Source: Polyangiaceae bacterium
GTDB lineage: Bacteria > Myxococcota_A > Polyangia > Polyangiales > Polyangiaceae
DNA: 64,000 nucleotides
Assembly (NCBI GenBank): GCA_025937895.1
Contig: JAICQL010000011.1
Span: forward strand, 1 to 64,000
Reading direction: 5' to 3'
Shown: positions 1 through 64,000 of the stretch, piece by piece
How the letters are laid out: each line of letters starts with the position of its first letter
Position numbering within the stretch: position 1 is the first letter of the stretch
Notes under the pieces: model-generated
The model's input: the letters and a program-made list of their open reading frames with translations, nothing else
What the model was told of the DNA's origin: nothing
The model's database searches: none
Position numbers and translations under genes: made by a program

Positions 1-438
1 ACCGGCGCGCTCGTCGGCGGGCCGCAACCCAACTCCATCAACTTCCTGATCTGGTGGGACGCGGACGAGCTGCGCGAGCTGGAGGACGGCACGCAAGTGA
101 GAAAGCTCGGCGTGAACCAGCCGCTATTGGCCTGCGGCGAGTGCTCCGCGAACAACGGCAGCAAATCCAACCCCACCATCGTCGGCGATCTGCTGGGCGA
201 CTGGCGTGAAGAGGTCATCTGGCGCGAGACCAGCGGCGCGGCGCTGCGCATCTACACCACCACCGCGCTCACCGAGCGCCGCATCTACACCTTGATGCAC
301 GATCCGCAGTACCGCGCCGCCATCGCCTGGCAGAACGTGGGCTACAACCAGCCGCCCCACCCCAGCTTCCACATCGGCGCCGGGATGGAGGCGCCGCCGC
401 AGCCCGACATCAAGATCCGCGGCCAGCTCCAGCAATAG
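1..438 (+). CDS. Rhamnogalacturonan lyase, PL11 family (C-terminal part)
   Basis: The reading frame is open from the first base, so only the last 145 residues are in the window. They carry the PL11 pattern: NFLIWWDAD, then NNGSKSNPTIVGDLLGDWRE, VIWRETSGAALRIYTTT, YTLMHDPQYR and GIAWQN-like AIAWQNVGYNQPPH, as in YesW/YesX rhamnogalacturonan lyases. These enzymes cleave the rhamnogalacturonan-I backbone of pectin by beta-elimination, usually outside the cell. The end is a natural stop after GQLQQ. The gene has the opposite orientation to the mcc-like cluster that follows and is not part of it. Together with the CE15 esterase at 40465 and the sugar importer at 11817 it suggests use of plant cell-wall polysaccharides. 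The signal peptide and catalytic N-terminal part lie outside the window. Confidence 0.9.
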   Translation, partial: TGALVGGPQPNSINFLIWWDADELRELEDGTQVRKLGVNQPLLACGECSANNGSKSNPTIVGDLLGDWREEVIWRETSGAALRIYTTTALTERRIYTLMHDPQYRAAIAWQNVGYNQPPHPSFHIGAGMEAPPQPDIKIRGQLQQ

Positions 439-511
439 AACGCAGCAATAGAGCTGGTGTTTGGGGGCCGGGCCCGCCTTCAACGGGCCCTGACCGGCAT
501 ATCGGGGCACC

Positions 512-946
512 TCACGGAGCGCTGGGCGGCGCAATCAGCGCGCCCACCCGGCGATCGCGCAGGTACAACCCGCCCCACAAGAACACGGCCACGTAGATGG
601 GGAACAGCGTGTGCGTGAACAGCGGGTTCTCCACCCGCACGTGCGTGGCGATGGCACCGCCGAGGTAGCCCGTCCAGAGCACCGCGCCGATCAGCGCCGT
701 GTGCGGCACCAGATAGAACGCCAGGCACACCAGCTGCAGCACCCCCAGCATCGGCAGCACCGCCGCGGGATAGCCGAGCTCCATCGTGCCCTGCACGGCC
801 TCGGGTGCCACCACCAGCTTGAAGACGGCATCGAACGCCAGGAAAAGCACCGCCAGGCCGCTCAGCACGCGGCCGGTCCAGCGCCACGCGGCGCTGCTGG
901 GGAGGGCGACGGAGTTGGACAAGGCAGGGGATGCAGAGAGGGTCAT
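512..946 (-). CDS. DoxX-like four-helix membrane protein
   Basis: This is a protein of about 144 residues with four hydrophobic segments. The first starts near WTGRVLSGLAVLFLAFDAVFK; later ones include VLPMLGVLQLVCLAFYLVP and FPIYVAVFLWGGLYLRDRR. The charged residues in helix one and the overall length fit the DoxX-like family of small inner-membrane proteins, whose role is usually unknown. I chose the ATG at 946 because GGAGA lies eight bases upstream, although the frame stays open to 1066. It lies 116 bp downstream of the mccF-like gene on the same strand, so read-through is possible, but nothing links it functionally to that cluster. Confidence 0.7.
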   Translation of the reverse strand: MTLSASPALSNSVALPSSAAWRWTGRVLSGLAVLFLAFDAVFKLVVAPEAVQGTMELGYPAAVLPMLGVLQLVCLAFYLVPHTALIGAVLWTGYLGGAIATHVRVENPLFTHTLFPIYVAVFLWGGLYLRDRRVGALIAPPSAP

Positions 947-1062
947 TGAGAGTGTCTCCAGTTGGGTAACACTGATTGGACCCTCCGCGCCCGCCGGGCT
1001 CATCGCTCCGGGGTCACCTTTTTCTTCGCCCCAGCCCCAATCGGGCCCCACGACCGAGCGAA

Positions 1063-2127
1063 TCATTGCGGCGCGCTGCGGTCAGGTGCACCGCCGTCCT
1101 CGGTCGGGCTCTCCAGCAAGGCCAACGACAGCGCTCCGGCGTCGAGCTCCGCCAGGGTGCCGATCGGCAAGGTGGTCATCGGCTCCACGTGCCCCACCTC
1201 CAGCCCCAGCAGGATGGGAATGCGGCGCGGCCCCACGCTGCGCTCGATCAGCTCGTCGAGCGCCGCGTCCTCCAGCTCGACCTCCTTCGGAAAGCGGCCC
1301 ACGCCCAGCGCGGCGATCCGCTCCCACACGCCCAGATGCCGGAGCTGCGTGAAGTAGCGGTCGATCGTGCCCGGCGACTCCGTCTCGTCCTCCTCCAGGA
1401 TCAGCACGGCGCCGTCGAGCTCGGGAAAGTAGCGGGTGCCCGCCAGCAACAGCAGGCAGCCAGCATTCGCCACGATCAGCGGGCCGCGGGCTCGGCCCGG
1501 GCGCAAGCAGCGCCGGCTGGAGCCCGGCACCAGCGCGCGCGGCCTCGTATCGAGCTCGTCCCAGCGCAGGCGCTCTTCGATCCAGCCCGGCGCCGCCGGT
1601 ACCGGACCCACGCCCGCCGTGTGCAGAGCTCGCTCGAACCCACTCCACGTGTAAGCGACGGGCCCGCCAAACTCGCCGAACTGTGGCATCAACGCAGGCC
1701 CGTAGAAGCTGACCAGGCGCGCCTGGCTGTACAGCGCGAGCTGGAACGTCGTCGTGTCGCTGTACCCGATGAACGGCTTCGGTCGGGCACGAAGGCGCTC
1801 GAAGGGCAGGTGCTCGAGCAACTGATGCGCCGAGTGCCCACCGATGCTGGACACGATTGCATCGACCTCATCGTCCTCCCACAGCTCCACCAGCGAGCCA
1901 ACGCGCGACTCCACCGAACCCGCCATGTAGCGATGCTGGGCGCGCGCCGCTGCCGGCACGCGCAGCTGATAGCCGAGGTCGCGCAGCGCCTGGCAGCCGC
2001 GCTCGAAGCGCCTGGGCAGCTGCGCGGGTAACGGAGACGACAGCGAGACGATGCCCAGGGTGGAGCCTGGGGCCAGGCGCCTGGGTTTGACGAGTGGGAG
2101 CTGTGGAGAGCGCACGGTGCTGTTCAC
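1063..2127 (-). CDS. mccF: S66 serine carboxypeptidase, MccF-like self-immunity protein
   Basis: This is a 354-residue cytoplasmic protein of peptidase family S66 (LD-carboxypeptidase/MccF). The nucleophile elbow GYSDTT places Ser123. The acid lies in ILEEDE (Glu245/246) and the histidine in LEVGHVEP (His313). As I recall, E. coli MccF uses Ser118, Glu243 and His311, so the spacing is almost identical. MccF enzymes also carry a substrate-binding loop with a Trp; Trp182 here sits at a similar point. MccF cleaves the link between the aspartyl residue and the nucleotide in processed microcin C and protects the producer. The alternative is a peptidoglycan LD-carboxypeptidase. MccF is preferred because the gene follows an mccA-B-E-D-like gene set on the same strand, 129 bp after the preceding gene. 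The start is a GTG with a distant GGAAG. Confidence 0.82.
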   Translation of the reverse strand: MNSTVRSPQLPLVKPRRLAPGSTLGIVSLSSPLPAQLPRRFERGCQALRDLGYQLRVPAAARAQHRYMAGSVESRVGSLVELWEDDEVDAIVSSIGGHSAHQLLEHLPFERLRARPKPFIGYSDTTTFQLALYSQARLVSFYGPALMPQFGEFGGPVAYTWSGFERALHTAGVGPVPAAPGWIEERLRWDELDTRPRALVPGSSRRCLRPGRARGPLIVANAGCLLLLAGTRYFPELDGAVLILEEDETESPGTIDRYFTQLRHLGVWERIAALGVGRFPKEVELEDAALDELIERSVGPRRIPILLGLEVGHVEPMTTLPIGTLAELDAGALSLALLESPTEDGGAPDRSAPQ

Positions 2128-2256
2128 GTTTGAAGGGTCTTCCGGTTTCTGGGGCGTAGTACGTTATCCGGCACCCCCGCACCCGGCACAAGGCCCCTAC
2201 GGCGACGAGCAAGCCTGAGCCTCCTGAGCTTCACTGCGAACTGCAGTGCGCCGCGG

Positions 2257-2916
2257 CTACGCTAGCCACCACCGGACCACTGGGTCTCCACTCTGCAGCG
2301 GCTTGACGTAACGATGCACCTCGTATGGCGACTCCGACAAGCTCGGGTCATAGCTCCTGCCCTGGGCTGCGAACGCCTTACGCACGTTCTGGCGAAGCTG
2401 CGGTGTGACCGAGTCAAGCTTGCGCAAGGCATTGTCGAACGCGTGCTCGGGCTGAAACAGCACGAACGTCCCCGGCACCCCAAGCGTCGACCGCGAGTGG
2501 CTCAGCGGATACGCGGACGATAGCATCAAGACGAAGAAGCGCTGAGGGCCGAAGCGAAACCACCATCCCTTGGTCTCCACGGGCAGAGCCATACAATTGC
2601 GCCCGCATGGGTCCATCGTGGCCATTGCCGTGAGCAACTCACGCAAGAGCTCGCCCAGGTCCGCGATGGACGCAGGCGCAGCCTGTTCGGCGAACTCCAG
2701 CACGTAACCGTCCCAGTCCATTCGCCCGGTCCCCAGAAGGTCCGCCAGGTCAGCCGCCACGCGGGCCGTATTCTCCACGATACTGAAATCCGCCCGCCAC
2801 TCCGGCCCAGCCACATGCGTACCGGCTCGCGCAAACGGGCAAGCGCTGGCATTGGCAATGCGCTCAAAGCGCTGGTTGAGCGGTAGGCTAGCAGCAAAAC
2901 GGCTACTCACCCTCAC
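2257..2916 (-). CDS. YqcI/YcgG-family protein (possible haem-dependent N-oxygenase)
   Basis: This is a protein of about 219 residues with the layout of the YqcI/YcgG family: an early CPFARAG motif (residues 26-32), a central FGPQRFFVLMLSSAYPLSHS strand-turn with paired His-Ser-Arg, then FVLFQPEHAFD and a C-terminal tail with HRYVKP. The family includes GntA, described as a haem-dependent N-hydroxylase in guanitoxin biosynthesis; most members are uncharacterised. The GTG start overlaps the end of the CmoA-like gene by 14 bp, so the two are probably translated from one mRNA. A second GTG two codons on is equally possible. Context suggests an oxidative tailoring step on the peptidyl-nucleotide, or a protective function. 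That role is inferred; the family assignment rests on motif resemblance only. Confidence 0.65.
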   Translation of the reverse strand: MRVSSRFAASLPLNQRFERIANASACPFARAGTHVAGPEWRADFSIVENTARVAADLADLLGTGRMDWDGYVLEFAEQAAPASIADLGELLRELLTAMATMDPCGRNCMALPVETKGWWFRFGPQRFFVLMLSSAYPLSHSRSTLGVPGTFVLFQPEHAFDNALRKLDSVTPQLRQNVRKAFAAQGRSYDPSLSESPYEVHRYVKPLQSGDPVVRWWLA

Positions 2917-3688
2917 CGCCCTTGCGCGCGAGGAATCCCTGGAAATTCATGACCTGGAAGAACGTGCTGACCGCGTCGAAGCCAGCGGACTGCAGCAGCT
3001 GGACGTTTTCGCTCGCAAAGAATGGAATCAGGCGATTTTCCAGCGCCTGGCGCTTGAGGGCGATCTCGGTGTTGGAGTAGCCGACGCTGCGCTTGTAATC
3101 GTGATACCAATCGATGAAGAGCGCGTTGTGGGCCCGGTCTTGCTGCATGACCTTCTCCACCACGATCAGGTGGCCCCCCTGGCACAGCGAGCGGTGGATC
3201 TTGCGCAGAATGCGCTGGCGCTCCATCGGGCGGATGAACTGCAGCACCAGCACGCAGAGCGCTACCCGCACGTTCGACACTCCCAGCGAGCGACGGCCGG
3301 TGAAGTCCAGCTGCTCGAACTCGATATCGTGCTGCCCCATAAAGGGCTGCAGCTTCGTCCGGCACTCGGCGAGCATGGCGGCGGAGGCGTCAACGCCCAA
3401 GTAGTGCAACCGCTCGCCCGAAGCACGGCTGAGCTCTTCCAGCGCAAGGAAGGTATTGCCCGTCGAACAGCCCAGGTCAACGATCGGGCCGCCGCCGCTC
3501 AGCCGCAAGGTCAGCTCCGCCACGAGGCTCTGGAGCAGGCGATAGCCAGGCACGCTACGCGTGACCATGTCATCGAAGACGCGGGCCACACGCGCGCTAA
3601 ACGCGAAGCCCTCCAAGGCGGCCTCGCCGCCATTGGGTGCCGCAAACACCTCATCCCGACTCGGATCCAAAGTCACACAGGCGGACAT
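2903..3688 (-). CDS. CmoA-like carboxy-S-adenosylmethionine synthase
   Basis: This is a 261-residue class I SAM-fold protein that follows E. coli CmoA almost end to end. It has VFDDMVTRSVPGY at 37-49, SAM motif I VDLGCSTGN at 70-78, LQFIRPMERQ at 149-158, and HDYKRSVGYSNTEIALKR at 196-213. The KRxxGYS block corresponds to the CmoA region that binds the carboxylate of carboxy-SAM. CmoA makes carboxy-SAM from SAM and prephenate, normally for tRNA wobble-uridine modification with CmoB, which is not here. In microcin C-like clusters of Bacillus and Yersinia, as I recall, the CmoA-like part of MccS supplies carboxy-SAM for carboxymethylation of the nucleobase. The preferred ATG at 3688 has a strong AAAGGAGAG eight bases upstream and overlaps the preceding gene by 16 bp. 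A longer start at 3712 has no such site. Confidence 0.85.
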   Translation of the reverse strand: MSACVTLDPSRDEVFAAPNGGEAALEGFAFSARVARVFDDMVTRSVPGYRLLQSLVAELTLRLSGGGPIVDLGCSTGNTFLALEELSRASGERLHYLGVDASAAMLAECRTKLQPFMGQHDIEFEQLDFTGRRSLGVSNVRVALCVLVLQFIRPMERQRILRKIHRSLCQGGHLIVVEKVMQQDRAHNALFIDWYHDYKRSVGYSNTEIALKRQALENRLIPFFASENVQLLQSAGFDAVSTFFQVMNFQGFLARKGGEGE

Positions 3689-5163
3689 GCTGGCAACTCT
3701 CCTTTGCTGCATTCAAAAATGAGAAAATACGGTACCTGGCTCGCCTTGCTGAGGTGAGCGCTGGCCGGCAACTCACGCGCCGGTTGGGGCTCTTGCATGC
3801 TGGTGACGACGAAGCCCGCACGACGCAACTCGGCAAAGTAGAAGGGCGGGTTGCGTTTGAAAGACACGACCTCCGCAATGGCGATCGCGCCGTCTTCGGT
3901 ATGGCGTGCCTTGATGACCCGCCCTTCGTGAAAGTAGTCGCTGATCTCCAGTGACAGGTAGCGCTGCTCGCCCGCCACAAAGCGCTCCTTCCAGAAGCCG
4001 GAGTCCTTCAAGGGATGCGGCAACACGACGATCAATCGCCCCCCGGGCCGCAGCGCCTCGTGGCAACGCCGCAGGACATGGCCGCAGTCTTCGATGTGAT
4101 CGAGGACCATGTTGAGCAGCACCAGGTCGAACTCGCTGCCCAGCGGGGCATCTTCCGCCGTGCCGCTCACCACCTCGATTCGCCCAGGCGTGACCCGCTG
4201 CGCGAGGCAGCGCGCAGCTTCTGCCATCGCTGCCGAGGGCTCCAGCGCCAGCACGTCATGGCCCTGTCGTGCGAAGATCGCGCTCGCCTCGCCGGAGCCT
4301 GCGCCCACATCGAGAACGCGCGCCGGCGGCAGGCTTTTTGCCAGCTCCTCCAGATAAGGATCTACCACCAGTGCGTTTAGGGATTTTTGACTTCGCTCGC
4401 GCTGATATAGCTCCGCAATCTCGGAGAAGGCATCGCCTGGCTTGGCCGGGCGATGCGCAGGGGTGTTGCGGACGAACGTGAACTGCAACTGCTCCAGGTC
4501 GAAGTGCAGTGCCCCGTGGCTCGCATGGGTGGGGGTCCGAGCGCTCACGTCAACGAGCTCTTGAACGGCGAGCTCAGCGGCGAGCCCTGCTAGTAAGGCA
4601 GGCGCAGAGACCCGCGCCGGGACGAGCGGTAGCCAGTCCGGCACGAACTCTCCCGTGAAACACGGGCCAACCTGAAAGGAGTTGCGCGTCACGCGGACGA
4701 AGAGGCCCGTCTGCCCCTCACTCAGCTCGCGGCCCTCGTCGGTGATGACCCATGCGGCTTCATCCGCTGAGTCCACGAGCCGTGCCCCCTCCGCTTGCAA
4801 GGCGTCGCGCAGCACCGCTGCGAAGGCTGCGTCCTGACAGCACACCGCCACGGCACGAGAGCCGAGCCGAGCCAGCCGCGCCACCGCAGCCTCGGCTGCG
4901 GCGCCGCTGGCCGGCACCAACGCGGCCTGCGCAACGAGCATTTCCAGAAACGCCCTCTCGGCCTCCGCATCCGCCGGTCGGCAGCGCTCCAGCGCACCCT
5001 GAATCGACTCCGGACAGCCAAAGGAGCTCAATAGCTCGAGCTGCTCCAACGAGGGGCCTTCCAGTGTTAGATCCATACTGCCCAGCCCCAGACGTGCCAG
5101 CAAGCGCCGGCCATTTAGCCACACGCCCCCGGGGACAATGAAACGGCACTGCGTCGTGTCCAT
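3673..5163 (-). CDS. E1-like/peptide-binding domain fused to a SAM (carboxy)methyltransferase
   Basis: This is a 496-residue two-part protein. Residues 1-240 resemble the N-terminal partner of TOMM/E1-like RiPP enzymes: a small winged-helix-like start (to about residue 85) with LTLEGPSLEQLELL, then a degenerate E1-like stretch ending in VGPCFTGEFVP, an APALLAGLAAELAVQEL helix and FDLEQLQFTFVRNTP. No zinc cysteine pairs or nucleotide loop remain. Residues about 265-490 form a class I methyltransferase: motif I VLDVGAGSGE (283-292), acidic end of strand two LALEPS, then LVLLNMVLDHI and LRPGGRLIVVLPHP. It starts 10 bp after the mccD-like gene and overlaps the CmoA-like gene. Its likely job is to bind the precursor peptide and transfer carboxymethyl from carboxy-SAM to the product, a split equivalent of MccS. 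Plain methylation is the alternative. Confidence 0.7.
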   Translation of the reverse strand: MDTTQCRFIVPGGVWLNGRRLLARLGLGSMDLTLEGPSLEQLELLSSFGCPESIQGALERCRPADAEAERAFLEMLVAQAALVPASGAAAEAAVARLARLGSRAVAVCCQDAAFAAVLRDALQAEGARLVDSADEAAWVITDEGRELSEGQTGLFVRVTRNSFQVGPCFTGEFVPDWLPLVPARVSAPALLAGLAAELAVQELVDVSARTPTHASHGALHFDLEQLQFTFVRNTPAHRPAKPGDAFSEIAELYQRERSQKSLNALVVDPYLEELAKSLPPARVLDVGAGSGEASAIFARQGHDVLALEPSAAMAEAARCLAQRVTPGRIEVVSGTAEDAPLGSEFDLVLLNMVLDHIEDCGHVLRRCHEALRPGGRLIVVLPHPLKDSGFWKERFVAGEQRYLSLEISDYFHEGRVIKARHTEDGAIAIAEVVSFKRNPPFYFAELRRAGFVVTSMQEPQPARELPASAHLSKASQVPYFLIFECSKGELPACPPV

Positions 5164-5173
5164 GGCCGGCTCT

Positions 5174-5968
5174 CTAGTTGGAACGCACGTTGAGCACCCA
5201 GCGGCAGCAAGTCTGATAGCGGCGGTTCTCGTTGAAGACCAGTCGGTCCCGGAACAGGCGCACCAATGTTGCTTCGCGCTGCTCTACGCTCAGGCCATCA
5301 AAGCGATGCTGATGGCGAAGCATGTGCGCGACGGCCGCGTCACGGAGTTCGTCCTCGCTGTTGATGGGCAGTGGCTCGACCCATGACTCCGCGACATCGA
5401 AGTGTAGCGCGAAGAACTCGCGCCAAAAGCTGACCGTACGGGCGGGTGCCGGACGATAGCCGAGGCATTGCTGCAAATCGTCCAGTAGTGACGCCGGAGG
5501 GGTGTCGATGTAGGCCAGCGCGGAAACGCACAGCTTGCCGCCGGGGCGCAGCACGCGAGCCGTCTCCGTGAGGGCACGCTCGCGATCGCTGATAAAACCG
5601 AAGCAGCAGCCAGCGACGACGTGCGAGAACTCCCCTGCGCTCCACGGCAATGAAGCGGCGTCACCGATGCGGTAGTCTAACCTGCCATCAAAAATGGGTG
5701 CGATGGACGCTGCACGCGCGGCCGCAATGGACATCGCCGAAAGATCCAGCCCCGCGCCGGTACAGCCGGTGCGGCGCGATATCGTGCGAGAGGAGAAGCC
5801 TGTATTGCACGCCAGATCGAGCACATGGCTGTCCGCCGAAATACCCGCTCGCTCAATCCACCAGGAAATTGTCGGCTCACCCCCTGGAGGTGAGTTGTCC
5901 TGATCGATGAAGGCTACGAAGTCAGGATATGCCATTTGCCAGATCTGCTCTACGCTCTGCACGTTCAT
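5174..5968 (-). CDS. mccD: MccD-like SAM-dependent aminocarboxypropyl/methyl-transferase
   Basis: This is a 264-residue class I SAM protein. Motif I is VLDLACNTGFSS at 49-60, the strand-two acid is in GLDLSAMS, and the post-I region has GDAASLPWSAGEFSHVV and VLRPGGKLCVSAL. It is almost the length I recall for E. coli MccD. MccD moves a 3-amino-3-carboxypropyl group from SAM to the phosphate of microcin C; a PLP enzyme then decarboxylates it to aminopropyl. The ATG at 5968 overlaps the TGA of the PLP decarboxylase by four bases (ATGA) and has GGAGAG upstream, so the two are translationally coupled, as expected for that two-step reaction. A longer start at 6031 would lie deep in the upstream gene. 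Sequence alone does not exclude an ordinary methyltransferase. Confidence 0.7.
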   Translation of the reverse strand: MNVQSVEQIWQMAYPDFVAFIDQDNSPPGGEPTISWWIERAGISADSHVLDLACNTGFSSRTISRRTGCTGAGLDLSAMSIAAARAASIAPIFDGRLDYRIGDAASLPWSAGEFSHVVAGCCFGFISDRERALTETARVLRPGGKLCVSALAYIDTPPASLLDDLQQCLGYRPAPARTVSFWREFFALHFDVAESWVEPLPINSEDELRDAAVAHMLRHQHRFDGLSVEQREATLVRLFRDRLVFNENRRYQTCCRWVLNVRSN

Positions 5969-7263
5969 TGCTGCTCTCCAACATCCAGGCTGTGTTCCAG
6001 CTCTCTGCCGCGCCGCAGTGACGGGCGGCAACCGCGCAGCTCGCCAGCCATCTGGCGCTGCCGGGCCAAAGAGAAGTGTGCTCGGTCCATTGCCACGACC
6101 GGCGCCCGCGGCCGTATCCAGCCGGCGGAGGAGGCGATGTCGTAGCCACCGCAGGCTCCGATCACGAGCAACTCGGCCGCCCTCGGCAAGGCTGCGGCGA
6201 GCAACCGTGGGCTCAACACATCGCTCTCAAAGCAGTTCGCACCCACGAGCACGAAATGCTGCGAGCCCTGCTCGCGTTGCTCGTCCAGGGTATGAATGGT
6301 ATGCCGCCACGAGATGGCCGAGCGAACCAGGGAGGTGCCGGCATCGCAGGCGACGTAGTGCTCCGCGCCACGGCGCTTGCAGGAGATGACGCGAGTAACC
6401 AGCAGGCCTGCGTCCTCCACCAAGCAGCGGCCCGGCTCGACCACCAAGCGCAGAGTCTCCGGATCCAGGCCAATGCGCGTCAGGCTAGCGGCGACGTTGC
6501 GTGCGTACAGCTCTGGCGCGGGCGGGGCGGCGCCACTGGCGGTAGAGGCGGCATAGCCGCCGCCGATGTCCAGGGAGAACTCGGCCCCGGCGTACTCGCG
6601 GAACCAACCGATGACCTCCGCATATGCCTCTATGGCCACGGCGTGCAGGTCCGTGCCGACGTTGGAGCCCACGTGCAGATGAAGGCCTTGCACCTTGCGG
6701 CCCGCCTGCTCCAGGAGGAGCGTGGCCTGAAAGATTTCATCCTCGAACAGGCCGAAACGAGACCAGGTCTGGCCCGGGCGCGGCGTGGCCAGCCGCAACC
6801 GCAGGGTGGACGTGCTGGGAATGGACTGCAGCAAACGTGCGATGGTTGCCGCTTCTTCTACGGAGTCGATCTGGATCTGGATCCCCAGCTGCAGCGCGCG
6901 CGCCAGCTCGGGCTCCAGCTTGCAGGGGCCATCAAAGTAGATGTCCGCCGGTCGAGCACCGTCAGCCAGCGCCCAGTCGAGCTCGATTCCGGATACGACC
7001 TCAGCGCTCGCGCCCTCGTCCAGCAATTGGCCGGTGACTGCCGCGAGCCCGTTGGTTTTGTAGGAGTACGCGACACTGAGCCGCCGGAAGCTCCGCGCCC
7101 ACGCCGCGCGGAAGCTTCGAAAGCGCTCGCGCACGGCGCCTATATCGAGCAGGAAAAACGGCGTTTCCACCATCGACGTAGCGTGGATGACGCGCTGGCG
7201 CTGCGGCTCACTGAGCGGTAACAAGCACGTGTCCGAGTCGGGTGGCGGCGTGGACCCGGTCAC
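5965..7263 (-). CDS. mccE: Fold-III PLP decarboxylase, like the N-terminal half of MccE
   Basis: This is a 432-residue alanine-racemase-fold decarboxylase of the diaminopimelate/ornithine type. Visible sites are the Schiff-base lysine in YSYKTN (Lys69), HVGSN (197-201), the phosphate-binding LDIGGGY (GGG 234-236), EPGR (276-279), the catalytic cysteine in NCFESDVL (Cys344) and GGYD (372-375). In microcin C maturation the N-terminal half of MccE has this fold and completes the aminopropyl group started by MccD. E. coli MccE also has a C-terminal GNAT acetyltransferase for immunity; that half is missing here, and the protein stops at decarboxylase length. The GTG at 7263 overlaps the MccB stop by four bases and has GGAG seven bases upstream. 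A later ATG at 7173 lacks a ribosome site. An amino-acid decarboxylase of primary metabolism is unlikely in this operon. Confidence 0.8.
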   Translation of the reverse strand: MTGSTPPPDSDTCLLPLSEPQRQRVIHATSMVETPFFLLDIGAVRERFRSFRAAWARSFRRLSVAYSYKTNGLAAVTGQLLDEGASAEVVSGIELDWALADGARPADIYFDGPCKLEPELARALQLGIQIQIDSVEEAATIARLLQSIPSTSTLRLRLATPRPGQTWSRFGLFEDEIFQATLLLEQAGRKVQGLHLHVGSNVGTDLHAVAIEAYAEVIGWFREYAGAEFSLDIGGGYAASTASGAAPPAPELYARNVAASLTRIGLDPETLRLVVEPGRCLVEDAGLLVTRVISCKRRGAEHYVACDAGTSLVRSAISWRHTIHTLDEQREQGSQHFVLVGANCFESDVLSPRLLAAALPRAAELLVIGACGGYDIASSAGWIRPRAPVVAMDRAHFSLARQRQMAGELRGCRPSLRRGRELEHSLDVGEQQ

Positions 7264-8342
7264 TCTGCCGCTCCGCTGAGCACCGGGTCGGAGGTCTGCA
7301 ACGCACGGCGCGCAGCTGCCAGAGAGGAGGCGGTGAAATGTATGCGGCTGCTGGCGAGCGTTCGCATATCCACCTCGATCCGCTCGTGAACCAGGATCGC
7401 GCCGCCCAGACAGGGGGCGAGCATGCGCACGGTGGCCTCCAGCAGCAGCCCGGCGGCGGCGCAGTTGATGGCAGCTCCCGACGAGTTCCAGGCGGCGGGG
7501 CGCGCGACCTTGTCCAGAGGGCCGCAAGCCGCAAGCCCACTGGCTCGATCTTGCATTAGCTCCGGCCAAGTCGGGCGAACGTCGGGTAATAGGCAGGGGC
7601 CAATCACCGCGACCCTGCCGAAGTAGCCTGCCATCAACATCGGTACGCCTGCCACGAGCTGCGGGCACCGCCAGATCGACTCGCGCTCTCCGCACACGAC
7701 AACGGCGTCGCAGGCAGGCAAAGCCGCATCCTCGCACGTATCGTGGTCGAGAGTGGACGTCTCGATGTCGAGTTCGGAGAAGCGCTGCCGCAGTGCTCGC
7801 TCCAGCGCGTCGACCTTGAAGGAGCCAATATCTTCGCGAGTAAAGTACACCTGGCGATTTAGGTTGCTCGACGAGACCGTGTCGGGATCGCTCAACACAA
7901 ACTTCTTTACGCCGCTGCCGGCGAGGTTCATCGCCAGGTGGCAGCCAATGCCGCCGGTACCGACGATCAGAACGCGCTTGGGCGCTAGCTCGGCAAACGC
8001 ACGGTCCGGCTGAAAGCGCTGAATGTGGGCAAAGTATGAGAGCTGCCGGCTGCGTGGATCATCGTCCGTGGCTACGGTGGCAAGGGGGCGCGACAGCTGC
8101 ACGAGCCAATCATGCTCCAGGAGTTCCGCCAGCAAGCTCACCATTAGCGGGCTGAGCTGGAGCAACTCGTCGAACGAACGACTGCCGTCGATCAGCTGCA
8201 GCGCCTTCAGGACCTCGCTGCTATTGCGAGTGAATCTGACCTGCCGCTCCGTATCGCGCAACGTTACGCTCGAGCCATGATCGTAGACCTCGAGGGTGGG
8301 CAGCAGCCATGCATAGTTCTGAGTAGCGCTTTGCTCTTCCAT
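7260..8342 (-). CDS. mccB: MccB-like E1/ThiF nucleotidyltransferase
   Basis: This is a 360-residue protein, close to the E. coli MccB length of about 350. Residues 1-85 look like a peptide-recognition winged helix (PqqD-like), with LKALQLIDGSRSFDELLQL. Residues about 120-310 are a ThiF/E1 adenylation domain: GTGGIG (128-133), SDPDTVSSSNLNRQ (151-164) and an Asp (212) where the Mg2+ ligand is expected. MccB attaches AMP (CMP in some relatives) to the C-terminal Asn of its peptide through a succinimide. E. coli MccB has, as I recall, two Cys-x-x-Cys zinc pairs; none is visible here, so this is a zinc-less variant. The ATG has GGAG nine bases upstream, follows the precursor gene by 66 bp and overlaps the next gene by four bases. 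A TOMM or thiazole-type E1 is less likely, because no YcaO or ThiG partner is present. Confidence 0.83.
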   Translation of the reverse strand: MEEQSATQNYAWLLPTLEVYDHGSSVTLRDTERQVRFTRNSSEVLKALQLIDGSRSFDELLQLSPLMVSLLAELLEHDWLVQLSRPLATVATDDDPRSRQLSYFAHIQRFQPDRAFAELAPKRVLIVGTGGIGCHLAMNLAGSGVKKFVLSDPDTVSSSNLNRQVYFTREDIGSFKVDALERALRQRFSELDIETSTLDHDTCEDAALPACDAVVVCGERESIWRCPQLVAGVPMLMAGYFGRVAVIGPCLLPDVRPTWPELMQDRASGLAACGPLDKVARPAAWNSSGAAINCAAAGLLLEATVRMLAPCLGGAILVHERIEVDMRTLASSRIHFTASSLAAARRALQTSDPVLSGAAE

Positions 8343-8360
8343 GATTATCAGCTCCAGCCT

Positions 8361-8389
8361 GGCCCTGGGGGCTTGGTGCCCCCAGAGCC
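8361..8389 (-). promoter_or_regulatory. Hairpin between the precursor gene and mccB
   Basis: An eight-base perfect stem (CTGGGGGC with GCCCCCAG, loop five bases), extended by three further pairs after a one-base mismatch, lies in the 66-bp gap. No T-run follows it on the transcribed strand, so it is not a classical intrinsic terminator. A hairpin here could attenuate transcription or protect the precursor mRNA, giving more peptide than enzyme. In E. coli a terminator between mccA and mccB has this effect. The structure is seen; the function is inferred. Confidence 0.5.
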
Positions 8390-8408
8390 ATTGAAGAAAA
8401 CGCGATCG

Positions 8409-8651
8409 TTAGTTGGACGACGGGATGTCCACCAAGCTGCCGCGATCGAACGGGCGCAACTGCTGCACGCCGAGGATGCTGGCATCGCGAAAGCGCGAGA
8501 GGATGTCCTTCAGCCGCGAGGTGCTCAGGATCGCGCTGTCCGTCACGCGGACCGCGTTGATGGCGCGAAGGTCGGCACCTCCGGTCGCGCCTGCGAGCTG
8601 GCTGTCTTTCAACTCCGGCGCCTCAATCGAATCGTTTTTCGAATCGCTCAT
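8409..8651 (-). CDS. mccA: Microcin C-like precursor peptide with C-terminal Asn
   Basis: This is an 80-residue acidic-to-neutral peptide with no hydrophobic segment. The N-terminal part reads like a RiPP leader and contains KDSQLAGATGG, a double-glycine-type motif ending at residue 25. The C-terminal end is DRGSLVDIPSSN followed by TAA. A C-terminal Asn is the residue MccB enzymes need for nucleotide attachment, and the adjacent gene is mccB-like. The E. coli peptide has only seven residues; precursors of tens of residues are known in Yersinia and cyanobacteria and may need proteolytic trimming. The ATG has GGAGA eight bases upstream. It is the first gene of the run, 160 bp downstream of the YgiQ-type gene's stop. 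I found no clear promoter box in that gap. I did not recognise homologues of this peptide; the identification rests on position, size, motif and last residue. Confidence 0.78.
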   Translation of the reverse strand: MSDSKNDSIEAPELKDSQLAGATGGADLRAINAVRVTDSAILSTSRLKDILSRFRDASILGVQQLRPFDRGSLVDIPSSN

Positions 8652-8810
8652 GTGTCAGTTCTCCATTCTCAGCGCGCACAGCGTCGCAGCCGGGTATGAG
8701 CGCCCAGCTCCGCGCAGTGTTTGCTCGTGCGACTAGGTCGGCAGCAGCCGAGGCTGAGTTGCGCGAAATGGAGAGCGGCCGCAACCAGCGGCTGCCCGAG
8801 GCTGCCGGTA

Positions 8811-10859
8811 TCAGCGCGGCGCGGGGCGCTGCCCGGTTCTCTGACGGCCGCCGGAAGCGGAGCGGCGCTTGCCGCCCTCGCTCGCGCGGGGCGGACCCAC
8901 TCGATTTGGCGCGGGGCCGCCTCTACGCTCGTGCCGCTCGCGGCGCTCACGGCTGGGCGCCGGGGCACCGGGCAGCGCGGCGATGCCGGCGCGCTCGGCC
9001 GGCACCAGGCAGTGCGAGCCGGAGCCGATCAGATCGCGGCGACCCGCCTGGCGCAGCGCCTCGCGCGCGAGCGGCCACTGCTCTTCATTCCAGTACAGCA
9101 CCAGCGCCTTGAGCTGCCGCTTCTCGCGCAGTGAGCGGACGGTGTGCACCGGCTCGAGGGTGAACGGGTCGAAGCCGGAGTAGTACATGGCCGTGGCCAT
9201 GGCCATGGGCGTGGGGATGAAGTCCTGGATCTGGCGCGGCTTGAGCTTGTTCTGCTTCAGGTACAGCGCCAGCTGGATGGTGTCGGGGATGCCCGAGCCG
9301 GGGTGGCCCGTGATCAGGTACGGGATCAGGTACTGCTGCTTGCCCGCCTCCTCGCTCGCCTGACAAAAGGCCTGCGCGAAGCGCTCGTAGTGCTCGATGG
9401 GCGGCTTCTTCATCTTGTCGAGCACCGTGGTGTCGTTGTGCTCGGGCGCCACGCTGAGCTGGCCGCCGGTGTGATGGCGCGCCATCTCCCTGATGAAGGT
9501 GGGGCTGCGGTTGGCCAGGTCGTAGCGCACGCCAGAGGCGATGAACACGCGCTTCACGCTGCTCTCGGCGCGCACCTTGCGCAGCAGATCGATCAGCGGC
9601 TGGTGATCGGTCTCGAGGTTCTCACAGATCTTGGGGTGCACGCAGGACAGCCGGCGGCAGGCGTTCTCGATGCGCTCGCTCTTGCAGCGCATCTGGTACA
9701 TGTTCGCGGTAGGGCCGCCCACGTCGCTGATCACGCCGCGGTAGTCCGGCATGCGCGAGAGCGCGCGCACCTCGCGCAGCACGCTATCGGCGCTGCGGCT
9801 CTGGATGACCCTGCCCTCGTGCTCGGTGATGCTGCAGAAGCTGCAGCCGCCGAAGCAGCCGCGCATGGTCACGATCGAGTGCTTGACCGTCTCGAACGCG
9901 GGCACGGGCGCCTGGTAGTCCGGATGCGGCTCGCGTACGAACGGCAGATCGTACAGCTCGTCCATCGCTGCCTCGTCCAGCGGCGCGGCGGGTGGATTGA
10001 AGTACACGGCTTGCTTGCCGTAGACCTGCAGCAGCGGCCGTGCGTTGCCCGGGTTGGTCTCTTTCTGGAAGATGCCGCTCATGCGAGCAAACGCCAGCTT
10101 GTCGGCGCTCACCTCCTCGAAGGAGGGCAACACCACCACCTTGCCGTCGGTGACGTAGCGGCTCGGGTCCGCCGCGATGGGCTGCCAGGCCTCGGGGTTA
10201 TCCAGCGCGTACGCCGTGCCCGGGATGTCGCGCAGCGCGGCCACGGGCTCGCCCGCGGCGAGGCGGCGCGCGATCTCCCACACGGGCCGCTCGCCCATGC
10301 CGAACACCAGCAGGTCTGCCTTGGCGTCCAGCAGGATCGAGCGGCGCAGCTGATCCATCCAGTAGTCGTAGTGCGCGATGCGACGCAGCGAGGCCTCGAT
10401 GCCGCCCAGCACCACGGGCACCCCGGGGAAGGCCTGTCGGCACAGGTTGGAGTAGACGATCGTCGCGCGGTTGGGGCGGCGGTTGGGCTCGCCCCCGGGG
10501 CTGTATTGATCCTCGGCGCGCACCTTCTTCTGCGCCGTCAGCTTGTTCAGCATCGAGTCCAGATTGCCGGCGCTCACCCCCACGAACAGCCGCGGCGTCC
10601 CCATGCGCGCGATGTCCGCCACCGAGCGCCAGTCGGGCTGAGCGATGAAGCCCACCCGGAAGCCCCGCGCCTCCAGGAAACGTGCGATCAGCACTGGCCC
10701 GAAAGCCGGATGATCAACGTAGGCGTCGCCGCTGATGATCAGGATGTCGAGCTGGTCCCAGCCCCGCGCTTCCATATCCTCGCGGCAGGTCGGGAGAAAC
10801 GCGCTGCGCGGAGTAACCCGGCGGCCGTTTTTCGAGGTACGGAGCGAAATGGTAGGCAC
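8811..10859 (-). CDS. YgiQ-family radical SAM protein
   Basis: This is a 682-residue protein of the YgiQ type. The N-terminus has FLPTCREDMEARGWDQLD and ISGDAYVDHP, a B12-binding-like region typical of the family. The iron-sulphur motif is CFGGCSFC (Cx3Cx2C) in the middle, followed by a radical SAM barrel and a basic, low-complexity, Arg/Gly-rich C-terminal tail of about 60 residues. YgiQ proteins are widespread but have no settled substrate. I kept the first ATG because FLP and the following motif belong to the conserved start. It is upstream of and co-directional with the precursor gene, but separated from it by 160 bp and of a housekeeping family, so I do not count it in the mcc-like cluster. 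Confidence 0.88.
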   Translation of the reverse strand: MPTISLRTSKNGRRVTPRSAFLPTCREDMEARGWDQLDILIISGDAYVDHPAFGPVLIARFLEARGFRVGFIAQPDWRSVADIARMGTPRLFVGVSAGNLDSMLNKLTAQKKVRAEDQYSPGGEPNRRPNRATIVYSNLCRQAFPGVPVVLGGIEASLRRIAHYDYWMDQLRRSILLDAKADLLVFGMGERPVWEIARRLAAGEPVAALRDIPGTAYALDNPEAWQPIAADPSRYVTDGKVVVLPSFEEVSADKLAFARMSGIFQKETNPGNARPLLQVYGKQAVYFNPPAAPLDEAAMDELYDLPFVREPHPDYQAPVPAFETVKHSIVTMRGCFGGCSFCSITEHEGRVIQSRSADSVLREVRALSRMPDYRGVISDVGGPTANMYQMRCKSERIENACRRLSCVHPKICENLETDHQPLIDLLRKVRAESSVKRVFIASGVRYDLANRSPTFIREMARHHTGGQLSVAPEHNDTTVLDKMKKPPIEHYERFAQAFCQASEEAGKQQYLIPYLITGHPGSGIPDTIQLALYLKQNKLKPRQIQDFIPTPMAMATAMYYSGFDPFTLEPVHTVRSLREKRQLKALVLYWNEEQWPLAREALRQAGRRDLIGSGSHCLVPAERAGIAALPGAPAPSRERRERHERRGGPAPNRVGPPRASEGGKRRSASGGRQRTGQRPAPR

Positions 10860-11244
10860 GAGGCGGGCAGCATGGTCCTTCGTAGGCCGTTACGCACGCG
10901 GAACTGTGAGGAGTTCCCGATTTTTACGGCCGAAAACGATTTGCTGAGATTTTGGTGCACGGAAATCCAAAACCCATCCACTCATCCAAATGTCACAGAG
11001 AGGTCCTCCCCAGGGGGTTCGGCGCTCTAACCCCGAGCAAGTTAGCGCGCCGGGCCCCCGTACGAGGGAGAGTAAGAGGTCAAGGGTCAGGAGCCGGTTG
11101 AGCGACCGGCTCCTGATGCCTTTTTGTGGCCCTGATTTCCCCGCCCAACGCGGCGACGCGGTAGCCCACCGTGAAACACCAGTGGTCCCCCGGCGTCGCT
11201 CAGCGGTAAGCCGGGCTCCCCGGTGAGCCTGGAATGGACGCGCG
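10860..11244. other. 385-bp gene-free region; possible plus-strand small RNA
   Basis: The region lies between the start of the YgiQ gene and the end of the zinc-ribbon membrane gene, both on the minus strand. It is less GC-rich around 10915-10985, as expected near the YgiQ promoter. From about 10995 it contains several short inverted repeats (for example GGGGTT...AACCCC near 11017-11037) and ends in a strong plus-strand terminator, although no plus-strand gene precedes it. I saw no convincing open frame; the frames present are short and arginine-rich shadows. Confidence 0.4.
11087..11125 (+). terminator. Rho-independent terminator, plus strand
   Basis: There is a perfect 12-bp stem (TCAGGAGCCGGT with ACCGGCTCCTGA) and a six-base loop, followed four bases later by TTTTT. 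The T-run marks termination of a plus-strand transcript. Both flanking genes are on the minus strand, so it ends no annotated gene. Confidence 0.75.
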
Positions 11245-11649
11245 TCAGAGCACGGGGCGCGAATCGGGGTAGTCCCGACTGCTGACCACCGGCTCCTCCG
11301 GCTCGCCAGCGGGCAGCGCGCAGTGGCCACAGCGCTGGCTCCACAGGATGCGGCCCAGCCCGAAGAAGTCGCGCAGCCCGCCCGTCGCCAGGTACGCCTC
11401 GTGGCAGCGCGGACAGCGGAAGCCGAGCAGGAAGCCGAGCGGATACGCCACCGCCATGACGATGCCCGCGGTCCACAGCAGGCGCGCCCAGAGCGAGTGG
11501 GTCAGCAGCTCGTGCAACAGGAAGCCCGCCAGCGCGAGCAGCACGAGCAGCACCCAGAGCAGGTGCCGGGCGCGACGAAACTCGCGCCAAGCTTGGCGAC
11601 CGGAGCCCGGGCGCGCTCCGTCGCCGTTCGCGTCGCGGGCGTCGCGCAT
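11245..11649 (-). CDS. Small membrane protein with C-terminal zinc-ribbon-like cysteines
   Basis: This is a protein of about 134 residues. Two hydrophobic helices (HLLWVLLVLLALAGFLLHEL and the segment with GIVMAVAYPLGFLLGF) are followed by CPRC and, about 30 residues later, CGHC, a zinc-ribbon-like pair of knuckles likely facing the cytoplasm. I recognise no family. The ATG at 11649 was chosen because the frame upstream (open to 11775) is low-complexity and lacks a leading hydrophobic or conserved part; no good ribosome site is visible at either start. It is divergent from the ABC importer that begins at 11817. Confidence 0.6.
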   Translation of the reverse strand: MRDARDANGDGARPGSGRQAWREFRRARHLLWVLLVLLALAGFLLHELLTHSLWARLLWTAGIVMAVAYPLGFLLGFRCPRCHEAYLATGGLRDFFGLGRILWSQRCGHCALPAGEPEEPVVSSRDYPDSRPVL

Positions 11650-11816
11650 GGCTTTGAAGCTACCAGAATCGCCTGCGCCAGCCAGATGGGCTGCGCCGCA
11701 GAATGCAGCTAGCTCGCCGCTTTGACGCGCTCTGAACTGGATCGAAACGCCGCCGCGCCGCGGCTGCTGCACCACCGGGGCACGCGGTCGTGATATGCGC
11801 GCTCAGAGAGCAACAG

Positions 11817-12938
<1,122 letters not shown>

Positions 12939-12950
12939 GAAGCAAGGCCC

Positions 12951-14273
12951 ATGGATCGCATCGACCGACGTGGATTCCTGGGCACCGGGGTCGCGCTCAC
13001 GGCGGGGCTGGCGAGCGCCGGTCTGCCCCGCGTCGCCCGCGCGCAGGAGCTGAGCTTTCAGCCAGAGCCCGGCGCCAAGCTGCGCATCCTGCGCTGGAAG
13101 CGCTTCGTCGAGGGAGACGCGCTGGCGTTCGCGCGCAACGTGCAGAAGTTCACCGAGAAGTACGGGGTGGAGGTGAAGGTCGACGCGGAGAGCTGGGAGG
13201 ACGTGCGCCCCAAGGCTGCCGTCGCCGCCAACGTCGGCAGCGGCCCGGACCTGATCGCCGGCTGGTTCGATGATCCGCACCAGTACCCGGACAAGCTGGT
13301 CGACATGACCGAGCTGGGAGAATACCTCGGCACCAAATACGGCGGCTGGTACGACGTGTGCCGGAAATACGGGCGCCGTGCGGGCACCCGGCAGTGGATC
13401 GCGATACCCTGGGGCATCATCGGCAACGCGCTCGTCTACCGCGAGAGCCACGTCAAGGCCGCCGGCTTTGACGGCATCCCGAAGGACACCGGCGGCTTCC
13501 TGAAGCTGTGCCAGGCGCTGAAGGCCAAGGGCACCCCGCCTGGCTTCGCGCTGGGCAAGGCCGTGGGCGACGGCAACAACTGGGTGCACTGGCTGCTCTG
13601 GTCGCACGGCGCCAAGCTCGTGGATGAGAGCTTCAAGGTCGTGATCAACTCGCCGGAGACGGTGGCCGCGCTGGAGTACGCGCGGGCGCTGTACCCGACC
13701 TTCGTGCAGGGCACGCTCAGCTGGCAGGACCCAAACAACAACAAGGCCTTCCTCGACGGCCAGGTGTCGCTGACCGCGAACGGCATCTCCATCTACTACT
13801 CCGCCAAGGGCTCGCCCGAGCCCCGGCTGCAGGAGCTGGCCAAGGACATCCAGCACGCGCGCTTTCCCATCGGCCCCGCCGGCAAGCCGAGCGAGCTGAT
13901 GCAGATCACGCAGTGGATGCTGTTCAAGCACTGCAAGTATCCCAACGCGGGCAAGGAGCTGGTGCGCTTCCTGATGGAAGCGGAGCAATACGATCCCTGG
14001 ATGCAGGCCTCCATCGGCTACGTCGCGCAGCCGCTGCGCGCGTACGAGAAGAGCCCGGTGTGGACGGCGGATCCCAAGCACGCCGCCTACCGCGACGGGG
14101 GCAACTTCATCCTGGACGTCGGGCACGCAGGCCCGCTCGGTCCCGCCTCCGCCTCGGCCCTGGCGGACTACATCGTCCTGGACATGGTGGCGGAGGCCGC
14201 CAGCGGGGCGCGCTCGCCGAAGGAAGCGGCGGAGCGCGCCGAGAAGCGCGCCAAGCGCTACTATCGTGGCTGA
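12951..14273 (+). CDS. Extracellular sugar-binding protein with Tat signal
   Basis: This is a 440-residue solute-binding protein of ABC family 1. The N-terminus DRRGFLGTGVALTAG followed by an Ala-x-Ala site (ARAQ) near residue 33 is a twin-arginine signal, so the protein is exported folded. The body has the binding-protein pattern LRILRWKRF, DLIAGWFDDPHQYPDKL and a C-terminal LMQITQWMLFKH. The family delivers sugars or polyols to MalFG-type permeases; the substrate cannot be told from sequence. It starts 12 bp after the ATPase gene and 24 bp before the first permease. Confidence 0.9.
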   Translation: MDRIDRRGFLGTGVALTAGLASAGLPRVARAQELSFQPEPGAKLRILRWKRFVEGDALAFARNVQKFTEKYGVEVKVDAESWEDVRPKAAVAANVGSGPDLIAGWFDDPHQYPDKLVDMTELGEYLGTKYGGWYDVCRKYGRRAGTRQWIAIPWGIIGNALVYRESHVKAAGFDGIPKDTGGFLKLCQALKAKGTPPGFALGKAVGDGNNWVHWLLWSHGAKLVDESFKVVINSPETVAALEYARALYPTFVQGTLSWQDPNNNKAFLDGQVSLTANGISIYYSAKGSPEPRLQELAKDIQHARFPIGPAGKPSELMQITQWMLFKHCKYPNAGKELVRFLMEAEQYDPWMQASIGYVAQPLRAYEKSPVWTADPKHAAYRDGGNFILDVGHAGPLGPASASALADYIVLDMVAEAASGARSPKEAAERAEKRAKRYYRG

Positions 14274-14297
14274 GCCCGTGCTCGAAACGGGGCGCCC

Positions 14298-15176
14298 TTG
14301 ATCTGGAGCCGTCACGCGCTGGGCTGGGTGCTGCTGCTGCCCGCCGCCACTTTGTTGCTCGGTCTGCTCGCCTACCCGCTCGGGCTCGGCGTGTGGCTGG
14401 GCTTCACCGACGCCAAGATCGGCCGCCCTGGCGAGTGGATCGGCCTCGAGAACTTCGAGTACCTGATCACGGACAGCGTGGTGCAGCTGGCGCTGTTCAA
14501 CACGCTCTTCTACACCCTGCTGGCCAGCGTGCTGAAGTTTGGGCTGGGGCTGTGGCTGGCGCTGCTGCTCAACCGGCGGCTGCCCTTCCCGTCGTTCTTC
14601 CGTGCCGTGGTGCTGCTACCGTGGATCGTCCCCACCGCGCTCTCGGCCATCGCCTTCTGGTGGCTGTATGACGCGCAGTTCTCGGTGCTCTCCTGGTCGC
14701 TGAAGAGCGCCGGGTTGATCGAGGAGCCCATCAACTTCCTGGGCGACCCGTGGAATGCCCGCTACTCCACCATCGCGGCCAACGTCTGGCGCGGCGTGCC
14801 GTTCGTGGCCATCTCACTGCTGGCGGGGCTGCAGACCATCTCGCCCTCACTGTACGAGGCCTGCGCCATGGATGGCGCCAGCGGCTGGCAGCGCTTTCGC
14901 CACGTCACCCTGCCCTTGCTCTCCCCGATCATCGCCGTGGTGATGACCTTCTCGGTGCTGTTCACGTTCGGAGATTTTCAGCTCATCTATGTGCTCACGC
15001 GCGGCGGTCCGCTCAACGCCACCCACCTGCTGGCCACCCTGGCGTTCCAGCGCGGCATCAGCGGCGGCGCGCTGGGAGAGGGCGCAGCGCTGGCCACCTT
15101 GATGGTGCCCTTCTTGCTGGCGGCGGTGATGTTCAGCTTCTTCGGCCTGCAGCGGCGAGCATGGCAGAAGGCTTGA
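14298..15176 (+). CDS. Sugar ABC permease, MalF/UgpA type
   Basis: This is a 292-residue inner-membrane protein with six predicted helices and the EAA loop EACAMDGASGWQRFRHVTLP (residues about 190-210), which contacts the ATPase. It begins at a TTG, giving MIWSRHALGWVLLL, where the first helix starts at once. No other start keeps that helix. Its TGA overlaps the ATG of the second permease by one base. Confidence 0.9.
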   Translation: MIWSRHALGWVLLLPAATLLLGLLAYPLGLGVWLGFTDAKIGRPGEWIGLENFEYLITDSVVQLALFNTLFYTLLASVLKFGLGLWLALLLNRRLPFPSFFRAVVLLPWIVPTALSAIAFWWLYDAQFSVLSWSLKSAGLIEEPINFLGDPWNARYSTIAANVWRGVPFVAISLLAGLQTISPSLYEACAMDGASGWQRFRHVTLPLLSPIIAVVMTFSVLFTFGDFQLIYVLTRGGPLNATHLLATLAFQRGISGGALGEGAALATLMVPFLLAAVMFSFFGLQRRAWQKA

Positions 15177-16066
15177 TGTCCCCCCCGCGTGCCGCCGGTG
15201 CCGCGGGTCGCGAGCGCAGCGCCAGCGACTTCCTGGAGTCGGTGCCGCGGCGCTGGATCACGCTGTACATCCCGCTGGGTATCTTCCTGTTCGTGCTGCT
15301 CTTCCCCTTCTACTGGATGGCGGTCACGTCGCTGAAGCCCAACGCCGAGCTGCTCGATCACGAGCGCAATCCCTTCTGGGTGGTGGCCCCCACCCTGGCA
15401 CATTTCAAGAAGCTGCTGTTCGACACCCAGTACCCGCGCTGGCTGTGGAACACGCTGCTGGTGTCGGTGGCATCCACCGTGCTCTCGCTCGGGGCAGCGG
15501 TGCTGGCTGCCTACGCCATCGAGCGGCTGCGCTTCAAGGGCTCCAGGCTGGTCGGGCTCTTGGTGTTCCTTTCGTACCTGGTGCCACCGGCGATCCTGTT
15601 CATCCCGCTCTCTTCCCTGGTGTTCGAGCTCGGCCTGTTCGACACGCCGTTTGCCCTGATCCTGACGTATCCCACGGCGCTCATCCCGTTCTGCACCTGG
15701 CTCCTGATGGGCTACTTCCGCACCATCCCGTTCGAGCTGGAGGAGTGCGCGCTGATGGATGGCGCGAGCCGCCTGGCGGTGCTGTACCGGATCATCCTGC
15801 CGCTCTCCTTGCCCGGGCTGATCTCGGCGGGCATCTTCGCCTTCACCCTGTCCTGGAACGAGTTCATCTACGCCCTCACCTTCATCTCCTCCTCGGAGAC
15901 GAAGACGCTGCCGGTGGGCGTGGTGACGGAGCTGGTCGAGGGCGACGTGTACCACTGGGGCCCGCTGATGGCGGGGGCGCTGCTCGGCTCGCTACCGGTG
16001 GCCGTCGCGTATTCGTTCCTGGTCGAGTACTACGTCTCCGGGATGACCGGCGCCGTCAAAGAGTGA
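15176..16066 (+). CDS. Sugar ABC permease, MalG/UgpE type
   Basis: This is a 296-residue permease with six helices and the EAA loop EECALMDGASRLAVLYRIIL. It has a cytoplasmic N-terminal stretch of about 30 residues before the first helix (YIPLGIFLFVLLFPFYWM). The start ATG shares one base with the previous stop (TGATG), which argues for coupling and against the longer frame open from 14750. It completes the importer with a MalF-type partner, the ATPase and the Tat-exported binding protein. A 194-bp gap follows, in which I see no terminator. Confidence 0.9.
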   Translation: MSPPRAAGAAGRERSASDFLESVPRRWITLYIPLGIFLFVLLFPFYWMAVTSLKPNAELLDHERNPFWVVAPTLAHFKKLLFDTQYPRWLWNTLLVSVASTVLSLGAAVLAAYAIERLRFKGSRLVGLLVFLSYLVPPAILFIPLSSLVFELGLFDTPFALILTYPTALIPFCTWLLMGYFRTIPFELEECALMDGASRLAVLYRIILPLSLPGLISAGIFAFTLSWNEFIYALTFISSSETKTLPVGVVTELVEGDVYHWGPLMAGALLGSLPVAVAYSFLVEYYVSGMTGAVKE

Positions 16067-16260
16067 CCCGCCCCCGAGGTTGCCGTGACAATTTGCCGCG
16101 ATTGCCGCCCTGCGGCGCGACCGCTGCCGCGCCTTTGCCAATTCAAGCGCGGCCACCGAGGCCTTCCGCATCCCGCGCCACTTCCCTGCGCCGGCAGCGC
16201 CCTGTCTTCCGCGAGCAGCTTGTGCCAGGCCGCGCGGGCCATTAGCGTCCAGCGATCTCG

Positions 16261-19200
16261 ATGTTTGAAGAGCATGAGCTTCCCTCGGTTCCGCGGCGGC
16301 ACGTCGGGGCAGAGACGGCCGGCGCGCCCCGGCTCGTGGTGGCCATGGGGGCATCCGCCGGCGGCCTGCAGGCGCTGCAGGAGTTCTTCGAGGCGCTGGA
16401 CGACAGCGCCGGCATGGCGTTCGTCGTCATCGAGCACCTGGATCCTGCATCCAAGAGCCTGCTGCCCTCGATCCTGATGCAGTTCACCACCCTGCCGGTG
16501 AGCGAGCTCAGCGAGGGCCAGGCGCTCAGCGCGGACCACGTCTACGTCGCCCCCGCCAACGCCTTGGTGGAGCTGGACGGGGCCACCTTTCGGCTCAGCC
16601 CGCTGCTCGATTCGGCGCACCGCCGCTCGCCGATCGACGCGCTGTTTCGCTCGGTGGCGCTCGCCTTCGGGCCGCGCAGCGTCGGCATCGTGCTGTCCGG
16701 CACCGGCGCGGACGGCAGCTCGGGCGCACAGCAGATCGCCAACGAGGGCGGGATGACGCTCGCGCAGGCACCCGAGCAGGCCAAATACGACAGCATGCCG
16801 CGCAGCGCGATCGCGACCGGTGTGATCGACCATGTGCTGTCCGCGGCACAGATGGCGCACGAGCTGCTCGCCTACGTCGGCCACGTCGAGGCGCTGGCCT
16901 CGGAGGAGCTGGACCTCGGCACCGCGGAGGCGATCGCGCAGCACCTGCCCGAGATCTGCGACATCCTGCAGCACGCCACGGAGCACAATTTCCGCCACTA
17001 CAAGACCACCACCTTGGTCCGCCGCATCCTGCGCCGCATGCAGGTGCTGCGCCTGGCCTCCACCCCCAGCTACCTCGACCTGCTGCGCGCCCAGCCCGAG
17101 GAGGTGACGCAGCTGTTTCGGGAGCTGCTGATCGGCGTCACCAGCTTCTTTCGCGACCCGCAGGCGTTCGAGACGCTCGCCCGCGAGGTGATCGTACCGC
17201 TGGTGACCACGCGGCGTGACACGATCCGGATCTGGGTACCGGGCTGCGCCAGCGGGGAAGAGGCGTATACCCTTGCCATCCTGGTGCGCGAGGCGCTCGA
17301 GGGCGTCACCAGCCCACCCGCCGTCCAGATCTTTGCCACCGACATCGACGAGCGCGCGCTCTCCATCGCGCGCCAGGGCATCTACCCGCTGGGCATCGCC
17401 GAGCACGTGAGCAAGGAGCGGCTGGAGCGCTTCTTCATCAAGAAGGGCAAGCGCTTCCAGGTCAACAAGGACTTGCGCGAGCTGTGCCTGTTCTCGCCGC
17501 ACAACCTGATCACCGATCCGCCGTTCTCGCGCCTGGACGTCATCTCCTGCCGCAATCTGCTGATCTACTTCGGCCCGCACCTGCAGAAGAAGCTGATCCC
17601 GCTGTTTCACTATGCGCTGCGCTCCAACGGCTATCTCTTCCTCGGGCCGTCGGAGAGCATCAGCACTCACAAAGAGCTGTTCTTGCCCATCGATGCGAAG
17701 CACCGCATCTCGCAGCGCAAGCCCATCACCCTCAGCTCCTCCGCCGTGCTCTCCAGCGCCGCTGCCTACCGCGCCGGGGCGCGGACGCCGGAGCTGAGCG
17801 CGGACTCTCCACCCGACCTGCATCAGCTGATGCAGCGCATCCTGCTGGACGAGTTCGCCCCCAAGGCAGTGATCGTCTCCGAAGACGGCCAGATCCTCTC
17901 GGCCTCCGGTGAGATGGAGCGCTATCTCACCGTCACCGAGGGCACCTTCCAGAATAACGTCATCCGCCTCGCCCGTCCGGGTCTGCGCGTCGGCTTGCGC
18001 TCCGCGCTGACGGACGCCATCAAGATCCGGCGCAAGGTCGTACACGACAAGGTCTCCGTGCAGACGGACTCCGGGGTGCAGCGTGTGCGAGTCACGGTGC
18101 AGCCCATGCCGAAGCTGGGCGATGAGGCCGAGCTCTTCATGGTGGTCTTTCAGGATCTAGGCCCGCTGCTGCCGCGAGACGAGAGCAGCACCGCCCTGAG
18201 CGCAGAGGCCGACTCGCTGATCGAGCAGCTGGAGCGGGAGCTGTCGAGCACGCGGGAAGATCTGGAGAAGAGCATCCAGGATCTCGAGGCCGCTAACGAG
18301 GAGCTGAAGAGCTCCAACGAAGAGCTGCTCTCGATGAACGAGGAGCTGCAGTCCGCCAACGAGGAGCTGGAGACCTCCAAGGAGGAGGTGCAGTCGAGCA
18401 ACGAGGCGCTGGCCAGGGCTCATGCAAACCTCTCGAACCTGCTGACCAGCACCGCCATCGCCACCATCTTCCTGGACGAGAAGCTCAACATCTCCAGCTT
18501 CACGCCCGCGGTGTCCGCCATCTACAACGTGCTGCCCGCGGATGTGGGCAGGCCGCTGTCTCACATCACGTATCGCTCCTCGCGGATGCCCCCGCTGCCC
18601 TCGCCCAGCGCCCTGCGCGCCAGCGATCACGCGCAAGAGGATGATGTGATCACCGATGATGGCTCCTGGTTCCTGCGCCGCTGCCATCCCTACCGCACTC
18701 ATGACGGTAAGGCCGACGGCATGGTCGTCACCTTCATCGACGTGACGAAGCTGAAGCACGCGGAGGCGGCGGCGCGCCGGCACGAGAGCCAGCTGCAGCT
18801 GATCACCGACTCGCTGCCGGTGCTGATCTCGTACGTGGACGCGCACCAGCGCTACGGCTTCAACAACCTGGCCTACGAGCGCTGGTTCGGGGTCTCGCGC
18901 GACTCGATCCACGGCAAACACGTGCGACAGTTGCTGGGCGAAGAGGCGTATCAGAAGGCGCTACCGCGCATTCAGATCGCGCTGGGCGGCAGCCCTGTCG
19001 GCTTCGAGACGGAGCTGCCCCATCGCGACGGCAGCCGGCGTACGATCCGCGCGGAGTATGTGCCCGACAAGTCACCGGACGGTGAGGTGCGCGGGTACTT
19101 CTCGCTCAAGTACGACGTGACGGACGAGCGCCGCCTGGCGCAGTCGCTGGCAGAGGCCAAGAGCCTGGCCGAGAACGCCAGCCTGGCCAAGAGCGACTTC

Positions 19201-20733
19201 CTCGCCAACGTCAGCCACGAGGTGCGGACTCCACTCACCGCCATGCTCGGTTACAGCGAGCTGCTCCAGGCGCACATCACCGACCCGGATAACCTGGCGT
19301 GCATCGAGGCGCTGCGCCGCAATGGCCGCCACCTGGTGGAGATCATCAACGACATCCTCGATCTCTCCAAGATCGAGGCGGGCATGCTCGCCACCGAGCG
19401 GCTGCACATCTCGCCCGGAGGGATCCTGCGCGAGGTGGTGGATAGCTTCCGCGTACGCGCAGCAGAGAAGGGGCTGACCCTCGATCGCATTCAAGAGGGG
19501 CCGCTCCCCGGCACCGTCGAGAGCGATCCCACGCGCCTGCGGCAGGTTCTCTTTAACCTGCTCAGCAACGCCATCAAGTTCACCGATGCCGGTGGCGTGC
19601 GAGTAACCGCGCGCCTGCTGCAGCAGGCGCAGCTGATCGAGATAGCGGTGAAGGACACGGGCATCGGCATCAGCCAGGCGCAGCGGGCAGCGCTGTTTGC
19701 CCCGTTCGCCCAGGCAGACAAATCGATCACACGCCGCTACGGCGGCACCAGCCTGGGGCTGGCCATCAGCAAGCGCCTCGTCGAGCTGCTCGGTGGTCAG
19801 CTCTCCGTGACGAGCGAGGTAGGCGTGGGCAGCACCTTCACGTTCACGTTGCCGACGGGCCCGCTGGACTCTGCCACGCTCTCGGAGGAAGAGGCGGCGG
19901 AGCCCGCCCCGCCCCCCATCCTGCCCGCCTCTCGGCTCTTCGGGCGCCGCGTCCTCGTCGTCGATGACCGGCGCGACATGCGCTACTTGATCCAGACGTA
20001 CCTGGAGGAAGCCGGAGCCGAGGTGGAGGGCGCAGGCGATGGCGCCGTCGCGCTGGAGCGCGCGGCCCGGGCCATCCAGGAGGAGAAGCCCTTCGACACG
20101 ATCATCCTCGACATGCAGATGCCGGTGATGGATGGCTACGTGGCAGCCCCGCGCCTGCGAGAGCTGGGTCACCGGGGGTCGATCATCGCACTCACGGCCA
20201 ACGCCATGAAGGGAGAGCGCGAGCGCTGCCTGGCAGCCGGCTGCGATCAGTATTTTGCCAAACCGGTCGATCGCCTGCGCCTGCTGTACGCGGTGGCGCA
20301 GCAGGGCGCCGCCGCCGGGCTGCCGGGCGAGAGCATCACCGCCAGCGAGGCCGAGCCTCCCACCAGGTATCGCCCGCGCGCGCTGATCGTCGACGACAAC
20401 CTGGACTCACTGGACGTGCTATCCGCGCTGCTGGAGAACGCGGACATCGACGTCACCGCCGCGCGCAATGGCGCCGAGGCGCTGGAGCGCGCGGCCTCCA
20501 CCCACCCCAACGTCGTGATCCTGGATCTGGGGCTGCCCGATGTGGACGGCTACGCGGTGCTCGAGCACCTGCGCCAGTTCGAGAACCTGCGCGCGACCCG
20601 CTTCATCGCCCTCACCGGCAGGAGCAGCAGTGAGGAACTGGCGCGCATGGCGGAGGCTGGCTTCCATCACCAGCTGGTCAAGCCGCCCGACTTCAAGCAG
20701 CTGATCACGCTGATCAAGGCCGCGGTGCAGTAA
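16261..20733 (+). CDS. CheB-CheR-PAS hybrid histidine kinase with two receivers
   Basis: This is a 1490-residue cytoplasmic signalling protein. Domains in order are: CheB methylesterase (about 22-205; Ser32 in GASAGG, His59, Asp151 in GTGADG); CheR methyltransferase (about 215-480; VPGCASGEEAYT, NLLIYFGPHL); a PAS-like part; a long coiled coil rich in EELxSxNEEL repeats (about 655-720); two PAS domains; HisKA (His986 in NVSHEVRTPL); HATPase; REC1 (Asp1284); and REC2 (Asp1422). CheB and CheR would demethylate and methylate receptor glutamates, although no chemoreceptor gene is in the window. Such CheB/CheR-kinase fusions are known in myxobacteria and other bacteria. It stands alone, with a convergent lipoprotein gene downstream. 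The start ATG has only a weak ribosome site. Confidence 0.92.
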   Translation: MFEEHELPSVPRRHVGAETAGAPRLVVAMGASAGGLQALQEFFEALDDSAGMAFVVIEHLDPASKSLLPSILMQFTTLPVSELSEGQALSADHVYVAPANALVELDGATFRLSPLLDSAHRRSPIDALFRSVALAFGPRSVGIVLSGTGADGSSGAQQIANEGGMTLAQAPEQAKYDSMPRSAIATGVIDHVLSAAQMAHELLAYVGHVEALASEELDLGTAEAIAQHLPEICDILQHATEHNFRHYKTTTLVRRILRRMQVLRLASTPSYLDLLRAQPEEVTQLFRELLIGVTSFFRDPQAFETLAREVIVPLVTTRRDTIRIWVPGCASGEEAYTLAILVREALEGVTSPPAVQIFATDIDERALSIARQGIYPLGIAEHVSKERLERFFIKKGKRFQVNKDLRELCLFSPHNLITDPPFSRLDVISCRNLLIYFGPHLQKKLIPLFHYALRSNGYLFLGPSESISTHKELFLPIDAKHRISQRKPITLSSSAVLSSAAAYRAGARTPELSADSPPDLHQLMQRILLDEFAPKAVIVSEDGQILSASGEMERYLTVTEGTFQNNVIRLARPGLRVGLRSALTDAIKIRRKVVHDKVSVQTDSGVQRVRVTVQPMPKLGDEAELFMVVFQDLGPLLPRDESSTALSAEADSLIEQLERELSSTREDLEKSIQDLEAANEELKSSNEELLSMNEELQSANEELETSKEEVQSSNEALARAHANLSNLLTSTAIATIFLDEKLNISSFTPAVSAIYNVLPADVGRPLSHITYRSSRMPPLPSPSALRASDHAQEDDVITDDGSWFLRRCHPYRTHDGKADGMVVTFIDVTKLKHAEAAARRHESQLQLITDSLPVLISYVDAHQRYGFNNLAYERWFGVSRDSIHGKHVRQLLGEEAYQKALPRIQIALGGSPVGFETELPHRDGSRRTIRAEYVPDKSPDGEVRGYFSLKYDVTDERRLAQSLAEAKSLAENASLAKSDFLANVSHEVRTPLTAMLGYSELLQAHITDPDNLACIEALRRNGRHLVEIINDILDLSKIEAGMLATERLHISPGGILREVVDSFRVRAAEKGLTLDRIQEGPLPGTVESDPTRLRQVLFNLLSNAIKFTDAGGVRVTARLLQQAQLIEIAVKDTGIGISQAQRAALFAPFAQADKSITRRYGGTSLGLAISKRLVELLGGQLSVTSEVGVGSTFTFTLPTGPLDSATLSEEEAAEPAPPPILPASRLFGRRVLVVDDRRDMRYLIQTYLEEAGAEVEGAGDGAVALERAARAIQEEKPFDTIILDMQMPVMDGYVAAPRLRELGHRGSIIALTANAMKGERERCLAAGCDQYFAKPVDRLRLLYAVAQQGAAAGLPGESITASEAEPPTRYRPRALIVDDNLDSLDVLSALLENADIDVTAARNGAEALERAASTHPNVVILDLGLPDVDGYAVLEHLRQFENLRATRFIALTGRSSSEELARMAEAGFHHQLVKPPDFKQLITLIKAAVQ

Positions 20734-20752
20734 GCCAGGCGGCCCGACGCTG

Positions 20753-21121
20753 CTAGCTGCCGCCGTCCGCGCCCGAGTCCGGCGTGGGATCGCCGAAGCC
20801 GCGCTCTGCCTCTGCCGCCGCCGCGTCGACCCCGCGTACATACGTGGAGGTAGGGGTCGTGGAGCCATCCCAGTCGATCCGGAACTGCAGCGGGCCCGCA
20901 TCCAGCTCCTCCTCCGGCGGCGGAATCAGCGGATCGGTGCCGGGGGGCGGGTCCGTCACCCCCACCGGCTCTTCCTGGGGCTGCGGCTCCGGTACAACAG
21001 GCTCGTTGCGCCCGCGCGTGCCCTCCTCGAAGCAGCCGGAAACGGCAGCGACGGCGAGCACCAGCAGCGAGCCAGCGAACCGGGCCAAGCGCCCCGAGAA
21101 GAAGGAGGACGAGGCGCTCAT
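20753..21121 (-). CDS. Small Pro/Glu-rich lipoprotein
   Basis: This is a 122-residue protein. A signal peptide with the lipobox AVSGC (Cys30) is followed by a Pro/Glu/Asp-rich linker and an acidic C-terminus ending in ADGGS. No known domain is recognised. The start overlaps the stop of the 1122-residue lipoprotein by four bases (ATGA), so the two are co-translated and may work together on the cell surface. The low complexity means it may be mostly disordered. Confidence 0.7.
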   Translation of the reverse strand: MSASSSFFSGRLARFAGSLLVLAVAAVSGCFEEGTRGRNEPVVPEPQPQEEPVGVTDPPPGTDPLIPPPEEELDAGPLQFRIDWDGSTTPTSTYVRGVDAAAAEAERGFGDPTPDSGADGGS

Positions 21122-24100
21122 TGGGCCACCTGACAGCTCGTCTGCAGGTTCCAGCTGTTCAAGGTCGGTGCGCTCAGCTTGTCGCTGGAGGGCACCAGCT
21201 TCGCTGAAACCCTCACATACTTGGCGTTGAGGTCGCGGCTGTACTTCTTCAAGGTGTCGTGCACCACGACCGAGCCGTTGCGCGTGTCCGGCGTGCCCGC
21301 CCTGGCCACCGCGGACTGACCGACGAGGGCCGTGGGGCCCGTGGCGCTGCTGAACACCAGGGCATCCAGAGGCGCGGTGTCCAGACCCGCCTTGGTGGCG
21401 GCAGCCTGCACATAGAACTCGACCTTCGAGTCATCGGGGGTAGTCGCCGTCCACGACCAGAGCGACCAGAGCGGGACGTAGTCGTCGTCGCAGGTGCCGC
21501 TCATGTCGTAGTCGCGGTTGAAGGCGGCCGTCGTGTACGTGGGCGGGATGACGACGTCTTCGCTGCCTGGCGTATAGTGGCCCGTGGTGATGCTGGCTGA
21601 CGACGTGGACCAGGTGAAGCGATCGAGCAAGACAGTGGAGTCCCACTTGTAGTCACCCGTGTCCCACACGTTGAAGGTGAGCGTGATCTGCTCGCCGGGC
21701 TTGACCGGGGCGGTGGTCGAGAGCCAGCCCGTGCTGCCGCCGCAGATGGAGTCGGACGTCCAGCTGCTGTTGTATGGGTTCTCGCACACCTTGTCGAAGC
21801 CGGAGCCATCGAGCAGCGGGTGCGAGCCCTTGGCCAGGGGCGGCCAGCCGCCGGGGATACCGAACAGGCCGTTGTTCACCGACACCGGGTTACCCGCGGA
21901 GTCGAACGAGATGTTCTTGTTCGCGGCGGTGTTCAGCGCGCCATAGTAGAAGGCCGCGTAGGCGTCGTTGTACGAGGTGCACAACCACTCCGGGTACTCG
22001 GAGGTGAAGAAGTTGAAGTTGTAGGCGAAGGAGTTGGCGTTCGTCGGCGCCTTCAGCACCAGCTTGAGGCCGCAGGAGTCGTAGCCCGCGTCGCCCGACT
22101 TGCAGCCAGCCGCCGAGGGGATGGAGTGCGCGGGCTTGCTGAAGGTCTTGGCGTTGTAGCCATCGCCGTTGGGCACCACGAAGCCCGACTCGCCGGGCAC
22201 TCGCGCCGTGCCCGAGGAGAACACCGACATCCGCTTGCCCTCGGTGGGCAGGTTGCCGCTGCCGAAGCTGCTCTTGATGTGATACTGCATGCCGTCCGTG
22301 CAGGGCGTCACGCCGTCCGCGCGCACGAAGGCGGCGCTCACCACACCCCAGGAGTTGCCGCTCGCCACCTTGCACAGGCCCAGCGCCTTGGCATGTGCCA
22401 TGGCGTCTCCACTGGAAGACAGGCTCGAGTCACAGGTCGTGACCTCATTGTCGGGCGTGCCGTCACAGTTCTCGTCCACGTGGTTACCGGGCAGGTCGTA
22501 GGCCCCGGCGTTGACCGTCGGATCGCACTCGCGGCAGTCGCCTTGCGCCGGGGAGAGGCCGTCGCCGTCCACGTCCACGGTGAGGGTGGGGTCACCGAAG
22601 CACGCCGTGCAGGCGTTATCCTTCGCCGTGTCCACCGAGCACTCCACCTTGCACGTACTGGCCAGCGCTTCCACGCAGTCCAGGGTCCAGCCGGTGGTAC
22701 AGCAAGCGGGCTTGCTCTGACACACCTTGTGCACGCACAGCGAGCTACCTGCCGTCGTGCTCGTGCCGGACACGACCACGTCGTCGATGTTCCAGCCCGA
22801 GACTTTGTTGTTGCTCGAGCCCGAGTAGCTGAAGCGCAGCTGGTTGTTGGCGGCCTTGTACGCAGTGATGTTGTAGTTCATCGTCTGCCAGCTGCTGTCG
22901 CTGACGGCGCCGCTGGACGTGTACAGGGCCACCCAGCTCGAGCCATTGAAGAGCTCGACCTTGCCCACGAAATCGCTGTTGAGGTTCAGCCAGCGACGGA
23001 AGCTGAGCGTCAGATCGCCGACGGAGGCAGATCCATTGAACACCGGGCTGGTCAGGTAGGACGTGGTGCTGCTCGGCGGAACCGTCACCAGCACGTCGTC
23101 CACCTCGATCGTCTCGTCCGAGCTGCTGCTCTGCGCGGTGAAGCGCACCTTGAAGCCGTTCGCCCGCTGGCTGTTGTTCAAGGCAAGGCTGAAGTTTCTC
23201 CAGACGTTGTCGTCGTCCGCCTCCGACGCCCGGCTCAAGATCTGCGACCAGCTAGAGCCGTTGAAGATGTCCACCTTCAGGCCCTCACCATTATCCAGCT
23301 CCGAGTCGAGGAAGTAGTTGAAGCTGAGCGTCGCAGAGCTGTACCCGGCGAGGTTGAGGCCGCTGGTCAGAGTCAGGGTGCAGCCGCTGTCGCAGTTGTC
23401 CGAGTGTGCGACGGGGTTGCCGGTGCCGGGATAGCTGGTACCGGAAGAGTCACGGCTCTCTGCGTCAAACCCCGACTCCGTCCAGCTGTTCAGGTTGGTA
23501 AAGCTCTCGGCGAGCAGCGCAAAGGGCCCGCCGATGTTGCCTCCCAGTACGGTGCCTGCGATCTTGTTGTCGCTGCCGCTGGTGGTGTCCGAGGCTGGAT
23601 CCGCGTTACCCGAGCTGTGGCCGCTGGAGGCTGAGGTGGCGCCGATCTCCCAGTTGGCGCCCGTGGTCCAGCCGCTGGAGCTGCTGAAGTTGTCGGAGAA
23701 GATCGTGGTCGGCACCGTCACCGGCGCTGCGCCGTCGCAGTAGTCTGCCAGCGCCGTGCCCACCCGGCAGATGTGGTGTGCGCAGGAGCCGAGCGCCGGA
23801 TTGGCGGGGTAGGCGCTGTCTTTACAGTCGAAGCCGCTGCTCACGATGCCGGGCACGACGATCGCGTCCGAGCTCGGCAAGGTCACGCCCGTCGGCCCCG
23901 CCACGACGCCCGTGTCGGACGAGAAGGAGAGCCCCGCCGTGGTATCGGTGAAGGTCGTGCACTTGGGATCGCAGGGGTTATTGGCGCAGGGCGACGGCCC
24001 ACCCAGCGCCAGCTTGTCCAGCCCACTGGCGGCGCTGGCACTCTTGATGGTCACCGCGCCGTTGATGATGCACTCACCCCAGGAGCTACCGTCGCAGGTG

Positions 24101-24486
24101 GAGATGCCCTCGCCACACACCACCTGGTCGCCCACGCGGCTGTACACCGTGCCGCATGAGACCTGCTCGCCCGAGCCGGTGCACGGGCACCCCGGTGAGC
24201 TCTCGTTCTCACACAGGCACTGCATGGTGATGGTCGGGTCGCTGTCATCGCAGTCGCTGCCCATCGTGCAGGCAAAGCCATAGCCGTCGCCGTCGCGGTC
24301 CACGCAACCGTTGATGGGGCCGGCGTCCGAGTTGTCAGCGAGCTGCAGATCCGGCGCACCCGGCGCCTTCGGCCGGCCTCCCCCGTCGTCCGAGCAGCTC
24401 AGCGCTCCAGCAAACAGCGCTAGCAGGAGCGGCCCTGGAGCGGCTGCGAGTCGGCGGATCAGGTGGGGTCTCGAGGAGTGTTTCAT
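21118..24486 (-). CDS. Large secreted lipoprotein: MopE-like motifs and choice-of-anchor L domain
   Basis: This is a protein of about 1122 residues with a lipobox in LFAGALSC (Cys31). Near the N-terminus is a calcium-binding-like DRDGDGYG...DCDDSDPT block, as in MopE and myxobacterial surface proteins. Two jelly-roll-like repeats follow (FSDNFSSSSGWTTGANWE; ESFTNLNSWTESGFD). A Cys-rich stretch with DVDGDGLSPAQGDC comes next, then a choice-of-anchor L domain (FNFFTSEYPEWLC), and a C-terminal beta-rich region. It is likely anchored in the outer membrane with the large part outside. I preferred the ATG at 24486 because it opens a clean signal peptide; the frame extends to 24579 over the previous gene. 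It lies 52 bp after the DUF4215 lipoprotein gene and overlaps the next gene by four bases. Confidence 0.8.
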   Translation of the reverse strand: MKHSSRPHLIRRLAAAPGPLLLALFAGALSCSDDGGGRPKAPGAPDLQLADNSDAGPINGCVDRDGDGYGFACTMGSDCDDSDPTITMQCLCENESSPGCPCTGSGEQVSCGTVYSRVGDQVVCGEGISTCDGSSWGECIINGAVTIKSASAASGLDKLALGGPSPCANNPCDPKCTTFTDTTAGLSFSSDTGVVAGPTGVTLPSSDAIVVPGIVSSGFDCKDSAYPANPALGSCAHHICRVGTALADYCDGAAPVTVPTTIFSDNFSSSSGWTTGANWEIGATSASSGHSSGNADPASDTTSGSDNKIAGTVLGGNIGGPFALLAESFTNLNSWTESGFDAESRDSSGTSYPGTGNPVAHSDNCDSGCTLTLTSGLNLAGYSSATLSFNYFLDSELDNGEGLKVDIFNGSSWSQILSRASEADDDNVWRNFSLALNNSQRANGFKVRFTAQSSSSDETIEVDDVLVTVPPSSTTSYLTSPVFNGSASVGDLTLSFRRWLNLNSDFVGKVELFNGSSWVALYTSSGAVSDSSWQTMNYNITAYKAANNQLRFSYSGSSNNKVSGWNIDDVVVSGTSTTAGSSLCVHKVCQSKPACCTTGWTLDCVEALASTCKVECSVDTAKDNACTACFGDPTLTVDVDGDGLSPAQGDCRECDPTVNAGAYDLPGNHVDENCDGTPDNEVTTCDSSLSSSGDAMAHAKALGLCKVASGNSWGVVSAAFVRADGVTPCTDGMQYHIKSSFGSGNLPTEGKRMSVFSSGTARVPGESGFVVPNGDGYNAKTFSKPAHSIPSAAGCKSGDAGYDSCGLKLVLKAPTNANSFAYNFNFFTSEYPEWLCTSYNDAYAAFYYGALNTAANKNISFDSAGNPVSVNNGLFGIPGGWPPLAKGSHPLLDGSGFDKVCENPYNSSWTSDSICGGSTGWLSTTAPVKPGEQITLTFNVWDTGDYKWDSTVLLDRFTWSTSSASITTGHYTPGSEDVVIPPTYTTAAFNRDYDMSGTCDDDYVPLWSLWSWTATTPDDSKVEFYVQAAATKAGLDTAPLDALVFSSATGPTALVGQSAVARAGTPDTRNGSVVVHDTLKKYSRDLNAKYVRVSAKLVPSSDKLSAPTLNSWNLQTSCQVAQ

Positions 24487-24538
24487 GTTTGCTATCGGTT
24501 GGCCGCGCCGGTCGAATCGGGGGTTCCGGCGCGGAGCT

Positions 24539-25990
24539 TCACGGGCTGGCCTCCACGCGACACGCCGCATCGCAGCCATCGCCCGGAGTCAAATTGCCGT
24601 CGTCACAGCCTTCGCCGCTGGTCGGGTCACCGTCCCCGCACACGCCCACGGACATCTCCAGGCGGTAGGGGAACGTGGCCGGAATCGCGGCCGGGCCGGC
24701 CAGCACTCGCACGTAATACGTGCCGGCGGGCAAGCCGCTGGCCACGGCGAGCGAGCACTGCCCGTCTCCCCCGTCGTCGTCGCTGGCCAGCACGGCGTTG
24801 CCGTTGGTGTTGGTGTCAAGGATCTCGACGACGGTGTCTTGCAGGTTCAAGGCGCAGGCGTCGTCGCCCACGCTCACGGTCTGCACCGCCAGGGTGGACG
24901 AGGCGGCGGTCAAGCTCACGCGGTAGAAGTCCTGGTCCCCTTCGGACCCGATGGCCGCGAACCAGGGCGTGAAGTCGAACGTGTCCGCGCGAAAGCGGCG
25001 GTTATTGTTCTCGGACTCCGACAGCTCGAGCTCGCATGCGGAGTCGCAGCCGTCGCCGTCGCTGGTGTTGCCGTCGTCGCACTCTTCCTCCGCATCGCGG
25101 ATGCGATCCCCGCACACCCGCTCGCGAGCGCTGAGCTCCAGCACGTATTCGCCCGCGTCGCCGCTGCTGGCGCCGTCGACCAGGATGAAATAGGTCTCCC
25201 CCGCCTCCGCATCCATGGAGACACGCGTGCGGCCGCCGCAGCCGAGCTCACTCTGCGCTTCCGCGCAGCTGCCGCGCACGCTCACCGTCAAGTCGTGCTC
25301 GCTGATCAGGCGCACGTCTAGCTTGCCGCTCTGGGACGCCGTCAGCTGATACGCGACCTCGCTGCCGCTCGGCGCCGCGGAGCCACAGCTCGACGCCAGC
25401 ACCGCGGCGCGCCCCGCCGTCGTGCCGCTGGTGCTGCTGTTCTCGACCAGCACGGGCGGCTCGTCACAGGCATCCGCGCAGCTGCCAGCGCAGCTCGGGT
25501 CGGCGCAATCGACGAGCTGATCGCCGTCGTTGTCGCGACCGTCCAGGCAGCTCTCCGTTCCGGAGCAGCTCTGCGTGCTGAAGCGGCAATCGCTGCCGCA
25601 GCTCAGCAGCCCGCTGTCGAAGCCGCGCTGGGTGCAGCTCTCCTGGAGCGGCAGGCCCGGATCACACTCCTCACCGGGATCGATCCAGCCGTCTCCGCAC
25701 GTATCAGAGGTGCCGCCGCCGTCGCCCGGCGCGGGCGACCCTCCCCCGTCAACAAGGGTCGTGTCGCCGGCATCACTCGCTGGCCCGGCATCACCTTCGC
25801 CCGGTCCGCCGAGCCCACCGCCAGCGTCGAGGTGCGAGCGCCCCTGGTCCAGGTTGCCGTTGCCGAGCTTGCTGCCAGGGCGAGAGTCGCTCCCACACGC
25901 GGCCACGCCCGCCGCCAGGCAGAGCGCTGGCAGCCAGACTCGGACCACGTTCGGCAGCGATGAGCCCGCGCGCGCGCTCCACCCACTCAT
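24539..25990 (-). CDS. Lipoprotein with DUF4215 cysteine repeats and PPC-like domains
   Basis: This is a protein of about 483 residues. The signal peptide ends in the lipobox AGVAAC (Cys32). After a Gly/Asp-rich linker come CGDGWIDPGEECD, a DGRDNDGDQLVDC Ca-binding-like unit, a beta-rich PPC-like domain, a CGDRIRDAEEECDDGN repeat, a second PPC-like domain, and a final CGDGDPTSGEGCDDGN repeat. The CGDG...ECDDGN...GDGC pattern is the DUF4215 Myxococcus cysteine-rich repeat, a strong taxonomic marker. The ATG at 25990 has GGAG eight bases upstream; an ATG at 26029 also has GGAG. It is the first gene of a three-gene surface-protein run. Confidence 0.8.
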   Translation of the reverse strand: MSGWSARAGSSLPNVVRVWLPALCLAAGVAACGSDSRPGSKLGNGNLDQGRSHLDAGGGLGGPGEGDAGPASDAGDTTLVDGGGSPAPGDGGGTSDTCGDGWIDPGEECDPGLPLQESCTQRGFDSGLLSCGSDCRFSTQSCSGTESCLDGRDNDGDQLVDCADPSCAGSCADACDEPPVLVENSSTSGTTAGRAAVLASSCGSAAPSGSEVAYQLTASQSGKLDVRLISEHDLTVSVRGSCAEAQSELGCGGRTRVSMDAEAGETYFILVDGASSGDAGEYVLELSARERVCGDRIRDAEEECDDGNTSDGDGCDSACELELSESENNNRRFRADTFDFTPWFAAIGSEGDQDFYRVSLTAASSTLAVQTVSVGDDACALNLQDTVVEILDTNTNGNAVLASDDDGGDGQCSLAVASGLPAGTYYVRVLAGPAAIPATFPYRLEMSVGVCGDGDPTSGEGCDDGNLTPGDGCDAACRVEASP

Positions 25991-26397
25991 CGCGCTGACT
26001 CCACTCACCCGGATTCGCCTTTGAACCATGGTCGCTCCAGCACCGCGCGAAGTGTGCGCACGGTGCACCTGTCCCGGCGCTAGCCGCAGAGCAGGTTGCT
26101 CATCAGATCGACCGGTGAGAATGACCCTGGAGCTTTCGATACTTCCTTGCGCCCAGGTGCTGTCGTTGCGTACCGATTCAGCTCAGGGCAGCTACGCGAG
26201 GGTCAGCGCATCTGTCCCACTACCGCCCCTCTTCCGCTCGCGATCGGTGGTGCAGCGCGGCCCGACTCGCTCGAAGTCGAGGCGTTGTGCCACGCTGTGA
26301 CCCTCTGGAGGGCTGCCCAGGCGTGAGTTTGTGACAACCGCGCAGAGGGGCGCTGGTTCTCGTGTGATACCTTCACGTCATCACCTCGGACCGACAG
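25991..26397. other. Divergent intergenic region, 407 bp
   Basis: The region separates the minus-strand lipoprotein gene from the plus-strand PAS kinase, so both promoters should lie here. I see no clear -35/-10 or -24/-12 pair, no RNA gene and no convincing open frame. Confidence 0.5.
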
Positions 26398-29300
26398 ATG
26401 CCTACCCCTTCGAACCTCGTGCGCCTGCCCACCGCGCGCGCCCTCTCCGGAGATGATTGCCGCCTGCTGGTCGAGAGTGTCTTCGACTACGCCATCTTCA
26501 TGCTCGACCCTCACGGGCAGGTGGCGACTTGGAACCGCGGGGCCGAGCGCATCCATGGCTACCGCGCGGACGAGATCGTGGGCCAGCCCTTCGCGACGTT
26601 CTTCTCGCCGGAGGAGATCGCTGCTCAGAAGCCGGAGCGCGCGCTGGAAGCGGCGGCGGCGCACGAGCGGATGGAGGCAGAGGGCTGGCGCAAGCGCAGA
26701 GATGGCTCGCGCTTCTGGGCCAACCTCGTGATCACCGTGCTGCGTGAGCCCGGCGGGCAGCTGCGTGGCTTCGGCGTGGTCGTTCGCGATCTGACCGACC
26801 GCCGCGCGGCGCAGGAGCAGCTGCGCCACGCGGACGAGCGCTGGCACCACCTGGTCGACGCCGTCGTCGACTACGCGATCTTCATGCTCGACTCCGAGGG
26901 GCGCGTCGCTACCTGGAACGTCGGCGCCTCACGGGTCAAGGGCTACGCCCCGCAGGAGATCATCGGCCGGCACTTCTCCGTCTTCTACACGCCCGAGGAT
27001 CGCGCCGCGGGCAAGCCGGAGCGGATCCTGGACATCGTGCGCAACGAGGGCCGCTACGAGGACGAGAGCTGGCGCTTGCGGCAAGATGGCACGCGCTTCT
27101 GGGCCAACGTCATCATCACGGCGCTGCGCGACACGGAGGGGGAGCTGTTCGGTTTTGCCAAGGTCACACGCGATCTGAGCGCGCGCCGCCACGTGGAGGA
27201 GGCGCTGCGCAGCTCGGAGGAGCGCTTTCGCCTGCTGGTGGAGAACGTTGCCGAATACGCCATCTACATGCTGGACCCGCGCGGCCGCATCACCACCTGG
27301 AACTTCGGCGCAGAGCGCATGAAGGGCTACGCGGCGCACGAGATCCTGGGGCACAGCTTCGAGCGCTTTTTTCCTGCCGAGGACGTGGCCAACGCCAAGC
27401 CGGAGCGGGAGCTGGCGGCCGCCCGCGAGCTCGGCCGCTTCGAGGACGAGGGCTGGCGAGTGCGCAAGGATGGCAGCCGCTTCTGGGCGAACGCGGTGCT
27501 CACCGCGCTGTATGCTCCGAACGGTGCTCTGATCGGCTTCGCAAAGATCACGCGCGACCTCACCGGCCGCCGCGAGGCGGAGGCGGCGGCCCGGCGTTTG
27601 CTGGTCGAACAGACCGCACGCGAGGTGGCAGAGAAGAGCGAAGCGGAGCTGCGCACCAGCCAGGAGCAATACCGCGCCCTGAGCAGGAGGCTCGAGATCG
27701 TGCTGGAGGGCGTGGCCGATGGCATCACGGTGGAGGACCGCTCCGGGCGCCTGGTGTTTGCCAACGCAGCAGCCGCCAGGATGTGGGGCTTCCGCTCGGG
27801 AAGCGAGCTGGCTCGAGCGTCGATCGCAGACCTCACCGCCCGCTTCGAGACGCTGGACACCGAGGGCAACCCATTTCCGGTGGAGGAGCTGCCAACGAGG
27901 CGAGTGTTTGCGGGGGCGGACTCGCCGAATGCCGTGCTGCACGTGCGCGAGCGCAGCTCGCAGCGCGACTGGTGGCTGCTGGCGCGCGCTGGCGCGGTGC
28001 TGGACGCTGGCGGCCGTCCCGAGCTGGCCATCAGCATCTGGCACGACATCTCTGCGCAACGCCGCTACGAGGTTCAGGCCAAGTACCTGGGTGAGGCCAC
28101 GGCAGCCCTGGGCAGCTCCCTGGTCCACTCGGAGATGCTCGGCACCCTCGCGCGCCTGCTCGTACCCGGCATGGCCAAGCGGTGCTCCATCTACCTGGTA
28201 GACAACGATCAGCTGCGCGAGGCAGCGGCGGCCCACGCCGAGCCTGCCAGGGACATCGGCGCACAGAGCAGCCGGCCCGCGCAGCCACTCGGCCGCGAGC
28301 AAGCGAGCGGCCTCTGGAGCGTCATTCACAGCGGCGCGCCTGCCGTCTTCCATGATCTCACCGAGCAGAGCGCGCCCAGCGCCAGCAGCACCGCCGAGGC
28401 GCTGGGCTGGCCCCAAAGCAGCCGCATCAGCGCCGCGCTAATCGTGCCGCTGCGCGTGCGGCACCGGGTGATCGGTGCGCTCGCGCTCGCGTGTACCAAG
28501 CCAGGCAGCCGCTATGACGACAGCGACGTGGCTTTGATCGAGGAGCTGGGGCGGCGCGCGGGGGTGGCCGTCGAGAATGCTCAGCTGTTCGAGGCCGCGC
28601 AGGAGGCGCTGAACCGGGCGGAAGAAGCGGGGCGCGCCAAGGACGAATTTCTGGCCATCGTCTCCCACGAGCTGAGAACGCCGTTGAGCGCCATCCTGGG
28701 CTGGTCGACCCTGCTCAAGGATCGGGTGAAGGACCCTGCCACGGCCAAGCCGATCGAGGTGATCCATCGCAATGCCCAGGCGCAGGTCAAGATCATCGAT
28801 GACATCCTCGACGTGTCCCGAGTGATCACCGGCAAGTTCCAGCTCGAGCCAAGACCGATGGATCTGGTCGCTGTCGCGCGCGACGCCCTGGAGGTGGTTC
28901 GGCCCTCCGCCGACGCCAAGAAGATCCGGCTGCTCTTTACCAGAGGCCAGGATTATTGCCTGCTCGTCGCTGACCCGGGGCGGATCCAGCAGGTGATCTG
29001 GAACCTGCTCTCCAACGCCGTCAAGTTCACCGAGCCCGGCGGGCGAGTCGAGCTGAGCCTTGCGCAGGAGGCATCCCAGGTCGTGCTGACGGTGCAAGAC
29101 AACGGTCGCGGCATCGCGGCCAGCTTTCTGCCGTTCGTGTTCGATCGTTTCAAGCAGGCGGAGGCCGCCACCACCCGGCGCGTGGGCGGCCTGGGGCTGG
29201 GGCTGGCCCTGGTCCGCTACATCGTGGAGCTCCACGGTGGACGAGCCAGCGCCACCAGCCCGGGGCTCGGCCAGGGTGCAACCTTCACCATCAGCCTGCC

Positions 29301-29775
29301 CGTTCGTGCGGCCTTGCCGCTGCCACACGAGCCCGACCCGCCCTCGGAGCATGCGCCGCAGGAGCGTGACGTGTCCGCGACCTCGCTCCACGGCCTGCGC
29401 GTACTGGTGGTGGATGATGAGCCGGATGCGTGCGAGCTGATCGCCATGGTGCTGGCTCAGGCCGGCGCCGAGGTGCAAGCGGCGCGCTCCGCCACCGACG
29501 GCTTCCAGCGCTTCCAGCAGTTCCAGCCCGATGTGCTCGTCAGTGACATCGGCATGCCGGAGGAGGACGGCTACTCGCTCATCCGTCGCATCCGCGCGCT
29601 GGAGAGCGCGAAGGGCGGCAAGACACCTGCCGTGGCTCTCACTGCGTTCGCACAGGAAGAGGACCGCAAGCGAGCGCTGGCGGCGGGCTTCACCACCCAC
29701 GTGCGCAAGCCGGTCGAGCCCGCGCTCCTGACCGGTACAGTGGCCAGGCTTGCGAGCGAGCGCCAGGAGGATTGA
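26398..29775 (+). CDS. Multi-PAS/GAF hybrid histidine kinase
   Basis: This is a 1125-residue protein without membrane helices. Three closely similar PAS-PAC units fill residues about 20-400; each has a core like DYAIFMLDPxGxVxTWN, then GYxxxEI and EGWRxRKDGSRFWAN. A fourth PAS (about 425-560) and a GAF domain (about 565-735) follow. HisKA has His757 in IVSHELRTPL. The HATPase shows NLLSNAVKFT and GLGLGLALV, and the C-terminal receiver has Asp1050 in VSDIGMPEEDGY. It should autophosphorylate and pass phosphate to its own receiver. The first three PAS units look like recent tandem duplications. It stands alone, with no regulator gene beside it. Confidence 0.92.
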   Translation: MPTPSNLVRLPTARALSGDDCRLLVESVFDYAIFMLDPHGQVATWNRGAERIHGYRADEIVGQPFATFFSPEEIAAQKPERALEAAAAHERMEAEGWRKRRDGSRFWANLVITVLREPGGQLRGFGVVVRDLTDRRAAQEQLRHADERWHHLVDAVVDYAIFMLDSEGRVATWNVGASRVKGYAPQEIIGRHFSVFYTPEDRAAGKPERILDIVRNEGRYEDESWRLRQDGTRFWANVIITALRDTEGELFGFAKVTRDLSARRHVEEALRSSEERFRLLVENVAEYAIYMLDPRGRITTWNFGAERMKGYAAHEILGHSFERFFPAEDVANAKPERELAAARELGRFEDEGWRVRKDGSRFWANAVLTALYAPNGALIGFAKITRDLTGRREAEAAARRLLVEQTAREVAEKSEAELRTSQEQYRALSRRLEIVLEGVADGITVEDRSGRLVFANAAAARMWGFRSGSELARASIADLTARFETLDTEGNPFPVEELPTRRVFAGADSPNAVLHVRERSSQRDWWLLARAGAVLDAGGRPELAISIWHDISAQRRYEVQAKYLGEATAALGSSLVHSEMLGTLARLLVPGMAKRCSIYLVDNDQLREAAAAHAEPARDIGAQSSRPAQPLGREQASGLWSVIHSGAPAVFHDLTEQSAPSASSTAEALGWPQSSRISAALIVPLRVRHRVIGALALACTKPGSRYDDSDVALIEELGRRAGVAVENAQLFEAAQEALNRAEEAGRAKDEFLAIVSHELRTPLSAILGWSTLLKDRVKDPATAKPIEVIHRNAQAQVKIIDDILDVSRVITGKFQLEPRPMDLVAVARDALEVVRPSADAKKIRLLFTRGQDYCLLVADPGRIQQVIWNLLSNAVKFTEPGGRVELSLAQEASQVVLTVQDNGRGIAASFLPFVFDRFKQAEAATTRRVGGLGLGLALVRYIVELHGGRASATSPGLGQGATFTISLPVRAALPLPHEPDPPSEHAPQERDVSATSLHGLRVLVVDDEPDACELIAMVLAQAGAEVQAARSATDGFQRFQQFQPDVLVSDIGMPEEDGYSLIRRIRALESAKGGKTPAVALTAFAQEEDRKRALAAGFTTHVRKPVEPALLTGTVARLASERQED

Positions 29776-30049
29776 GCGCTGCCGGAACGCAGGTCCGTGC
29801 GGCATCACCTCGCGGGGGGACGCTCGAAGCGGCACGATTGAATACAGGCCGCGGCTCAGCACCCGTTTCTAGAAACGCCGGCATTTTATCGACAAAGGTG
29901 AGCTGTGCTCTTCCGAGCCGGCTCCCAGAAGCAAGCGCACCCCCATCGCGCCCTGTAGGACCTCCTGGGCCTCGACCCCCGCAGGACGAATGCACCGAGG
30001 GACGTTGCAGCGGCGCGGTGGGGGCAGCGCCCTGCCGCGCAGCTGGCGG

Positions 30050-30859
30050 CTAGCGGCCCAGATGCTGCGTCATCCAGGCGCTCGCGAAGGGCACCAGGTC
30101 GGCGCCGTCCAGCAGCTCCGCCCGGGCGTTGCCCACCCTGCCCTGCCGCCCCCGGCCCTGCCCCAGGTACTCCTGCAAGATCAGCCCGAAGTAGTCGGGC
30201 CCGTCGAAGTCCACGATGCCGCTGCTGTCATCCAGTGCCTCCACCCGTACGATGGCCGTGCCCTGTCCGCGCTTGACCTTGCGGTAGCGCACCACACGCC
30301 GCTTGTGCGGCACCTGCGCCAGATATTCGGCATGGTGGAGCAACGTGACCGTGTCGATGTCCGCGCCCAATCGCAGCACCTTGCCGCCCGCGCTCACCAG
30401 CCGCTCCAGCGCAGAGCCAGGGCCGTAGTAGTCGTCCCACGGCGGCTCTGCCACCAGCGCCGCAGCCAGCCGCCCGCGCGCCCCGAAGCGCCCCTCCGGA
30501 TGATCGCTCACCAAGGTGCCCGGCAGCTGCCGGAACACCTCCGCCAGCACCCCCAGGTCCGCCTCCGCGGGCGTGACCGCCGCATCAAACGGCTCAGCCT
30601 CAACCAGCAGCGCCGCGCGCTCCGCCTCCGGACGCTCATTCACCCAGGCCCAGGCATCCCTGGCGCCCAGCACCATCAGCAGCGTGCCCTGCTTGCCCAC
30701 CGCGCGCTCCAGCCCCGCAACGACCCCCGCGGCTCCGCCCTCCACCGGCCCCAGCTTGCGCAGCGAGGCGTGCACCATCAGCACGTCCCCCGCGTGCACG
30801 CCGAGATCCCGAAGCTCACTCGCGAGCTGCTCCACCGAGCGCGGCTGGCCCTGCTCCAT
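30050..30859 (-). CDS. AAC(3)-family N-acetyltransferase-like protein
   Basis: This is a protein of about 269 residues of the aminoglycoside 3-N-acetyltransferase family. It has VLMVHASLRKLGPVEGGA near residue 30, GTLLMVLGARDAW, and SDHPEGRFGARG in the middle. The family transfers acetyl from acetyl-CoA to an amine, but many chromosomal members have unknown substrates, so resistance should not be assumed. The ATG at 30859 starts at MEQGQPRSVEQLASEL, which fits the family. The frame upstream, open to 30964, runs through a tandem repeat and is probably not coding. Confidence 0.8.
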   Translation of the reverse strand: MEQGQPRSVEQLASELRDLGVHAGDVLMVHASLRKLGPVEGGAAGVVAGLERAVGKQGTLLMVLGARDAWAWVNERPEAERAALLVEAEPFDAAVTPAEADLGVLAEVFRQLPGTLVSDHPEGRFGARGRLAAALVAEPPWDDYYGPGSALERLVSAGGKVLRLGADIDTVTLLHHAEYLAQVPHKRRVVRYRKVKRGQGTAIVRVEALDDSSGIVDFDGPDYFGLILQEYLGQGRGRQGRVGNARAELLDGADLVPFASAWMTQHLGR

Positions 30860-30890
30860 GCTGGCTCGAGCATGGGGCTGCAGCGCACTC

Positions 30891-30940
30891 CCGGCAAGAA
30901 GCGAGCGTCCCCGGCAAGAAGCGAGCGTCCCCGGCGAGAA
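30891..30940. repeat. Tandem repeat, 20-bp unit, 2.5 copies
   Basis: The unit ccggcaagaagcgagcgtcc occurs twice exactly and then in half. It lies just upstream of the AAC(3)-like gene, in its presumed leader region. Confidence 0.85.
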
Positions 30941-31101
30941 GGTAGCCGCCAGCCGCCCGAACATTACGCTCGCGCGTGGCAGGCAGCCACGCTCGCCCTG
31001 CCAGGCGCAAGGCCCCGGCGCTCTGCGCCGCGACGCTCATTGCGCTCTCGCGGGGCACGTGAAATCATGGGCTGCGGCGCGCTCGCGCGGCACCTGTACC
31101 C

Positions 31102-32253
31102 ATGCCATCCCACCTGCATGCTGCTCTGGCACAGCTAGATGTGACACTGGCCGCTGCCCAGCGGCGGCTGCGGCGCAGCCTGGGCCGCGCCGAAGAGGTG
31201 CGGCTCTTGCCCTATCGAAGCTGGGTCACGCCAGGTCGCTGCGTGGTGCTCGGCAGAGCGCTGCTCGCCGATGTTGCGCTGCAGGCGCAGGTTCAGCGCT
31301 GGCCGCGCCTGATGCGCGTGGTTCACGAAAAATTCGTGACCCTCGAGAGCCGGCCGGTGTCGGTGCGCGTGACGTGGGAGGGGCAGTCGTCCACGATCAT
31401 GAGCGACTCGGGTGGGTTCATCGATGCTGGGTTCCCTCTCCCGGGGCCACCTCCCAGCGCGTTGACGAGGGCGCTGATTGCGCTGGCAGATGAGCCGCAG
31501 GCCGCGGCGGTGCCGGTGGAGGTGTTCGGGCTCCACCCGCGCGCCGCGTTTGGTGTCATCAGCGACATCGACGACACGGTGCTGGAGACGGAGCTGACCA
31601 ACCCGTGGCGGCGGTTTCTCCAGCTCATGTACAGCCGGGAGCGCATGCGCCTGCCCTTCGAGGGCATCGCGGCGCTGTACCAGGCGATGGCGCAGCCGCA
31701 TAATCCCATCTTTTACGTCTCGAATGCGCCCTGGAACCTGTACCCGCACGTGGTCGAGTTGCTCGACCATCACGAGATCCCGAGAGGCCCCCTCTTGCTC
31801 CGCGACTCACGCATCGCCGAGCGCCTCGTGCGCGACGAGGCGAGCGGGGAGGTGCTGGTGCACAAGCAGCGGGCGCTGCGCCGCATCTTCGAGGAGCACC
31901 CCAACCTGGCCTTCGTGCTGCTGGGCGACAGCAGCCGGCGTGATCCGCTGCGCTTCGTGGAGATCGCCGAGGCCTTTCCGGGGCGGGTGGCGGCGATCTA
32001 CATCCGCCGCGTGCATGGCATTCTGGCCCGCCGCGGCAGCCTCGATCGGCTGGAGCAGCGCGCGCGGAAGGTGGGGGTCGAGCTGCTGATCGCCGACGAT
32101 ACGGTCACCATTGCCAAGCACGCGCGCAGCCGCGGCTTCCTGACCAGCGGCGAGGTCGGCCAGGTGCAGGAGGGCAAGGCCCGCGATGAGCGGGCTCCCT
32201 CGATCGAAAGCGCCGCGGCGGCCCGCGCATCCTCAAACGAGCCCGGAGGCTGA
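31102..32253 (+). CDS. App1-family phosphatase (DUF2183)
   Basis: This is a 383-residue protein. The catalytic acidic motif is DIDDT at 155-159, followed by IFYVSNAPWNLYPHVVELL and IPRGPLLLRD, the hallmark of the App1/DUF2183 family (HAD-like; yeast App1 is a phosphatidate phosphatase). A later LGDSSRRDPLRF gives the remaining HAD motif. It overlaps the next gene, a diacylglycerol kinase-like enzyme, by one base (TGATG). A phosphatidate phosphatase and a lipid kinase in one operon would catalyse opposite steps between diacylglycerol and phosphatidate; that substrate pairing is inferred. Confidence 0.82.
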   Translation: MPSHLHAALAQLDVTLAAAQRRLRRSLGRAEEVRLLPYRSWVTPGRCVVLGRALLADVALQAQVQRWPRLMRVVHEKFVTLESRPVSVRVTWEGQSSTIMSDSGGFIDAGFPLPGPPPSALTRALIALADEPQAAAVPVEVFGLHPRAAFGVISDIDDTVLETELTNPWRRFLQLMYSRERMRLPFEGIAALYQAMAQPHNPIFYVSNAPWNLYPHVVELLDHHEIPRGPLLLRDSRIAERLVRDEASGEVLVHKQRALRRIFEEHPNLAFVLLGDSSRRDPLRFVEIAEAFPGRVAAIYIRRVHGILARRGSLDRLEQRARKVGVELLIADDTVTIAKHARSRGFLTSGEVGQVQEGKARDERAPSIESAAAARASSNEPGG

Positions 32254-33161
32254 TGAAGACCGCATTGTTGATGAACGGGGCGGCCGGATCGGTGGAGGCT
32301 CAGGGTGAGCTGGCTCACGACCGCGCGAAGCAGCTGGGCTGGGACGTGCACTTCAGCGGTGAGCGCAAGGGCAGCGAGCTGGCTCGGGAGCTCGCCGAGA
32401 GCGGCTACGACATGGTCGTGGCGGGCGGCGGTGACGGCACCGTGCGCCAGGTGGTGCAGGGGCTGAGCGAGGCCTCGCGCAAGGTGGTGTTTGGGGTCTT
32501 GCCGCTGGGCACTGGCAACGATCTAGCCCGCGCGCTGCGCATGCCGCTCGAGCTGGAGCCGGCGCTCGAGGCGCTCGCGCGCGCCGAGGGCGACTCACGC
32601 ATCGCACCCATCGATCTGCTGTCGCTCACCCATGGCCAGAGCGTGTCCGTGTGCGCCAACTCGGTCAACGGCGGCATCGCCCCGCTGATCACCGAGCAGC
32701 TCGATGCAGAGCTCAAGGCCAAGCTGGGCCCCCTGGCGTTCCTGTGGGCGGCGCTCGGCAGCCTGAAGCAGCTCGAGAGCTGGCCGGTGCGCTACCGCGT
32801 GGACGGCGGTGCCGTGCGCGAGTCGCGCGTCGTTGCCTTCGTAATCGCCAACGGCGGTAGCGTGGGCGGAGGCGTGCAGGTGGCGCCCGTGGCAAAGCCG
32901 GACGACGGCTTCCTCGATCTGGTGGTCATCAGCGCCGAAGCGTCCATCGCCGAGCTCACCATCGCGGCCATCCAGGCGAAGTTTGGTGACCTGTTCAAGA
33001 GCAGCTGCGTCGAGCACGTACGCGCTCAGAGCATCCAGCTCGTGGAGCAACCCGCCGACCTCGCGTTTACCGTTGACGGTGAGATCATGAGCGAGCGCCT
33101 GCAGGAGGTACGCGTCTTACCCTCCGCCCTGCGTGCCGTGATGGGCGAACTTGACGGATAG
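32253..33161 (+). CDS. Diacylglycerol kinase-like lipid kinase (YegS/BmrU family)
   Basis: This is a 302-residue protein. The nucleotide-binding loop is GGGDGT (58-63) and the second family motif GTGNDLA lies at 86-92. SVNGGIAP and FTVDGEIM follow in the C-terminal beta-domain. The family phosphorylates diacylglycerol or related lipids at the inner membrane. It is coupled to the App1-type phosphatase by a one-base overlap. No signal or membrane helix is present. Confidence 0.88.
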   Translation: MKTALLMNGAAGSVEAQGELAHDRAKQLGWDVHFSGERKGSELARELAESGYDMVVAGGGDGTVRQVVQGLSEASRKVVFGVLPLGTGNDLARALRMPLELEPALEALARAEGDSRIAPIDLLSLTHGQSVSVCANSVNGGIAPLITEQLDAELKAKLGPLAFLWAALGSLKQLESWPVRYRVDGGAVRESRVVAFVIANGGSVGGGVQVAPVAKPDDGFLDLVVISAEASIAELTIAAIQAKFGDLFKSSCVEHVRAQSIQLVEQPADLAFTVDGEIMSERLQEVRVLPSALRAVMGELDG

Positions 33162-33290
33162 TGCAAATCCGTGGCGCTCACGCGAGTGATTCGGAAGCCG
33201 GAGGCGGCGACCGAGGCAGCTGGTATGCGAGCGCCGCATCGGGCGACGGCTGTGGCGCTGCCGTATGCGCCAGAGCATGAGCCGGATCAG

Positions 33291-33364
33291 CGTCCCCGGC
33301 AAGAATCGAACTTGCGACCAATGCTTTAGGAAAGCACTGCTCTATCCAACTGAGCTACGGGGAC
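33291..33364 (-). tRNA. tRNA-Arg (anticodon CCT)
   Basis: Seventy-four bases fold into a cloverleaf: acceptor GTCCCCG/CGGGGAC, D-arm GCTC/GAGC, anticodon arm GTGCT/AGCAT with loop TTCCTAA, variable TGGTC, and T-arm GCAAG/CTTGC with loop TTCGATT. The anticodon CCT (33328-33330) reads AGG. The CCA end is not encoded; the discriminator base is G. Confidence 0.95.
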
Positions 33365-33527
33365 AGGCGGCGCGCCGGAGCGGCCACGGCAGCGTGGATA
33401 GCACAGAACTTCGCGCCGCCCGCAGCAAACCCACCGACTCGCAAGGCGGTCAGTGCCCCCCGCTGGCCTGGAGGCCAGGCTCCGTTTGTTTGGGTGGCGG
33501 CGAGGGGCTGGTTAGGCTGCTCGGGAG

Positions 33528-34976
33528 ATGGTGAAGCGGCAGCTGGATGCGCTGGTCGTGGGCTCGGGCCCGAACGGGCTGACGGCGGCGGCGTTTCTGG
33601 CTCGCGCGGGGCTGCGGGTGCGGGTGATCGAGGCAGAGCGGGACCTGGGTGGCGGGGTGCGCACGCGGGCGCTGACGTTGCCGGGCTATCGTCATGATCT
33701 GTGCTCGGCGGTGCACACGATGGGCTGCCTGTCGCCTGCGTTCGAGCTGCTGGGGCTGGAGGAGCACGGGCTGCGCTGGCTGTATCCGCCGGCGTCGCTG
33801 GCTCATCCGCTGGATGGCGGGCAGTGCGTGCTGCTGGAGCACTCGATCGAGGCCACTGCCGCGCAGCTGGGGGTCGATGAGCGAGCTTATCGCGAGCTGG
33901 TGCGCCCCTTCGTTCGCTCCCCCAAAAAACTCTTCGCCGATCTGCTGGCGCCGCTGGGCGTGCCGCGCCTGCCCTTCACTCTGGCGCGCTTTGGTTTGCT
34001 GGGGCTGCGCTCGGCTCGCGCGCTGGCCTTCGCAAAGTTTCGCGGTGAGGCGGCGCGGGCGCTGTTTGCGGGCTGCGCGGGGCACGGGGTGCAGCCGCTG
34101 GAGCACCCGCTCACGGCAGCATTCGGGCTCACCTTCTTGCTCGCGGGGCACGTGAAGACGTGGCCGGTGGCGCGCGGCGGCTCGAGCGCCATCGCCAGCG
34201 CGCTGCTCGCGGTGTGCCGGCGCTGGGGGGTGGAGCTGGTCACGGGCGAGCGCGTCTCGTCTTTGGGGCAGCTGCCACCCGCACGCGCCATCCTGTTCGA
34301 TCTGGCGCCGCGCCAGCTGGCGGAGATCGCGCGCAACGCGCTGCCGGCGCGCTACCTGCGGCAGCTGGAGCGCTATCGCATGGGGCCGGGCTGCTTCAAG
34401 CTGGACTGGGCGCTGGACGGACCCATCCCCTGGAGCAACCCGGCGGCGGCGCGCGCCGCGACTGTGCACGTGGGCGGCAGCTTCGACGAGCTGGCGCAGG
34501 CGGAGGCGGCGACGTGGCGCGGGCAGCTGGCGGAGAAGCCCTTCGTGCTGGTCACGCAGCAGAGCCTGTTCGACGCTCAGCGCGCGCCGCCGGGCAAGCA
34601 CACGGGCTACGCCTACTGCCACGTGCCGGCGGGCTGCACCCACGACTTCAGCGACGCCATCGAGCGCCAGATCGAGCGCTTCGCGCCGGGCTTTCGCCAG
34701 CGCATCCTGGCCCGCCACAAGCTGTTCCCGGCGGACGTGGAGGCGCACAACGCCAGCCACCTGGGCGGAGCCTTCACGGGCGGAGTGGCGGATCTGACCC
34801 AGCTGTTCACGCGGCCCGCGCCGCGGCTCGATCCGTACTCCACCCCCAACCCGCGCTTGTTTCTGTGCTCGCATGCCACGCCGCCGGGCGGCGGCGTGCA
34901 CGGCATGTGCGGCTTCTACGCGGCGCGCTCGGTGCTGCGAAAGCACTTCGGGCGGCAGCTGGCGCTGCCCCTATAG
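33528..34976 (+). CDS. FAD-dependent oxidoreductase, phytoene-desaturase-like (PYROXD2 type)
   Basis: This is a 482-residue flavoprotein. The dinucleotide loop is VVGSGPNGLTAA (residues 10-21), then IEAERDLGGGVRTRAL and YRHDLCSAVHTMG, as in NAD(P)/FAD amine-oxidase-type proteins related to phytoene desaturase. The C-terminal FAD motif is GGGVHGMCGFYAA. No other carotenoid genes are nearby, so a carotenoid role is not supported. The ATG has GGGAG directly upstream. It follows the tRNA gene after 163 bp and converges on the ACBP operon. Confidence 0.82.
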   Translation: MVKRQLDALVVGSGPNGLTAAAFLARAGLRVRVIEAERDLGGGVRTRALTLPGYRHDLCSAVHTMGCLSPAFELLGLEEHGLRWLYPPASLAHPLDGGQCVLLEHSIEATAAQLGVDERAYRELVRPFVRSPKKLFADLLAPLGVPRLPFTLARFGLLGLRSARALAFAKFRGEAARALFAGCAGHGVQPLEHPLTAAFGLTFLLAGHVKTWPVARGGSSAIASALLAVCRRWGVELVTGERVSSLGQLPPARAILFDLAPRQLAEIARNALPARYLRQLERYRMGPGCFKLDWALDGPIPWSNPAAARAATVHVGGSFDELAQAEAATWRGQLAEKPFVLVTQQSLFDAQRAPPGKHTGYAYCHVPAGCTHDFSDAIERQIERFAPGFRQRILARHKLFPADVEAHNASHLGGAFTGGVADLTQLFTRPAPRLDPYSTPNPRLFLCSHATPPGGGVHGMCGFYAARSVLRKHFGRQLALPL

Positions 34977-34983
34977 CTCCTGG

Positions 34984-35463
34984 CTACTCGTCGCTGCCCT
35001 CGTCGGGCGAGCTGGGTGGCTCGGGGCGCGGCTTGCGGGCGCGCGGCAAGATCCTGCGTGCAAACGCCACCAGGCCGCGATCGGCGCGCGCCATCTGCTC
35101 TTCGCTCTCCTTCAGCGCGTTCTCCCAGTACGCGGAGAAGCCGGGCACGCTGCTCACCACCCGGCGCATGGCCTCATCGTATACCAGCAGCTGGTGCAGC
35201 TCGCGCCGGTCTGGCTTCTGCTTCCAGGTCTGGAGGGTGACCCGCAGGTTCTCGTTCTCCAGCCGCAGCTGCTCCAGCTCCACCTTGATCTGCTTGGCGC
35301 CCTCGTGCGTGATCTCCATCTGGTCGTGCAGGTGAGAGTGCAGGCGCTGCACCTGTTGCTCGAGCTCGCGCCGGCGCCGCCAGCCGTTGAAGGCCACCAC
35401 GCAGGCTGCGAGCAGCCCGAGCCCCACGCCATAGGCAAACGCGGTCAGCTGGCCCGGATCCAC
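34984..35463 (-). CDS. Single-pass membrane protein with coiled coil
   Basis: This is a 159-residue protein. One N-terminal helix (LTAFAYGVGLGLLAACVVAF) is followed by a long cytoplasmic coiled coil (about 30-85, LEQQVQRLHSHLHDQM and on) and a basic, Pro-rich tail. I recognise no family. It is the last gene of the three-gene ACBP operon, starting four bases after the two-helix protein. Confidence 0.7.
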   Translation of the reverse strand: MDPGQLTAFAYGVGLGLLAACVVAFNGWRRRRELEQQVQRLHSHLHDQMEITHEGAKQIKVELEQLRLENENLRVTLQTWKQKPDRRELHQLLVYDEAMRRVVSSVPGFSAYWENALKESEEQMARADRGLVAFARRILPRARKPRPEPPSSPDEGSDE

Positions 35464-35467
35464 GGCG

Positions 35468-35767
35468 CTAGCTGACCCCGTGCTGCACGGGGGCCGCTGC
35501 AGCCGCGCGCGCGCTGCGGCGCTTGGCCAGCGCGCGGCGCACGAGCGCCAGGGCTATGGCCAGGACCAGCGCACCTGCAATGGCGGAGTACAGCTGCATG
35601 GCCACGAAGTCGCTCAACCCGTTGAGCACATCCACCTGGCAGTTGAAGCTGCCGCCGGGCGAGGTGAACCACCAGGAGGTGAGGCGCTGACCGACGAGGC
35701 TCCAGATGAGGAAGCCGAGAAAGCCTCCCGCCATCAGCTCGATCAGGGTGCGCTTGAGGACCTTCAT
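35468..35767 (-). CDS. Small two-helix membrane protein
   Basis: This is a 99-residue protein with helices at about 10-27 and 57-77 and a short loop containing GGSFNCQVDVLNGLSDF between them. The C-terminal tail is basic and alanine-rich. I recognise no family. It lies 14 bp after the acyl-CoA-binding protein gene and 4 bp before the coiled-coil membrane gene, so the three are probably one transcript. Confidence 0.7.
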   Translation of the reverse strand: MKVLKRTLIELMAGGFLGFLIWSLVGQRLTSWWFTSPGGSFNCQVDVLNGLSDFVAMQLYSAIAGALVLAIALALVRRALAKRRSARAAAAAPVQHGVS

Positions 35768-35781
35768 GCCGCGCCCCTGGC

Positions 35782-36057
35782 TCAGCGCTGCTCGCCCGCA
35801 AGCTTCTGCACGAGCTGCACGTACTCCGTCATCGCCGCTGTCCTGGACGTGCCGCGCCGCCCTGACCAGGCGTCGTATTTGGCTCTGCCCTTGAAGTCGA
35901 GCATGCCCGGGCGCGCGCCGCTCACGTCGCCCACGGTGGCCTGCTTGTACAAGGAATAGAGCGCGAGCAGCTGCTCCGGCGACGGCGTCTGGGTCAGCTG
36001 TTTGACCCGCTGCTGCGCTGCTTCAAAGGCCCCTGCCAGATCTTGCTCGGCGGACAT
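35782..36057 (-). CDS. Acyl-CoA-binding protein
   Basis: This is a 91-residue protein matching ACBP over its whole length: LYSLYKQATVGDV (33-45), RPGMLD (49-54) and AKYDAW (59-64; AKWDAW in most members). ACBPs bind long-chain acyl-CoA in the cytosol. They are usual in eukaryotes and patchy in bacteria. The ATG at 36057 gives the exact domain; the frame upstream, open to 36243, is Cys-rich and unrelated. It heads an operon with two membrane proteins, which might couple the acyl-CoA pool to an envelope process (inference). Confidence 0.88.
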   Translation of the reverse strand: MSAEQDLAGAFEAAQQRVKQLTQTPSPEQLLALYSLYKQATVGDVSGARPGMLDFKGRAKYDAWSGRRGTSRTAAMTEYVQLVQKLAGEQR

Positions 36058-36483
36058 CGGCGCGGAGCATACTCCGCGCCCACCCGCAGTGGAACGCAGA
36101 ACTTTCCAATGAAAACCGGCCTGTGCCCGGCGCTCGTTACGCCTGCTGCACACGGCCTCGACTGGCAGAGGAAGCGACAGGCATGTGGGACAATGTGCCG
36201 CGAAAGTGGCGCACGTCGCACCCATTGCTGACAGGAGCGGCAAGCTGTGCTCGCCACACGCGGCAAAAGCCGGAGGTTTTGCGGGCTTTCGCAGCAGTCA
36301 GTCCGTTCGTCTGCGCGCGGGCGTGCTGCGAGCACGACAAACGCCAGCGCCGCTCGTCTACCCGATGGGGGAAAGGTTTCCACACCCAAGCCAAAAAACG
36401 GTAGCGTTTCGATCGTGCGACACCGAGCTTCTTCCCCCGACGCCGACTCCGGTCGAGCGCCTTCACGCCAGCCTCCGAGCAGT
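36058..36483. other. Divergent intergenic region, 426 bp
   Basis: The region lies between the ACBP operon (minus) and a hybrid kinase (plus) and should hold both promoters. I saw no clear promoter boxes. The kinase frame is open from 36247, but the encoded stretch before 36484 is low-complexity and not PAS-like, so I treat it as non-coding. Confidence 0.5.
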
Positions 36484-38814
36484 ATGATGGTCGAGAGCGG
36501 GGTGGTGAGCGGCTCGGTCAAGGCAAAGGGGTCGAACCTGGCCTTCGCGGAGCTGCTGGAGTCGGTGCCGGGCGCCTGGTTCTTCACCCGGCGGGACGGC
36601 TCTTTCGCGTACGTGAGCCTGGGCGCCTGTGAAGCGCTGGGTTACTCGCGGCGCGAGCTGCTGCGGCTCAGCGTGTTCGACATCGACCCCACCTTCGATC
36701 AAGAGGCCTGGGAGCGGCAGTGGGAGAGCACGGCACCCAGTCAGTCGAAGGTCACGCGTACCACCCACCGGCGGCGTGACGGCAGCCAGTACCCGATCGA
36801 GATCCGCTCGCTGAAGATCGACCTGGATGGGGAGCTGCTCTCCGCCTCTTATTCGGTGGATCTGACCGCGGCGGAGCAGGCGCGGGCGGCCCTGCGCGCC
36901 ACCGAGTCGCGGCTGGAGCGGCTGCTGGAGAACCTGCCGGATCTGGTGTTCCGGCTGCGGCTGGATCCCAGCCTGAGGCTGGAGTTCCTGAGCAAGAGCT
37001 GCCAGCCGCTGCTGGGCTATGAGGCGGCTGAGCTGCTGGAGGACGAGCGCGCCCTGGAGCACATCGTCCATCCCGAGGATCTGCAGAAGTTCCTGTCTCT
37101 GCCGCGCGCGCCGCACGGCACCGGCACCAAGCTGCGCTGCCTGCATCGCAGCGGGCGCGTGGTGTGGATGGAGGTCCGCGCCACCCTGGTGGACACGGGC
37201 CCCGGAGAGCCGCGCATCCTGGAGGGCGTGGCGCGCGACGTCACTCACAGCCACGAGGCAGAGCTGGCCAATCGCCGGCTGTCCGCCGCGATCGAGCAGG
37301 CCGCCGAGGCCGTGGTGGTGACGGACGCGCAGGGCACGGTGGAATACGTCAACCCGGCGTACCTGCACACCAGCGGCCTGAGCGAGGCCCACGCCCTCGG
37401 CCGCCCCTGGCGCGAGCTGGAGGTGCGGCATGATCGCGCCTTCCTGCGGCGGCTGGATCGGCTGTTCGAGCGCGGTGAGGTGTGGCAGGGCCGCATCCAG
37501 AGCGTGCGCGCCAACGGCAGCGCCTACGATGAAGACGGCACCCTCGCGCCGCTCCGGGATGAGAGCGGGCAGCGCGTGGTGGGCTGCGTGGCGGTGAAGC
37601 GAGACATCACCGAGCAGCTGCAGCTGGAGGAGCACCTGCAGCGCGCGCACCGGCTGGAGACGGTGGGGCAGCTGGCAGGCGGCATCGCGCACGACTTCAA
37701 CAACCTGCTGCACATCATCCACGGCCACACGCAGATGATGCAGCTGATGGATCTGCAGGGCTTTGCGCGCGCCAAGGATCTGACGGAGATGCTGCACGAG
37801 GTCGACAAGGCGGCGGCCCGCGCGGCCGTGCTGGTGCGGCAGCTGCTGGCCTTCAGCCGCAGCGACGACGCGGCGCCGAGCGAGCTGCGGCTGGACGAGG
37901 CGCTCGGCTCGCTGCAGCCCCTGCTGCAGCGCCTGCTGGGGCAGCACATCCAGCTGGTGCTGCGCAACGACCTGGGCGCCGTGCTGGTGCGCGGCAATCG
38001 CCCGCAGCTCGAGCAGATGGTCACCAATCTGTGCCTGAACGCGAAGGACGCGCTGCCCACCGGCGGCTTCGTGCACGTCAGCCTGGACGATCCGCCGCGG
38101 GAGAAGCTGCCGGCGGTGCTGAAGAACCGCGATGACAGCTACGTGCGGCTCTCGGTGCGGGACGACGGCACGGGCATGAGGCGCGAGGTGCAGCGGCGCC
38201 TGGGCGAGCCCTTCTTCACCACCAAGCGGCCCGGTGAGGGCGTGGGGCTGGGGCTGGCCACGGCGTACGCCATCGTGCGCGGGCACCGCGGCTTCATCGA
38301 CGTCAGCTCCGCGCGCGGAAAGGGCAGCACGTTTCACATCTACCTGCCGCGCAGCGATCGCTCGGAGCGGCGCGCCAGCGCGCCGCCGCGCCAGAACGTG
38401 CTGGACGGCCGCGGCCGGCTGGCGCTGGTGGCGGAGGATGAGCCCGCCATCTTGCAGCTGAGCAGCTGCTACCTGAAGCAAGTGGGCTTCGAGGTGCTTG
38501 TGGCCACCTGTGGCGCCGAGGCAGAGCGCCTGCTGCGCGAGCGCGGCGGCGAGCTCTCGCTGTGCGTGCTGGACGCGCTCATGCCCGAGCTGGGCGGAGA
38601 GCGGGTGCTGAGCCTGATGGCAGAGCTGGGCCTGTCGGCGCCGGTGGTGTTCGTGACCGGGCATGACACGCGCCGCCTGGACGACATGCTGGTGGAGGCG
38701 GGCGGCTCGCTCCTGCACAAGCCCTTCGGCGCGGAAGAGCTGCTGGCGGTGGCGGGCCGCGCGCTGGGTGAGCTGCCCCAGGACGCCGAGGGCGAGCATG
38801 GCGGCTCGCTGTGA
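36484..38814 (+). CDS. PAS-type hybrid histidine kinase
   Basis: This is a 776-residue soluble protein. Three PAS domains (about 20-135, 145-270, 275-390) lead into an NtrB-like HisKA with His403 in GGIAHDFNNLLHI, a HATPase with NLCLNAKDAL and GVGLGLATAYAIV, and a C-terminal receiver with Asp697 in CVLDALMPELGG. The His-Asp-Phe-Asn-Asn form marks the subgroup that often works with sigma-54 activators, but none is beside it. Two adjacent ATGs (36484, 36487) are possible starts. A thioesterase gene follows after 36 bp. Confidence 0.9.
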   Translation: MMVESGVVSGSVKAKGSNLAFAELLESVPGAWFFTRRDGSFAYVSLGACEALGYSRRELLRLSVFDIDPTFDQEAWERQWESTAPSQSKVTRTTHRRRDGSQYPIEIRSLKIDLDGELLSASYSVDLTAAEQARAALRATESRLERLLENLPDLVFRLRLDPSLRLEFLSKSCQPLLGYEAAELLEDERALEHIVHPEDLQKFLSLPRAPHGTGTKLRCLHRSGRVVWMEVRATLVDTGPGEPRILEGVARDVTHSHEAELANRRLSAAIEQAAEAVVVTDAQGTVEYVNPAYLHTSGLSEAHALGRPWRELEVRHDRAFLRRLDRLFERGEVWQGRIQSVRANGSAYDEDGTLAPLRDESGQRVVGCVAVKRDITEQLQLEEHLQRAHRLETVGQLAGGIAHDFNNLLHIIHGHTQMMQLMDLQGFARAKDLTEMLHEVDKAAARAAVLVRQLLAFSRSDDAAPSELRLDEALGSLQPLLQRLLGQHIQLVLRNDLGAVLVRGNRPQLEQMVTNLCLNAKDALPTGGFVHVSLDDPPREKLPAVLKNRDDSYVRLSVRDDGTGMRREVQRRLGEPFFTTKRPGEGVGLGLATAYAIVRGHRGFIDVSSARGKGSTFHIYLPRSDRSERRASAPPRQNVLDGRGRLALVAEDEPAILQLSSCYLKQVGFEVLVATCGAEAERLLRERGGELSLCVLDALMPELGGERVLSLMAELGLSAPVVFVTGHDTRRLDDMLVEAGGSLLHKPFGAEELLAVAGRALGELPQDAEGEHGGSL

Positions 38815-38850
38815 GCTGGCAGAGCTCACGGAGCTGTTGACGGAGGAGCC

Positions 38851-39336
38851 GTGACCGAAGCTGGCAAGCAAGAGGCGAGCGAGCAGGCGGTGCAAGACCG
38901 CTACGCGCCCCACAACGAGTGCTTCGGCTGCGGCCCTGCCAACGCGCGCGGCCTGCGCTTGAAGAGCTACGCTTCGGGGGATGAGCTGGTGGCCAGCTTC
39001 ACCCCCGAGCCGCACCACCAGGCGTTTCCCGGCGTCCTGAACGGCGGCATCATCGGCGCGCTGCTCGATTGCCACAGCAACTGGACGGCGGCATACACGC
39101 TGATGAAGGCGGGCGGCCTGGACGTGCCGCCGTGCACGGTGACGGCCGATTTTCACGTCAAGCTGCGCGCCCCCACCCGGCTCGGGCCGCTCTCGCTGCG
39201 CGCCCGCCCCGTGCAGACCTCGGCGGACCGCTGCACGGTGGACGCGGAGCTTTCCGCTGATGGCAAAGTCACCGCCACGTGCCGCGGAACGTTCGTCGCC
39301 GTCAAGCCGGGTCATCCCGCTTACCATCGCTGGTGA
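38851..39336 (+). CDS. PaaI-type hotdog thioesterase
   Basis: This is a 161-residue hotdog-fold protein with CFGCG (24-28), HQAFPGVLNGGIIGALLDCH (the active-site helix region) and a C-terminal strand GKVTATCRGTFVAVKP. Such proteins hydrolyse acyl-CoA thioesters. The CFGCGPxNxxGL start is common in one bacterial subgroup. The GTG start is 36 bp after the kinase. The MetE-like gene follows, its ATG 88 bp after this stop. Confidence 0.85.
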   Translation: MTEAGKQEASEQAVQDRYAPHNECFGCGPANARGLRLKSYASGDELVASFTPEPHHQAFPGVLNGGIIGALLDCHSNWTAAYTLMKAGGLDVPPCTVTADFHVKLRAPTRLGPLSLRARPVQTSADRCTVDAELSADGKVTATCRGTFVAVKPGHPAYHRW

Positions 39337-39424
39337 AGCCTGCACCGCGCGAGCGCCAGGGGCTGCTCGCGTGCGCTCGGCCCCGCTTGCCTTTCGGGCG
39401 GAACAACGCGAGGCTGCCGGCACC

Positions 39425-40456
39425 ATGCTGTTCCCCACCATGCTCGTCGGCAGCTATCCGCAGCCAGAATGGCTCATCGATCGCAAGAAGCTCGCAGGGC
39501 GCTTCCCCCCGCGCGTGCGCGCCGGGGAGCTTTGGCGCATCCCCGAGCCGCTGCTGGCAGAGGCCCAGAATGACGCCACGCTGGTGGCCATCCAGGCGCA
39601 GGAAGAGGCAGGCCTCGACGTGCTCACCGACGGCGAGATGCGGCGGGAGAGCTACTCGAACCGCTTCGCCACCGCGCTGGAGGGCGTGGATCTCGACAAC
39701 CCCGGCAGCGCGCTGGATCGCTCGGGTCACCCCAACCCGGTGCCGCGCATCGTGGGCCGCATCCGCCGCAAGCACGCGGTGATGGTGGAGGATCTGCTGT
39801 TCCTCAAGCGCCACACCAGGAAGCCGGTGAAGATCACCGTGCCCGGTCCCTTCACCATGGCGCAGCAAGCGCAGAATGATCACTACGCGAGCGAAGAGGC
39901 GGCCGCGCTCGACTACGCCGAGGCCGTGAACGCGGAGATCGCCGATCTGTTCGCCGCTGGCGCGGACATCGTGCAGGTGGACGAGCCCTACATGCAGGCG
40001 CGGCCCGAGAAGGCGCGCCAGTACGGGCTGAAGGCCGTCAACCGCGCGCTGGAGGGCATCCGCGGCACCACCGCGCTGCACATCTGCTTCGGCTACGCCG
40101 CCATCATCCACGCGCGCCCCAGCGGCTACTCGTTCTTGCCGGAGCTGAAGGACTGCAGCTGCGCCCAGGTCTCGATCGAGACGGCGCAGAGCAAGCTGGA
40201 CTGCAAGGTGCTGGAGCAGCTCGGCGGCAAGCAGATCCTGGTGGGCTGCCTGGATCTGAGCGACATGACCGTGGAGACACCGGAGCTGGTGCAGCAGCGG
40301 ATCGAGCGCGCGCTGGAGTTCGTGCGGCCGGAGAACGTCATCCTGGCGCCGGACTGCGGCATGAAGTACCTGCCGCGCGAGGTGGCGGACGGCAAGCTGA
40401 AGGCCATGGTCGAGGCAGCGCGGCGGCTGCGCGCACGCTTCGCCCAGGCCAGCTGA
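39425..40456 (+). CDS. MetE-like cobalamin-independent methyltransferase (C-terminal domain type)
   Basis: This is a 343-residue protein equivalent to the catalytic C-terminal barrel of cobalamin-independent methionine synthase, without the N-terminal half. Zinc-site residues are visible: His219 and Cys221 in ALHICFGY, and Cys311 in PDCGMKYLP. VDEPYMQ (Glu187) is the substrate-side motif. Stand-alone versions use other methyl donors or substrates, so methionine synthesis is likely but not certain. The ATG at 39425 opens LFPTMLVGSYPQP, the usual start; the longer frame from 39260 overlaps the thioesterase. An esterase gene follows after 8 bp. Confidence 0.85.
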   Translation: MLFPTMLVGSYPQPEWLIDRKKLAGRFPPRVRAGELWRIPEPLLAEAQNDATLVAIQAQEEAGLDVLTDGEMRRESYSNRFATALEGVDLDNPGSALDRSGHPNPVPRIVGRIRRKHAVMVEDLLFLKRHTRKPVKITVPGPFTMAQQAQNDHYASEEAAALDYAEAVNAEIADLFAAGADIVQVDEPYMQARPEKARQYGLKAVNRALEGIRGTTALHICFGYAAIIHARPSGYSFLPELKDCSCAQVSIETAQSKLDCKVLEQLGGKQILVGCLDLSDMTVETPELVQQRIERALEFVRPENVILAPDCGMKYLPREVADGKLKAMVEAARRLRARFAQAS

Positions 40457-40464
40457 GCGCCACC

Positions 40465-41799
40465 ATGCAGCAACGCTCGAACACGGGGTCCGTCCTGGCT
40501 CTGCTCTCTGCGCTGCTCTCCGCTCCGGGCTGCAGCCCCGGCAGCCCGGCGCAGGGGCAAGGCGCGGCAGCCCCCGAGAGCCCGCAGGCGGCGGAGCTGC
40601 CAGGCGCGAGCGCAGGCGCAGCCGTGCCCGCCGAGGGCGCGTCGGCGTGCCCGGTGGGGCCGTTGCCCGGCCACGAGCAGCTGCCGGCCAACCCCAGGCT
40701 GCCCGATCCGTTCCTCTCGCTCTCTGGCCAGCGCATCACGAAGAAGAGCGAGTGGGCCTGCCGCCGCGCCGAGATCGCTGCTCAGCTGGCGGAGTACGAG
40801 CTCGGGCCCAAGCCCCCGCGCGCCCGCCAGCAGAGCGCGAAGCTGATCGGCCAGCGCCTGGAGGTGACGGTGGGCGATGGCCAGAAGTCGGTGACGTTCG
40901 CCGCCCAGATCGAGCTGCCCCCGAACGGCAAGGCCCCCTACCCCGCCCTGATCGGGCTGGGCCGCGCCTCGCTCGATGCGGCCACCCTGGCCAAGCTGGG
41001 CGTGGCGTTCATCAAGTTCCCCAACTCCGACGTGGCCGAGCAGGACAACGGTCAGTCGCGCGGCAAGGGCGCGTTCTACGCCCTGCACGGCAGCGATCAT
41101 CCAGCCGGCGCGATGATGGCCTGGGCCTGGGGGGTCAGCAGTCTGATCGACGTGCTGGAGAGCACGCCCGAGACCAAGATCGACCCGCGGCGCCTGGGCG
41201 TGACGGGCTGCTCGCGCAACGGCAAGGGGGCGCTGGTCGCGGGCGCCTTCGACGAGCGCATCGTGCTCACCATTCCGCAGGAGTCCGGCGCGGGCGGCTC
41301 TGCCAGCTGGCGCGTCTCGGACCAACAGCGCGCGGACTGGCAGGCGGCGGGCTCACCTGCCGGGCAAGACGTGCAGACCCTGCGCCAGATCACCAAAGAA
41401 AACGTCTGGTTCCGCAGCTCCTTCGAACAGTTCAGCGAGCGCGCCGAGCGATTGCCGTTCGACCACCACATGCTGATGGGCATGGTGGCGCCACGCGCGC
41501 TGCTGGTGGTGGAGAACACCGCCATGCACTGGCTGGGCAAGCTCAGCAGCTTCACCACCGGCATGGTGGCTCACCGCATCTGGCAGGCGCTGGGCGTGCC
41601 CGAGCGCATGGGCTTCAGCCAGACCGGCGATCACGATCACTGCCAGTACGCTGCCTCGCAGGTGCCGGAGCTGGAGGCCTTTCTGCAGAAGTTCCTGGTG
41701 GGCAGCGGCAATGTAGACACCAGCGTGCTGAAGACGGACGGCGGCTTCGTGCTGGACGAGGCGCGCTGGGTGGACTGGTCGACTCCGGCGCTACGATGA
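40465..41799 (+). CDS. CE15 glucuronoyl methylesterase, predicted lipoprotein
   Basis: This is a 444-residue alpha/beta hydrolase. A signal peptide with a lipobox-like LSAPGC (Cys23) is followed by an Ala/Pro linker to about residue 65. The nucleophile is Ser250 in GVTGCSRNGKGAL, the CE15 signature; PQESGAGG (271-278) and His392 in GDHDHCQ complete the site. CE15 enzymes cut the ester between lignin alcohols and 4-O-methylglucuronic acid on xylan, which opens plant cell walls. The attachment to the envelope is inferred from the signal. It lies 8 bp after the MetE-like gene, probably by operon proximity rather than function. Confidence 0.88.
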   Translation: MQQRSNTGSVLALLSALLSAPGCSPGSPAQGQGAAAPESPQAAELPGASAGAAVPAEGASACPVGPLPGHEQLPANPRLPDPFLSLSGQRITKKSEWACRRAEIAAQLAEYELGPKPPRARQQSAKLIGQRLEVTVGDGQKSVTFAAQIELPPNGKAPYPALIGLGRASLDAATLAKLGVAFIKFPNSDVAEQDNGQSRGKGAFYALHGSDHPAGAMMAWAWGVSSLIDVLESTPETKIDPRRLGVTGCSRNGKGALVAGAFDERIVLTIPQESGAGGSASWRVSDQQRADWQAAGSPAGQDVQTLRQITKENVWFRSSFEQFSERAERLPFDHHMLMGMVAPRALLVVENTAMHWLGKLSSFTTGMVAHRIWQALGVPERMGFSQTGDHDHCQYAASQVPELEAFLQKFLVGSGNVDTSVLKTDGGFVLDEARWVDWSTPALR

Positions 41800-41823
41800 G
41801 CGCTCGCGGCCCGGCGCGCTGGC

Positions 41824-42222
41824 TCAGGGCGTCAGGAAGAAGCACAGCGCGGTCAGCACCAGCGCAGTGAGCAGCGCGCGGACGTGCACGCGGAACGCCT
41901 CCTTGCGAACCGCGGCCAGCTCGGCCTCGGGCTGGGGCTCTTGCCTGCCGTCCAGGTTGCGGACCCCGCGCGCGGCCAGCGCCACACACACGCTGGCCCG
42001 CGCCTGGAAGAGCCCCAGCGCGGCGGTCCAGAACGGCAAGAACAGGAGCAGCCGCCAGTAGCGCGGCGCCCCATCCAGCGAGAGCAGCAGGGCAGCCCCC
42101 ACGCACACGGCCAGGGCGGCCACGGCGACGATCAGGCGCTTGCGGCGCTCGGCGGGGCCGATGTTCGGCGGGCAGACGACCACCGTCCTGAGGCTGGGAT
42201 CGGGTGACAGGGACGAGCTCAT
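41824..42222 (-). CDS. Predicted three-helix membrane protein
   Basis: This is a 132-residue protein. A cytoplasmic start with CPPNIGPAERRKR leads into helices at about 30-50, 55-75 and 112-130, with GLFQARASVCVALAARGVRN between helices two and three. It resembles small membrane proteins of unknown function that share the ...R-helix-F/W-P-F-helix pattern. It is convergent with the CE15 gene and divergent from the F420-ligase-like gene. Confidence 0.65.
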   Translation of the reverse strand: MSSSLSPDPSLRTVVVCPPNIGPAERRKRLIVAVAALAVCVGAALLLSLDGAPRYWRLLLFLPFWTAALGLFQARASVCVALAARGVRNLDGRQEPQPEAELAAVRKEAFRVHVRALLTALVLTALCFFLTP

Positions 42223-42321
42223 CGCCTTCGCTTCTTGGTCCGCCCCGGCAGCGAGGTCAAACTATCCCGCCCGCAGCCCCGGCCGGTAGGCTATAGCGCA
42301 GCAGCCAAGAGAAAGGCCGCC

Positions 42322-43062
42322 ATGCGCGCCCGCGCCGTCCAGACCCCCATCATCCCGCCCAGCGAGCGAGACCTCTTCGGCATCCTCGATCGCCACCTCG
42401 CGCGGCTGCCAGAGCGCTCCGTGGTCGCCATCACGTCCAAGATCGTGGCCATCTGCGAGGGGCGCGTGCGCCCGCTGGCGGGCACCGACAAGCAGGCGCT
42501 GATCGCGGAGGAGGCCGACCGCTACTTGCCCGCTGACCCGCGCTGGGGTGTGTCTCTCACCCTGAAGCAGGGCCTGCTCATCGCCACCGCTGGCATCGAT
42601 GAGTCCAACTCTGACGGCTGGTTCGTGCTCTGGCCGAGCGACGCGCAGCGCTCGGCCCACGCCATCCGCGCTCACCTGGCGGCGCGGGATGGCCTGAGCG
42701 AGCTGGGCGTGGTGATCACCGACAGCCGCTCCACCCCGCTGCGCCCCGGGGTGACCGGCGTTGCCCTGGCGCACAGCGGCTTTCTCGCGCTGAACGACTA
42801 CGTGGGCAAGCCGGATCTGTTCGGGCGCCCGCTGCGCATGACCAAGGTCAACGTGATGGATGGCCTCGCCGCCAGCGCGGTGCTGGTGATGGGAGAAGGC
42901 AGCGAGTGCACGCCGCTGGCCGTGCTGGACGAGCTGCCGTTCGTCACCTTTCGCGAGGGCTCGCCCAGCGCGGAGGAGCTGGCGCGCCTGCGCATCGCGC
43001 CCGAAGATGATCTGTACGCTCCGCTGCTCGATGGGGTCGCGTGGCGCACGGGGCGCTCGTAG
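42322..43062 (+). CDS. F420-0:gamma-glutamyl ligase-like protein
   Basis: This is a protein of about 246 residues of the CofE/FbiB-like family. It has AITSKIVAICEGRV near residue 35, then GVVITDSRSTPLRPGVTGVALAHSGF and YVGKPDLFGRPLRMTKVNVMDGLAA, the substrate-site blocks of gamma-glutamyl ligases. CofE adds glutamate to coenzyme F420; some relatives are annotated for folate. No other F420 genes are in the window, so the substrate is uncertain. I chose the ATG at 42322 (MRARAVQTPII); the frame is open from 42235. Confidence 0.8.
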   Translation: MRARAVQTPIIPPSERDLFGILDRHLARLPERSVVAITSKIVAICEGRVRPLAGTDKQALIAEEADRYLPADPRWGVSLTLKQGLLIATAGIDESNSDGWFVLWPSDAQRSAHAIRAHLAARDGLSELGVVITDSRSTPLRPGVTGVALAHSGFLALNDYVGKPDLFGRPLRMTKVNVMDGLAASAVLVMGEGSECTPLAVLDELPFVTFREGSPSAEELARLRIAPEDDLYAPLLDGVAWRTGRS

Positions 43063-43168
43063 CTCGCCGCTCGATGGTGCGCGCCGATCGGGCTCGCCAA
43101 TCCTGCTCGGATGGAAGGCTCGGCGGAAGAGCTCGGTGGAAGAGCTCGGGTGGAAAAACAATGCGCCG

Positions 43169-44440
43169 TCAGCGCCCGATCAGCTTCTCGATGCTGGAGC
43201 CGAGCTGCTGCAAGTCCACTGGCTTGACGATGTGCAGCTCGAAGCCGGCGCTGGCGCTCTCCTGCTTGTCGCGCTCCTGGCCGTAGCCGGTCAAGGCGAT
43301 CAGCCGCGGCAGGCTGCCGCGTGCGCGCAGGCGCCGGGCCAGCTCATAGCCATCCATCACCGGCAGGCCGATGTCGAGGATGGCCACGTGCGGCTCGAAA
43401 GTAGCCGCTACCTCCAGCGCGCTGGCGCCATCGTGCGCGATGCGGGCCTCGTGCCCCATCGCCTCTACCGCGGTGGCGAGCAGCTCCGCAGCGTCCTGAT
43501 TGTCGTCCACCACGAGCACGCGCGCGGGCGCTGTCGCTACCGGCATCTGCTCACCTCCTTCCGTTCTCACTGCAGTCTCGCCCCCCTCGTCCCGGGCCAG
43601 CAGCGGCAAGCGTAGCTCGAAGCTGCTCCCGCGCCCATGCCCTTCGCTGCGCGCCGCGACCGACCCGCCGTGCTGCTGGACCAGGGCCTTCACGATGGCA
43701 AGGCCCAGCCCCAGGCCACCACGCGAGCGATCCAGCCCCTGCTGCTCCTGCACGAACATTTCAAAGATGTGCGGCAGCGTTTCGCTGTCGATGCCGATTC
43801 CATCGTCCTGGACCACCACGACTGCATCGGCCCCGTCAGGGTAGGCCCTGACCTGCACCTCGCCGCCGGGGTTCGTGTATTTTGCGGCGTTGGTCAGCAG
43901 GTTGGCCAGGACCTGCTGCAGGCGCGCCGGGTCAACCTCTACCTCGAGCTCCGGCGCGACGCTCACGCTCAGGCGGTGGCGCTTCTCCGCGAACAGGGGG
44001 CTCGCCGTCTCCAGAGCCTTGGTGATCAGCTCCCGCAGCGGGACGCGGCGGCGCTTCAGCTCCACCACTCCGCGGGTGATGCGCGCCACGTCCAGCAGGT
44101 CATCCACCAGACGCAACAGGTGGTTGGCCTGGCGCTCGATCACCTCGCGCTCACGCTGGGTAGCGGCGTCTCCGCGAAACCTCATCAGCTCCAGCGCGGT
44201 CATGATCGGTGCCATGGGGTTGCGCAGCTCGTGCCCCAGCAGCGCCAGGAACTCGTCTTTCATCTTGTTGGCGCGCCGCGCCTCCTCCAGCGCGGCCTCG
44301 CTCGCGCGCTGAGCCAGGACCAGGCGCGTCACGTCCACGGCCAGGGTAAAGATCGCCTCGACGTTCCCCGCAGCATCGAAGATCGGCTCGTAGACGAAGT
44401 CGAAGTATACGTCCTGTAGGCTGCCGTCTCCGCTCCGATC
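43169..44440 (-). pseudogene. Downstream part of a broken double kinase: PAS end-HisKA-HATPase-REC
   Basis: The frame (open from 44491) enters in the middle of a PAS domain at DVYFDFVYEPIFDAAGN and lacks its first half. Then come HisKA with LLGHELRNPMAPIM, HATPase (NLLTNAAKYT, GGLGLGLAIV) and a receiver with the Asp in AILDIGLPVMDGYE. All active-site motifs of this second kinase are intact. The N-terminal 20 or so residues of the frame come from another frame of the upstream kinase. The upstream kinase (44329-45798) stops abruptly in its HATPase at the same point, so the two look like one ancestral protein joined out of frame by an internal deletion near 44437-44440. The piece could still be translated, but no start or ribosome site is evident. 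Confidence 0.72.
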
Positions 44441-45798
44441 TTTTCCCACATCTCGGGATCGACCAGCAGCGGCGCGGTGAGCTCCGGGCAATCCACCTCC
44501 AGCCGCAGCCCGGCGTGCTCGATCATCGAGCGGAAGGCGCTGGCCAGATCCACGGTCAGCGCGGCCAGATCGGTGGCTTGCCAGCGCACCTCGGAGCGCT
44601 TGGCCTCGATGCGGGCGAAATCCAGCAGCTGATTGACCAGCTTGCGCAGGCGCTTGGCGTTGCGCAAGGCGGCCAGCAGGTCCTCGCCCTCCAGCACCGG
44701 CGCAGGCGACGTGGCCGCCGCCTCCAGCGGGCTCAGGATCAGCGCGAGCGGCGTGCGGAACTCGTGGCTGATGTTACTGAAGAAGAGCGTCTTGGCGCGA
44801 TCGAACTCGGCCAGCGCCTCCGCGCGCTTGCGCTCGCGCTCGAGCGCGCGGGCGTTGCGGATGGCGGTGACCACCTGACCCGCGGCCAGCTCGAAGAAGC
44901 CGCGATAGCCGGCGTCGAGCACGCGATGCGGGCTGATGCCGCACAGCAGCACGCCGTACGGCGTCGGCTCATCCGGTGAGGCCAGCGGCAGTACCACTGC
45001 CTCTCGCGGCGCATAGCCCCAGGGGCTCGCTGGCAGCCGCAGCCCGGGCTCGATGGGCATCACGCTCAGCTCGCGCACCTGAGTCACGCCGACGCGGGCC
45101 CAGCCCTCGCCGTCCCTCGCCGCCATGGTATGCGCCACCAACTGCAGGCCACCGCGGCCGTCCTGCAGGTAGAACAGGGCAAAGGGCACGTCCAGCGCGC
45201 TGCTCGCCAAAGTGAGCGCCGCGGCAGAGCACGCCTCCTGCGCCGAGCCAGCGGTGACGGCAGCGGCGCCCCGCACGGACAGCTCGCGCAAGCTGCGCAG
45301 CTGGCGATCGGCAAAGACCTGCTCGGTGGTCTCGGTCACGGTGGCGAGCACTCCACCGATGCCCGTGACCGGCACTGTTTCATCGGGTACGGGGCTATAC
45401 GCGATGCGGAAGTGCACCTCTTCCTGCGGTAGCTTGCGATCGATCAACAGCGATAGATCGTCGCTGACCGCTGCCGGGCCCCCGCGATACGGCACCTCCG
45501 CCATGGGCCCGAGGATGTGGAACACCTCCTTCCAGCACTGCCCGAAGGGCTGCCCCATGGCGCGCGGGTGCTTGGCGCCGAGCACGGGGCGATAGGCCTC
45601 GTTGTACAGCTGGACGAAGTCGGGGCCCCACCAGAGCAACATGCCGGACTCGTTGTGCAGCACCAGAGATGCCGCCGAGCGCAGTGCCTGCGACCAGCGC
45701 TCGACGGGTCCGAAACTGGTCTTGCCCCAGTCCGTGGCTCGCGCCAGCTCACCGCATTGCCCACCCCCCGAAAGAACTCTCTCCACTTCCGAAGGCAC
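44329..45798 (-). pseudogene. Upstream part of a broken double kinase: PAS-GAF-HisKA-truncated HATPase
   Basis: The protein starts as PAS-type sensor kinases do (ARATDWGKTSFGPVERWSQALR), followed by the PAS core, a GAF-like domain (about 150-330) and HisKA with NISHEFRTPLALIL. The HATPase begins (LLVDPEMWEKI) but its N box and glycine boxes are missing. After that residue the frame runs on in an unrelated reading of the next kinase and stops at 44329. Without ATP-binding boxes this half cannot be a working kinase. Starts at GTG 45798 or 45786 are possible; neither has a good ribosome site. It lies 103 bp after the GAF kinase gene on the same strand. Confidence 0.72.
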
Positions 45799-45901
45799 GC
45801 GCAGCCGACTCCAGCACACTCGAGGTCGAGGAACAAGACGGGCAGCCGTGCCCGCTGCAGCCCTGCTCGTGAGGCAGTCAGCCCCACCTGTTGCACCGTG
45901 G

Positions 45902-47176
45902 TCAGCCTGGCTCGGGCCCGGGCACCGGCAAGCTGACCACGAACGTGCAGCCATCGCCCGGCCTGCTCTCGAAGCGAATCGTGCCGCCGTGCGCTTCGAC
46001 AGCATCCCGCGAGAGATACAGGCCGAGCCCGAGCCCGCCTTGATGCCAGATCGAGCCACCGCGCCCGAAGCGCTGGAAGATCTTGCCTGCTACCTCCGGC
46101 GCCATGCCCAGCCCGTAATCACGCACGACGACGCGCACGTCGCGACCCCAGCGGCTCACCGTCACGTCGATGGGCTTGCCGGCGCCATACTTCAGCGCGT
46201 TGGACAGCAGGTTGGTGAGCACCTGCTCGATGCGCCGCCGATCCCAGCGGCCGTGGACCGGCTCGGGCGCGGTGAACCGCAGCTCACAGCCGGCGTGCCG
46301 GGCGGTGGTGGCAAACTGATCCAGCACCTCGCGCGTGGCCTGCACCAGGTCGAAGTCCTCCACATCCAGCTGAATGGGGCCGTGCGGCAAGCGCGACGCG
46401 TCGAGCAGCCCATCCACCAGCGCGGCCATGCGCTTGCCCGTCACCGTCGAGCGCGCCACACAGCTCGACAGCTTCGGGTACTTGTCCGCCAGCGCATCCA
46501 GCGCCAGCAACTGCTCCAGCCGCTGCAGCTGCAGCAGCAGCGCCGTCAGCGGGGTGCGCAGCTCGTGCGCGGCCACGGACAGGAAGTCATCGCGGGCTCG
46601 CACGGCGTTCTGCGCCTCGCGGATCTTCGCCTGCAGCTTGCCGTATAGCTGCACGTTCTCCATCGCCAGCGATGCCAGGTTGGCCAGGGCTGCCAGCGCC
46701 CGCATCTCACCGTCGCTGGCGACGTGGCGCGTGGCCCAGTACGTGCCGATGGCGCCCACGGGCTCGAGCGTGCGGATGGGCACCATCAACAGGCTGCGCA
46801 CGAAGGTGGGGCGGTACGCGGCGTGCGGGATGCGCTCGTCCGCGTACACGTCCTCAATCGCGACGGGCTGCCGCTGCAGCATTACCCAGCCGCTGATGCA
46901 GTCCGTCAGGGGGAAGCGGCGCCCCTGCCAGAGCGGCGAGATGGCGTCCTCGGCAGCATAGAAACAGTGCTCGCCCTCGCGCAGCACGAACGTTGAACCG
47001 TCGGCGCCCGTCAGCTCCCTGGCGGAGCGGCGCACGACATCCAGGATGGCCGACAGCTCACGAGCCATCGACAGCTCTTGAGCAACCTCGACCAGGCGCT
47101 CTGCCGCGAACAGCTGAGTGCGAACGCTCGTGCCTGACTCTCGGGCGTCTACACTGAGGGTGTCGTGCACGATCAC
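45902..47176 (-). CDS. GAF-domain sensor histidine kinase
   Basis: This is a 424-residue soluble kinase. A GAF domain (about 25-175) is followed by a short coiled coil, HisKA with His204 in SVAAHELRTPLTALL, and HATPase with NLLSNALKYG and GGLGLGLYLSR. No receiver is attached. It is divergent from a response-regulator gene at 47496 across 319 bp, which makes that regulator a plausible partner. The ATG opens MIVHDTLSVDARES. Confidence 0.9.
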   Translation of the reverse strand: MIVHDTLSVDARESGTSVRTQLFAAERLVEVAQELSMARELSAILDVVRRSARELTGADGSTFVLREGEHCFYAAEDAISPLWQGRRFPLTDCISGWVMLQRQPVAIEDVYADERIPHAAYRPTFVRSLLMVPIRTLEPVGAIGTYWATRHVASDGEMRALAALANLASLAMENVQLYGKLQAKIREAQNAVRARDDFLSVAAHELRTPLTALLLQLQRLEQLLALDALADKYPKLSSCVARSTVTGKRMAALVDGLLDASRLPHGPIQLDVEDFDLVQATREVLDQFATTARHAGCELRFTAPEPVHGRWDRRRIEQVLTNLLSNALKYGAGKPIDVTVSRWGRDVRVVVRDYGLGMAPEVAGKIFQRFGRGGSIWHQGGLGLGLYLSRDAVEAHGGTIRFESRPGDGCTFVVSLPVPGPEPG

Positions 47177-47495
47177 ATCCGTTTTACGTTACCGCAGCGA
47201 AGACTCTGTCAGAATGTAGCGATGTGCAACGGCACGCAGGCGTCTGTGCGCGAGAGACGGAGAATTGTCTGCCCGGGCTGCCGCCGCTCGGCGCCCTTGC
47301 TTCCCTCTTGCTTCCCTGGCCCTCTCGCTCGCCGCGCGCCAGCGCTTCTTCCCTGCCGCTGCTTCCTGCCGCCCCTGTCCCGCGCTGAGCGCTCCAGCCT
47401 GGAACGACGGCTCCAGGTCCTCGTTTGCGGACCGTTCAGCATAGATCAAGCCGAGCTCGGCTCACCACGCTGGCCCGTCTGGGGACACCAGGTTC
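47177..47495. other. Divergent intergenic region, 319 bp
   Basis: The region lies between the GAF kinase (minus) and the response regulator (plus). It should hold both promoters. I see no strong -35/-10 or sigma-54 pair and no RNA gene. Confidence 0.5.
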
Positions 47496-48113
47496 ATGCA
47501 AGCACTGGACGGAAGTCGTAACAACCGCATCCTCGTCGTCGACGACAATGACGCGATCCACGCGGATTTCGAGAAGATCCTGCGCGAGCGTCCGACCCGC
47601 ACGAGCCAGGTGGACGGCCTCGCGGCGTCGTTGTTCGGCGAGGTCCCCGGCGCGGGCCCGCGTGTGGAGTTTGCGCTGACCCACGCGCTCCAGGGCCAGG
47701 AGGCACTGGATCTCGTACTCAGGAGCCAGGAATCGTCCCTGCCCTACGCCATGGCCTTCGTGGACGTGCGCATGCCCCCGGGCTGGAACGGAGTGGAGAC
47801 GGTCGAGAAGCTCTGGCAGCACGACCGCGAGCTCGAGATCGTGCTCTGCACTGCCTACTCTGACTTCTCCTGGGAGGAGATCGCCACTCGCCTGGGCCAG
47901 CCCGATCGGCTGCTGATCCTGCGCAAGCCCTTCGACCCACTGGAGGTACGGCAGCTTGCCTACGGGCTCACTTGCAAATGGTTCCTGCGGCGTCAGGCGG
48001 CCTGCCGCATGCAGGATCTGGAGCTGATGGTGCAACAGCGAATCCGCGAGCTGGCGGCGCTGCGCGCCCGGTTGGCAGAGGTCAGCGCCCAGCAGCACGC
48101 GGTTGCCGGCTGA
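47496..48113 (+). CDS. Single-domain response regulator with C-terminal helix
   Basis: This is a 205-residue protein. The receiver has acidic pair ILVVDDND (12-19), phosphoacceptor Asp90 in AFVDVRMPPGWNGVE and the conserved Lys in ILRKPFDPLEV. About 30 residues more than usual sit between the first strand and the Asp, as in some receivers fused to or paired with large kinases. The C-terminal 35 residues form an amphipathic helix. There is no output domain. It starts divergently from the GAF kinase and is followed after 19 bp by a small gene. Confidence 0.85.
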   Translation: MQALDGSRNNRILVVDDNDAIHADFEKILRERPTRTSQVDGLAASLFGEVPGAGPRVEFALTHALQGQEALDLVLRSQESSLPYAMAFVDVRMPPGWNGVETVEKLWQHDRELEIVLCTAYSDFSWEEIATRLGQPDRLLILRKPFDPLEVRQLAYGLTCKWFLRRQAACRMQDLELMVQQRIRELAALRARLAEVSAQQHAVAG

Positions 48114-48132
48114 GCACGAGGGAAGGAGCAGG

Positions 48133-48402
48133 ATGGTGCCGCAGAGCTCAGAGGGGCTGGAAGAGCAGATTCTGGAGCTGTGCGGGCTCTCGAGCTTGCT
48201 GGCTCCAGGCCTGCTGCGGCGAGCACTGGCGGACGTGGGCGCGGCCACGCCGCCGAGCGCCGAAGATCTGCTGCGCGCCCTGCCGCAGCTCGAGTGCCGC
48301 ATGCGCGCCTATCTGCCTCCGCTCGAGGTTCGCCAGCGCAGCGCGCGCATGCGCGCCATCCTGAGCGGGCAGCGGCCCTCCACGCCCAGCTCCGCGCGCT
48401 GA
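48133..48402 (+). CDS. Small helical protein of unknown function
   Basis: This is an 89-residue protein rich in Leu, Ala and Arg, predicted mostly helical, without signal or membrane helix. AAGGAG lies just upstream of the ATG. It follows the response regulator after 19 bp in the same direction, so the two are likely co-expressed. I recognise no family. Confidence 0.55.
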   Translation: MVPQSSEGLEEQILELCGLSSLLAPGLLRRALADVGAATPPSAEDLLRALPQLECRMRAYLPPLEVRQRSARMRAILSGQRPSTPSSAR

Positions 48403-48414
48403 GCTCGCGGGCAT

Positions 48415-48449
48415 AAAAAAAGGCGCGCCCGCCGTGAAGCGGACGCGCC
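48415..48449 (-). terminator. Rho-independent terminator, minus strand
   Basis: An 11-bp stem with one G-T pair (ggcgcgcccgc with gcggacgcgcc), loop six bases, is flanked on the plus strand by seven As, so on the minus strand the stem is followed by TTTTTTT. The genes on both sides are on the plus strand, so it ends no annotated gene. Confidence 0.75.
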
Positions 48450-48673
48450 CGGGTGTACTGAGGATGGCGTACGGTAACTCCCGGGGCGGCCGAGGTCTGC
48501 AACAAAATCGCGGAACTCGCGCACACCGCCGGCAACGACTACCGTCTGCTCAGAGGCTTCCAGTCCTCCTGGCGCGCAGCTGGAGCGAGCGGCGGCGGGC
48601 TGATTGCTGCTGCAAAAGGAGATTTCTCGAGCACTGCAGCGCGTGATATCGAGCGCGCGAGGTTCGTCTGGAA

Positions 48674-49939
48674 ATGCGCATTTTTCTGCGAGGACGGGGC
48701 CGTGCGCTGGCCGCAGCGCTGGCGGGCGCGGCGCTGCTGCTGGCCTGCACTTCCGGGGAGCCAGCGCCGCCCGGTCGAGTCGCTCGGGCGAGCGCGGCGC
48801 TGACCCCGAAGAGCGCCGTGCACTGGGTGGGCGCCTGGTCCGCCGGGCCTCAGCTGACCGAGCCGCAGAACCTGCCGCCGGCTCCGGGCCTGAGCGGCAA
48901 CACGCTGCGGCAGCTCGTGTTCCCCACCCTGGCGGGCAGCCGTGTGCGCCTGCGTTTGTCGAACGAGTTCGGCGACGCTCCGCTCACGGTCCACGGCGCG
49001 CAGCTGGCGCTGCCGGCCGCGCAGGGCGCCATCGCCAGCGCGAGCGCTCGCGCCGTGCGCTTCGGCGGCAGCCCGAGCTTGACCCTCGCTGCAGGGCAAG
49101 CGGTGTTCTCCGATCCACTCGACTTCGAGCTGAAGGCGCTCGCGCCGCTGGCCATCACCCTGCATCTCGGCACCGTGCCCGGCAACGTCACCGGCCATCC
49201 CGGCTCGCGCACGACCTCGTACCTGGCGGCGGGCGGGCAGCTCGAGGCCGCCGCCCTGTCCGGCGCGGTCACCACCGATCACTGGTATTTCATCAGCGGG
49301 CTCGACGTGCAGGCGCCGGAGCGCAGCGCGGCCATCGTCACCCTGGGTGATTCGCTCACCGATGGGCGCGGCTCCACCGTCAACGGCAACAATCGCTGGC
49401 CTGACATGCTAGCTCGCCGCCTGCAGGCGCGGCCGGAGACGGCGCACCTGTCGGTGCTGAACCTGGGCATCGGTGGCAACGCGGTACTGAGAGGCGGCCT
49501 TGGCCCCACGGCGCAGCAGCGCTTCCAGCGTGACGTGCTGGAGCAGCGCGGGGTGCGCTACGTGATCGTGCTGGAGGGCGTGAACGATCTCGGGGGCAGC
49601 GACGACGCCAGCGTGGCCGAGCGCCTGATCCAGGCCTACGAAGGCTTCATCGAGCGCGCGCATGCGCAGGGATTGCTGGTGTACGGCATCCCCATCCTGC
49701 CCTTTGGCGGATCCATGTACGATAGCCCGGAGCGCCAGCGAGCACGACAGCTCGTCAACGACTGGATTCGCAGCAGCGGCCGCTTCGACGCGGTGATCGA
49801 TCTGGACGCGGCGCTGCGCGATCCGGCAAGCCCCGAGCGGCTGCAGGCCTCGTACGCCACCCAGGATCTCCTGCACCTGAGCCCGGCGGGCTACCAGGCC
49901 ATGGCAGACGCGATCGATCTGAGCCTGTTCGTACGCTAG
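48674..49939 (+). CDS. SGNH/GDSL hydrolase, predicted lipoprotein
   Basis: This is a 421-residue protein with a signal peptide and lipobox ALLLAC (Cys25). A beta-rich N-terminal region (about 45-210) precedes the SGNH domain: block I TLGDSLTDGRG, block II around NLGIGGNAVLRGG, block III VLEGVNDLGG, and block V DLLHLSPAGYQ. Serine, Asp and His of the catalytic site are present. It is probably an extracytoplasmic esterase; the substrate is unknown. It converges on the Ser/Thr kinase gene, whose corrected end is 7 bp away. Confidence 0.87.
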   Translation: MRIFLRGRGRALAAALAGAALLLACTSGEPAPPGRVARASAALTPKSAVHWVGAWSAGPQLTEPQNLPPAPGLSGNTLRQLVFPTLAGSRVRLRLSNEFGDAPLTVHGAQLALPAAQGAIASASARAVRFGGSPSLTLAAGQAVFSDPLDFELKALAPLAITLHLGTVPGNVTGHPGSRTTSYLAAGGQLEAAALSGAVTTDHWYFISGLDVQAPERSAAIVTLGDSLTDGRGSTVNGNNRWPDMLARRLQARPETAHLSVLNLGIGGNAVLRGGLGPTAQQRFQRDVLEQRGVRYVIVLEGVNDLGGSDDASVAERLIQAYEGFIERAHAQGLLVYGIPILPFGGSMYDSPERQRARQLVNDWIRSSGRFDAVIDLDAALRDPASPERLQASYATQDLLHLSPAGYQAMADAIDLSLFVR

Positions 49940-49946
49940 CCGCCGC

Positions 49947-51591
49947 TCAGCCGCGCGCCGGCTTCACCACCCGCACCGGCCGCGCCTCCTGTGAGAGCAC
50001 CACGTCCGCGAGCGGCCGCTGGCTGGTCTTGCCGGGCAGGTGCCGGCTCCACCAGTCTTCGGCTCGCTCCGGCGTCCACGGGTGCTGGAGTGGGATGGCC
50101 TGCAGCCTCGCCTGCAGCTCCCGCGCGCTGCCGGGGCGCTGCGCTGGAGCTTTCGCCAGGCACTCCAGGATCAAAGCGTCGAGCTCGGGCGGGATCGTGC
50201 CGCCCGCGCGCGACGAGGGCGCCGGGGGGCGCCGTGTGGATGTGATCGGACATCACCTTGATGGCGCCCGGGCCCTCGAAGACCAGCTTGCCAGTGAGCA
50301 GCCAGTAGGCGACGCAGCCGAGCGCGTACAGGTCCACGCGCTGATCCGTCTCTACCCCCAGCACCACCTCGGGCGCGATGAAGCCGGGGGTGCCGCTCAC
50401 GTGATTCTCCCCGCTCAGCTTCAGCTCGTCCGCCTGCGGCGTGTTGCCCAGCTTGACCAGCCCGAAGTCGAGCACCTTGACGAAATCCCACGCGGCGCCG
50501 ACCCGACTGACCACGATGTTGGCGGGCTTGATGTCACGGTGCACCAGCCCGTTCTGGTGCGCGTCCTGCAGCGACGCGCACACCTGCACCAGCAGGTGCA
50601 CGGCGCGCTCCGGCGGGACGGGGCCAAACTGCTCCACCAGGGTCTCCAGATCCATCCCATCCAGCAGCTCCATCACGTAGTAGAACGTGCCGTCGTCCGT
50701 GACGCCAAAATCATAGAGCTGCACGGTGTGCGGCGACTTCAGGCCGGCGGTGGCGCGCGCCTCGCGCTCGAAGCGGCGCAAGCGCAGCTCCGGATCGCGC
50801 CCGGCCAGCGACGCCAGCTCCTGGTTGCGGATGAGCTTCACCGCCGCGGGGCGGATGAGCAGGCGGTGGCGAGCGCGCCAGACCTCACCCATGCCGCCGC
50901 TGCCGATCTTCTCCTCCAAGGTGTACTGGCCGATCTGTGAGGCCTCTTTCACCTGCTGGCGCAAGCCATAGATGGTGCGCGAGGTGACCGTGGCCAGGGT
51001 GGTGGCGATGATCAGCCAGAGCAGCGCGTTCACCGTGACCAGCGCCTCGAGGAACCGCGGCGGAAAGCCGGGCAGCTGCAGCGGCTGGTGATACACCATC
51101 GACACGATCAGCAGCGGTGCCGCGGCGATCCACGACAGGCAGAACGTGCGCCCGGCGGTGGATGGGATCAGCACCGCGCGCGCCATCATCGTCACCGCCA
51201 GCGCGAACATGCCGCGCATCAGCTGCTCCGGAGCGGGCTGGGCGGCCATCGCCGCCAGCCCGACGCCCGCCAGCAGCAGGCTGCCGGCATCGAGCAGCCC
51301 CAGCGTGCGCAGTGACCAGGAGCCCAGCCTGGCGCACAGCCAGAGCGTGGCCATCACGCTGCACGCCAGCAGGTGGAACAGGTTGGTCTGGGTCAACAGC
51401 AGCGGCAGCGCCGCCCGCCCGCCGCCCACGAGCAGCAAGCCGTTCATCAGCGAGAAGAAGCCGAACGACAGCAGGAAGACGGTCTTGCCCAAGAGCGCCA
51501 GGCGCTCCTGCACGAAGGGAGACCCGCCCCAGGTATCGAATCCGGCGCCGATCAGCGGCAAGCCACGGGAAGAAGAGCCAGCTCGGGTCAC
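49947..51591 (-). CDS. Membrane Ser/Thr protein kinase with a frameshift near its 3' end
   Basis: The corrected product has about 547 residues. Six hydrophobic helices (about 37-205) lead into a Hanks-type kinase: glycine loop IGSGGMGEVW (229-238), Lys252 in AAVKLI, catalytic HRDIKPAN (351-358), DFG (375-377) and the APE-like FIAPEVVLG. The frame is intact to HIHTAPP, then shifts at a run of six Gs on the plus strand (50224-50229). Removing one base restores APSSRAGGTIPPELD and the rest of the C-lobe, ending at 49947. Without correction the ORF would run to 49936 with a meaningless tail and lose the last helix. Homopolymer sequencing error is the simplest explanation; phase variation is the other. 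It follows the AraC gene after 21 bp. Confidence 0.82.
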
Positions 51592-51612
51592 GGACCGAGC
51601 ATAGCAGAGGCC

Positions 51613-52653
51613 CTAGCTGCGCCCCAGCTCGGCCGGTGTCTTGCCGAACCAGCGGACGCACGCACGATGAAACGATGCGCGCTCGGCGTATCCGAGCAAC
51701 ACCGCCACCTCATCGATCGGGCGTCGCTCGCTGAGCCAGCGCTGCGCCAGCTCGCGCCGCACCTGCTCCAGCAGCTCGCGATAGTGCGTGCCCAGAGCGA
51801 GCAAGCGCCGCTCCAGGGTGCGCGGGCTCATGGCAAGCGCACGCGCGCTGTCCGCCAGCGCGAAGCAGCCGCGAGCGAGGCCCCGCTGGATCTCCGCGCG
51901 CACCCGCGCGGGCAGGTCATCGCGCGGCGGCAAGGCCTGCAGCTCGGCCTGTGCCTGGCGCTCGAAGAAGCTGCGAAACAGCGCGTGGGCGGTGGACAGC
52001 GGTGCCTCCATCAGCGCGCTGGGCCAGGCGCAGTAAGCGCGCTCCACGCCCAGGGTCGGAGCAACGCCGAAGTGCGCCGTCAGGAGCTCGAGATCGTCGC
52101 TGGTGCTGGGCAAGCCGATGGCCAGGGCCGGCTCGGCGGGGCGCCCGCTGAGGCCACGCACGGCCGCGGCGCACTCGGCCAGCGCACATACCTCGAGCAG
52201 CTCGTGAGCGGTGCGGCGCGGCCCCGGCGTCTGGAACGTCACCGCCAGCCCGCCCACGCTCAGCCCGAGCTCGCGCGCGTCCTGCAGCGCGAAGCGATCA
52301 CCGTCTCCCCACAGCCGCTGAAACTGAAACGCACGGCGCAGGCCGTCGCGCAGACAGTCGCTGGCCAGCAAGATCAGCGCGGGCGTGTGGTACGTGTCCG
52401 GGACGCTCCGTTGCTCGGCCAGGCGCAGGCCGAGCGCCGGATGGTGGGTGCGTTCGCGCAGCTCCTCCAGCCCCGCCAGCACGGGCTCGAGTGGCACGGT
52501 GGCATGGGGGTCCGCCAGCAGCGCCAGCGGGATGTCGTGGCGGCGGCACAGCGCGGCAGCGTCTTGCCCCAGCGCGGTAGCCAGCTCCGGCACGCGCCGG
52601 GCCATGCGCGCGGAGACATGCAGCGGGGGCTCTGCGGCGCTTCGGGCGGACAT
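51613..52653 (-). CDS. AraC-family regulator
   Basis: This is a protein of about 346 residues. The N-terminal 220 residues match the arabinose-binding-like domain of the OruR/AraC type (ALGQDAAALCRRHDIPLALL; HPALGLRLAEQ). The C-terminus has two helix-turn-helix motifs with MSPRTLERRLLALGTHYREL and VAVLLGYAERASFHRACVRW. It is likely a transcriptional regulator; the effector is unknown. I chose the ATG at 52653; the frame is open to 52701. It is divergent from the alpha/beta-hydrolase gene at 52765, a typical target arrangement (inference). Confidence 0.87.
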   Translation of the reverse strand: MSARSAAEPPLHVSARMARRVPELATALGQDAAALCRRHDIPLALLADPHATVPLEPVLAGLEELRERTHHPALGLRLAEQRSVPDTYHTPALILLASDCLRDGLRRAFQFQRLWGDGDRFALQDARELGLSVGGLAVTFQTPGPRRTAHELLEVCALAECAAAVRGLSGRPAEPALAIGLPSTSDDLELLTAHFGVAPTLGVERAYCAWPSALMEAPLSTAHALFRSFFERQAQAELQALPPRDDLPARVRAEIQRGLARGCFALADSARALAMSPRTLERRLLALGTHYRELLEQVRRELAQRWLSERRPIDEVAVLLGYAERASFHRACVRWFGKTPAELGRS

Positions 52654-52764
52654 GGCAGCTGCTGGCGTAGCCAAGCCCGCTGGCAGAGGCAATGGCAGCA
52701 AAGGTCAGCTGCCCTGGCGGGGGCGGTCAGAGTGCTCGCGCTCGCGGCGCACTAGCTTACCGCC

Positions 52765-53817
52765 ATGAGCTCGTTCTGGATGATGGTGTACCTGCTGCGC
52801 AGCGCGTGGCGGGTGAGCTGGCGCCGGCTGCGGCGCGGACCGCTGCGGCCCAGCTGGTCGTGGGCTTACGAGCTGATGGTGGCGGCGCAGAGGTCCTTCA
52901 ACGTTCACGCGGCGCGCCAGCCCGACCTCCTGGCAGAGCGCCGGCTGTGGGCAGGGCTGCGAGCCCGCGGCCCCGCGCTGGCAAAGGTCCAGCGCCGCTC
53001 GCTGCAGCTCGGCGGAGTCAACGTCACCTGGTATGAGCCGCGCGCCGGGGGTGGTCAGGCGGTGATCATGTACCTGCACGGCGGCGGCTTCATTTATGGC
53101 TCCGAGCGCTCGCACGGCGAGCTGTGCGCCAGCATTGCGCTGGCCAGCCAGGCTCGCTTGCTGTTCGTCGATTACCGGCTGGCCCCGGAGCATCCCTTTC
53201 CCGCCGCTCTCGACGACGCTCGCGCGGTGTACCTTGCCCTGCTGCAGAGCGGGGTGCCTGCCGCGCAGCTGGTGATCATGGGCGACTCCGCTGGCGGCAA
53301 CCTGACCCTCGCGCTGCTCGCGCAGCTCGGCGCTCAGCACCAGCCCCAACCCGCCGCCGCGGTCGCGCTCTGCCCCTGGGTCGACATGACGGCTCGCGGG
53401 GGCTCGCTGGAGCAGAACGCGCGCTTCGACTGGGCCGAGCCGTGGATGTTCGAGCGCTGGGCGGCGGCGTATCTGAACGGCGCCGATGCGCGCGATCCAC
53501 GCGCCTCGCCCGCGCACGCAGCGCTCGCTGGCTTGCCGCCGCTGTTCCTCGCCGTCGGCGGAGCGGAGATGCTGCACGATCAGGTGCTGGACTTTGCGGC
53601 GCGCGCAGCGCAGGCGGGCGTGCAGGTGACGCTCGACAGGGAGCCCGACGGCATCCATCTCTGGCACTCCCTGGCGCCGGTGTTTCCCCGCTTGCAGCCC
53701 GCCGTCGCGCGCATCGGCGAATTCGTCTGCGCCCATACCGGCGCCGCGAGCCCGGCGCCCGCCGCGAGCGCTACCGGGCCGCGCGGCGAGCCCGGGGTGC
53801 TCCGGCTATCGAGCTGA
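52765..53817 (+). CDS. Alpha/beta hydrolase of the hormone-sensitive lipase family
   Basis: This is a 350-residue protein with HGGGF (105-109) forming the oxyanion hole, nucleophile Ser175 in GDSAGG, the acid after AVGGAEMLHDQ, and His in DGIHLWHSL. The first 40 residues are basic and partly hydrophobic, perhaps a membrane association. It is divergent from the AraC regulator across 111 bp. It is likely a carboxylesterase for small esters. Confidence 0.87.
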   Translation: MSSFWMMVYLLRSAWRVSWRRLRRGPLRPSWSWAYELMVAAQRSFNVHAARQPDLLAERRLWAGLRARGPALAKVQRRSLQLGGVNVTWYEPRAGGGQAVIMYLHGGGFIYGSERSHGELCASIALASQARLLFVDYRLAPEHPFPAALDDARAVYLALLQSGVPAAQLVIMGDSAGGNLTLALLAQLGAQHQPQPAAAVALCPWVDMTARGGSLEQNARFDWAEPWMFERWAAAYLNGADARDPRASPAHAALAGLPPLFLAVGGAEMLHDQVLDFAARAAQAGVQVTLDREPDGIHLWHSLAPVFPRLQPAVARIGEFVCAHTGAASPAPAASATGPRGEPGVLRLSS

Positions 53818-53920
53818 GGCTGGCTCATTCTGGCGGGCCGCGGCGACGAACGGCTCCGAGCCCCCTCCCGCAGCCGGCGCCGGACTGAACCCCCGGGGCA
53901 CGCGCGCCGTCTAGTCCGGG

Positions 53921-54331
53921 ATGGCGGAGCGCTCGGAGTCGTTGCTCGACAACCGCTTCGTCAGCGTGCGCCGGACTCTCGGGCGCCCAGGCCTGGTGCG
54001 AGTGGTCCGCAGCGGCGCGGCCATCGAGACGCTGGAACAGGTGGACGAGGTCTGGGGCGCGGTGAGCCGCGCCATCGTCCCGCTCGATCGCTCGCGGCAC
54101 GTGCTGCTGCTGGACATGCGCGATGCGCCGGGCCGCAATGACGACGCGTTCGAGCGCCGCGTGGCGAAGTATCGGACCGCGACCGTGGCGGGCTTCGTGC
54201 GGGTTGCGGTGCTCGTCCGCAGCCTGCCGGGGCAGCTGCAGGTGCAGCGCCACGCGCGGGAGGATGGCCTGGGGATGGTGCACATCTTTGCAGCCGAGCA
54301 GGCCGCGCTCGACTGGCTGACGCACGGCTGA
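53921..54331 (+). CDS. Small protein, SpoIIAA/STAS-like (tentative)
   Basis: This is a 136-residue soluble protein. The alternating strand-helix pattern (VVRSGAAIETLEQV, HVLLLDMRDAPGRND, VRVAVLVRSL) recalls SpoIIAA-like or STAS folds found in myxobacteria, but I have no decisive motif. It follows the esterase gene after 103 bp on the same strand. Confidence 0.5.
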   Translation: MAERSESLLDNRFVSVRRTLGRPGLVRVVRSGAAIETLEQVDEVWGAVSRAIVPLDRSRHVLLLDMRDAPGRNDDAFERRVAKYRTATVAGFVRVAVLVRSLPGQLQVQRHAREDGLGMVHIFAAEQAALDWLTHG

Positions 54332-54453
54332 GCTCGAGTGTACCGGGCTGACCCTGGGAGCTTTTGTCGCAGGCAACGCCCGCAGCTGTCCCGTCAGTGA
54401 CCAGGAACGCGGCGCGCCGCACGCAAAATCGCCGGGAAAAGCCGGGCAAGCGC

Positions 54454-54469
54454 CGGCACGGTGATTGCT
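54454..54469 (+). promoter_or_regulatory. Sigma-54 (-24/-12) promoter
   Basis: The sequence CGGCACGGTGATTGCT matches the consensus TGGCACGN4TTGCW at every defined position but the first. The invariant GG and GC are 12 bases apart, start to start, as required. It lies 155 bp upstream of the ATG of the two-CxxCH lipoprotein gene, in a gap with no other signals. Confidence 0.7.
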
Positions 54470-54623
54470 AAACGCGGCAGTGGCGGTGCGGCGGGGTGCG
54501 ATCGAAAGCGCCAACGCCGTTGCCTGCTTGCACCGCCGCTCAACTTGGCAGTGAGCCTGTGAAACTGCCGCTTACTTGGATTTTAGCAGGCGTTGGCGCT
54601 CGTGACAACGACCGGAGGACCTC

Positions 54624-56528
54624 ATGTATCGACAACCTCGAGCTTCACTGACGCTCCTTGGAGCTGGACTTACGGCACTGCTCGCGGCCGCGTGCTCATC
54701 GGACGACGATGGCGGTGGCGAGCAAGGCGCAACCCAACCCGACCCGATCCAGGTCGTGCCCGTAGAACGCGAGACCTGCGACGATAACCCACTGCTGGTG
54801 GAGTGCCTGCCGCAGCAGCCCAGCGAGCCCGATCGGCCCGCCAGCGACAACACCCCGCCGCGCCGCCCCGATCCGGGCGACCCCGCCGAGCTCGCGCGCG
54901 CCGCAGCGGAGAACGTGCTGGCTGCCAACTGCGGGCAGTGCCACGGCCCCGCGCTCACGGAGCAGCAGGCACTGGCCGGCATGAACTACATCGATGACAT
55001 CGAGCGCCTGGTAGAGACGGGCAAGATCGTGCCGCTGAACAGCGCGGCATCGCGCGTGGTGCTGCGCATGTCACGCGGTGAGATGCCGCCGCCCAGCTCG
55101 GGGCTGCCGTCGGTCACCGACGCGGACATCGCCGTCGTCTCGCAGTACATCGACAACCCGCGCTTCTGGCCCGACTACGCGCAGCCCAACTGCTCCGGCG
55201 ATGGCGAGCTGGTCGACTTCGACGACCTGTACGGAGCCGTCGCCCGCGATCTGGCGCGCGCCGACAACGAGGACGCGCCCTTCCTGCGCTACATCTCGCT
55301 CACCAACCGGGTGACCGCGGGCGTCTGCTCCGATGCGCTGGACCGCGATCGGCAGGCCCTGACCAAGATGCTCAACATGCTCTCCATCCGGGCGCGTGTG
55401 GGGCAACCTGAGCCGGTCGACTCCGACGCCACGATCTACCGCATCGATCTGCGTGATTTCGACTGGGATCGCGCGATCGAGGTGAACGGCCGCAACTTCG
55501 ACGACGTGTGGGAGGCGATCGCCGAGAACAACCCGTACGCCGTGGAGTTCGTGGGCGACGATGCCGACGACGCCAAGGACGACGCGGAGACCGCCTTCCC
55601 GGTGATGTTCGCGGACCAGATGCTGGACGTGGCCGTGCTCGGCAACCTGTACTACGCCATCATCGGCGTGGACGTGGACCAGCCGCTCTCCGACTTCATC
55701 GCGGACGACCTGGGCATCGACGTGCAGCAGAACCTGGACGACGAGGACGTGGTGCGCGCCGGTACCACGCGCTCACGCATCTCCCGGCAGGACCGCGTGG
55801 TCGAGCGGCACGACATCGAGGTGCGCAACGGCGTGCTCTGGCAGAGCTTTGACTTCGACGATCAGGCCAACGAGAGCATCTTCGAGGATCCCTTCGGCTT
55901 CGCCGCTGGCGGTACCGAGGTCATCTTCACGCTGCCGAACGGCATGCTCGGTTACATCATCGCCGACGAAGACGACAACATCGTGGAGGACTCGGACATT
56001 CTGCTCGACACCAACCAGAACAACTTCCGCGCCGTCACCGCCGTGTCGTGCTCCAACTGCCACGCCTCCGGCTTCATCCCGGTCGTGGACGAGGTGAAGG
56101 ACATCTCTCTGCGCAACGCTCGCTCCATCGGCTTGAACCGGGACGAGATCGAGCAGCTGGAGGCCATCTATGTCTCGCCCCAGCAGTTCGCCCGCCAGGT
56201 GCAGGAGGACACCAGCAACTTCTACCAGCGCGCGCTGCAGGCCGCGGATCTGCCCATCCAGGGCGGGGACCCGGTCTCGGCCACGTTCCTGCGCTTCGAC
56301 GCGGATGTGGAGCTGAGCGACGCCGCGGGTGACCTGGGCGTGCTGCCGGAAGAGCTGGAGGACACGCTGGGTCTGCTGGATCCCGTGCTGTCCGTCCTGC
56401 GCCGGGGCACCCTGGACCGCGACGACTTCACGCAGGTCTACATTGCCAGCCTGTGCGTGCTCTCGAGCCCGCTCGAGAACCGCCCCGATGACAACATCTG
56501 CGACGACGCGCTGCGGGCGCTAGACTGA
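54624..56528 (+). CDS. Lipoprotein with two CxxCH haem motifs
   Basis: This is a 634-residue protein. The signal peptide has a lipobox LLAAAC (Cys24). The first haem motif is CGQCH (103-107) in an N-terminal cytochrome c-like region followed by LRMSRGEMPPP, a methionine ligand candidate. The second is CSNCH (476-480) in the C-terminal half. Between them is a long acidic domain I do not recognise, rich in DxD and including ADDLGIDVQQNLDDED. It is likely a multi-domain periplasmic or outer-membrane cytochrome. A sigma-54-type promoter lies upstream, and CCGGAGG precedes the ATG. Confidence 0.72.
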   Translation: MYRQPRASLTLLGAGLTALLAAACSSDDDGGGEQGATQPDPIQVVPVERETCDDNPLLVECLPQQPSEPDRPASDNTPPRRPDPGDPAELARAAAENVLAANCGQCHGPALTEQQALAGMNYIDDIERLVETGKIVPLNSAASRVVLRMSRGEMPPPSSGLPSVTDADIAVVSQYIDNPRFWPDYAQPNCSGDGELVDFDDLYGAVARDLARADNEDAPFLRYISLTNRVTAGVCSDALDRDRQALTKMLNMLSIRARVGQPEPVDSDATIYRIDLRDFDWDRAIEVNGRNFDDVWEAIAENNPYAVEFVGDDADDAKDDAETAFPVMFADQMLDVAVLGNLYYAIIGVDVDQPLSDFIADDLGIDVQQNLDDEDVVRAGTTRSRISRQDRVVERHDIEVRNGVLWQSFDFDDQANESIFEDPFGFAAGGTEVIFTLPNGMLGYIIADEDDNIVEDSDILLDTNQNNFRAVTAVSCSNCHASGFIPVVDEVKDISLRNARSIGLNRDEIEQLEAIYVSPQQFARQVQEDTSNFYQRALQAADLPIQGGDPVSATFLRFDADVELSDAAGDLGVLPEELEDTLGLLDPVLSVLRRGTLDRDDFTQVYIASLCVLSSPLENRPDDNICDDALRALD

Positions 56529-56757
56529 CCGCGGCCGCACTGCTCGCCACCGCGTGCCGAGGAGGCGCGCGGTGGCCGGGCAGCGACTCGACGACTTCGA
56601 ACGCACCCGCGCACGGACGAAGGGCGAGAAGGGTCGCAGCACACGTCCCTTTCGGGGCTGCGTGTTGGCTTGCTCATGGCCGCTGCTGTGCACGACGACT
56701 CGTCGTCGCCATTCGTCCGCGCGCCCTCCCGAGCGCGTGAAGAGAATCTAGCTAACC

Positions 56758-56775
56758 ACTGTACTCATGTACAGT
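56758..56775. promoter_or_regulatory. 18-bp palindrome resembling an SOS (LexA) box
   Basis: ACTGTACTCATGTACAGT has seven-base arms that pair perfectly around TCAT and fits CTG-N10-CAG. It lies between two convergent genes (56528 and 56804), not in front of either. It could be an operator for an unrecognised transcript or a hairpin. LexA boxes described for myxobacteria differ from the E. coli form, so the protein that binds is uncertain. Confidence 0.4.
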
Positions 56776-56803
56776 AAAATATGCCGCCGCCCCGCCAGCG
56801 AGC

Positions 56804-57235
56804 TCAGCCGCGCCCGGCCCTGGCCGCGCGCAGCAGGATGGCGATGTCCTCCTCGAATACGGGCGAGAGGCGCTGCAGCTCCTCGGGGGTGAACCAGCCC
56901 AGCTCCGAGTGCTCGTCGTTGGCCAGGCGCGCGGGCGCATCGTCCAGCGGCTCCGCCCGCCACCAGTGCATCAGCGCGCTGCCGTCGTGGGTATCGCAGC
57001 GGTCCACGCACTCCAGTGCCACCACCCGCAGGGCGGTCTCCTCCAGCACCTCGCGCACCACCGCCGCCGCCTGCTCCTCGCCCGGCTCCACGTGCCCGCT
57101 GATCGGGCACCAGTAGCCGGGAGCCTTGAGCTTGTGCGGGCTGCGCTTGCCGAGCAAAAAGCGACCGCCTCGCTCCAGGATCACGGCCACGACGTCGATC
57201 TTGTTTCCTGCCACCTGCGCAACATAGGGCAGCAC
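56804..57235 (-). CDS. Nudix hydrolase (MutT-like)
   Basis: This is a 143-residue protein. The Nudix box runs from Gly47 through Glu53 to REVLEE (61-66) in GHVEPGEEQAAAVV...; the usual last glycine is Ala68. The fold and length are those of MutT-type diphosphohydrolases acting on nucleotides or similar compounds. The position after WCPISGHVEPGE fits the 8-oxo-dGTP group loosely. It stands 67 bp upstream (in genome order) of the Roadblock-like gene, same strand, and is probably independent. Confidence 0.85.
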   Translation of the reverse strand: MLPYVAQVAGNKIDVVAVILERGGRFLLGKRSPHKLKAPGYWCPISGHVEPGEEQAAAVVREVLEETALRVVALECVDRCDTHDGSALMHWWRAEPLDDAPARLANDEHSELGWFTPEELQRLSPVFEEDIAILLRAARAGRG

Positions 57236-57302
57236 GCGCGCCAGCGGCGCCGGTTTGCCGTGCCGCGGGGCCCGAGCGGGCGCTGCGCTGAGCGAGAGCC
57301 GC

Positions 57303-57644
57303 TCAGAGCTCGGCGGGCAAGCCGCGCGCCACCAGGCGTGCCGTCAACCGCAGCGAGCGCATGTCCACCGTGGCGCTGCACAGCACGCACAGGTAGCCGC
57401 GCATGAACTCGCGCACCCAGAGCTTGCCCTCACCGAAGTCGAACACCCCGTCGCGTGGGGCGATGCCGTTGGCCGAGCTGCACTGCAGCACCCTCGCCAC
57501 GCGGCTGGCGGTCAGCGCCAGATCTGCGCCGGCCAGCTCGGCGGGCATGGACCGCAGCAGCAGCTCCCCACCGGGAGCGACCACGAAGCTGCCGAGCACG
57601 CCGCCCACGTCCTCCAGAATCCCGAGCAGCCGCTGCGCGATCAT
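57303..57644 (-). CDS. Roadblock/LC7-like protein
   Basis: This is a protein of about 113 residues with the Roadblock/LC7 pattern: an N-terminal helix LLGILEDVGGVLGS, strand FVVAPGGELLLRSMP, central helix, strand GVFDFGEGKLWVREF and strand GYLCVLCSATVDM. These proteins often regulate small GTPases such as MglA, but no MglA gene is in the window. It starts inside the stop of the previous gene (ATGA, 57641-57644). The longer frame to 57773 lies over that gene. Confidence 0.6.
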   Translation of the reverse strand: MIAQRLLGILEDVGGVLGSFVVAPGGELLLRSMPAELAGADLALTASRVARVLQCSSANGIAPRDGVFDFGEGKLWVREFMRGYLCVLCSATVDMRSLRLTARLVARGLPAEL

Positions 57645-58261
57645 CGCAGACCTCGCTGGCGCAGCACGTTGGCCATGGACCGCGCTGGGCCCGCTACCCC
57701 GACGACGATGCTGCTGCCGGCGCTGCTGCCGGCAATGCTGACGGAGAAGACCGCCGCCTGCCCTTGCAGGCACACGCCCCGGCAGAGCTCGAAGCCCAGC
57801 CCCCGCGCGATCAGGTGTGAGGCGCGGTGCACGAACTCGGTCGCATCCGGCAGCCAGGCGTGCGGGCCGCTGTGGCGCAGGCGCTCGCCGTGAAACGAGA
57901 GCTGCGCGGTGCTGACCAGCGCCTCTGGTGCAGCGCGCTCCGCCGGCTTGCGCGGATCTGCCTCCAGACAGCGCCAGGCGCGCGCGCGGCGCAGCTTCAG
58001 GCTGGGGCGCTGGCCCGCGCTGGCGGGGCCACTGGCTTCAGGCAGTACCGCCTTGCGCACGACACCGGTGCGCGGCTCTTCACTGCTGCGGGCGGAGCTG
58101 GCCGGCAGCGCTCCAGCACTCGCGGAGCCGCGGGAGCGGGAGATGGCAGGTGCAGCAGCGGGCCTGCCCGGGCGTGGGGGGAGAACGGGTCTAGTCACTT
58201 CACCTGATCCTTGGCAGGGGTAGGCGCTGCAGCCAGAGCTGCTAGCTACGCGCCAGTGCAC
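57641..58261 (-). CDS. Protein of unknown function paired with the Roadblock-like gene
   Basis: This is a protein of up to 206 residues. The first 110 residues are Ser/Pro/Arg-rich and low-complexity. The last 90 look structured, with strands VCLQGQAAVFSVSIAG and SSIVVGVAGPARSMANVL, perhaps a second Roadblock-like fold. The start is uncertain; 58261 is the longest. It overlaps the Roadblock-like gene by four bases, so the two probably form a complex. Confidence 0.5.
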   Translation of the reverse strand: MHWRVASSSGCSAYPCQGSGEVTRPVLPPRPGRPAAAPAISRSRGSASAGALPASSARSSEEPRTGVVRKAVLPEASGPASAGQRPSLKLRRARAWRCLEADPRKPAERAAPEALVSTAQLSFHGERLRHSGPHAWLPDATEFVHRASHLIARGLGFELCRGVCLQGQAAVFSVSIAGSSAGSSIVVGVAGPARSMANVLRQRGLR

Positions 58262-58628
58262 GACAGCTGGTGATGCGTGTTGCTCTGCGCGAGCCGTGCA
58301 TCACCTGCTACCCGCAGCGGCGACAGCGACCCTTGTAACACGCAGCGCAACGCGCACCAACACTGCGCACGCTGCGGGAAACGTTTGCAGGTGCGAGCGC
58401 TCTATGTTGCACCGCCTGTTGCACCAAAGCAGCCCTGCGCGTTGCACCGCCGCGCGGATATTCAGCCGGGAGTACGCGCCAGGTAGGACACGGTGGGCTG
58501 CACGGCACCGATGAGGCATGCACCGCTAGCGAGCAGTGTTCGCGTTTGGCTCAGCCCTGGCGCGCAGTCATCTCGAGCAGCCGCACTCGAGCAGCCGCAC
58601 TCGAGCAATCACTCGAATGCCGCGCTGC
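58262..58628. other. Intergenic region, 367 bp
   Basis: The region lies between the minus-strand gene at 57641-58261 and the stop of the hybrid kinase at 58629, also minus. It contains three copies of GTTGCACC near 58404-58448 and a 14-bp tandem repeat at its right end. The first may be binding sites for the promoter of the Roadblock operon (speculative). No RNA gene or credible open frame is seen. Confidence 0.4.
58573..58614. repeat. Tandem repeat, 14-bp unit, about 3 copies
   Basis: tcgagcagccgcac occurs twice exactly (58573-58600), then as tcgagcaatcac. It lies immediately after the stop of the hybrid kinase gene. Confidence 0.8.
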
Positions 58629-60548
58629 TCACTTCACGCTGGAGTTGACCAGTGAGCTCAGCATCGCCGGATCGAAGGGCTTCTCCAGCCAGCGATTCGG
58701 CACCTCGTCCAGGAAGCGGCGCGCGCGTGGCGTGAACGCTCCCCCCGTCAAGAACACGACGGCGCTGGCCTGCTCGGGCGCGAAATCACACAGTGCCTGA
58801 TAGAAGTCGATGCCGCTCATCTCCGGCATCATCAGGTCGCACAAGATCACGTCGAAGCGCTGCCCGGCGCGCACCAGCTCCAGCGCCTCGGCGGAGCGCT
58901 CCAGACCGATGACCTCGTGATCGGAAGCCAGCGAGCGGCTGACGACCTTGGCGACCAGCGGCTCGTCGTCGACCACCAGGATGCGGCCACGGCGACGAGG
59001 CGTGCTGCTGGCGGGGGCCGAACGCGCAGCGACGGAGATCGGCTCGCTGGCAAAGGGCAGCGCGATGCGGAACTTGGTGCCCTTGCCCACCTTGCTGTCC
59101 ACGCTGATCTCGCCGCCAAAGCTGGTCACGATGCGGTGGCAGATGGACAGGCCGAGGCCAGTGCCCACTCCGACCGGCTTGGTCGTGACGAAGGGTGTGA
59201 ACAGCCGCTTCATTACGTCGGGCGGGATTCCGGAGCCGGTGTCGGCCACCTCGATCACCACCCGCTCCTTGTCGACCGCAGTGGTGATGCGGATCTCGTT
59301 GGTGGCCGCGCGATCCTCCGTCATGGCCTGCGCAGCGTTCATGATCAGATTGAGAAAGACCTGCCCCAGCCGCGCCTCGCTGGCCTCCACCGGCGGGACG
59401 CCGGCATACTGCTTGACCAGCCGCGCCCGGTGGCGAATCTCGTTCCACGCCATGCGCAGGGTGGACTCCATGACGTGCTCCACGTCCACCGGCCCGGGCT
59501 GCTCGTCTTCACCCCGGGAGAACACGCGCAGGTCGCGCACGATCTTGCGGACCCGGTCCGCAGCGTCGCGCGCGTCCACCAGCTCTTCACGGATACGCAG
59601 CAGGTTGACCAGCTCGCCGTGATCATCGAGCAGGTCCGCCAGATCGCGCATGGCCAGATCCAGGTTGCCGATGATCGCGGCCAGCGGGTTGTTGATCTCG
59701 TGCGCCACGCCAGCCGACAGCGTGCCCACCGCCACCATGCGGTCGGCCACCAGCAGCTGCGCCTCCACCTTCTTGCGCTCGGTCACGTCGCGCATGATGC
59801 CGGCAAAGTGCACGCGCCCCTGTGAGGTCCAGGTGCCCAGCGAGAGGTCGATGGGGAACTCGCTGCCGTCGCGCCGACGCCCCATCACCTCGACCGTGCG
59901 CCCCACCATCTTGGCGATGCCGGTGGTGACGTATTGTGCCAGCCCGTGCACGTGCGCCTGGTGAAAGCGCTCCGGCATCAGATCCAGCAGTGTTTTGCCG
60001 ACCAGCTCGTCCTCCGAGTAGCCGAACATCTGCTCTGCGGCGGGGTTGGCATATTCGACCCTGCCCTCCTCATCCGCGGCCACCACTCCCTCGGTGGCCG
60101 TCTCCATGATCGCGCGAAAGCGCGCCTCGCTGGCCCCACGCTCGCGCTCTGCGTCGCGCTGCCGGCGCCGGATCTGGCACTCGCGCAGCTCGCGCTCGAT
60201 GGCGGGCGCCAGGCGTGCCAGGCGGCTCTTGGGCATGAAATCGTACGCGCCGGCCTTCAGCGCGTGTACGGCGATGTCCTCGCCGATGGTACCGGAGATG
60301 ATAATCAGCGGGATATCGAGGTTGCTGCCCTTCAGCACCTCGATCGCAGCGATGGCGCTGAAGGTGGGCAGCGAGTAGTCGGAGAGCACGATATCCCAGC
60401 CGCCCTCCTCCAGCGCGGCCCGCATATCCTCCGCGGTCTCGACGCGGCGATATACTACGTCGTACCCCCCGCGGCGCAGCTCTAGTAACAAGAGCTCGGC
60501 GTCAATTTCCGAATCTTCGACGATCAGAGCGTGGAGACGTTTCGCCAT
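58629..60548 (-). CDS. REC-PAS-histidine kinase-REC hybrid
   Basis: This is a 639-residue soluble protein. The N-terminal receiver has Asp57 in VLSDYSLP and a conserved FMPKSRLARL lysine. A PAS domain (about 140-260) follows, then HisKA with His283 in SAGVAHEINNPLAAI, HATPase with NLIMNAAQAM and GTGLGLSIC, and a second receiver with Asp571 in ILCDLMMPEMSG. The first receiver may take phosphate from another kinase and control this one. The ATG at 60548 is used; TTG one codon earlier is the alternative. It lies 60 bp after the kinase-like gene at 60609, probably in the same transcript. Confidence 0.9.
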   Translation of the reverse strand: MAKRLHALIVEDSEIDAELLLLELRRGGYDVVYRRVETAEDMRAALEEGGWDIVLSDYSLPTFSAIAAIEVLKGSNLDIPLIIISGTIGEDIAVHALKAGAYDFMPKSRLARLAPAIERELRECQIRRRQRDAERERGASEARFRAIMETATEGVVAADEEGRVEYANPAAEQMFGYSEDELVGKTLLDLMPERFHQAHVHGLAQYVTTGIAKMVGRTVEVMGRRRDGSEFPIDLSLGTWTSQGRVHFAGIMRDVTERKKVEAQLLVADRMVAVGTLSAGVAHEINNPLAAIIGNLDLAMRDLADLLDDHGELVNLLRIREELVDARDAADRVRKIVRDLRVFSRGEDEQPGPVDVEHVMESTLRMAWNEIRHRARLVKQYAGVPPVEASEARLGQVFLNLIMNAAQAMTEDRAATNEIRITTAVDKERVVIEVADTGSGIPPDVMKRLFTPFVTTKPVGVGTGLGLSICHRIVTSFGGEISVDSKVGKGTKFRIALPFASEPISVAARSAPASSTPRRRGRILVVDDEPLVAKVVSRSLASDHEVIGLERSAEALELVRAGQRFDVILCDLMMPEMSGIDFYQALCDFAPEQASAVVFLTGGAFTPRARRFLDEVPNRWLEKPFDPAMLSSLVNSSVK

Positions 60549-60608
60549 CAACTCATTTCATAAAAACACGGGGCCGGGGAAGCGGCGCAAGCAAAAAAGC
60601 GACCTAAA

Positions 60609-62240
60609 TCAGCTGAAATGCTCGCCGATCGTGAAATAAAAGGTGGCCCCGCGATCGACATCGGCCTCAGCCCAGACACGCCCACCGTGACGGTTCACGA
60701 TCCGCTGCACGGTGGCCAGCCCCACGCCGTTGCCCGCAAATTCGCGACGCGAGTGCAGTGTCTGAAACACTGAAAACAGCTTGCCCGAATGGGCCATGTC
60801 AAAGCCGGTTCCGTTGTCTCTGACGAAGTACACCTTTGTGCCGCGCTCCGAGTTCTCCCCCACCACAATCTGAGCGTCCTGCCGGCGGCGCGTGAACTTC
60901 CACGAGTTGCCCAGCAGGTTCTGCAGCACCGCGCCGAACAGCCGCGGATCGCCCTTTGCCTTGAGCCCGGGCTGAATTTGGAAGGACACGTGCCGATCCG
61001 GCTCCATCTGGCGCAGCTGGTCCGCCACGTTCCGGGCCAGCTCTGTCAAATCCACCGCATCCTTGCGCAGCTCGCTGCGTGAAAGCTGTGACATGGCCAG
61101 CAGCGAGTCTATCAGGGTGGCCATGCGCTGGGCAGACTGCCGCACGTTGGCCAGGTGGGACTTGCCCGCCTCCCCCAGCGCCTCCCCACAGTCCTCCAGC
61201 AGGGCCTGGCTGAAGCCATCGATGCTGCGCAGCGGGGCCAGCAGATCGTCTGCGAGCGCGTTGCTCAGCGAGTCGAGCTGGCGATGCGCGGACTGGCTGA
61301 CGTCCTCCGCGAAGGACAGCGCCTCCTCTGCTCTCCGCTCACTGGTGATGTCGGTAGCCACGCTGCACACCGCATAGATCGTGGGCCGCTCCCCCCCCTC
61401 GCCCGCCTCGCTGTCGTCCTCCACTGCTTGCCCCGGCGTATCCGACAGCCCGGCCCCCGCTTCTGGCGAGGCCCCCGCCTCGGCAGCTGGCGCTCGCTTG
61501 CTCGAGGCAGGCCCGTTCTGAAAAAGTGGACCGGGAGGCGGGAACTGGCTGCCCGAGAACAGGCTGCCAGGGAACAAGCTGCCGGGCCCCAGAGCGGCGT
61601 CACGGATCAACGGCAGATCCAGGGTGCGATAGATGCGGGGACCGTTCGGGCCCTGGAAGATCTTCTCCGAGGTGACCGGCTCGCCCGATTGCAGCACCGC
61701 CAGCTCGCCTTGCAGCAGCAAGTCTGCGTTGGGACCGCTCACGACCTCGTGGATTGTCTTGCCCAGCACCCTGTCGTCCGTCACGCCGAACAGCTCCTCG
61801 AAGGGGCCGTTGACGAACAGAAAGCGCCCGTCCGCGTCACGCAGGTAGACCATGGCCCCGGTGGCGTCGAGCACGTCACGCAGCTGGGCGCGGGTGCGGC
61901 CGAGCTCGTTATTCTGGCGACTGAAGCCATCACTCAGGCCCAGCAGGCGCGCGCTGGCGCGATGACTGCGCAGGATCATCTCGAACGCGGACAGCCCCTC
62001 GCAGAAGAACTGCTCGCCTCGGGTCAGCAGCTCCTCCACGTCGCTGTGGGGAGCGGCGCTCAGGCGGCGCAAGGCAGCGTGGTGCAGCTCCGCAAACTGC
62101 AGCAAGCTCATGCCCTCCTGCGCGGCACGGCGCCCGAGCTCATACGCCTGCTCCAGCGCAAACTCGCCGGCGCTGATCAGAAAATCCTCCAGCGCGGCGG
62201 TGTAATCTTTGACGGCGGGACAGCGCATCGAGTCCGTCAT
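60609..62240 (-). CDS. PAS histidine-kinase-like protein lacking the phospho-His
   Basis: This is a 543-residue protein. Residues 10-95 resemble the RsbU N-terminal (partner-binding) domain. A PAS domain follows (about 120-300), interrupted at 215-285 by a Gly/Pro/Ser-rich insert with repeated GSLF/GSQF. Next comes a phytochrome-type dimerisation helix, LAPLRSIDGFSQALLED, and HATPase with NLLGNSWKFT and GNGVGLATVQRIV. Where such kinases have Ser-His-Asp-Leu, this one has Ala-Asp-Asp-Leu (330-333), so the phospho-accepting His is replaced by Asp331. It may act as a scaffold or allosteric regulator of the hybrid kinase encoded next. Its ATG overlaps the upstream small gene by four bases. Confidence 0.85.
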   Translation of the reverse strand: MTDSMRCPAVKDYTAALEDFLISAGEFALEQAYELGRRAAQEGMSLLQFAELHHAALRRLSAAPHSDVEELLTRGEQFFCEGLSAFEMILRSHRASARLLGLSDGFSRQNNELGRTRAQLRDVLDATGAMVYLRDADGRFLFVNGPFEELFGVTDDRVLGKTIHEVVSGPNADLLLQGELAVLQSGEPVTSEKIFQGPNGPRIYRTLDLPLIRDAALGPGSLFPGSLFSGSQFPPPGPLFQNGPASSKRAPAAEAGASPEAGAGLSDTPGQAVEDDSEAGEGGERPTIYAVCSVATDITSERRAEEALSFAEDVSQSAHRQLDSLSNALADDLLAPLRSIDGFSQALLEDCGEALGEAGKSHLANVRQSAQRMATLIDSLLAMSQLSRSELRKDAVDLTELARNVADQLRQMEPDRHVSFQIQPGLKAKGDPRLFGAVLQNLLGNSWKFTRRRQDAQIVVGENSERGTKVYFVRDNGTGFDMAHSGKLFSVFQTLHSRREFAGNGVGLATVQRIVNRHGGRVWAEADVDRGATFYFTIGEHFS

Positions 62241-62491
62241 GAGCGTGCCCTCCGCGCTGCCAGCCGCTCGCCGCTCCTGACCACGGCTGTCATCTCCCTA
62301 GACAACGTCGAGTCGCGCAACTGAGCCAACACCATGTCGCTGACGTCGCAAATGACCCCATCGCCGTCACATGCTCTCACTGCTTCGCGCATTGCTTCCC
62401 CCGTGCTCCATCGCCCAGCCGTGCCGGGCCGCCCTCGCTCCCGAACGTCCAGAGCTAGCATTTCTGGGCGACCAAATACAGGCAAGCCCAA
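62237..62491 (-). CDS. Short gene coupled to the kinase-like gene (tentative)
   Basis: The frame gives up to 84 residues; an ATG at 62392 preceded by GGGGGA would give 51. The C-terminal part, VICDVSDMVLAQLRDS, looks structured. The TGA overlaps the next ATG by four bases, which is the main support. I recognise no family, and it may be a leader rather than a functional protein. Confidence 0.38.
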   Translation of the reverse strand: MGLPVFGRPEMLALDVRERGRPGTAGRWSTGEAMREAVRACDGDGVICDVSDMVLAQLRDSTLSREMTAVVRSGERLAARRARS

Positions 62492-63227
62492 CTGCTTGGA
62501 GCAGCAGTCAGCGTGTCAGCGGCGTGTCAGCATCCAGCCTCGCGCCGCGCGCGGCTCGCTCGTCGTGCAGCTCGCTCATGGTGCGGCTCGCACCGGCGGC
62601 ACGTCATCGCGCTCGCGCTTTTTCTCCGAGGCGGGCTCGCTCCCGCTGTTTTTCAGCGTTGCCGGCTGGCATTCGCCGCGGCTTTCTTGCCGCCACTGCT
62701 GCCCGGTGTGGCACGGCTCCTCAGCTCGAGACACGCGCCACTCCAACCACCCGAGCTGCAGCCGGAGCGCCTGAGCTGCGCTCGACGGTGACAGCGAGCA
62801 CCGAGAGTAAGCGCAGGTGGGACAGCGACGGTGCGGTTGAGCCGAGACCGCGCGCCCGCGCGGAACTGCCACGCAGCAGCGACGGAGAAGCCATGATGAC
62901 GCAACGGAGCCGCTCACAGTCGAGCGGCTCGTCGCGCCCTTCGCTGGCGCTCGCCCAGCCGAGCTTCAAGCTGCTCGCCAGCAGGCCGCGGATCACCTCG
63001 TCGCTGAACAGCTCCATCCCGCAGTTGCTGTGGTGGATCACGAAGCGCTCGCGGGTGCCCAGCAGCTCATTCTCCTCGGCCCGCTGGTAGCGGGCGCTGC
63101 TCGGCCGCCGCCAACCCGGCGCGCACTCCAGTATAGTGTATCATTGTCTATCTTGACAGACACCAGCCACATGAATAGCGTGCCGGATGCCCGGGCCTGA
63201 AGGCTCGCGGGCAAACTGGAGGTAGGA
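62492..63227. other. 736-bp region without intact genes
   Basis: The region holds a beta-carbonic anhydrase remnant (62957-63098, minus). An AT-richer stretch at 63131-63160 has TTGACA at 63153 and an inverted repeat TGTC-N6-GACA (63145-63158), a candidate promoter/operator for the regulator at 63228. The long plus-strand frames here are Ser/Arg-rich shadows with no recognisable domain. Confidence 0.5.
62957..63098 (-). pseudogene. Beta-carbonic anhydrase fragment
   Basis: On the minus strand the frame encodes [19 protein letters not shown] and then [10 protein letters not shown], the central zinc-site segment of beta-class carbonic anhydrases (His and Cys of HHxxCGM). The N-terminal third with the first zinc Cys is absent upstream, and the sequence after about 62957 no longer resembles the family, although the frame stays open to 62721. 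It is therefore a remnant of a larger gene, not a working enzyme. Homology is judged from the motif only. Confidence 0.6.
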
Positions 63228-63938
63228 GTGCTGGTCGCAATCATCGGGGGCCAAGCCAAGGACGAGGAGCACCTGGCCCGCATCGCCGCGTCCGCGGGTC
63301 ATCAGCTGGAGTTCTACCGGACCGAAGCACCGGGCAATGACGTCCGGCCCCGCGCGCTGGTGTTCGAGGCGCTGGATCGCGCCGACCTGGCCGTGGGCGC
63401 GCTGCGCGCCGTGCGTCAGGACCCGTATTTCGACGCGGTGGGCGCGCTGCTCGCGCTGAGCGAGGCGCCCGCCGGCGGCAGTGAGCTGCCGGGGGAGTTC
63501 GACGACTTCGTGTTCCATCCGTACACGCGGCAGGAGCTGCAGCTGCGCGTACGCGCGCTGGCGCGCCGCCGCCCGGGCGCCGGCGGCAGTGACGGCACGC
63601 AGCTGGAGGGCGTCGCCGTCGAGGAGGCCAGCCGCACGCTGCACCTGGAGGGGCGGGTCGTGCAGCTCACGGCGCGCGAGTTCGCGCTCTTTCAGCACCT
63701 GTGCGAGTGGCGAGGCAAGGTGCTCTCGCGCGAGCACCTGCTGACCCGCGTGTGGGGCAGCCGCTACTCGGGCGGCCGCCGCACGGTGGACATCCACGTG
63801 CGGCGCCTGCGGGCCAAGCTGGGCAGCTCGCTACCGCTGGAGACGGTGCGCGGCGTCGGCTACCGGCTGCTGCCGCCCGCCGAGAGCCAGCCGATCTCCA
63901 GCGCCGTGCGCGAGCCCACGCTCAGCTCCTCCAGCTGA
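63228..63938 (+). CDS. OmpR-type DNA-binding regulator with degenerate receiver
   Basis: This is a 236-residue protein. The C-terminal winged helix (about 125-220) is standard: LTAREFALFQHLCEWRGKVL, then RRTVDIHVRRLRAKLG and VRGVGYRL. The N-terminal receiver-like half has lost key residues. The acidic pair is absent (GGQAKDEE), the strand-three Asp reads VFEALDR (Glu), and the Lys position is His in FHPYTRQEL. It should bind DNA without ordinary phosphorylation. The GTG start has GGAGG five bases upstream. No cognate kinase is next to it. Confidence 0.85.
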   Translation: MLVAIIGGQAKDEEHLARIAASAGHQLEFYRTEAPGNDVRPRALVFEALDRADLAVGALRAVRQDPYFDAVGALLALSEAPAGGSELPGEFDDFVFHPYTRQELQLRVRALARRRPGAGGSDGTQLEGVAVEEASRTLHLEGRVVQLTAREFALFQHLCEWRGKVLSREHLLTRVWGSRYSGGRRTVDIHVRRLRAKLGSSLPLETVRGVGYRLLPPAESQPISSAVREPTLSSSS

Positions 63939-64000
63939 GCCGGCGGTACCTCCACCCCGGGCTCGATCACCCGCCCGCGCGCCATCACCTCGGTGCGGCG
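63860..64000 (-). CDS. Possible C-terminal end of a gene entering from the right (tentative)
   Basis: A minus-strand frame is open from the window edge to a TAG at 63860-63862. It encodes 46 residues, including RGRVIEPGVEVPPAQLEEL. It overlaps the regulator's end by 79 bp, so the last part may be a shadow. I recognise no family. Confidence 0.25.
   Translation of the reverse strand, partial: RRTEVMARGRVIEPGVEVPPAQLEELSVGSRTALEIGWLSAGGSSR

Follow-up and report, generated by a model that had tools for sequence, protein, structure and literature searches.

Compounds of the microcin C type occur naturally and inhibit an aminoacyl-tRNA synthetase. The question addressed here is whether a compact group of genes in a Polyangiaceae genome encodes such a compound, and how far its product would follow the known ones. 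The DNA analysed, hereafter the window, is a stretch of 64,000 nucleotides; the genome bin from which it comes is 91.8% complete, with 7.7% contamination.

Gene content and enzyme assignments

As counted by the frames within its coordinates, the cluster (8651–1063) contains eight genes, all on the minus strand and co-oriented (Table 1). The first-pass annotation had counted nine in this span; one DoxX-like gene (512–1066), which comes after the mccF-like gene, falls outside it. Every gene type named there was recovered at the given place and strand by ORF, profile and PDB matches. In the reading direction, the order is A, mccB, mccE, mccD, fusion methyltransferase, cmoA, yqcI and mccF. From mccB to yqcI the genes were described as overlapping or within 10 bp of each other, and this is the case: the overlaps are 4, 4, 40 and 14 bp, and mccD is spaced from the fusion methyltransferase gene by 10 bp. 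The spacing is 66 bp between A and mccB, and 129 bp between yqcI and mccF. The mccE-like gene starts at one GTG overlapping the mccB stop; the choice of start is uncertain, as an alternative in-frame ATG is located at 7173.

Table 1. Features of the cluster and the basis of their assignment
Feature	Position	Strand	Basis
Precursor A (MccA-like), 80 aa, last residues DIPSSN	8409..8651	-	ORF; relative P0028
Predicted double-glycine leader, residues 1–25 (LKDSQLAGATGG)	8577..8651	-	Kept in P0028
MccB-like E1 nucleotidyltransferase, 360 aa	7260..8342	-	PDB best matches, tree, relatives P0002–P0017
MccE-like PLP decarboxylase	5965..7263	-	Match to E. coli MccE N-terminal half only; no GNAT domain
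MccD-like 3-amino-3-carboxypropyl transferase	5174..5968	-	Match to E. coli MccD
496-aa fusion methyltransferase, predicted carboxymethyltransferase	3673..5163	-	Pfam Methyltransf_11; function by elimination
CmoA-like carboxy-SAM synthase (MccS role)	2903..3712	-	TIGR00740; PDB 4gek
YqcI/YcgG-like predicted heme-thiolate N-oxygenase, CPF motif at Cys26	2257..2916	-	PF08892; fold match AglA
MccF-like S66 immunity peptidase	1063..2127	-	PDB MccF; E. coli MccF match

The best PDB matches of the E1 protein are MccB structures (2e-18), which ranked over ThiF/MoeB. In one midpoint-rooted tree of 56 hand-picked sequences, with outgroup names that are mostly presumed, the protein falls into a 29-sequence MccB group that includes the E. 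coli and Helicobacter proteins (support 0.96), and within it into an 18-sequence subgroup (support 0.999). It does not group with ThiF/MoeB-like or other sampled E1 proteins, and the MccB-like assignment made earlier is borne out. Its metagenome relatives share 59–86% identity; the 17-row alignment A1 leaves out P0001, which is the window protein itself, and the weak, ThiF/MoeB-like P0018–P0026. In all 17 rows, Glu occupies the position at which the E. coli and H. pylori MccB proteins have the Asp of the metal site. The window protein also lacks the Cys-x-x-Cys pairs present in E. coli MccB. Due to these two changes, the nucleotide chemistry could differ. Judged by its sequence, the window E1 seems to belong to an MccB branch distinct from those studied so far.

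The MccD-, MccE- and MccF-like proteins match the E. coli cluster nearly over full length, in line with their first labels. The MccD-like protein shares 35.4% identity over 246 aa (4e-58), the MccE-like protein 29.6% over 399 aa of the decarboxylase half (8e-48), with its SYK motif kept, and the MccF-like protein 29.7% over 330 aa (8e-48 or better). The MccD-like protein also matched 38 plasmid records, 27 of them from Escherichia. In the PDB, the S66 protein matched MccF structures at the top (4.4e-44), compared to 1e-22 at best for LD-carboxypeptidases; its Ser, Glu and His motifs, those of the S66 triad, are kept.

For the proposed carboxymethylation pair, the CmoA-like half stood: the protein scores 196.1 bits against TIGR00740, the CmoA equivalog (cut-off 193.3), and its best PDB match is 4gek (3.5e-36). 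The other half is a candidate. The fusion protein has a C-terminal SAM methyltransferase (Methyltransf_11 at residues 284–379), and its N-terminal ~240 residues have no assigned domain; we predict by elimination that it is the carboxymethyltransferase of the cluster. No reference mcc carboxymethyltransferase was found through CmoA-like genes on plasmids (four regions inspected), or in two named genomes and 219 genomes of an actinobacterial order. Relatives of the fusion protein are present in 3 of 377 genomes including its own, and the two others match the methyltransferase part only (276–489 and 238–469). The single-sequence model of the protein failed (pLDDT 35). Alignment of its residues 163–237 to the E1 alignment by hhalign is not significant (E 0.055, probability 1%), and a decayed E1 at the N-terminus is kept as a mere possibility.

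Gene sets were inspected in five relatives. G308 contains A-B-D-E-F, and G172 contains A-B-F together with one weaker MccD-like methyltransferase; in G052, G441 and G319, BLAST identified the E1 gene and no mcc partner. Conservation in relatives is thus partial in two of the five and limited to E1 in three. None of the outcomes that the first-pass annotation had named as refuting it was seen, either for the E1 protein, for the S66 protein or for the gene set. Among 59 near genomes, the E1 gene is present in its own genome and G052 only. The genome searches scored 4 to 35 first-look candidates per genome, and misses are possible because these are part of the candidates. One match in genome G361 (E 9e-26) lies outside the five relatives. 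In viral contigs, seven loci contain E1 relatives, of which L085/L086 (MccB and MFS) and L084 look mcc-like; in genome contigs, the best 80 of 408 E1 matches are mostly distant E1 proteins.

Precursor, export and the YqcI/YcgG-like protein

The precursor ends in Asn, as first described, and so does P0028, the sole relative found. The two share 54% identity; the Gly-Gly pair, the final six residues and the arginines of the RPFDR segment are the same in both. P0028 and one E1 piece (P0010) are each listed on three contigs, the longest of 3124 bases. An Asn-ended ORF lies upstream in 5 of 6 E1-subgroup loci with upstream DNA (window, L100, L094, L103 and L006, but not L101, which has 216 bp of upstream DNA) vs 4 of 32 E1 genes taken as controls (Fisher 0.0014; excluding the window, 0.005; the groups were defined after the fact). 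The ORF at L094, of 31 aa, is doubtful. In a wider comparison, 7 of 14 mcc-like loci have one Asn-ended ORF of 20–130 aa within 500 bp; including L101, it is 7 of 15 vs 4 of 32 controls (Fisher 0.023). With the minimum set at 20 aa, 7-aa precursors would escape.

The leader was called by the double-glycine leader consensus. Only one of 566 small ORFs in the window fits the strict pattern, with 0.28 expected from shuffling. In agreement with the first-pass annotation, no exporter gene was found in or adjoining the cluster. In a rough hydropathy scan of 57 window genes, called heuristically by a crude caller that may overlook genes, only 14298–15176 and 49936–51591 have at least three predicted helices. 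Elsewhere in the genome there are four C39 frames (733–768 aa), two of which have a GG-leader ORF in the neighbourhood. Putative Sec-type signal sequences, called by eye from hydropathy and A-x-A and without a predictor, are present in the precursors of G308, G172, a Bradyrhizobium plasmid and Pseudomonas PS862. In the literature searched, which was not exhaustive, we found no earlier microcin C precursor of the Sec or GG type. According to the available part of PMC9239234, an exporter belongs to the minimal mcc gene set; for Yersinia microcin C, the portion available of PMC10885120 describes leader removal through TldD/E.

The YqcI/YcgG-family protein noted earlier is present; it passes PF08892 by one bit (28.0 bits, cut-off 27). 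For its predicted model (pLDDT 74), AglA occupies the five highest Foldseek and VIA rows, with no Foldseek row at E 0.001 or better; by sequence, the PDB gave no relevant match and one spurious RO60 row. The CPF-motif Cys26, the candidate axial cysteine, is kept in all nine rows of alignment A3 that cover it, the tenth being a fragment; P0029 (99%) was excluded as the window's own. Based on profile and model, we predict a heme enzyme that adds oxygen to a nitrogen atom. Only six bacterial members of the family are characterised (PMC12866846), and in the available parts of PMC12866846 and PMC10849742 the described reactions act on guanidines. We found no N-oxygenation step for the microcin C family in the literature searched.

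Metagenome relatives of the YqcI-like protein share 55–79% identity. No contig size was shared with any E1 relative outside the window among the metagenome proteins compared, and P0006, one E1 relative on a 35.5-kb contig, has no partner among them. No match was found on plasmids, and the window is the sole place where yqcI was seen adjoining mccB. The family is present in 1 of 59 near genomes, its own; as the other near relatives searched lack it, the gene probably arrived with the cluster.

Proposed product and alternatives

Taken from the sequence, the eight genes quite likely form a microcin-C-type cluster, the product of which would be an aminopropylated peptidyl-nucleotide that inhibits aspartyl-tRNA synthetase. 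The product is probably carboxymethylated, and perhaps N-hydroxylated on a peptide arginine. Following the mechanisms of MccB, MccD/E, MccF and carboxymethylation in the available parts of PMC12250964 and PMC9239234, MccB would join the C-terminal Asn to a nucleotide as an isoasparaginyl phosphoramidate, and MccD with the decarboxylase would place the aminopropyl on the phosphate. CmoA would make carboxy-SAM, with which the fusion methyltransferase would carboxymethylate the base; this proposed step points to cytidylate as the likelier nucleotide. The YqcI-type enzyme would hydroxylate a guanidine nitrogen, most plausibly of an arginine in RPFDR. The leader would be cut behind Gly-Gly on export through a C39-type transporter encoded elsewhere, and MccF would protect the producer. 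If true, the combination of aminopropyl, carboxymethyl and N-oxygen steps on a single peptidyl-nucleotide would widen microcin C chemistry, and the cluster could supply a YqcI/YcgG enzyme active on a ribosomal peptide.

A broader reading, which we hold tentatively, is one deep branch of peptidyl-nucleotide antibiotics in which two traits would be new: a heme-thiolate N-oxygenase hydroxylates a ribosomal-peptide arginine, and a precursor-borne export signal replaces the dedicated pump. The signals would be the double-glycine leader here and the Sec-type sequences in the relatives, and nucleotide-capped peptides would therefore exit via general secretion machines. Such built-in signals would explain how exporterless mcc clusters function.

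The YqcI-type enzyme of the mcc-type cluster may instead act on the aminopropyl amine or one nucleobase nitrogen, or have another role such as payload inactivation. We regard this as somewhat unlikely: the small number of characterised members, the overlap of yqcI with cmoA and the phosphonate-bearing substrate that AglA binds (PMC12866846, available part) speak for it, but the described reactions are on guanidines and the RPFDR arginines are kept in both precursors. That the cluster is decaying or unfinished, with no exported product, is improbable. It has no linked exporter, its fusion protein is unusual and E1 is patchy among the near genomes; however, all eight frames are open, and the E1 and YqcI relatives in metagenome data suggest selection. 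Still less probable is that the E1 forms a different bond, with its neighbours recruited for other tailoring. The ThiF-like enzymes of RiPP pathways have diverse chemistry (PMC12250964, available part) and the Asp-to-Glu change would fit, but the E1 groups with MccB, the precursor ends in Asn, and the MccD-, MccE- and MccF-like partners act on peptidyl-nucleotides in known systems. Although most Pfam/NCBIfam names are generic by themselves, chance neighbourhood of housekeeping ThiF/MoeB, LdcA and methyltransferase genes has next to no probability, being contradicted by the PDB ranking of both E1 and S66 proteins, the E. coli matches, the E1 tree, the overlapping frames and the partial co-conservation in G308 and G172.

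Comparison with known systems

Compared to E. coli microcin C (pMccC7-H22, NC_010257.1), the window has homologues of MccB, MccD, the MccE decarboxylase and MccF, and lacks the 7-aa precursor, the MFS exporter and the MccE GNAT half. Close in gene content are the clusters of Yersinia pseudotuberculosis and Nocardia vaccinii, which, in the available part of PMC9239234, encode, as predicted for the window, an Asn-ended MccA together with MccB, a carboxy-SAM synthase, a carboxymethyltransferase, MccD and MccE1, with an identical predicted decoration set. Compared by description, their carboxymethyltransferase is fused to MccB at its C-terminal end, whereas the predicted one of the window stands alone and carries a different N-terminal domain; they have MccC, and the window has MccF-like immunity and the extra YqcI-type gene. 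The Bacillus carboxymethyl-cytidine clusters share the carboxymethyl genes, and one B. subtilis isolate has an unfused carboxymethyltransferase, as predicted here; the available part of PMC12250964 names no MccD, MccE or YqcI for them, whereas the window has all three types.

Hyalangium minutum is also myxobacterial, and its MccA peptides, of 36 and 46 aa, are likewise of the longer kind. Its cluster has a linked C39-peptidase ABC exporter, two A-B pairs and MccH, and no MccD, MccE, CmoA, MccF or YqcI is named in the available part of PMC7157772. AglA and other YqcI/YcgG heme-thiolate N-hydroxylases share the predicted fold and a CPF cysteine near the N-terminus with the window protein; the members named in the available parts of PMC12866846 and PMC10849742 belong to argolaphos, guanitoxin, chalkophomycin, D-cycloserine, miharamycin and ambocidin pathways, none of them on a ribosomal peptide.

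The first-pass annotation had regarded the layout as atypical, and part of this holds. As far as the sources were available, precedents exist for a myxobacterial mcc cluster (PMC7157772), for dual decoration (PMC9239234, PMC12250964) and for an unfused carboxymethyltransferase (PMC12250964). The features that are still unusual are the presence of a YqcI-type gene, the additional domain on the methyltransferase and a double-glycine leader with no linked exporter.

Layout and flanks of the cluster

Positions 8651 to 1063 of the window hold a real, atypical microcin-C-type cluster, which consists of eight genes read as frames on the minus strand. The first-pass annotation had described nine co-oriented genes of microcin C type; the common orientation and the gene types hold, the count does not. 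The tight packing it described from mccB to yqcI is borne out by the frame coordinates, adjacent frames overlapping or lying 10 bp apart.

Coordinates of the cluster genes, their neighbors and the Asn-ended ORFs of other loci
Feature	Position	Strand or setting	Size	Basis
Precursor (A)	8651-8409	-		reading frame
MccB-like	8342-7260	-	360 aa	reading frame
MccE-like	7263-5965	-		reading frame
MccD-like	5968-5174	-		reading frame
Fusion methyltransferase	5163-3673	-	496 aa	reading frame
CmoA-like	3712-2903	-		reading frame
YqcI/YcgG-like	2916-2257	-		reading frame
MccF-like	2127-1063	-		reading frame
Radical SAM gene	8811-10859	upstream of cluster		reading frame + profile match
DoxX-like gene	512-1066	downstream of cluster		reading frame + profile match
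Frame facing DoxX-like gene	97-438	+		reading frame
Asn-ended ORF	L100:10061-10354	upstream of E1 gene	97 aa	signal-peptide-like start
Asn-ended ORF	L095:10098-10292	upstream of E1 gene	64 aa	signal-peptide-like start
Asn-ended ORF	L103:8636-8953 (Bradyrhizobium)	upstream of E1 gene	105 aa	signal-peptide-like start
Asn-ended ORF	L006 (Pseudomonas PS862)	upstream of 9719	77 aa	signal-peptide-like start

Contig base 1 is the window start; loss of a further mcc gene beyond this edge is unlikely, because flanking non-mcc genes (the DoxX-like gene and the frame facing it) are present. The longest DoxX-like frame shares 4 bp with the mccF stop, and the two genes may be co-transcribed. The GC content of the cluster is 65.2%, against 68.8% over 10-64 kb of the window. 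The genome bin (8.57 Mb, 425 contigs) has a completeness of 91.8% and a contamination of 7.7%. Since residues 20-623 of the radical SAM neighbor are 70% identical to a protein of an uncultured Myxococcales bacterium (L046), the host is likely a myxobacterium.

Core enzymes and their distribution

Compared with solved structures, the E1 protein (the MccB-like product) matched MccB best (2e-18), followed by eukaryotic E1 enzymes (from 4e-15), E. coli ThiF (1e-12) and MoeB (8e-11). Phylogeny, by which the annotation had set MccB against ThiF/MoeB housekeeping enzymes, sided with MccB: in a midpoint-rooted tree of 56 hand-picked sequences and 260 columns, the protein clusters with MccB of E. coli and Helicobacter in a group of 29 sequences (local support 0.96), and the other E1 sequences, presumed ThiF/MoeB-like, lie outside. 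The narrower clade that contains it (the E1 subgroup; 18 sequences, support 0.999) is myxobacterial and metagenomic, with one Bradyrhizobium sequence. E219 of the E1 protein (window 7260-8342) is invariant in the 17 rows of alignment A1 of its relatives, a position held by Asp in MccB of E. coli and H. pylori; the protein is without Cys-x-x-Cys pairs, which some of the metagenome relatives P0012-P0016 retain. In another, P0010 (contig of at most 3124 bases), the E1 N-terminal part is fused straight to a stretch like the fusion-methyltransferase tail; this is either a chimeric assembly or a deletion within the cluster of a relative.

Identities to the proteins of E. coli pMccC7-H22 are 31.8% over 170 aa for MccB, 35.4% over 246 aa for MccD, 29.6% over 399 aa for MccE (decarboxylase half only) and 29.7% over 330 aa for MccF. 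Known motifs are retained in all three partners: SYK in the decarboxylase, YPDFVA..QDN.PPG in the MccD-like protein and the Ser/Glu/His motifs in the MccF-like protein. In NCBIfam, the decarboxylase is nearest to diaminopimelate decarboxylase, at 178.9 bits, under the 297.9-bit cut-off. The CmoA-like protein exceeds the TIGR00740 cut-off (196.1 vs 193.3 bits) and aligns with CmoA structures at a common KR motif, whose Arg presumably binds the carboxylate.

Among plasmid records, 38 match the MccD-like protein, and 27 of these are from Escherichia; many of the 38 are accessions that also match MccB. On a Peribacillus psychrosaccharolyticus plasmid (L120:51-9308), an MccD-like gene lies beside asparagine synthetase A and S66 peptidase genes, with two alanyl-tRNA-ligase-like genes and with ATP-grasp and MFS genes; no ThiF is annotated in this stretch, which might make a related aminoacyl-nucleotide without a ribosomal precursor.

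E1 homologues occur in 2/59 near relatives, 3/183 genomes of the order, 4/317 of the class and 6/377 of the phylum, own genome included, at set thresholds, in overlapping genome sets and with only part of the candidates scored per genome. Conservation of the gene set, whose absence the annotation had named as part of a refutation, is partial among the five other genomes inspected. G308 carries A-B-D-E-F plus a further 441-aa methyltransferase, and G172 carries A, B and F plus a methyltransferase that is only distantly MccD-like (25% identical to E. coli MccD over 149 aa and 28% to the MccD-like protein of the window). BLAST found no mcc partners beside E1 in G052, G441 (contig end) or G319, where GNAT-like frames were seen by eye on either side. 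The search counted one TGA in the G308 E1 match; the 332-aa frame used runs to its stop codon and has none internally. The 441-aa protein, encoded beside the G308 cluster (L100:4616-5941), has a C-terminal domain 22-29% identical to MccD-like proteins and a novel N-terminal part.

Precursor, leader and export

Besides the window's own precursor, the search returned one relative, the metagenomic P0028 (83 aa, 54% identical), in which GG, RPFDR and the final six residues DIPSSN are identical. The double-glycine leader pattern L-x4-L-x2-[small/hydrophobic]-x-GG is found in 1 of 566 small window ORFs, the precursor itself, whereas residue shuffling predicts 0.28. C39 matches number six in the genome; four of them, identified by the C39 part, lie in open frames of 733-768 aa, and two of these four have a GG-leader ORF nearby. 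Given this leader and these frames, export in trans by a C39-type transporter elsewhere in the genome is plausible. Small ORFs with double-glycine leaders near C39 frames lie at L126:1290-1463 and L129:939-1214 of this genome; no mcc gene was seen in either neighborhood.

At L100, L095, L103 and L006, hydropathy and A-x-A motifs point to signal-peptide-like stretches in the Asn-ended ORFs, which are possibly Sec-routed microcin C precursors; no obvious exporter was found near the MccB-like genes there. Asn-ended ORFs, whatever their start, lie upstream at 5/6 E1-subgroup loci with upstream DNA vs 4/32 controls (Fisher 0.0014; 0.005 with the window left out; groups chosen post hoc).

Proposed chemistry and known systems

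Two papers (PMC12250964; PMC9239234) describe Asn activation, succinimide formation and phosphoramidate linkage to a nucleotide, further aminopropylation and base carboxymethylation, and entry into the target cell, where the compound is processed and AspRS is inhibited; in the cases they cover, carboxymethyl genes accompany cytidylate. By analogy, the window's MccB-like enzyme would activate the C-terminal Asn and form, through a succinimide, the nucleotide phosphoramidate; aminopropylation and base carboxymethylation would follow, and the product would be taken up, processed and inhibit AspRS.

As the MccD and CmoA roles are already assigned, the 496-aa fusion protein, with a methyltransferase domain at ~270-390 (profile match) and an extra, unassigned N-terminal part, is left as the candidate for the carboxymethyl-transfer step. 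In a profile alignment, its residues 163-237 run collinear with C-terminal residues of the E1 family, as they might if the protein derived from an MccB fusion whose E1 half had decayed, but this likeness is not significant. CmoA-like genes adjoin DNA cytosine methyltransferase genes on Paenibacillus (L116:5986-10266) and Scytonema (L117:4974-6663) plasmids; PDB 8yf3 is titled as a DNA cytosine carboxymethyltransferase, and these pairs may carboxymethylate DNA. A Burkholderia stagnalis plasmid (L118:4778-10923) carries consecutively a short ORF, DUF692 iron protein, CmoA-like, large methyltransferase and radical SAM genes, an array that resembles a further peptide pathway and may include a carboxymethylation step.

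For the YqcI-type enzyme, a predicted heme N-oxygenase, we tentatively favor, at somewhat less than even confidence, N-hydroxylation of a peptide arginine, chosen because RPFDR is identical in both precursors; the main rival is action on a nucleotide or aminopropyl nitrogen.

A non-exhaustive search of the microcin C literature found no precedent for a heme N-oxygenase, an extra domain on the methyltransferase or a leader in place of an exporter. Myxobacterial origin, dual decoration, an unfused carboxymethyltransferase and long precursors are already precedented. A C39-type transporter is linked to the mcc cluster in Hyalangium, unlike in the window (PMC7157772); the C-terminal half of MccB transfers the carboxymethyl in Yersinia and Nocardia (PMC9239234), whereas the candidate for this role in the window is a separate fusion protein; and a Bacillus subtilis isolate has an unfused carboxymethyltransferase (PMC12250964).
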